Virus record (IMG/VR): IMGVR_UViG_3300032315_001177
Location: 1 to 25,344 of that record
Length of the DNA stretch: 25,344 bases
Source of the DNA: a virus
Strand: one strand, 5' to 3'
Part shown: positions 1 through 25,344 of the stretch, piece after piece
Layout of the letters: every line of letters begins with the position of its first letter
Position numbering within the stretch: the stretch's first letter is position 1
The notes under the pieces: generated by a model
What the model was told of the DNA's origin: nothing
What the model saw: the letters and a program-made list of their open reading frames with translations, nothing else
Databases searched by the model: none
Made by a program: the position numbers and the translations under genes

Positions 1-576
1 GTGAGTGGAATGGGACTTGATGCTTTTAAGAAAAGGTATGAAGACCTACAAAGCTTGGTGATAACTTATAACGAACATCCTCTTGATCTGAAGCTCAAGA
101 ACAAAACTACAAATCAGTGGTACGCAAGTCTTCATGCACTTGTTCCTAAATACATGTTCTACATTGACAGCTATATTTTAGCTGACAAAGGAGAGTGTAG
201 GGATAGAGTGATATGGATCAATAGAGATCTTGCTAAACATGGTGATCTTCAGTTTATTCTGAATAATGACCATTATAAACCTTCGTTTGAATATCAGGAA
301 ACATTCAACTTCCTGTCCTCTGATGAGATAAGTGTCTTTACAGATGGAACATTCACACCAAAGCAGGTTTTCATATCATACATGCGTTATCCTGTCTATA
401 TGAACAAAGAGGGATATGTAATGCTGGATGGTAAAGATTCCTATGATGAAAATTGTGAACTTGAAACATATCTGGAAGATGAACTTCTGGATCTCACAGT
501 TCAAAACCTTGCAATGTACACTGAAAATGCGTCTGCAGTTCAATCTTCTCAGATGAGGATACAGACAAACGAATAA
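1..576 (+). CDS. Conserved virion structural protein, 5' end probably outside the window
   Basis: The reading frame is open from the first base and ends in TAA. The GTG at base 1 may be an internal Val, so the true start is probably upstream and only the C-terminal 191 residues are visible. The C-terminal stretch (LEDELLDLTVQNLAMYTEN, then SSQMRIQTNE at the very end) resembles the end of a virion protein that I recognise from crAss-like phages and relatives, located near the capsid genes. No enzyme motif, signal peptide or membrane segment is visible. The next gene starts 26 nt downstream with no terminator between, so the two are probably co-transcribed. The exact place in the particle cannot be told from this sequence; a head or head-neighbouring role is an inference from position. 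Confidence 0.6.
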   Translation: MSGMGLDAFKKRYEDLQSLVITYNEHPLDLKLKNKTTNQWYASLHALVPKYMFYIDSYILADKGECRDRVIWINRDLAKHGDLQFILNNDHYKPSFEYQETFNFLSSDEISVFTDGTFTPKQVFISYMRYPVYMNKEGYVMLDGKDSYDENCELETYLEDELLDLTVQNLAMYTENASAVQSSQMRIQTNE

Positions 577-602
577 GTTTTTAACATTTAAAATAAAATA
601 AA

Positions 603-1784
603 ATGGCTGATTTTTCTCTAACTACGCTCTTCGTGGTTCCTGTTGGCAGTGGTATTGCTACTCCTGTTAGCGCAGCTTCCACGCAAGACCTCACCCCTGG
701 TAAAGTGGGTTTTTATGGCACTTCTGCAGCTGGTGTTCCTTACAGCTGTCTCACTGCAGCTACTATTCCTGCTGCTCCGTATTTCTACGTTGCTCAAGGT
801 AGGACTAATACCTATCTGCAAGGTAGCAAGAGGTCGGATAAGATTAAGGGATGTCCTAGTGCAAACTGTTCATCTAACGTAACTGAGTGGTATAAAGTGG
901 GAGGATGTCCTACGCCCATCACTCAAATTACAGATGTTACTGATTGGGATGTAAAATGCGGTGAAGTGGTAACTGTTACCCTTCGTGCACACTCTTCCTA
1001 TCTGGACACTCTGTATTTCAATGGTTTCACTCGTAGTGTAACTGTACAAGCTCCTTGCTGCGATTGCGGTGCTGATCCTTGTGACTCTGTTGATATCCCT
1101 GCTCTGATTGACAGCATTATTGCTAAATTCCTTCAGGAAGCTCCTGGCATCAATCCTGACAACATCACTTTCAGTGATTTCTACAGCTTTGGAAGGGTTG
1201 GTAACATTCTTCGCATCTTTGCTAAACCGCTCACCAAATACGGACAGCCGTGTGATGTTGCAGCATTCCCTTACGAGTATGACAGGATGTACTTCCGTAC
1301 ATTTGTTTACAAAGGCCCTGCCACCACCGCTGACTTCATCGTAGCTGATGCTTGTGATGTTGCAGCAAAAGCTCAAGTGGTACAGCGTGCTGATTATGCA
1401 TATGGTTCTTCTGATGAGATTGCTCAACTGGAAAAGAACTACTACAGCTACCAAGCTGGTTATCTGAAGCACCTCTACAGGATGGCTGGATACAACGGAA
1501 ACTTTGAATCTTGGGTGACTGCAGGTGCAACTTATGACACCTACTACATCAAGTTCAATGACTATGACAAGAGTGCTTATCAGTGGGGCGATTACATTCA
1601 GGAAGATTCCATGGTGATTATTGCTGTACAAACTGGTTCTGCTGAAGCTACGTCAGTGAGCTCTATTCTCACTGCTGCTCTTGGCACTCCTGTTGATGCT
1701 GGTGCAGTTTGTCTGACAACGACATCTACCACCACTCTGACACCTCCTACTACCACTACCAGCACCACTACGCTGATACCGTAA
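603..1784 (+). CDS. Abundant-type virion protein with C-terminal Thr-rich tail (putative head/auxiliary capsid protein)
   Basis: A 393-residue protein starting MADFSLTTLFVVPVG after an A-rich leader (aaaataaaataaa). The body (about residues 1-370) contains Cys pairs near 150-160 (CCDCGADPC) and an aromatic-rich second half (YDRMYFRTFVY, NYYSYQAGYLKHLYRMAG). Residues 372-393 are a Thr/Ser/Pro-rich linker that ends the protein with LIP and a tandem TAA TAG stop, so nothing follows the linker. Its own strong terminator follows within 80 nt. A single-gene terminator and a position upstream of the neck and tail genes suggest a highly expressed virion component; an auxiliary capsid or head-decoration protein is my best guess. 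I do not recognise a defined domain. It could instead be another major structural protein of the head. Confidence 0.6.
   Translation: MADFSLTTLFVVPVGSGIATPVSAASTQDLTPGKVGFYGTSAAGVPYSCLTAATIPAAPYFYVAQGRTNTYLQGSKRSDKIKGCPSANCSSNVTEWYKVGGCPTPITQITDVTDWDVKCGEVVTVTLRAHSSYLDTLYFNGFTRSVTVQAPCCDCGADPCDSVDIPALIDSIIAKFLQEAPGINPDNITFSDFYSFGRVGNILRIFAKPLTKYGQPCDVAAFPYEYDRMYFRTFVYKGPATTADFIVADACDVAAKAQVVQRADYAYGSSDEIAQLEKNYYSYQAGYLKHLYRMAGYNGNFESWVTAGATYDTYYIKFNDYDKSAYQWGDYIQEDSMVIIAVQTGSAEATSVSSILTAALGTPVDAGAVCLTTTSTTTLTPPTTTTSTTTLIP
1716..1781 (+). repeat. Thr/Ser-rich linker coding tract at the C-terminus of the 393-residue protein
   Basis: Residues 372-393 are almost only Thr, Ser, Pro and Leu (TTTSTTTLTPPTTTTSTTT). 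The same type of tract occurs four times in the muzzle-type protein and once in the next gene. Here no domain follows it. Confidence 0.9.
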
Positions 1785-1813
1785 TAGAAGACAGAAACAA
1801 TATCATATAACCT

Positions 1814-1860
1814 AAGCCAGAGGGTAAGAGAGGACTTCTCAAATCCTCTGGCTTTTTTAA
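1814..1860 (+). terminator. Rho-independent terminator
   Basis: A perfect 10-bp inverted repeat (aagccagagg at 1814-1823, cctctggctt at 1845-1854) closes a 21-nt loop and is followed by a T run (1853-1858). It lies between the abundant-type virion gene and the next operon. The following gene starts only 10 nt after the T run, so that gene is either expressed by readthrough or from a promoter within or before the hairpin. Confidence 0.88.
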
Positions 1861-1869
1861 TTGGAACAT

Positions 1870-2433
1870 ATGGCTCTTAAATTGGATATATTGGTTGTTC
1901 CTACATACAACACGCTTACAATGGCTGTGTTGGATGCTTCCACATATGATGTTTCTCCTACAAACCCTACACTTAAAATACTTGCTCCTGGATTTGACGA
2001 AGTGAGTATTCCTTTCGGACCTGGTGAAGTGAACATCATCAATTCATTGAACCTAGGACTTACGTCTGCTAGTGAGGATCTTCTTCCTATTCCTGATGGT
2101 GTTTACACCCTTACATATTCTATAGATCCTGCAGCAACTAATTATGTTACAAAAAACATAATGAGAGTTGATCAATTGCAGGAAAGGTTTGATGAAGCAT
2201 TCATGAAACTTGATATGATGGAGTGTGATCTTGCTATCAAGAAGCAACAGAAGGTAAATCTTGACAGTGTATATTATTTCATACAGGGTTCAATAGCTGC
2301 TGCAAATAACTGTGCCATTGAGACAGCAAACAGGCTATATCAACAGGCAGCAAAAATGCTTAGTTATTTCAGCAGGGGAGACTGTGGATGTTCTGGAAAC
2401 AATTATTATACAAACATTACATATAACTGTTAA
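1870..2433 (+). CDS. Conserved crAss-like virion protein of unknown function
   Basis: A 187-residue protein starting MALKLDILVVPTYNTLT. I chose ATG 1870 over the in-frame TTG at 1861, which sits directly on the terminator T run. The first half looks beta-rich (a repeating hydrophobic pattern through IPFGPGEVNIINS and LPIPDGVYTLTYSI). The second half looks helical (MRVDQLQERFDEAFMKLDMM, then an Ala-rich stretch IQGSIAAANNCAIETANRLY) and ends in a Cys cluster (GDCGCSGNN). I recognise this arrangement from crAss-like phage virion regions, always near the small Cys-rich and fibre genes, but no biochemical function is known to me. Only one nucleotide separates its stop from the next ATG, so translation is probably coupled. 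A fibre or head-vertex accessory part is an inference. Confidence 0.65.
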   Translation: MALKLDILVVPTYNTLTMAVLDASTYDVSPTNPTLKILAPGFDEVSIPFGPGEVNIINSLNLGLTSASEDLLPIPDGVYTLTYSIDPAATNYVTKNIMRVDQLQERFDEAFMKLDMMECDLAIKKQQKVNLDSVYYFIQGSIAAANNCAIETANRLYQQAAKMLSYFSRGDCGCSGNNYYTNITYNC

Positions 2434-2434
2434 T

Positions 2435-2578
2435 ATGGCAAATTGTAGTAGATGCGGAATAAGCGTAGGCTGCGGATGTCAATTGATAAATGGAATGTGT
2501 GCAGCCTGTAATGCAGCTGTTAAACAAACTATTCAAAAAGTTAAAAATGTTATCTCCAAGGCTTACAAATTGTGTTGA
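2435..2578 (+). CDS. Small Cys-rich (zinc-ribbon-like) protein
   Basis: A 47-residue protein (MANCSRCGISVGCGC...) starting one nucleotide after the previous stop. The ATG at 2435 is preferred to the upstream in-frame start at 2312, which would overlap the previous gene over 120 nt. The Cys pattern C4-x2-C7, C13-x-C15, C22-x2-C25 could hold one zinc ion in a knuckle or ribbon. The rest is a Lys-rich amphipathic helix ending in Cys (KKVKN...YKLC region). Its stop codon lies 32 nt inside the next gene. I have seen similar short Cys-rich proteins in crAss-like genomes at this place, but their function is not known to me. A stabilising part of a fibre or a scaffold-like role is possible; nothing in the sequence decides it. 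Confidence 0.6.
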   Translation: MANCSRCGISVGCGCQLINGMCAACNAAVKQTIQKVKNVISKAYKLC

Positions 2579-2813
2579 GTGTGCATCCATTCCTGTACTG
2601 CTTGCAGACATTGATTGCAAGCTTACAGAACTAGCGAAAAATGCATACAACAACATTGTGTTTTCTCTGAATAGACCCATTTGTGGAACAGTGGTGAGTG
2701 ATCTTTTGAACTACAAGAGAATACTTCTTTTCAAGCACTGCAATCCAGATTATGCATCTTGTTATTCTGTAGAACAGATAGCAAGCAGGGTGAAAATTTT
2801 AATCAATAAATAA
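2547..2813 (+). CDS. Conserved small crAss-like protein of unknown function
   Basis: An 88-residue protein with start ATG 2547 preceded by ttaaaa, overlapping the previous gene by 32 nt in another frame. An upstream in-frame ATG at 2490 exists but would overlap the Cys-rich gene much further. The sequence (MLSPRLTNCVECASIPVLLA, then LTELAKNAYNNIVFSLNR) is mainly helical, with one CxxC near residues 9-12 and further Cys at 24, 46, 64 and 71. I recognise the core CASIPVLLADIDCKLTELAK as conserved in crAss-like virion regions, without an assigned role. The overlap suggests translational coupling with the Cys-rich gene before it, and the fibre gene follows 8 nt later, so the three may form one structural unit. 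Confidence 0.6.
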   Translation: MLSPRLTNCVECASIPVLLADIDCKLTELAKNAYNNIVFSLNRPICGTVVSDLLNYKRILLFKHCNPDYASCYSVEQIASRVKILINK

Positions 2814-2821
2814 ATTACAAA

Positions 2822-3943
2822 ATGTGTTCAAATTGCTATAATGGATGCGTTGAAGTGTCTTCAGATAAATGCGTAAGATACACAGGTGTCAATATTCCTG
2901 AGTTGGGTATATCCAATGGTGATACATTGTTCCACGTGGAACAACAGCTGATAGCCCACCTCACCTCAGTGATTAATGGTTCAGGAATTAAAATCACTTT
3001 TGCACCATCCATCCTTTGTGATCTTATTAAAAAATATCTTCCTACATGTGGTGATGTATCTCTCAATGATGTACTCATCACTCTTGTAAATGCTGTTTGT
3101 GATCTACAAGCACAAGTCACTGGTATTAAGGAAGATGTAGATGCTCTAAACGCTGATTATAATATAGGATGTCTCACTGGTGTCACTTCTTCCTCAGATA
3201 CACATGATGTTGTACAAGCAGTGATTGCAAGTGTTTGTTCTGCCATCTCTGATTTAGAAGCACTTTCTCTTGATGTAAGCACTAACTATGTAGCAATTTC
3301 TGACATCAATACATACATTGCTGAATATTTAGCAAGCATTCCTTCCACAAACAAGGCATATAGCAACATGGTTCCTTACACTGTAGTGGAATACTATGGT
3401 TCTCTTTCTAACTTTCCTAATCCAGGAGATGAATTTGATGTAAATGGTGTAGGACAAGGATATTGGGAAAAGGTGTATTTGTGTAATGGTCTCAATGCAA
3501 CTCCTGATAAGCGTGGAAGAGTGGGAGTGGGTGTTATTGTAGGTGTTGGTGGTGGACCTCTTAACTCTGCTGTAAATCCTGCATCCAGTCCTTTCAATCC
3601 AAATTATAATCTTACTGATATAGCAGGAGCAAATAGTGTCACTCTCACAAACTCTCAAATCCCTGCCCACACTCACACTACCACTGTAGGTGATCCTGGG
3701 CACAAACATCCCACTGAGAAGTTTTATGCAAGGGCAATAAACTATGGAAACGAAAACTCCACCCCTGTTCTTCAATCTCAATTAGGAACAAACTCAAACT
3801 TGGTCACTCCTTCTACAGACAATTCAGCAACTACTGCCACTACAGGTGTTTCTGTTTCTGTCAATCCAAACACAGGTGGAGGTGGAGCTCACTCTAACAC
3901 ACAACCTTCTCTTGCATGTTACTACATAATGTACAAACCTTAA
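2822..3943 (+). CDS. Fibre protein with C-terminal phage tail-collar domain
   Basis: A 373-residue protein. The N-terminus (MCSNCYNGCVEVSSDKCVRY) is a Cys-rich cap that I recognise as a conserved attachment segment in crAss-like phages. Residues about 35-170 hold alternating helical stretches (HVEQQLIAHLTSVING, LITLVNAVCDLQAQVTG) of a fibre shaft type. From about residue 205 the protein matches the tail-collar family: GYWEKVYLCNGLNATPDKRG, a Gly-rich turn region, then LTNSQIPAHTHTTT with closely spaced His (HTH, GHKH), a Ser/Thr/Asn-rich insert and the closing segment GGAHSNTQPSLACYYIMY. In collar proteins such as T4 gp12 clustered His residues bind metal inside the trimer; here that is inference. 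Likely role: receptor-contacting fibre on head or tail. A strong terminator follows directly. Confidence 0.82.
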   Translation: MCSNCYNGCVEVSSDKCVRYTGVNIPELGISNGDTLFHVEQQLIAHLTSVINGSGIKITFAPSILCDLIKKYLPTCGDVSLNDVLITLVNAVCDLQAQVTGIKEDVDALNADYNIGCLTGVTSSSDTHDVVQAVIASVCSAISDLEALSLDVSTNYVAISDINTYIAEYLASIPSTNKAYSNMVPYTVVEYYGSLSNFPNPGDEFDVNGVGQGYWEKVYLCNGLNATPDKRGRVGVGVIVGVGGGPLNSAVNPASSPFNPNYNLTDIAGANSVTLTNSQIPAHTHTTTVGDPGHKHPTEKFYARAINYGNENSTPVLQSQLGTNSNLVTPSTDNSATTATTGVSVSVNPNTGGGGAHSNTQPSLACYYIMYKP

Positions 3944-3949
3944 AATATA

Positions 3950-3981
3950 AAATTTTGCATTTGTTGGTTTTTGCAAAATTT
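3950..3981. repeat. Inverted repeat ahead of the terminator
   Basis: A perfect 10-bp inverted repeat (aaattttgca at 3950-3959, tgcaaaattt at 3972-3981) with a 12-nt loop, directly after the fibre gene stop. The stem is AT-rich and has no T run of its own; it may help the adjacent terminator or protect the 3' end of the mRNA. Confidence 0.7.
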
Positions 3982-4013
3982 AGCCCTGGCATTTCTATGT
4001 TGGGGCTTTTTTT
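3982..4013 (+). terminator. Rho-independent terminator after the fibre operon
   Basis: The stem agccc (3982-3986) pairs with gggct (4003-4007), extended by G-U pairs, and is followed by a run of seven T (4007-4013). Together with the preceding inverted repeat it closes the operon 1870-3943. Confidence 0.8.
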
Positions 4014-4118
4014 GTAATTGAATTAATTAATCTATATAATTAGACTAGTTAAATTAATTTGGAAAAGTTCAAACAATTTCATATCTTCACCGCAATTTTA
4101 ACTAAACTGTACTCATAA
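4014..4118 (+). promoter_or_regulatory. AT-rich leader, probable promoter region of the tail operon
   Basis: About 105 nt of non-coding, strongly AT-rich sequence between a terminator and the first gene of a long gene run, so a promoter is expected here. The best candidate I find for the Bacteroidota -7 box (TAnnTTTG) is ttaatttg at 4054-4061, with one mismatch and no well-spaced -33 TTG. The claim therefore rests on position more than on motif; a phage-specific promoter would not be recognised by eye. Confidence 0.35.
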
Positions 4119-5366
4119 ATGACTGATAATCAACATATACTCTCTCAACTCCAAGAATTGTTGGGCTGGAAGAAGAGCAAAAAGTTCTACGCTGAGAAGT
4201 TGGGAGTGACAGAAGCAGAAGTGGATGAGTTGATGAAGGAAATAAGACATAGCCAATCCATATCAGATGAAGCAGAAGTTGCAAATTATATAGGTGCTTT
4301 AGAGGATGAAATTGTTCATTACAAAGAAAACCTCAAAGACGGACTTGGAGAAGTGATTATCAATTGTCCAGATGAAATAAGAACACTGGAGGAGTTGATT
4401 AAGAAGTGTAAGATAGACACTTCCAAATGGGAGATTGTAAAATACGTACAGAACTATTGGGGAAACAAAGAAAACCCTTACTGGCAAGTGAAAGCTTGGT
4501 TGTCTAAAAAGAAAGAGGACAATCTGTTTCAACAAAACTTTATAGATTTTCTTTCATCCTATTCTTTCCATTCTTCAGAAATAGAACCTCCTGAAGTGGA
4601 TGTTGATAAATCAGATGCTTGTCTTGTAATAAATAAACAAGATGCCCATTTTGATAAACATGATGTTGATGGTGAGAACGACATTGAATCCAGATTTGCA
4701 GACATCTATCAACGATTATACACCATCTTGGCTCAAGCAAAACTTAGCAACAACATTGAAAAAATCATCTATATAATAGGAAGTGATGAGCTGAACAGTG
4801 AGTTCACCCAAACAACTACAAAGGGTACACCACAACAAAATATACAAACCTATCACGAAACTTTCAAGTTGGTTTGTGAATTTGAAAAAAACATAATAAA
4901 ACTACTTCTTGAGAATGCCGAACGTGTGGATGTAATATATGTTCCTGGAAATCATGATGAATATGTAGGATGGCACTTGATCAATTGGTTAAGTGCCTTT
5001 TACGTTGATGGAAGAATAAATTTTGATTGTGAGCCAAAGTATAGGAAATATGTGAGCTATGGAGAGACAGCAATGATGTTTAATCATGGTGATGCCATGA
5101 AACCAGCAAAGCTTGCAGCCATCTTTCCTATGGAATATCGTGAACTATGGTCTTATCATGGCAACTTCTACATATTTACAGGAGACAAGCACCATGAACT
5201 AAGCCAAGACTTCAATGGTATAAAGTTTTATCAAATCCCAGCTTTCTCCAAAGCACATAGTAAATGGGATGAGAAAAACGGATACACATCCTCCAGAGGA
5301 GAAGTGACGGCATTCCTCATAGAAAAGTATGATGGAATAACAAATATATTCAAACAGTATTTATAA
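4119..5366 (+). CDS. Calcineurin-like metallophosphoesterase with HTH-like N-terminus
   Basis: A 415-residue protein. Residues 5-50 (LSQLQELLGWKKSKKFYAEK, then LGVTEAEVDELMKE) look like a helix-turn-helix. Residues about 85-125 hold a segment common before phage phosphoesterase domains (CKIDTSKWEIVKY, WQVKAWLSKK). The catalytic part begins near residue 168: D175-A-H177, G221-S-D-E-L-N226, G277-N-H-D-E281, N322-H323-G-D325 and G355-D-K-H358-H359. These fit the metal ligands of the calcineurin-like family (DxH, GDxxN-type, GNHD, H, GxH), with Ser in the GD position and a GDKHH form at the last motif. The likely reaction is metal-dependent phosphodiester or phosphomonoester hydrolysis; the substrate is unknown. 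It is the first gene after a terminator and its stop overlaps the next ATG (TAATG), so it is co-expressed with neck proteins. Confidence 0.85.
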   Translation: MTDNQHILSQLQELLGWKKSKKFYAEKLGVTEAEVDELMKEIRHSQSISDEAEVANYIGALEDEIVHYKENLKDGLGEVIINCPDEIRTLEELIKKCKIDTSKWEIVKYVQNYWGNKENPYWQVKAWLSKKKEDNLFQQNFIDFLSSYSFHSSEIEPPEVDVDKSDACLVINKQDAHFDKHDVDGENDIESRFADIYQRLYTILAQAKLSNNIEKIIYIIGSDELNSEFTQTTTKGTPQQNIQTYHETFKLVCEFEKNIIKLLLENAERVDVIYVPGNHDEYVGWHLINWLSAFYVDGRINFDCEPKYRKYVSYGETAMMFNHGDAMKPAKLAAIFPMEYRELWSYHGNFYIFTGDKHHELSQDFNGIKFYQIPAFSKAHSKWDEKNGYTSSRGEVTAFLIEKYDGITNIFKQYL

Positions 5367-6097
5367 TGGCAACGTTAAGGAAATTGGTTTCAGATGTCAG
5401 GGGAATGCACAGATTGCTGTCCACTGACAACCTTATTACAGATAGGGTGATAGCTTCTGAAATCAAGAATAACACCCTTCTTCTTGTAAAAAGGGAGACC
5501 AATCTCAGGAAACTTTGGGCTACAAACACCATATTTACCACCATCCCATGCTTGGAAATGGTGGAAGTTCCTATTTCAGAATGTTGTGATTATGCAGATC
5601 CTTGTAATGTTGCAAGGAGCAAATACAAACTTCCAAAGATAGCAGAAGGAAACTATCAATATCTGATTCAGGGAGTTTATTCAATAAATGCGATGAGCGG
5701 TATGGGTAAGAAGATAAAAGAGATTACAATCAACAGATATGTCAATCTCCTAAAACTTCCCATAATAAAGAATGAGGAATATTATTGGATAATGAATGGC
5801 TACCTGTACATCAGTAATCCACTATTACAGGCAGTGAGGATAAGTGCTTATTTTGAGCAGGACGTTCCTAATGATATTCTATATCCTAAGGATTGTAATT
5901 GTAACAATCCTATTGTAACAAACGATGAGTATTGTTTAAACCCTTTAGATAAAGAATATGCCTGTCCAGGGTATTTGGAAAAACAAGTTCTTGAGTTGAC
6001 ATCTCAAAAGCTCATGAACACTTATTTCAGACTAAAAGAAGACCTTACATCAAACAATGTGGACGGACAGGCAGTAAATGCACCAAACGGATCATGA
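5366..6097 (+). CDS. crAss-like neck/tail ring-type protein
   Basis: A 243-residue protein whose ATG shares one base with the stop of the phosphoesterase gene. The N-terminus (RLLSTDNLITDRVIASEIKN, then LLLVKRETNLRKLW) is a conserved helical segment that I recognise from a family of crAss-like structural proteins encoded just before the IHF-like gene. The middle (TTIPCLEMVEVPISECCDYA, YLYISNPLLQAVRISAYF) is beta-rich and contains CNCNN near residue 180. In the crAss-like particle the proteins encoded here build rings between portal and muzzle; assigning this one to such a ring is inference from neighbours and pattern. It ends with an ATGA overlap to the next gene, the tightest form of coupling, as expected for subunits needed in fixed ratio. 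Confidence 0.65.
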   Translation: MATLRKLVSDVRGMHRLLSTDNLITDRVIASEIKNNTLLLVKRETNLRKLWATNTIFTTIPCLEMVEVPISECCDYADPCNVARSKYKLPKIAEGNYQYLIQGVYSINAMSGMGKKIKEITINRYVNLLKLPIIKNEEYYWIMNGYLYISNPLLQAVRISAYFEQDVPNDILYPKDCNCNNPIVTNDEYCLNPLDKEYACPGYLEKQVLELTSQKLMNTYFRLKEDLTSNNVDGQAVNAPNGS

Positions 6098-6567
6098 GAG
6101 TATCAGTTGATTTTAGGTCAGCAAGCAAAGAAAACTACAACGACTTTTGCAAGAAGCACCCTTCCATAAAACTCACCTTTGATGAATGGAGGAATATAGT
6201 GTATTCCTTCAACGAAGCTTTCAGAAACTACATACTTGAAACTGGAGAGAAAGCCAAACTTCCTTATGGGTTTGGTGAATTTTCCATTAATAAGAAGAAG
6301 CGTAGGAAGATGAAAGGTGTTAACGATGAATTCATCAATCTTCCTATAGACTGGCAAAAGACGAGAGAGAAAGGAAAATACATCTACAATTTCAATTATC
6401 ACACTGAAGGATATTTCTTCGGATGGATGTGGTTTAAGAAATCAGCAAGATTCAAGCATGCAGATCTTTGGTATTTCAAACCTTCAAGGGTGACATCCAG
6501 ACTTCTGTCGCACTACATAAAAACTGATGAAAAATACCAACACATCTATAGAACCTGGAAATTTTAA
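6094..6567 (+). CDS. IHF-like small protein, probable tail ring component
   Basis: A 157-residue basic protein (MRVSVDFRSASKENYNDFCK). Residues about 27-70 (TFDEWRNIVYSFNEAFRNYI, then GEKAKLPYGFGEFSINKKKR) follow the pattern of the integration host factor/HU-like genes annotated in crAss-like phages at this position: two helices, then a G-F-G-x-F strand and a basic turn. The C-terminal half is unlike bacterial IHF and is rich in Trp, Phe and Tyr (FFGWMWFKKS, HADLWYFKPS). My recollection is that some IHF-fold proteins of crAss-like phages were found to be structural ring subunits of the tail; that role fits the position between a ring-type and a gp4-like gene better than DNA binding. The start overlaps the previous gene by 4 nt; the next starts 3 nt later. 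Confidence 0.7.
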   Translation: MRVSVDFRSASKENYNDFCKKHPSIKLTFDEWRNIVYSFNEAFRNYILETGEKAKLPYGFGEFSINKKKRRKMKGVNDEFINLPIDWQKTREKGKYIYNFNYHTEGYFFGWMWFKKSARFKHADLWYFKPSRVTSRLLSHYIKTDEKYQHIYRTWKF

Positions 6568-6570
6568 AAT

Positions 6571-7533
6571 ATGTCTTATTATTACAAATATGATTTCACT
6601 TCCCCTGAGGTCATATACGCTACTGTCAAAGAAGAACTCAAAAGTTATTTTGACACAGGGGCTATAGATGACTTGATGTTCCCCACCTACCTTGACAAAT
6701 GTCTGAGGAAGTTGGGCAGGTCAAGCTATGTTATTACAGAACAACCTCTTGAAATAGAGGATTTCCAAGCAAGGCTTCCAGACAACTTTTATGCTGTAAG
6801 AGAAGCATGGATGTGCACGGAGATTCCTCAATATCCCTATCAAACAGCAAATTCTTTCTACTCACAAGCTGCTTCTGAAACCACTATTCAAGTGAGCCCC
6901 ATCATATCAAATGGCACTCCCTGTACATCAAATTGTCCTCCTGACAATTGTACATGTATGCCAGAATTGATTCAGGCTGTTTATAAAACAAACCACCAAA
7001 CTACAAGATCTTACAAAAGAGCATATCTTCTGAAGCCAGGAAACATCTCTGCAAGAAACCATTGTGATGTAGAATATACAAATGCTTGGAGGTTCACAGC
7101 AACTAATCCTGCTCTTAATGAATTCACTCCTGGTTCTGCTAGTTATGATTCTTTTGACATAAGGGACAACAAATTTGTCACTAATTTCAGAAATGGAATA
7201 GTGCATTTGATCTTCTATGCAAATGAATACGATGGTTCTGGGAATCAACTTATGCCTGATAACTTTCGTGTAAGGGAATATATAGAGGCATTCATAAAAT
7301 ACAAGGTGTTTGAAACTCTGTCAAATCAAATAAATGATGAGACATTTGAGCAGATAAACAGAAAACTTGGTTATTACAAACAGCTTTCTGAAGAAGCATT
7401 CATCATGGCAATGATTGAGATAAAGAAGCAGGATGCATATGCAAAGCAAAGGAGGATAAAACAAGACCTCAACAGGTTCAACATGTATGAACTTCCTAAC
7501 AGAATAAGCAGAAATTGGCGTAGAAATAACTAA
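6571..7533 (+). CDS. Tail stabilisation/head-completion protein, P22 gp4-like
   Basis: A 320-residue protein. The N-terminal part (YYYKYDFTSPEVIYATVKEE, then DTGAIDDLMFPTYLDKCLRK) matches the tail stabilisation family (P22 gp4-like) that closes the portal in crAss-like phages. A Cys-rich insertion (CTSNCPPDNCTC, about residues 113-124) sits in the first half. The C-terminal third (REYIEAFIKYKVFETLSNQI, then LGYYKQLSEEAFIMAMIEIK) is helical and ends basic with RNWRRNN. In related particles this protein binds the portal as a ring and receives the tail hub. The order ring-type, IHF-like, gp4-like, muzzle is the conserved crAss-like tail cluster, which supports the call strongly. The downstream gene starts 2 nt after its stop. 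Confidence 0.78.
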   Translation: MSYYYKYDFTSPEVIYATVKEELKSYFDTGAIDDLMFPTYLDKCLRKLGRSSYVITEQPLEIEDFQARLPDNFYAVREAWMCTEIPQYPYQTANSFYSQAASETTIQVSPIISNGTPCTSNCPPDNCTCMPELIQAVYKTNHQTTRSYKRAYLLKPGNISARNHCDVEYTNAWRFTATNPALNEFTPGSASYDSFDIRDNKFVTNFRNGIVHLIFYANEYDGSGNQLMPDNFRVREYIEAFIKYKVFETLSNQINDETFEQINRKLGYYKQLSEEAFIMAMIEIKKQDAYAKQRRIKQDLNRFNMYELPNRISRNWRRNN

Positions 7534-7535
7534 TC

Positions 7536-10500
7536 ATGGCTGACGAGCAACAATCAAATATAAGACAAGAGTCTAATGCTGCTGTTTCTGGTCTTAACAT
7601 GGACCAAACCCTCAATCAAATAAAGAGGGGACAGCTCACCTATGCTCTTAATGCTGCTGTTGAAAACTATGATGCTTCTGGTATAAACTACCAAAATGAG
7701 CCAGGAAATGAGCTATGTCTGAATTTTCCTGAAAACTATCATGTCATTGGCACACATAGCATCGTAGAACAGAACAAGCATATATTCTTTCTCTTAAATC
7801 CTGAAACAGGAGATAGTGAGATTGGATATATGGATAATAATGATTGTGTCTATAAAACCTACATAAACGCAAAGTGTCTTAATTTCAACATAAACTATCC
7901 AATACACAAGTGTGTGCACAAGATTACAAATTGCACCACGGAGATATATTGGACAGATGGACTGAACTCACGCAGGTATTTGGATTTGAATAATCTTCCT
8001 TACAAAACTGTTTTGGAAGGAGAGATTTGTGATGCGGTGGTTCTTCCTGAAGTGGACTGTAACAAACTGAATGTTCAACCAAACTTTCAAATCCCACAGC
8101 TGGATATTGTAGATGTAGTGAATGGTGGCAATCTCACCTCTGGCAGTTATCAATTTGCAATACAATATTGTAATGCTGGAGGAGATGGATATACATCCTA
8201 CTATTCTGTAACCAATCCTACACCAATAGCAAAACCAAACATCACCACTCCTGATTTCAATTATGCTGTAGGAAAGTCAATAGTGGTGAACATCAGTGGA
8301 ATTGATGTCACTGGATATTTCCAATATTTCAATCTAGCAGTGATAAAGACAGTGAATTCTGTCACATCTGTAGAATTGGTTGGCACTTATTTCATTGATA
8401 ATACAAACAGACAAGTAACATATAATGGGCAGAACCAATCTCAAATAAGGCTCACGACAAATGACATATTTGAGAAGTTCCCCTACTATGAGATTGCACA
8501 AGACATCACTGCTGTGCAGGATGTTCTTGTATGGGACAATCTTACATCAATAGACAGGATAAACTATCAGCAGATTGCAAATAAGATAAAGCTGCAATGG
8601 CAATCTTATAAACTTCCTGCCACAGAAAACTATGCTGATGAGCTCAATGCAACCAATCTAAGAGGTTATTTGAGAGATGAGGTGTATGCTTTTGAAATAG
8701 TCTTTTTGCTGAAGAACGGAAAGCAAACTGATGGATTTCATATTCCTGGAAGAGCACTTCTGCCAACAGAAGCATCTCTTCCTGACATCCCAAGCACCAA
8801 TCCTGACTTTACAGAAAATGGTGCAAGTGCTCCTTATTGGAAAATATACAACACAGCCACTGTAATTGGTGATGCTTTTGGTGATCCTATCAACAATGCT
8901 GTTCCTTACAAATATGGAGAGTTTGCTTATTGGGAATCAGAAGAAACCTATCCCTGCAACACAGATGTATGGGGTGAGTTGGCTAACACTCCCATCAGAC
9001 ATCATAAGTTTCCAGACGCACTTGTAAGTCCCATCTTTGAAAGCGGTAGTTATACACTTTCACCAAATATGTCTGTTTCCATGGAACAACGTTCAATATT
9101 CCCATTGGGAATGGTGTTCGATGTTCAGCAAGTGGCATTTTTGATAAACACATCCAATCTCACACAAGAGCAGAAAGACAACATTGCTGGATTCAAGATA
9201 GTGAGGGGTGACAGAAGCACTAATAAATCTATTGTAGCAAAAGGTATTCTGAGGAACGTAGGTAAGTATGAGAGGCAGAAAACACAATACTATTTTCCCA
9301 ACTATCCATATAACGATCTTACAGAAGATCCTTTCCTTTTGGATAAACCTAACTCCTCTGAAGATTGCGGAACTTATTCCCTAAGTGCTCTCAGTGCAGG
9401 ATTTTATTCATATACAGATTGCTTCAGTGGGGAAACAATAAACAAGTCTATAGCTGCAGGGGAATCCGTTTCTGGAGTGTGCTCTTCTTCTTTCCCAATA
9501 GTCAGTTCAGGTGTCATAAGCGTGTTGAAAAACTCAGTGAGTACATATGACATAACATGCTATTCTACAACAGGATGTCTTCTTGCAATATACGATGCAC
9601 AAGGAGTGGCTTCTGGTCTTGTATCTCTTGGCAAGAATGAAGTGAAATCAGTAACTTCTTATTTGGAGCCAACTAAAGAGCCTGCACTTCCTCTGCAAGA
9701 ATACAAAATAGTTAAAACAGGAACCACTGGAGGAGACCCAAATTGCACTTCCAAAAGTCTGAAAGCTTATGATTATTCAGATGTAGGACTGAGACAAGTG
9801 TTCAATTCTCCAGAAACATCCTTTGGTAGTCCTTTCCTTGGCGATGTATTGAAGCTTGAGAATGTAATGTTTGGTGCAGGAAGAGGTCATCATGTACAGG
9901 TGACAGATCATGCTTTCTATAAACTGATAACCAAAGAAGCACAGGAAGATGCATTGAGATCAAGTGAAAAGATTGCAAGCACTACAGGCACGTTTAATGC
10001 TGCTGCAATGTTCACTGCCTACCAAGCCTACCTCACCATATACATAAATGGAATAACAAGGAAAAACTACACCTATTCCTACAACTCAATAGCAACTTAT
10101 GACTATTTTGCTAATATTGATAACAATCTAGGAGTAAAGCAAAGGAAACTGGATATTGCTCAATATGCATTTCCTGGCGTACAAAATGTAGGAGAAAACA
10201 TAAACCTGAACAACTTCAACAGGGAATCATCAGTCTATCTGAAAACAAACATTGCACTCCCTGTTCCAAGTCAAACTCCTAATCTTCTGATAGGTGGAAC
10301 AGTGCCTTCAATACAGGATAGGTCAAGGTGGACAATCTCTGAGAAAGGAAATTGCAACACTCCAGAGAATCAGTTTGATATAAGCGTTGTTTCCTATTAC
10401 GCATCAATAAAGAATACACTTCCTAATCAGTGGGGTCAGATATATTCTTACACCACCATTGATACAGGATTTCAAACACTATTGAATACAAGCACTGCTC

Positions 10501-12938
10501 AAGGCGTAGTTTTTGGTGGTGACACATTCATTAATAGGTTTTCTTTCAAGACAAAGATTCCTTTCTTCATAGACAACAGGGTGGGTGCACCTGATGACAG
10601 TGACATCTATTATGATGAAATAGGTAATGTTGCCTATCCAAAGTATTGGTTTTCATCTCGTTCTATTCTTTATGATTACACGCATGTAAGCAGTGCTACA
10701 GAGATAAAGAATATAATCTCCATCAAGGCTCATAACTTTGATTGTCCTAATAGTCAATATCCTGCACCAAATCCTTCTGCAACTCCTCCAGTGGTAAATC
10801 CTGGCAGGACTTTCTATGATGGAAAAATGTATCTGTTTGCCTACGGCATTCCTACATTCTATTGTGAATCAAGCATTAACGTAGATCTTAGGCAAGCATT
10901 CAATAACAAAGAGGGAGATTTCTACCCTCACGTAAGTTCAGGAATTCCTGACCAATGGTTTCAAGAAACTTTTGTACCAATAGCTTTTGACAACACTTAT
11001 TACTACAATACATCCTATTCCAAGCAGAATGAGGAAAACTTCTTCTCACATCTGCCTGTGGACTGGAGTCAGCAACTTTGTTACAGTAATTTCCCATTCA
11101 GAGCAATATACTCTGATAGACAACAGAGCTTCTCTGATAATAGGATAAACAGTTGGCTGATTTACAGACCAATAAGTTTCTTTGACTTTCCTCAGAATTA
11201 CGGAAAACTCACTTCCTTAGATGGAATACAAAATAGAGCTGTACTTGCAAGATTTGAAAACAAAAGTCTCTTGTACAATACATTGCTCACAGTTGACACA
11301 AGTAATCCTCAAGCTGCCTATATTGGCAATGACAGTTTGTTTAGGAGTGCCCCTCCCATTGACTTTGCTGAAACAGACCTTGGATATGTGGGCTCTCAAC
11401 ATAAGATGTTTCTTAAGATACCTCAAGGACAGATAACTATTGATGCTAAGAGAGGTCAAGTGTTTCTCGTCATGGGCAATTCTGTAAAGGATCTTTCTGC
11501 TTTTGGCTCAGGATTGAACAGGTTTTTCACTGACCATCTTGCATTTGAAATCCTAAGGTATTTCCCAAATGTAAATGTAGATAACCATTTCAACGGACTT
11601 GGACTTCATGGCGTGTATGATAGCAAGTTTGACAGAGTTTTGATCACAAAGCTTGATTACATTCCTTTGTCAAAAGATGTGAAATATGACAGTGATCTTC
11701 AGGAGTTTTACATAGAAAAAAGCTATGGTGACAATGTCATCAGAAACATTGTACAGCTTACAGACCAAACTTATTTCTGTAATAAATCATGGACTCTTTC
11801 CTTCAACTTCAACACTGACAGTTGGATAAGCTTCCACACCTATTTGCCTAACTGGTATATAGGAGAGAACAATTTCTACTATTCAGGACTGAACGAAAGC
11901 TGTGATCTTGATATAATTGCAGCTGAACAACCTACATTCACTACCACCACCACGTCCACCACTACAAAAGCTCTTAATTGCACTCTTGTAGGACAGGCTG
12001 TAAGGATGGATTGTTCGCTTGCAGGAATAGCTGTTTACATTGTTCCTCCTACAACAACGTCCACCACCACTCAAACACCCACTACAACAACCACTTCTAC
12101 GTCAACTTCCACTACATCAACCACTACAACAAGCACTACCACTATAGCTTTGCCTTGTGAATGTCATGATGGGGTGGTTGCAAGTTCTGGATATTATTCT
12201 TTCTACACATGTGATGGAACGTTGAACACTGGAATAAATGACTTTGGATTGGCTATTTGTTATGACATCAACAAGTCTCATACAGATAACATAAGTGATG
12301 AAGGTCCTTCTGATTTCTGTTCATGTTATGGTCCTACAACAACGACAACAACATCTACAACATCTACGACCTCCACCACCACTACGTCTACATCCACAAC
12401 ATCAACAACAAGTACAACAACTTCTACAACCACTGCATTTCCTTATTCATATTCAGGTGTTGTAGGTAAAATAACTCCTGAATGTTGTGCTGTTGTTGGA
12501 ACATTTGTAACTGCCTATACAACTTGTTCTCCGATAATATTGGGATGCATATTGTATGATTTATTGTCTAATCCAATTGTTAATGAGAAATTCACTTCTG
12601 CTGGTGTATGTTATGAAACAGATGGTTCTGGTGCTGTAATTACAATAACAAGCTGTACAACCACTACGACCACCACTACGACATCTACCACTACAACACC
12701 GCCAACAACAACATCCACAACTACATCAGAGCCTTCAAACTACTATTATGTAGCACAAAATTGTGATGATCAATACACAAATGGTACATTTGTTTCAACA
12801 AATGATTCTCTTGTGGGTACATCTTTCTTCTACGATGGAGCTTGTTGGTTTATAACAGATGGCACTGTTCCATCAATAGCAATAACAATTCCTAATTATT
12901 ATACATCATGTATAGATTGCCAAAATGCAAATTCATGA
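7536..12938 (+). CDS. Giant muzzle-type tail protein (P22 gp10-like) with Thr-linked Cys-rich C-terminal domains
   Basis: An 1800-residue protein. The start MADEQQSNIRQESNAAVSGL and GLNMDQTLNQIKRGQLTYAL are typical of the large crAss-like tail nozzle (muzzle, P22 gp10-like). Residues 1-1465 form the core, beta-rich with many Tyr, Asn and Phe, ending in the recognisable segment SWISFHTYLPNWYIGENNFY. A small Cys-containing domain appears inserted near residues 609-665 (GFYSYTDC, GESVSGVCSSSFPIVSSG). After residue 1466 come Thr/Ser linkers at about 1467-1477, 1506-1536, 1601-1633 and 1708-1731, each followed by a Cys-rich domain of about 28 to 75 residues. The usual C-terminal muzzle segment is absent here and appears as a separate gene at 13565. 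The core would form the tail tip through which DNA leaves; the extra domains are probably surface-exposed. Confidence 0.8.
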   Translation: MADEQQSNIRQESNAAVSGLNMDQTLNQIKRGQLTYALNAAVENYDASGINYQNEPGNELCLNFPENYHVIGTHSIVEQNKHIFFLLNPETGDSEIGYMDNNDCVYKTYINAKCLNFNINYPIHKCVHKITNCTTEIYWTDGLNSRRYLDLNNLPYKTVLEGEICDAVVLPEVDCNKLNVQPNFQIPQLDIVDVVNGGNLTSGSYQFAIQYCNAGGDGYTSYYSVTNPTPIAKPNITTPDFNYAVGKSIVVNISGIDVTGYFQYFNLAVIKTVNSVTSVELVGTYFIDNTNRQVTYNGQNQSQIRLTTNDIFEKFPYYEIAQDITAVQDVLVWDNLTSIDRINYQQIANKIKLQWQSYKLPATENYADELNATNLRGYLRDEVYAFEIVFLLKNGKQTDGFHIPGRALLPTEASLPDIPSTNPDFTENGASAPYWKIYNTATVIGDAFGDPINNAVPYKYGEFAYWESEETYPCNTDVWGELANTPIRHHKFPDALVSPIFESGSYTLSPNMSVSMEQRSIFPLGMVFDVQQVAFLINTSNLTQEQKDNIAGFKIVRGDRSTNKSIVAKGILRNVGKYERQKTQYYFPNYPYNDLTEDPFLLDKPNSSEDCGTYSLSALSAGFYSYTDCFSGETINKSIAAGESVSGVCSSSFPIVSSGVISVLKNSVSTYDITCYSTTGCLLAIYDAQGVASGLVSLGKNEVKSVTSYLEPTKEPALPLQEYKIVKTGTTGGDPNCTSKSLKAYDYSDVGLRQVFNSPETSFGSPFLGDVLKLENVMFGAGRGHHVQVTDHAFYKLITKEAQEDALRSSEKIASTTGTFNAAAMFTAYQAYLTIYINGITRKNYTYSYNSIATYDYFANIDNNLGVKQRKLDIAQYAFPGVQNVGENINLNNFNRESSVYLKTNIALPVPSQTPNLLIGGTVPSIQDRSRWTISEKGNCNTPENQFDISVVSYYASIKNTLPNQWGQIYSYTTIDTGFQTLLNTSTAQGVVFGGDTFINRFSFKTKIPFFIDNRVGAPDDSDIYYDEIGNVAYPKYWFSSRSILYDYTHVSSATEIKNIISIKAHNFDCPNSQYPAPNPSATPPVVNPGRTFYDGKMYLFAYGIPTFYCESSINVDLRQAFNNKEGDFYPHVSSGIPDQWFQETFVPIAFDNTYYYNTSYSKQNEENFFSHLPVDWSQQLCYSNFPFRAIYSDRQQSFSDNRINSWLIYRPISFFDFPQNYGKLTSLDGIQNRAVLARFENKSLLYNTLLTVDTSNPQAAYIGNDSLFRSAPPIDFAETDLGYVGSQHKMFLKIPQGQITIDAKRGQVFLVMGNSVKDLSAFGSGLNRFFTDHLAFEILRYFPNVNVDNHFNGLGLHGVYDSKFDRVLITKLDYIPLSKDVKYDSDLQEFYIEKSYGDNVIRNIVQLTDQTYFCNKSWTLSFNFNTDSWISFHTYLPNWYIGENNFYYSGLNESCDLDIIAAEQPTFTTTTTSTTTKALNCTLVGQAVRMDCSLAGIAVYIVPPTTTSTTTQTPTTTTTSTSTSTTSTTTTSTTTIALPCECHDGVVASSGYYSFYTCDGTLNTGINDFGLAICYDINKSHTDNISDEGPSDFCSCYGPTTTTTTSTTSTTSTTTTSTSTTSTTSTTTSTTTAFPYSYSGVVGKITPECCAVVGTFVTAYTTCSPIILGCILYDLLSNPIVNEKFTSAGVCYETDGSGAVITITSCTTTTTTTTTSTTTTPPTTTSTTTSEPSNYYYVAQNCDDQYTNGTFVSTNDSLVGTSFFYDGACWFITDGTVPSIAITIPNYYTSCIDCQNANS
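11934..11966 (+). repeat. Thr/Ser linker tract 1 of the muzzle-type protein
   Basis: Encodes residues 1467-1477 (TFTTTTTSTTT). It separates the muzzle core from a short Cys-containing domain (residues about 1478-1505). Confidence 0.88.
12051..12143 (+). repeat. Thr/Ser linker tract 2 of the muzzle-type protein
   Basis: Encodes residues 1506-1536, only Thr and Ser apart from one Gln-Thr-Pro break and a closing Ile. All four Thr codons are mixed, so the tract is not a simple trinucleotide repeat. It precedes the domain starting CECHDGVVASSG. Confidence 0.9.
12336..12434 (+). repeat. Thr/Ser linker tract 3 of the muzzle-type protein
   Basis: Encodes residues 1601-1633, 33 residues of Thr and Ser only. 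Sub-units such as acatctacaacatctac recur within it. It precedes the domain starting YSYSGVVGKITPECC. Confidence 0.9.
12657..12728 (+). repeat. Thr/Ser linker tract 4 of the muzzle-type protein
   Basis: Encodes residues 1708-1731 with one Pro-Pro break. It precedes the last domain (YYYVAQNCDD...FYDGACWFITDG region) of the 1800-residue protein. Confidence 0.9.
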
Positions 12939-12960
12939 ATGTGAAAATAAAATGTAAAAA

Positions 12961-13563
12961 ATGCCCCAAACAGTAACAATAACACTCACTCTTACAGGAA
13001 CAGATACAGGTCCTTTCAACTTGTATTCTGATGTAGATGGATTTCTGAGTCCATTTCAGACAGGAGTGCCAAAAGGAGATCTTGTAGTAGGAGAAACATT
13101 TTACAATGTTCCTGATGGAGCCACTACAATCAGGGTGAAATCAACAGGAGTGTGTACTAATTATATAGATCTTGTTATATCAGGCACAACTACTACTACA
13201 TCTACAACATCTACTACCAGTACAACCACTGTTTCTCCAGTGGTGAACTATCTGTTCATTTATGTAAGAGATATAGGTGTTGGAGCAAATGGAGCTCCTA
13301 CATTACGATATACAAGAAACGGAGGACCTCTTATAACATTAGGAAGTGTGTCAACAGGTACATGTACACTTTCTTATTCCATATTTGGTATTTCTCCTGG
13401 TGATGTGATTCTTTTCACAAGCACAGAAGGATATGCAATGAATGGTTCAAATGGTTCAAACGTTTGTCCTGCCCCTGTAGGAAGTAACACTTATTCATAT
13501 ACAATACCTTCACCAGGTGTTAACAATGTAAGTTTGAGTTTCAACAGAGACATCATAGTGTAA
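12961..13563 (+). CDS. Two-domain accessory tail protein with Thr/Ser linker
   Basis: A 200-residue protein after an A-rich leader (gtaaaaa). Residues 1-75 form a small beta-rich domain (TLTGTDTGPFNLYSDVDGFL, VPDGATTIRVKSTGVCTNYI) that I recognise as a module often attached through Thr-rich linkers in crAss-like and other Bacteroidota phage tail proteins. Residues 76-90 are a Thr/Ser linker. Residues about 95-200 form a second beta-rich domain with Gly and Asn turns (NGSNGSNVCPAP). It sits between the muzzle-type gene and the gene that looks like its C-terminal part, so it was either inserted there or split off. The likely role is a surface-exposed decoration or binding protein of the tail tip; no ligand can be deduced. 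It has no catalytic motif. Confidence 0.62.
   Translation: MPQTVTITLTLTGTDTGPFNLYSDVDGFLSPFQTGVPKGDLVVGETFYNVPDGATTIRVKSTGVCTNYIDLVISGTTTTTSTTSTTSTTTVSPVVNYLFIYVRDIGVGANGAPTLRYTRNGGPLITLGSVSTGTCTLSYSIFGISPGDVILFTSTEGYAMNGSNGSNVCPAPVGSNTYSYTIPSPGVNNVSLSFNRDIIV
13186..13230 (+). repeat. Thr/Ser linker tract in the two-domain accessory protein
   Basis: Encodes residues 76-90 (TTTTTSTTSTTSTTT), the same composition as the four tracts of the preceding gene. Confidence 0.9.
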
Positions 13564-13564
13564 A

Positions 13565-14434
13565 ATGAAGACTATCACCATAAAAATCAAGAGGGCTGGC
13601 AATAGGCTAACTGTATTCTCCATATCTGATGATAGGGGGAACACACTTGCTTCTAATGTGACAAAATCTAATTTGATCAATGGTCTTGCTTTGTCAGTGG
13701 AGGATGATGTTAAGACAATAGTGATTTCTTCTGAGGGGGTAAACTGCTGCTCAAAAACATGGAATATTCCCATCACATACGCCACTAGTCAAGAACTTGC
13801 AAGTATTGTATTCACTCCCTTGAACACAGCTTCCATGTGGAGACACCTCAAGAATCCTACAATATACAATAAATACTATGATTGCATAAAGCCTTACATA
13901 ATAGAATATCCTTTCGCATACCAATACCACGATGAGATTCTTCAGAATGTAAAAGATTATACAAAGGCATATCAATATCTATCAGACAGCTTTGGTGTAT
14001 TTGAAGATCATAGGAAAGTTGAAACTGACAGATACTATTTCAATCAAGCAATCCTTTACAATAGTCAGCAGTCTTCAGGCATTCTGAAGTTGGCTCCCAA
14101 GCCCTACAGAAACATGCAAGACTATATGAAATATCCCATATACGAAGCTGACAGTAAAACCATTACATTTACAAAGAGTGATAGTTTTTATCAGTATAAT
14201 ACATTCTGGTCATTGGTGAAAGACAAAACACAACCATTGTTTTTAACCAGTTGTGAATCAATGTCTTATGATAAGATAGTTAATCAATCAAACATGGACT
14301 ATTCAAAACGTTCATTCAAAAAAGCTCCTCTTCGTTCAAAAGAACTCAAAGTGAGACACATTCTGAATGAGCATTCTGACGTTCACCTCATCTCACAATT
14401 CATCTACACACCTGCCCAAATCAGTTATAAGTGA
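13565..14434 (+). CDS. Muzzle C-terminal domain encoded as a separate protein
   Basis: A 289-residue protein starting one nucleotide after the previous stop (taaaATG). The first 65 residues form a small beta-rich domain. From about residue 62 (KTWNIPITYATSQELASIVF, WRHLKNPTIYNKYYD) to the end (NQSNMDYSKRSFKKAPLRSK, then LKVRHILNEH) the sequence has the pattern that I recognise as the C-terminal part of the large crAss-like muzzle protein. The core at 7536 lacks that end, so the muzzle appears to be built here from at least two polypeptides, or the third gene has taken over the terminal role. The ATG of the next gene overlaps its stop (TGATG). Highly conserved-looking Phe-Tyr-Tyr-rich segments (SFYQYNTFWSLVKDKTQPLF) suggest a tightly packed structural interface. 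Confidence 0.65.
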   Translation: MKTITIKIKRAGNRLTVFSISDDRGNTLASNVTKSNLINGLALSVEDDVKTIVISSEGVNCCSKTWNIPITYATSQELASIVFTPLNTASMWRHLKNPTIYNKYYDCIKPYIIEYPFAYQYHDEILQNVKDYTKAYQYLSDSFGVFEDHRKVETDRYYFNQAILYNSQQSSGILKLAPKPYRNMQDYMKYPIYEADSKTITFTKSDSFYQYNTFWSLVKDKTQPLFLTSCESMSYDKIVNQSNMDYSKRSFKKAPLRSKELKVRHILNEHSDVHLISQFIYTPAQISYK

Positions 14435-16512
14435 TGGCAAAGAAACTCACATCAACAAAAGCCAAGGAGATGCTGCACAATCCTCCGCACGGAAAACCCC
14501 TTACGGAAAAACAACGTAAGTTTTTTGGTGCTATTGCTAATGCACAAAATGGTATAGAAGCCTACATGGGAGGATTGACAGACAAGGGATTCAATTACAA
14601 TGGAGCATGGGGAGGACAATTTCAAATGGGTGGTCAATTACCACAAGCTCAAGATGGTAAGAATATAGAATACAAAGAATTACCTGAAATAACTATTGTT
14701 TTATCAAAAGACAAACAAACAAGAGATTTCTATAATAATCTTATAGACAAGCTTTCAGAAAACCAATTTGGGAATTCAGAAAACCCATACATTGACCAAA
14801 CAATAATGGGTGAATATTTAGGATTGATGAATTTAGGTAAAGAATATGGTTTTCCAAAAGTAAAATCTGAAACAAATGAAGGTGTATATAAAAAAGCAAA
14901 AGGACATTATAATCCTCTGACTAAAACAATATATGCAAATGATATTCCTACATGGGTTGGTGAAATGGCACACCATGTGCAAATGAAAGATAAAATTGTT
15001 GATAAAACATTGGAGTGGTTAGGTAATGATTTTATTGAATATTTGAAACAACCAATTGAATCACTTAAAGGAAAATCTTTATCAAACCCTTACATAAAAG
15101 AAGGAACTGTAGAACATGAAGCTCATAGTGTAATTGAACCTATGCTTCAAAAAAAGCTTAGACAAGATTATAAAAAGTATAGAAATAGTGAACTTTCAGA
15201 ATCTAGGAAAAAAAGATTTTTTTATGAAATGACAAATCAAGAAAATGATGGAGAAAAAAATATATTGAAAGATTTTCAAATGGGAGGGAATGTCCTTCCT
15301 GGTGCAATGGGAAACATGTACGCAAGACATGGGGCTCCTTCAGAAGGGAAATATGCAAAGAAGACATTGCCCAGTGCACAGAATGGTAAAGAGATGTCTT
15401 TCTATCAACAAGGTCTTGACTTCCAACCAAAGACAATAAGCAAGAATGGTGGATGGCTTGATAAGTATGATGATGACGTGGTAAAAGATGACATGGGTTA
15501 TTGGAATCCTGACAATTGGGGAAAGCCTGTTGAAATAGGAAGCAATGTCATTACAATGGATGGAGTGTATGAACCTCTCATTGGTGTTTCTGATACAGGA
15601 GATGTGCAATACATGGAGCCTGGAGAAGATTATGTATTTGATGGAGATTCTGTAACAGAATATCCTATCGCTCAAAATGGAGAACAACTTAATAAAGAAG
15701 GGTGGGGATATAAAGGTGATGCAAGATTTATGAAGAAAACCACCCCATCAGGAGAAACAAGATATGGATGGAATCCTGGTAATCAGTATGACTTGTACAG
15801 AACAGTAACACCTTTTAAAACAAGAAGAGGCATCAGAAGACATACTCCTGTTCCTCAAAGTTCCGAAGACGTAGATTTTTTAGTTAATTACTCAAATGAA
15901 CCTGTAACAAAAGTGGAGTATGAAGGAGCTAAACATTGGAACATACCTAGATTTTTAGTTGAACCTCATATTTCTGAAAAAAGAGGAGAATCAAAAGCAC
16001 TTATGTCCGAAGGACCTCAATCAAAACAAGAGTATAAAAAAAATATTCTTGCAGATGTCTATAAATATCAAATGCTTCAAAATCAAGGAGATAGAAAAAA
16101 AGCTTGGGGTGAGGCAAAATCCTTCATGCGTAAAAATGTAAATCCTTTGTTAAAAGGAGAGGTTTATAAAACACTAGCTGATGAAGGAAGACAACCTTTT
16201 TCTGCTGGCCTTTTAACAAGTGCTATTAATGAAGATTTTTTTAAAAATGAAGAAATTTTAAAATCTGATGTCAAACTTAACAATCCATACATGACATCAT
16301 ATGAAAAAGAGTACATGAAGCAACCTCTTTCTGATAAAAAAGTTGATAGATATGCTTTTGATTGGCTTACTAAATACAAGAAAATGCCTAAAAAAGAAGC
16401 AAGACAATACATAAAAACAGAAAGAGATAAGGGTAAAAAAGAGGCTAACCAGTACGAAAAGGAGTATAAAGAAACATTTGAAAATGGTGGATGGTTAGAT
16501 AAGTATAAATGA
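14434..16512 (+). CDS. Cargo-type virion protein with two inserted modules, one zincin-like and degenerate
   Basis: A 692-residue protein; ATG 14434 overlaps the previous stop and is preferred to the GTG one codon upstream. The N-terminus (AKEMLHNPPHGKPLTEKQRK, KFFGAIANAQNG) is a motif common at the start of crAss-like and other phage structural proteins. Residues about 67-280 form an AT-rich module with G176-E-M-A-H180-H-V-Q and E227-H-E-A-H231, a zincin pattern (HExxH plus downstream Glu) in which the first His is Gly. Residues about 285-415 are ordinary cargo sequence (SKNGGWLDKYDDDV, DVQYMEPGEDYVFDG). Residues about 420-690 form a second AT-rich, Lys-rich helical module ending in a second NGGWLDKY. 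AQ(N/D)G motifs mark the borders. It is probably packed in the virion and delivered to the host; proteolytic activity is doubtful. Confidence 0.7.
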   Translation: MAKKLTSTKAKEMLHNPPHGKPLTEKQRKFFGAIANAQNGIEAYMGGLTDKGFNYNGAWGGQFQMGGQLPQAQDGKNIEYKELPEITIVLSKDKQTRDFYNNLIDKLSENQFGNSENPYIDQTIMGEYLGLMNLGKEYGFPKVKSETNEGVYKKAKGHYNPLTKTIYANDIPTWVGEMAHHVQMKDKIVDKTLEWLGNDFIEYLKQPIESLKGKSLSNPYIKEGTVEHEAHSVIEPMLQKKLRQDYKKYRNSELSESRKKRFFYEMTNQENDGEKNILKDFQMGGNVLPGAMGNMYARHGAPSEGKYAKKTLPSAQNGKEMSFYQQGLDFQPKTISKNGGWLDKYDDDVVKDDMGYWNPDNWGKPVEIGSNVITMDGVYEPLIGVSDTGDVQYMEPGEDYVFDGDSVTEYPIAQNGEQLNKEGWGYKGDARFMKKTTPSGETRYGWNPGNQYDLYRTVTPFKTRRGIRRHTPVPQSSEDVDFLVNYSNEPVTKVEYEGAKHWNIPRFLVEPHISEKRGESKALMSEGPQSKQEYKKNILADVYKYQMLQNQGDRKKAWGEAKSFMRKNVNPLLKGEVYKTLADEGRQPFSAGLLTSAINEDFFKNEEILKSDVKLNNPYMTSYEKEYMKQPLSDKKVDRYAFDWLTKYKKMPKKEARQYIKTERDKGKKEANQYEKEYKETFENGGWLDKYK
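14620..14630 (+). repeat. Direct repeat, left border of the zincin-like module
   Basis: The 11-mer tttcaaatggg occurs here and again at 15274-15284, both times encoding Phe-Gln-Met-Gly, 654 nt (218 codons) apart in the same frame. The two copies enclose an AT-rich module. Confidence 0.75.
15274..15284 (+). repeat. Direct repeat, right border of the zincin-like module
   Basis: Second copy of tttcaaatggg. After it the sequence returns to the higher-GC cargo type. Confidence 0.75.
15445..15468 (+). repeat. NGGWLDKY repeat, copy 1
   Basis: 24 nt encoding Asn-Gly-Gly-Trp-Leu-Asp-Lys-Tyr. Copy 2 lies 1038 nt (346 codons) downstream in the same frame and differs at two bases inside the Leu codon only. 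Confidence 0.8.
16483..16506 (+). repeat. NGGWLDKY repeat, copy 2, at the protein's C-terminus
   Basis: Encodes NGGWLDKY directly before the final Lys and the stop. It closes the second AT-rich module. A related NGGWVSNDW is found in the next gene near residue 270. Confidence 0.8.
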
Positions 16513-16530
16513 TTTTTAAAACAACGTATT

Positions 16531-19044
16531 ATGAAACAAGATATTTTGAAAATTGCTGGAGTGAAGTCTGAAGCTGACTTTTACAAAAAGTTCCCTACAG
16601 AAGAAGCATTCATGAAAGTTCATGGGGAAGCTTTTAAAAAAGCCAAGATGGGGGCATCCATGGTTAAGAAACAATTAGTGCAGCTCACAGATTTCAGCAA
16701 TCCTCCCAAAGCAGAATTTGGTCAAAAGTTCAATACATGGGCAAACAGTATCAATGACAAGGTTGATGCTTTTAATGACCAATATGGTGAACAGATATCT
16801 AAAGGGTTAGGACTTACATCCACCATTGGAAAAAACGTCATGAAGATAAGTGATGCTGTTGCACAGAAAAAGTCAGCAAAACAATCAGCAGCTTTGAGTG
16901 AGCCAGTTGCTCAAGCAGCTATGTCAAGATCTGAACAACCAAGGCGTAGATATGTGCGTCCTGAGGAAAATCTCCTTAATCCAAACGAAACCATAAACCC
17001 TTATGGTACAGGATATGATGTCCTTGCAATGGCACAGAATGGTATGCAGATAGGAGGCAATCTTACAGAGATTCAGAACATGTACAATCCTGGAACACTC
17101 TATAATGATCTTGGCTATGAGCCTTTGGATGAAAGTAGTAAGGTGAAACAATTTCAAGGAGGTGGAGCTTTAGGATTCATCAACGAAGGACTTAATCTTG
17201 CAGGTGATCTTACAGCAATGATAATAGGTGCAGGAACAAAGAAGTATGAAAAACAAACTCAGAAGAATCTACAAGAAGCTGCCCTCCATCAAGGAACACA
17301 AGCAATGCAAGATCAATACTCAGCATATATGGAAAACGGAGGCTGGGTGAGTAATGATTGGCAACCTCAAGTGATTGCAAAGTTTGGAGAATATGATGTA
17401 AAAGATCTTCTTGCTCCTCCAAATGATGCAGATATGCTCAGGGCAGGAGGAAATGTAAGAGACATCAGAAGCAACTATATGGGAGATGATGAAAAAATCT
17501 CCATGATGCCTATGGGTGGACAACTGAAAACTCATTGGGGAGGAGATACAGAATTGATGTCCTACAATCCTTATATGCCTGGAAATGGAGAAACATACAT
17601 GGCAACAGGAAACTACCACAGTGAATCTGATGGAACAGGCAAAACTGGTATAGGAATGTCTTATGGTGACAGCATGGTAGAAGTTGAAAACGGAGAACCC
17701 ATAATAGAAATGGAAGAAGGTGGACAAATGGGAGACAACTCTGCTGTTGTATTTGGCAACCTCAAAATCCCTTCTTATATAGCAAGTGAATTGGGAGACT
17801 TTAAAGGGCAAACATTTAAGACTAGTGTCAAAAAACTTTCAAAAGATGAAGCTAAACAGAACAAGATAATGAATAAAGGTGTAAATCTTGTAGATAGTGT
17901 TGATAGTGATAATTCTTTTGACTTGTTGACGTTTGGTTCAGGAAAAGCAATGATGACAGGGGCAGATATGACTCTTCAAAAGCTAGCAGCTAAAAAGAAA
18001 TTTCTGGCAGGAGCTCAACAGGCTCTTCATGAAGCAGCTGATAAATTTGGATGTGATGTGGAAGCATTTGTAAACAAAGGAAAGATTGTACAGGCTAAAT
18101 CTGGAGCAAATCTCTCTTCCGCTCAAAAAGGTAAGAAAGTGAGTAGACCAAAACCTTCTATGCAAACATTACCATTTATTACAGATGTTAATTCTGATGA
18201 ATTGGTAAATAGTCAGTTTTGGGAAGAGAACAAACCTATCCCTGTTCCTAAAAAAATAAGTGTTCCTGATGTATCAAAGTTCAAATTCACTCCTCCTGAT
18301 GCTCCAGACACTGATTCTTCTAAAACAGATTATCTAAAAACAGCATATAACGAATTGCTTCCATACATTCGTCCAACCAATCAAATGCCTTTGGATCCAT
18401 CTCAGCTTATGGGAGAAATGTATGCTCTGTCAACCAATCCTTTACAAGCTGTACAAGCACAAAGCTATCAGCCTCTTTTAGAAACAAGGGCTGCTAAAAT
18501 GTCTGCTCAAGCAATCCTCAACCAAAACCAAGCAGATTTCAATGCCATGGCTAGACAGCTTGGAAACAATCCTGCTGCTCTCTCAAGCCTTGCTGCACAG
18601 AAACAAAAAGCTGATCAACAAGCAATTGCACAAATAGAAGCTGCCAATCTCCAACAGGAAGCTGCTACAAATGCAAGGAACATAGCCACTCTCAATGACA
18701 AAACATTGAAGAACTTGGCTATATACGATACACAATATCAAAGGCAGAATGCAGCTGATTCCATTACAAAAGCTACAGCTCGTGAAGCTCTTGGCTCAAT
18801 AGCTTCCAAAATAGGACAGAACAAACTTGAAAACCTCACATCTGGAGTGATGCAAAATATGTACAACTACAGGTTTGGTCCTAAGGGAAGGATTTACAAT
18901 GTCAATCCTTTGGCTGAATTCACAATTCCTGATATTACTAAACTAGATGCTGAAACTATTAAAGCTATCGAAAAGCAGACAGGAAAGAAAGTGACTAAAG
19001 AAGCTAGAAACGGAGCAATTGTCAAAGCAATCAAAAATCTCTAA
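16531..19044 (+). CDS. crAss-like virion cargo protein
   Basis: An 837-residue protein starting MKQDILKIAGVKSEADFYKK, 18 nt after the previous stop. It carries AQNGMQIGGN (about residues 168-177) and NGGWVSNDW (about 270), motifs shared with the preceding protein. The segment HWGGDTELMSYNPYMPGNGE, followed by HSESDGTGKTGIGMSYGD and VVFGNLKIP (residues about 331-415), is the most characteristic sequence of this crAss-like cargo family. Residues about 605-800 are Ala/Gln-rich and strongly helical (NQNQADFNAMARQLGNNPAA, QQAIAQIEAANLQQEAATNA), as in phage ejection proteins. There is no membrane segment. The likely role is a protein stored in the capsid or tail and ejected with the DNA. A non-coding gap of 86 nt with a promoter-like sequence follows. 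Confidence 0.78.
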   Translation: MKQDILKIAGVKSEADFYKKFPTEEAFMKVHGEAFKKAKMGASMVKKQLVQLTDFSNPPKAEFGQKFNTWANSINDKVDAFNDQYGEQISKGLGLTSTIGKNVMKISDAVAQKKSAKQSAALSEPVAQAAMSRSEQPRRRYVRPEENLLNPNETINPYGTGYDVLAMAQNGMQIGGNLTEIQNMYNPGTLYNDLGYEPLDESSKVKQFQGGGALGFINEGLNLAGDLTAMIIGAGTKKYEKQTQKNLQEAALHQGTQAMQDQYSAYMENGGWVSNDWQPQVIAKFGEYDVKDLLAPPNDADMLRAGGNVRDIRSNYMGDDEKISMMPMGGQLKTHWGGDTELMSYNPYMPGNGETYMATGNYHSESDGTGKTGIGMSYGDSMVEVENGEPIIEMEEGGQMGDNSAVVFGNLKIPSYIASELGDFKGQTFKTSVKKLSKDEAKQNKIMNKGVNLVDSVDSDNSFDLLTFGSGKAMMTGADMTLQKLAAKKKFLAGAQQALHEAADKFGCDVEAFVNKGKIVQAKSGANLSSAQKGKKVSRPKPSMQTLPFITDVNSDELVNSQFWEENKPIPVPKKISVPDVSKFKFTPPDAPDTDSSKTDYLKTAYNELLPYIRPTNQMPLDPSQLMGEMYALSTNPLQAVQAQSYQPLLETRAAKMSAQAILNQNQADFNAMARQLGNNPAALSSLAAQKQKADQQAIAQIEAANLQQEAATNARNIATLNDKTLKNLAIYDTQYQRQNAADSITKATAREALGSIASKIGQNKLENLTSGVMQNMYNYRFGPKGRIYNVNPLAEFTIPDITKLDAETIKAIEKQTGKKVTKEARNGAIVKAIKNL

Positions 19045-19063
19045 CAAACTCAATTACAGCAAT

Positions 19064-19092
19064 TTACCAATTTCAATTACAGCTATTGGTAA
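19064..19092. repeat. Inverted repeat in the cargo-region intergenic gap
   Basis: ttaccaat (19064-19071) and attggtaa (19085-19092) form a perfect 8-bp inverted repeat with a 13-nt loop. No T run follows, so it is not a normal terminator. A direct repeat caattacagc (19051-19060 and 19074-19083) is interleaved with it. The right arm overlaps the -33 TTG of the predicted promoter, as an operator would. Confidence 0.7.
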
Positions 19093-19116
19093 CAATAATA
19101 TTATAAATTACATTTG
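19086..19116 (+). promoter_or_regulatory. Promoter of the Bacteroidota consensus before the third cargo gene
   Basis: TTG (19086-19088), a 20-nt spacer and tacatttg (19109-19116) match the Bacteroidota sigma factor consensus TTG-N(about 19-20)-TAnnTTTG exactly. The expected transcript start, a few bases after the -7 box, would leave only a very short leader before ATG 19131. Confidence 0.55.
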
Positions 19117-19130
19117 CTAATTCCATCATC

Positions 19131-21767
19131 ATGGCAAGTTTTACTGACCAAATACCACAATTTAACCCGTACATCCAACAGATGCCTATAGAGGCAATGA
19201 CTCAAGTTGGTATGTATAAACAGCAGAAGTACGATGAGGGGCTTCAGAAAATCCAAAACAATATAGAAACAATTGCTGGATTGGATGTCTACAAACCTCT
19301 TCATAAGCAATATCTGCAATCCAAGCTTAATGAGCTTGGTGGTAAATTGAAGACAGTGGCAGCAGGAGACTTCTCTAATTTCCAGCTTGTGAACTCTGTA
19401 GGAGGCATGGCTACACAAATAGGCAAAGATCCTATTGTACAAAATGCCGTAATGTCCACTCAGAAAATAAGAAAAAATGAACAAGAAAGAGATGCTGCAC
19501 GTAAGGAAGGAAAAGATTCTCCTTCAAATAATTATGTGTACAATCTCAGTTTGAATGAGTGGATGGAAGACCAAGATCTTAGCAAAGCATTTTCTGAAAA
19601 CTACACTCCTTATACAAACTGGAAAAAGAATGGACTTGAGGTGTTAAAAGCCTTAACCAAAGATAGCACTCTTACAGAAGATGCTTTCACTGTAAAAAGA
19701 GATGCTAAAGGAAATGTTGTGCTTGGTCCAGATGGTAAGCCTCAAATGGTATTAGCTGATGCAATTGTAAAACAAAAATACGCTGGTCTTTCACCTGAGA
19801 AAATACAACAAGCTCTTATGGTGGGACTCACTCCTGCTGATTTTAAACAAATGGAAATTGATGGAGTGTATTCTTATGCGAATGTAACTCCTGAAAAACT
19901 TCGTGAAACTATAACAACATCTCACGTAAGTAATAGACAATTTTATGAGAATAAGAAGTCTATTCTTGAAACAGCAAAATTATCAACAAACTCAGAAGTT
20001 GAAAAAGATAAACTTAATCAACAAATTGCAGCAATAGACAAAGCCATAAACAATATTACAAATGATTATAATGGGTTAGTAGAAGCTCTTGATAAAGGAA
20101 ACGTTAAAGGAGTGAAAGCCCAACTATATACAAAGAACGCAATTGCTGACTTTTCCAAAGCATTTTCTTTCACAGAAACAGAACAAGAGTACAAAGACAG
20201 TCCTCTTGTAAAAATTAATATGGAAAGACAGAAAATGGCAGTTGATTGGAAAAAATTCATTATTAATCATGAACAACAAGATAGACAGTTTAGATCTACC
20301 TTTGGATTGAAAGTTAGAGAGGTAGAAGCACAAGAAGAAGCAAACAGATTAAAAAAACAAGAACTCACTCCTTATGGAGCACTTAGTCAACCAATTCCTC
20401 AAGAGGAACTTCCTAAATACAATCTTAGCAAGATAGTTGGAGAAGTGAGAGATATTGAACGTTCTCTTGGTGCATCAGATGATGAATTTGCCAAAAAAAA
20501 TAAAGTGGGTAGTGAAGAGTTGGAGGTATTAAGACAGAAATATTATGAACGACCAGGAAGTGTAGATGGTAAATTTGCTGCTTATTTTGCAGCTACAGAA
20601 CCAGACAGAAGAAGAGCAGAGTCACAAAAAACAATGATTCTTGATATAGAAAAGAAAGCAAAAGGAGAGTATGGAGACATCACATCACTTATTCCAGCGA
20701 ATGCTCCTAGTTTAAATTATAGAGTGGGAAACAGTGTAACAACATTCACTCCAAAAGATTTTGTAGATTTCAATTCAAAATTATCTGAATATATAGTTGT
20801 AACTGCACCTAGTGGTCCTGGAGGTCGGCCTACAACTTCATATAATGACCAAAAAGCAAAAAAAGAATTAAGTGCAAAAGAGTATCAACTTTATCAAATT
20901 GAGAAAAAAAGACATTCAGGACAATCATTGACTAATGCAGAAAAGGTGCTTACAGATAATATGATTAATTACAATAAAATTGTAAATATTCCTTATCAAG
21001 AAACTCTTAAGAAAGTAAATACATATATTGGAAAAGAACTTACAAATAGACTGGCTCAATTCCAAGGTGTTGGTTATGCTGTACCTACAATAACAGATGC
21101 TCAGAGAAGATCCCTTACAAGTGCTCTTGGATCAGTGGTAACCCTTGCACAAGACCAAAATGGAAAAATTGCTAATTCTCCAGGTTTTGACTTAACCACA
21201 CTTAAAAAGCTTATTGCAAATCCTGGTGATATAAATACAAATATTAGAGTGGTGGAAGGAACCAGTCGTGAACCAGCAATGTATGAGGTTACTGTTATGG
21301 GAAAAGATGGTACATCAACTCAGTTCAAATTGACTCCTCAACAAAAGGTTGAAATGTTTGGAACTGAGATGTTTGAAGCAAGTCCCAATGTTAGGGCAAT
21401 ACGTTCTTATCAAGAACAAATAATGAACATGGGAGGAACATCCACTGCAAGTGATAACTCAATGACAGCAACCCCTACAAATTCATATTTGAGTAATATT
21501 GATTTTACAAGTGTACAACGTTATGGAATCAAAGGAAATGTTGTGAAAGTTGGAAATAACATGTACACAATACTTGGAACCATCTATGACCCCATCACAA
21601 GAAAATGGAGAGACAATATTGACCTCTCTGGTATAATCACTGAAGAGAATATAAATGCAGGATTGAAAAATCTTAATGATGGTGCAATTTATACAATTCT
21701 TAACAATAAGGTTCCCACAGCAAACGATTTGAAACAAGTAGAAGAAGCTTCTAAAAAACCTTTCTAA
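19131..21767 (+). CDS. crAss-like virion cargo protein, helical
   Basis: An 878-residue protein (MASFTDQIPQFNPYIQQMPI). The N-terminal block through VGMYKQQKYDEGLQKIQNNI, IAGLDVYKPLHKQYLQSKLN and KTVAAGDFSNFQLVNSVGGM is highly characteristic of a conserved crAss-like cargo protein. The body is rich in Lys, Glu and Gln and mostly helical, with a probable coiled coil near residues 280-330 (LNQQIAAIDKAINNITNDYN). A Gly/Thr-rich stretch (TAPSGPGGRPTTSYN, about residue 560) interrupts it. There is no membrane segment and no catalytic motif. The likely role is a protein carried in the particle and injected with the genome. It is the first gene after the promoter-like sequence, and the next gene overlaps its stop by one base (TAATG), so both should be expressed together. 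Confidence 0.78.
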   Translation: MASFTDQIPQFNPYIQQMPIEAMTQVGMYKQQKYDEGLQKIQNNIETIAGLDVYKPLHKQYLQSKLNELGGKLKTVAAGDFSNFQLVNSVGGMATQIGKDPIVQNAVMSTQKIRKNEQERDAARKEGKDSPSNNYVYNLSLNEWMEDQDLSKAFSENYTPYTNWKKNGLEVLKALTKDSTLTEDAFTVKRDAKGNVVLGPDGKPQMVLADAIVKQKYAGLSPEKIQQALMVGLTPADFKQMEIDGVYSYANVTPEKLRETITTSHVSNRQFYENKKSILETAKLSTNSEVEKDKLNQQIAAIDKAINNITNDYNGLVEALDKGNVKGVKAQLYTKNAIADFSKAFSFTETEQEYKDSPLVKINMERQKMAVDWKKFIINHEQQDRQFRSTFGLKVREVEAQEEANRLKKQELTPYGALSQPIPQEELPKYNLSKIVGEVRDIERSLGASDDEFAKKNKVGSEELEVLRQKYYERPGSVDGKFAAYFAATEPDRRRAESQKTMILDIEKKAKGEYGDITSLIPANAPSLNYRVGNSVTTFTPKDFVDFNSKLSEYIVVTAPSGPGGRPTTSYNDQKAKKELSAKEYQLYQIEKKRHSGQSLTNAEKVLTDNMINYNKIVNIPYQETLKKVNTYIGKELTNRLAQFQGVGYAVPTITDAQRRSLTSALGSVVTLAQDQNGKIANSPGFDLTTLKKLIANPGDINTNIRVVEGTSREPAMYEVTVMGKDGTSTQFKLTPQQKVEMFGTEMFEASPNVRAIRSYQEQIMNMGGTSTASDNSMTATPTNSYLSNIDFTSVQRYGIKGNVVKVGNNMYTILGTIYDPITRKWRDNIDLSGIITEENINAGLKNLNDGAIYTILNNKVPTANDLKQVEEASKKPF

Positions 21768-24700
21768 TGGCAGAAACGAACGATAGTCCACTATTGGATA
21801 GATTAGCACTTGAGAGTGAATTTTCAGGATATACTCCTCCAGAACCTCCAGCTCCTCTTCCAAATGTTCCTTATACAAACGTTCCTCTTCCATCACCTAG
21901 AATAGGAGGTGACATAGGTGCAGGGGGAGGAACAAGATCCACTGTAGAAAGTAATCCTCTCACTGCATACAGAAACTCTCTTCAGGTAAATAAAGGAGGA
22001 GACGGAAGACTCACTGGTGGAAGCATCATGAGAACATTGGCAGAATCCACTTCTGCTAGATATAATAGCTATGTTCCTGGAGATTACAACAATGAAGATG
22101 CCTATGCACAAGGTCAATCTTGGACAGATAGGATGGCTAATGGTGTAGGAAAAGGTTTGCTTCTTACAGGAACAACGTTTCTTCAAAACACTGTAGGACT
22201 TGTAAATGGTTTAGCTAGATGGAGCCAGGATGGTAAGTTTGCTTCTTTTTACAATAATGATTTTAACAGATGGTTGGATGATATTAATAAACAAGCTGAA
22301 GACATTGCTCCTAACTATGAGACAGATGTAGAAAAGAATGCAGCTTGGTATTCTCCAAAATATCTATTCACTGCTAATTTCCTTTGGAATGGCATTGTTA
22401 AGAATGCAGGATTTGCTGCAGGGTCTGCTTTGTCAGGAGCAGCATTTGCAGCAGCACTGAAAGCAATTCCTCTTACAGCCAGATTGTTCTCTATAGGTAA
22501 AGCTGCACAAGCGTTGGAAGCTTCAGAAAAAGCATTGCTTTCAGCTAATAAAGCAGCTGATACGTATGGAAAAATGAAAGCTCTGTCTGATAGATTTCTT
22601 TCTTCTTATAATGTTTTAAATCCTGCAGGAAGATTTGTTGTTGCTGGATTATCTACATCAGGAGAAGCAGGAATGGAAGCTTTTCAAAATCTGAATAAAT
22701 TCAGAGATGAAAAGATTAGAGAATTCAAAGAAACACATGGAGGTAGAGAACCTATTGGCGATGAACTGGAACTGATTAATAAAACTGCAGAGGATATAGG
22801 TAACACTTCGTTTCTTTTGAACACAGGACTTCTGTCAGCTACAAACTACATCCAGTTTCCAAAAATACTTGGTTCATCTGAAAAGCTTGAGAAAGGACTG
22901 ATTAAATCTCTTGCTAGAGAAACTGATGAGATTATAAAAGATGCTACAGGCAAATATATAAGGAAAGAAGCTACGTCAAAAGCTGGAAAGCTTCTTTCAG
23001 GACTTAACAAAATACGCCCATATGTTTTCTCCACTTCAGAAGCATTTGAAGAAGGAGCTCAATATGCTATTGGTGTAGGAGCAGAAAACTATTACAATAA
23101 GAAATATGATGGTAAACCCACTACATTCTTAGATAGTCTTGTATATGGAATAGAAAACACTCTTGGTACTAACGAGGGTATGAAGAATGTTGTCATTGGT
23201 GGACTTTCAGGTTCATTGATGCAAGCCAGAGGTACATATGGAGAAAGGGCACAAAGAGCTAGGAATACATCAGAGGCACTTAAAAGATTCAACGAAAAAA
23301 ATCTTTCTGACTTTACAAAAGAAACAGCAGACTCTGTAAACAGAGGAACTGTTATACAAGAGGAAAGAGAAAAAAGACTGAGACAAGGTGATATTCTTGA
23401 AAGCAAAGACCTTGAAGCAGATTACATAATCAACTATCTCACTCCTCGTATTAAGTTTGGTAGGTATGATCTTGTTGCTGCTGACATCGCTGAATACAGA
23501 GCTCTCGCTAGCACAGATGAAGGTTTTGCACAACTTCAAGCTGAAGGTAAAGCACTGGATACAGACAACAAAGAAGCCTATCTCAAAAGACTTTCAAACC
23601 TTGAGTCCACTGCAAACAATATAAAGTCTCTTTACCAATCTCTAAATCTTCGATATGCAGGACTGGTAGATAAGGAAAACAAACCCTTGTACACTTCTGC
23701 AGTGATAGATAAGATGATTTATGCTGCAACGAAAGTGACAGATTATGACAAACGATCTGTAGAACTTTCAGAAAATCTTATCAAAAATGGGGTGGATGTA
23801 GACAATGTGATAAATGATGTGGTTTCTGGAGAATCTGTTGCATACAATGAAGCAATTGGTAAAATAGAAGACCTTCGTAAGAAGGGTAAAATAAACGATG
23901 ACCAAAAAGAAGATCTTATCAGGGATTTGAAAGATGTCTCAGAAGTGGCACTTCGTAGGCAACTATTCATGAAGGAATACGATGAAATAAAAAATAGTCC
24001 TGAAAAATATAAAGAACTTCCTCCACAGAAAGAAGTAATTGAAGAAGAACTTCAAGAAGAAAAGAAAGAAGAAGATAAACAAAAGATAAAGCTAAAGACA
24101 AAAACTGGTGAAAGGGAGTATGAAGTAGGAGTTAAGTATTTTGTTGGAAAAGGTTTTGATTATGATAAAGACGGATTGGAGATTCCTATTTCTGTAAGTA
24201 ATTTAACAATATTAGGAGAGAATGAAGATGGCACTATTAAGATAAAAGATAATAAAGGAGAAGAAAGAAACATATCTAAAGATATGCTTCTTGACTACGA
24301 ACTTACTAAAGTATCCTCTGTTCGTGATAACAAAACAGCTAATTATTTTCTTCTTCATAAGAATGAAATATTTGAATACAATTTTGGAGAGCAATTTGGT
24401 GGAAAAAAACCAGGAAGATTAGAGTATAAGGACGGTAAACTCTTTTTTGTATATAAAGATAATAATGGAAAGATAAAGAGAAAAGTTTTGAAGAATGAGC
24501 ATTTTGTTGCTCAGGGAGAATACACTCAGCCTCGTATTAAAAAAATAGGAGAAGTTGAAACTTCTGAACAGGAAGCTTCTAGAAAAGAATTAACATCTCC
24601 TGAAGAAATTGCTCGTCAAAAATCAGAAGACACATTAGCAAAAAATAGAGGTAGTCGTATTGAGATTATCGTAGAGCTTGAAAATGAAACTAGAGAACGC

Positions 24701-25344
24701 CTTGAAGAAATAAATAAAAAACTTGAAAACAAGAAGAAAGAACTTGAAAATATACAAAAAAATCTTGATGAAATAGGTGACGAAGTAAAAGTTGCTCAAC
24801 CTCGTACAAAAAGAGAGAAAGCTCTTGAAGAGAAGTATCCTGAACTCAGTCGTCAGAAGATTAGATTTGGTAAGGTGTTTTCTGCCACTACTCAGGCATT
24901 GACAAAGCTCTCTCGTATGAAGGAGAGCGTTGAAGATGAAATTAATGCTCTTACTGCTGAAAAGGCTGAACTTGAATTCAACCTTTCATATTTTGAAGAC
25001 TTTACACAAAATCTTGATGAACTTCCTGAAAATTCTGGAGAGTTTTTAAGAGAGCTTAAAGAGCAAGTGAAATGGATTGAGCTTCTTGTAAAAGAAACAG
25101 GTGATAACATCAACACCCTTTCTAAGATAGCAAAAGATATTGAGTCTGCTATTAAAGACTTTGTATCTCTTCTCAAATCATCCTTACAAAAATTTGATGC
25201 TGATTATCCACAATATATAAAAGATAGTTTTGAAAGAATAAAAGATAACCCAATATTTTCCGAAGTCAAAGGACTAAAAGAATATCTGGTTGATTATGTT
25301 CTACTTCAGGATTTGCAAAAAGACATATCAATCAATGAAAATCA
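21767..25344 (+). CDS. Giant cargo/ejection protein, truncated by the window end
   Basis: The frame starts at ATG 21767 (MAETNDSPLLDRLALESEFS) and stays open for 1192 codons to the window end. Residues 20-60 are Pro/Gly-rich and probably unfolded. Two hydrophobic stretches follow: about 126-152 (GLLLTGTTFLQNTVGLVNGL) and about 201-242 (FTANFLWNGIVKNAGFAAGS, LSGAAFAAALKAIPLTARLF), which could enter a membrane. Residues about 300-770 are helical (GLSTSGEAGMEAFQNLNKFR). Residues about 780-925 look like one or two SH3-like beta domains (ILGENEDGTIKIKDNKGEER, KPGRLEYKDGKLFFVYKDNN). Residues about 965-1008 are a clear coiled coil (ELENETRERLEEINKKLENK). This layout fits an ejection protein that helps DNA and cargo cross the envelope. 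In crAss-like genomes the virion RNA polymerase genes lie downstream of this block. Confidence 0.75.
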   Translation, partial: MAETNDSPLLDRLALESEFSGYTPPEPPAPLPNVPYTNVPLPSPRIGGDIGAGGGTRSTVESNPLTAYRNSLQVNKGGDGRLTGGSIMRTLAESTSARYNSYVPGDYNNEDAYAQGQSWTDRMANGVGKGLLLTGTTFLQNTVGLVNGLARWSQDGKFASFYNNDFNRWLDDINKQAEDIAPNYETDVEKNAAWYSPKYLFTANFLWNGIVKNAGFAAGSALSGAAFAAALKAIPLTARLFSIGKAAQALEASEKALLSANKAADTYGKMKALSDRFLSSYNVLNPAGRFVVAGLSTSGEAGMEAFQNLNKFRDEKIREFKETHGGREPIGDELELINKTAEDIGNTSFLLNTGLLSATNYIQFPKILGSSEKLEKGLIKSLARETDEIIKDATGKYIRKEATSKAGKLLSGLNKIRPYVFSTSEAFEEGAQYAIGVGAENYYNKKYDGKPTTFLDSLVYGIENTLGTNEGMKNVVIGGLSGSLMQARGTYGERAQRARNTSEALKRFNEKNLSDFTKETADSVNRGTVIQEEREKRLRQGDILESKDLEADYIINYLTPRIKFGRYDLVAADIAEYRALASTDEGFAQLQAEGKALDTDNKEAYLKRLSNLESTANNIKSLYQSLNLRYAGLVDKENKPLYTSAVIDKMIYAATKVTDYDKRSVELSENLIKNGVDVDNVINDVVSGESVAYNEAIGKIEDLRKKGKINDDQKEDLIRDLKDVSEVALRRQLFMKEYDEIKNSPEKYKELPPQKEVIEEELQEEKKEEDKQKIKLKTKTGEREYEVGVKYFVGKGFDYDKDGLEIPISVSNLTILGENEDGTIKIKDNKGEERNISKDMLLDYELTKVSSVRDNKTANYFLLHKNEIFEYNFGEQFGGKKPGRLEYKDGKLFFVYKDNNGKIKRKVLKNEHFVAQGEYTQPRIKKIGEVETSEQEASRKELTSPEEIARQKSEDTLAKNRGSRIEIIVELENETRERLEEINKKLENKKKELENIQKNLDEIGDEVKVAQPRTKREKALEEKYPELSRQKIRFGKVFSATTQALTKLSRMKESVEDEINALTAEKAELEFNLSYFEDFTQNLDELPENSGEFLRELKEQVKWIELLVKETGDNINTLSKIAKDIESAIKDFVSLLKSSLQKFDADYPQYIKDSFERIKDNPIFSEVKGLKEYLVDYVLLQDLQKDISINEN

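Follow-up and report, generated by a model that had tools for sequence, protein, structure and literature searches.

Descriptions of the crassvirus tail tip present the muzzle as its gatekeeper. Ig-like domains are beta domains added to the surface proteins of virions, present in some and absent from others among closely related phages. The described muzzle nearest to the protein studied here is gp44 of phi-crAss001 (PF25731; PMC10172136), which it resembles in core family, in its place after the ring genes and as a tail-tip platform. In phage receptor-binding proteins, ongoing whole-domain shuffling has been reported within tail proteins, also across lineages (Smug et al. 2023, PMC10684548). 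We analysed a 25,344-nucleotide stretch of viral DNA (IMG/VR record IMGVR_UViG_3300032315_001177, positions 1 to 25,344; hereafter the window), along with 80 related IMG/VR loci from metagenome contigs. It is probable, in our judgement, that the window encodes a modular cassette for display on the tail tip of an uncultured crAss-like phage, its linker-bounded units being exchangeable binding heads.

The 1800-residue protein of the window had earlier been read as a muzzle, and this was borne out by the Pfam profile PF25731 (crAss_MUZ; 108.2 bits against a cut-off of 27, E 4.8e-31). A direct sequence search of the PDB gave no match for the window muzzle, so the assignment as a Crassvirales muzzle is based on the profile. 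Crassvirus ring proteins adjoin the gene (PF25702 at 5366–6097 and PF24228 at 6571–7533, both above their cut-offs). Such a muzzle would be expected to form a tail-tip hexamer with the crass fold. In the isolate muzzles the C-terminal part belongs to a single chain, whereas in the window it is found in a separate gene, 13565–14434. The C-terminal piece encoded there matched the end of the single-chain Lbo-JY46 muzzle (tblastn, E 1.2e-16), adjoining the core match, and the N-terminal domain of the same gene aligned with the post-muzzle adapter (hhalign 98.4%, E 4.5e-15). Judged by these alignments, the window muzzle is a split variant, in which gene 13565–14434 corresponds by homology to what forms the C-terminal end in single-chain muzzles. 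The cassette therefore occupies an internal site of the muzzle. The features are as follows.

7536..11927, + strand: muzzle core, aa 1–1464, conserved platform (PF25731 match)
11928..11975, + strand: Thr/Ser linker 1
11976..12047, + strand: D1, two copies of a short CxLxGxA motif, non-globular; motif in most relatives
12048..12152, + strand: Thr/Ser linker 2
12153..12326, + strand: D2, 58-residue Cys-rich domain, five strands predicted (AlphaFold2 pLDDT 91); homologues in relatives
12327..12443, + strand: Thr/Ser linker 3
12444..12653, + strand: D3, Cys-rich domain of family F21, common among the 80 relatives only to L002
about 12654..12740, + strand: Thr/Ser linker 4
12741..12935, + strand: D4, C-terminal Cys-rich domain, singleton family F73 in the clustering of relatives' domains
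12961..13185, + strand: adapter domain F0 of the post-muzzle gene (IMG/VR occurrences)
13186..13239, + strand: Thr/Ser linker 5, predicted unstructured (pLDDT); Thr/Ser tract at 13174–13242
13240..13560, + strand: D5, swappable C-terminal domain of family F6; other families here in relatives
13565..13783, + strand: N-terminal domain of the split-off muzzle piece, adapter-like (hhalign to the adapter)
13829..14431, + strand: C-terminal piece of the muzzle, encoded separately in this clade (tblastn to the Lbo-JY46 muzzle)

The muzzle tail, comprising the last 336 residues, is made of four Thr/Ser linkers and four inserts, and the gene that follows consists of an adapter, a Thr/Ser linker and one domain. 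The four tracts of the muzzle and the fifth in the next gene had been noted earlier, and all could be mapped. The observed Ser/Thr runs were of 33, 21, 14, 9, 8 and 7 residues; in 2000 shuffles of the same protein the longest run had a mean of 4.4 and a maximum of 9, and no run of 5 or more was found in the 1464-residue core. The tracts are not due to chance. A sixth Thr/Ser tract (1716–1775) was noted at the end of gene 603–1784, as a conserved C-terminal tail with a domain-less 3' side in relatives.

The expectation that each linker is followed by a small domain held for the later inserts but not for the first (beginning LNCTLVGQ), which is composed of two CxLxGxA copies and contains no domain; the motif occurs in 1 to 5 copies in nearly all relatives. 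Similarly, the description of the displayed domains as Cys-rich fits the muzzle tail (5.4% Cys, compared with 1.4% in the core) but not the post-muzzle domain (1.9%). Most of the muzzle modules are short, Cys-rich and without a Pfam match. Homologues of D2 were found in L002, L007, L063, L026, L085 and L086. D3 and D4 as single-sequence IMG/VR queries returned no relatives, probably since the tool needs near-exact peptide words. The nearest relative, L002, has an unrelated F4 domain in place of D4.

The F0 adapter was found at a minimum of 594 places in IMG/VR, and a Thr tract came next in all 80 of the loci fetched. No adapter was found in 84,980 bacterial and archaeal genomes, and neither the post-muzzle protein nor a composite relative tail had a match in INPHARED. 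In the predicted structure, pLDDT fell below 50 at residues 77–94, in linker 5, between two folded domains.

Across the 80 relatives the muzzle core was 64–82% identical over its last 565 residues, while the shortest tail had 39 residues and the longest 1196. Among the 56 distinct complete tails we counted 36 domain families at blastp E<1e-4; since several Cys-rich families merged into larger superfamilies in profile searches, distinct folds are fewer than 36. Clustering was carried out after masking, because leftover Thr runs produced a false giant family in unmasked single-linkage. It had been predicted that domain content differs between close relatives while the flanks stay near-identical, and that close relatives sharing the same domains in the same order would contradict this. 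When backbones were at least 90% identical, only 5 of 26 tail pairs had the same domain set (21 did not), and 13 of 24 distinct post-muzzle protein pairs, with adapters 88–100% identical, differed in domain family at the D5 position, the pairs counted being phylogenetically non-independent. Linker-bounded units ended at linkers in 84% of 83 comparisons. Turnover of these domains, by gain, loss and exchange, is much faster than change in the backbone.

Three pairs of relatives, none of which shares the same domains, showed the exchange cleanly. The muzzles of L044 and L054 are 99.2% identical and differ by one whole domain, with one junction in the CxLxGTA repeat and the right one in a linker. 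For L078 and L081, both junctions were inside linkers. L061 and L064 are 97.2%-identical phages with an identical adapter, followed by unrelated domains from a junction in the linker up to the stop codon, where identity returns.

The original prediction had taken linker DNA to be a dedicated recombination site. A site or hotspot of this kind, acting through repeat homology or a site-specific enzyme, would itself drive the swaps, and we regard it as unlikely. Several of the clean-event junctions do fall in linkers, and linkers of different genes align at about 62–77% DNA identity; this identity, however, is due to a shared ACN pattern. The linkers resemble one another as protein but not specially as DNA: the four window linkers had no exact 14-mer in common, where codon resampling gives an expectation of 2.7, and within the tails of 24 loci exact 14-mer sharing was no higher than in codon resampling. 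The linkers showed a more mixed Thr codon usage than the body did. Other junctions were in the CxLxGTA repeat or at the stop codon, and as linkers and motif make up 57% of the tails, junctions there are often expected anyway. For the same share, and because point divergence ends many alignments, strict blastn breakpoint mapping was uninformative. The window itself is a fragment; in 12 large relatives (records of 74–125 kb), integrase (PF00589), resolvase (PF00239) and reverse transcriptase (PF00078) were absent, and profiles of the ERF, RecT and Rad52 annealing proteins had no match. The locus thus differs from a site-specific recombination cassette both in enzymes and in the exact DNA identity of its linkers. 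An integrase or resolvase as driver was rejected on this absence from the 12 records, as was a diversity-generating retroelement.

The same domain families turn up again in further tail genes with linkers, in phages whose backbones differ, and in one case in a member of the phi13:2/elemo lineage. Eight families were common to the muzzle and other linker genes. A post-muzzle domain of L090 was 80% identical to a muzzle domain of L046, and family F18 retained 85% nucleotide identity between backbones that were 67.7% identical. On balance we favour the view that in this crAss-like clade the muzzle, post-muzzle and upstream tail genes have one type of Thr linker socket and draw on one shared domain pool within and between lineages, the tail tip being a rapidly re-equipped multi-ligand display on a split muzzle.

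Variation of this kind might also arise if short-read assemblies had fused unrelated genes at the low-complexity Thr linkers, given that all the loci are metagenome contigs and the linkers are repetitive at the protein level. However, each of at least eight tail types was found in unchanged form in two to four different metagenomes (for example L053/L055/L056/L057, L034/L035/L037/L039 and L040/L041/L047), and the difference between L043/L045 and L047/L040/L041 was present in several samples on both sides. The linkers have few exact 14-mers in common, so assembly graphs would rarely merge there, and matching genes continue in the flanks on both sides. Given the recurrent tail types and matching flanks, assembly chimeras are very improbable.

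As to function, domain content is variable and the flanks are conserved, as in modular receptor-binding proteins, and the domains may bind receptors or glycans. The suggestion that their folds would give carbohydrate-binding or Ig-like matches was met in part: the post-muzzle protein showed weak resemblance to Ig-like pilin/adhesin folds, but D2, the one muzzle domain folded, had no confident structural match in the PDB or BFVD.

Thr-rich stretches are typical of O-glycosylated stalks. The domains could accordingly be a stalk, decoy or decoration layer rather than specificity heads, with turnover from weak constraint or escape from host recognition; O-glycosylated Thr stalks might, for instance, act as a shield for the tail tip or attach to abundant matrix. 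In L008, L017, L054 and L078 the tail has linkers and short CxLxGTA motifs alone, so globular domains are dispensable, at least at the muzzle-tail site. Yet many unrelated intact folds have been exchanged without damage to the frame, which suggests selection for folded domains, and nearly all adapter proteins retain at least one C-terminal domain. We therefore find a stalk, decoy or decoration layer doubtful.

In the preferred reading, exchangeable binding heads, the cassette lies between the two pieces of the split muzzle, the core and the separately encoded C-terminal piece. It has two parts. One is a string of small domains, most of them Cys-rich, and CxLxGTA motifs, which extends the muzzle core on flexible Thr/Ser linkers; the other is a separate adapter–linker–domain protein. 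Each unit would be tethered to the muzzle and bind independently as a head of its own, and its swap would change what the virion sticks to, be it a host surface glycan, a protein or matrix. The Thr/Ser linker would matter chiefly as a hinge in the protein, since a domain of whatever kind would still fold and be displayed once joined in frame. Exchange could proceed by homologous or illegitimate recombination of the ordinary kind, using homology in the flanks (core, adapter, CxLxGTA repeat, downstream gene) together with weak homology between linkers, and be kept by selection, with no dedicated linker-DNA recombinase.

A split muzzle with rapidly exchanged domains in a widespread uncultured clade is a direct candidate for changing host contact. 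Near-identical uncultured aquatic crAssphage relatives that bear different domains suggest a fast, plug-in change of this contact, and phages about 97–99% identical over the muzzle with one domain different are natural experiments. The adapter, with its many IMG/VR places, can serve in practice to find such display genes in metagenomes, and the domain pool supplies small, uncharacterised domains as candidates for binding.

Compared with known systems, published and isolate muzzles are single chains, whereas the window muzzle is split and bears an exchangeable string of domains; Thr tracts and the CxLxG motif were absent from the three isolate relatives examined. Diversity-generating retroelements likewise diversify a tail-tip ligand-binding protein rapidly, but by point changes, while whole domains are exchanged here, in a clade whose 12 large relatives lack the reverse transcriptase. 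The post-muzzle protein is weakly akin to the Ig-like additions of phage structural proteins; most of the muzzle modules differ from these in being short and Cys-rich, with long Thr linkers and a variable number per string. The whole-domain shuffling of tail-protein mosaicism (Smug et al. 2023, PMC10684548) is likewise seen in the window clade. Linkers, threonine, crAss phages and the muzzle go unmentioned in that work, and the window clade differs in that several tail genes have a domain pool in common and use one linker type to join their modules.

The 1800-residue protein matched the Crassvirales muzzle profile PF25731 (108 bits, E 4.8e-31), and its gene comes after those of ring proteins 2 and 1. 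In INPHARED, the closest match to the C-terminal half of the protein was 35% identical; therefore, the lineage is an uncultured one, known from metagenomes. The four Thr/Ser tracts noted in this protein were confirmed, as was a fifth in the next gene, and they are far above chance. Ser/Thr runs of 33, 21, 14, 9, 8, and 7 residues occur in the protein, while its longest run averaged 4.4 after shuffling, and the conserved core (1464 residues) contained no run of five or more. It had also been proposed that a different small, Cys-rich domain follows each tract. The inserts (D1–D4 in the muzzle) are indeed unlike one another, but the first consists of two CxLxGxA copies and is no domain. The tail of the muzzle (everything after the core) is Cys-rich (5.4% Cys vs 1.4%), unlike the domain encoded by the next gene. 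The CxLxGxA motif recurs in nearly all relatives, at times in tandem without linkers. Its CxLxGTA form, about 10 residues long and present in 1 to 5 copies (11976–12047 in the window, and in most relatives), often lies also at the extreme end of the muzzle tail; it is possibly a beta-strand or disulfide element.

It may be noted that the gene at 603–1784 ends in a conserved Thr tail (1716–1784; TTTSTTT...TTTTLIP). None of the relatives examined has a domain behind this tail, which may be functional in its own right or may be an empty linker. A 1196-codon frame from about 21757 runs past the window end (25344).

IMG/VR was scanned with the last 565 core residues. This gave 224 relatives, of which 80, with 64–82% identity, were retained. 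The sequence beyond the core ranged from 39 to 1196 residues. When linkers and the short motif were masked and domain families were defined by blastp at E<1e-4, 36 families were found in 56 distinct complete tails. Only 5 of 26 pairs (not independent of one another) with muzzle backbones of 90% or higher DNA identity had the same domain set. The nearest relative (82%) has D1, D2, and D3 in common with the window and differs in the last domain. As the original prediction expected, different linker-bounded domains occurred between conserved flanks, for example in the relative loci L044/L054 and L061/L064. Over 4 kb of muzzle, L044 and L054 show 99.2% identity, and one has an extra domain of ~70 residues, its left junction in the CxLxGTA repeat and its right junction in a linker. 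A domain lying within a linker of L081 is absent from L078 (93.8%), and in L003/L004 and L023/L024 (93–94%) an upstream linker gene carries different domains behind its linker. Assembly chimeras could in principle produce such differences, but this is unlikely, as at least eight tail types were found unchanged in different metagenomes.

The post-muzzle gene (12961–13560) encodes an adapter, a linker, and one domain. In L061 and L064 (97.2%), the adapter and linker start are identical, the rest of this gene is unrelated, and DNA identity returns at its stop codon. When distinct post-muzzle proteins were paired at a backbone identity of 90% or more, 13 of the 24 pairs differed in domain family, their adapters being 88–100% identical. 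The adapter was confirmed at no fewer than 594 places in IMG/VR. In all 80 places fetched it was followed by a Thr tract, and the post-linker domains fell into 22 families. Every adapter-bearing record checked had a crassvirus muzzle or ring profile. Among 84,980 genomes of bacteria and archaea, none matched the adapter, and INPHARED gave no match to the post-muzzle protein.

Eight families (F4, F5, F7, F11, F12, F16, F18, and F24) were present in both muzzle tails and other linker genes. F18 showed 85% DNA identity between the L036 muzzle and an upstream gene of L068, the backbones being 67.7% identical, and a domain of the L090 post-muzzle protein was 80% identical to a muzzle domain of L046. 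The L086 muzzle contains two copies of D2. L085, which belongs to the phi13:2/elemo lineage, has a single copy, whose DNA is about 75% identical to one of those in L086. In 84% of 83 between-gene or distant-backbone comparisons, homology stopped no more than 6 residues from the linker-defined edge on each side, so the linker-to-linker domain is the moving unit. Whole-domain exchange is demonstrated. Repeats of the type YNCVxGxCxDPGDGSGTYATLAACQxxC are common to L085:4453–6177 and the crass-like L038 muzzle tail.

Linker DNA had been proposed as the recombination site. This was not borne out: the window linkers share no 14-mers, although their amino acids would lead one to expect 2.7, and a similar result was obtained for the relatives. 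Across all loci, the linkers used Thr codons more evenly than the muzzle body did (entropy 1.61 vs 1.41 bits), ACC was about twice as common there, and identical adjacent Thr codons were slightly below expectation (z −2.3). Mixed Thr codons would lessen slippage and repeat recombination. In 12 records of 74–125 kb, no reverse transcriptase, tyrosine or serine recombinase, or annealing protein (ERF, RecT, Rad52) was found. On the simplest reading, recombination would occur in the conserved flanks, i.e., the core, the adapter, the CxLxGTA repeat, and the downstream gene, or between poorly matched linkers. In either case, selection would retain in-frame products, and the linker would serve as a protein hinge tolerant of any insert.

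The D2 model is of high confidence (pLDDT 91) and has five strands, and that of the post-muzzle protein has two folded beta domains with an unstructured linker between. A search for carbohydrate-binding or Ig-like matches of the single domains had been suggested as a check. The post-muzzle protein weakly resembled Ig-like pilin and adhesin folds, and neither PDB nor BFVD yielded a confident match for D2. A Pfam search with ten window and relative domains returned one match, from a relative (DUF5122 beta-propeller). As had been proposed, the domains may be exposed on the outer side of the virion and may bind host receptors or glycans, and the linkers may carry O-linked glycans.

The gene after the post-muzzle gene (13565–14434) shows homology with the C-terminal ends of single-chain muzzles (Leptolyngbya phage Lbo-JY46, E 1.2e-16; csAssE-Sib, E 3.7e-7). 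In Lbo-JY46 this C-terminal match (locus 5570–6112) begins right behind the core match (4001–5566), within one gene. Hence, the muzzle is split in the window clade, and the putative display cassette sits where it is divided. The N-terminal 73 residues of the 13565–14434 product and the adapter are members of one family (hhalign 98.4%, E 4.5e-15), and we infer that the adapter docks both the post-muzzle protein and the split-off muzzle piece to the muzzle. No description of Thr-linked exchangeable domains at a crassvirus muzzle was found in the open-licence papers searched. The window muzzle is unlike the three isolate muzzles checked, which have neither a Thr tract nor a CxLxG motif. The muzzle of phi-crAss001 forms a hexamer at the end of the tail, and its crass domain has been suggested to contact the host (PMC10172136).
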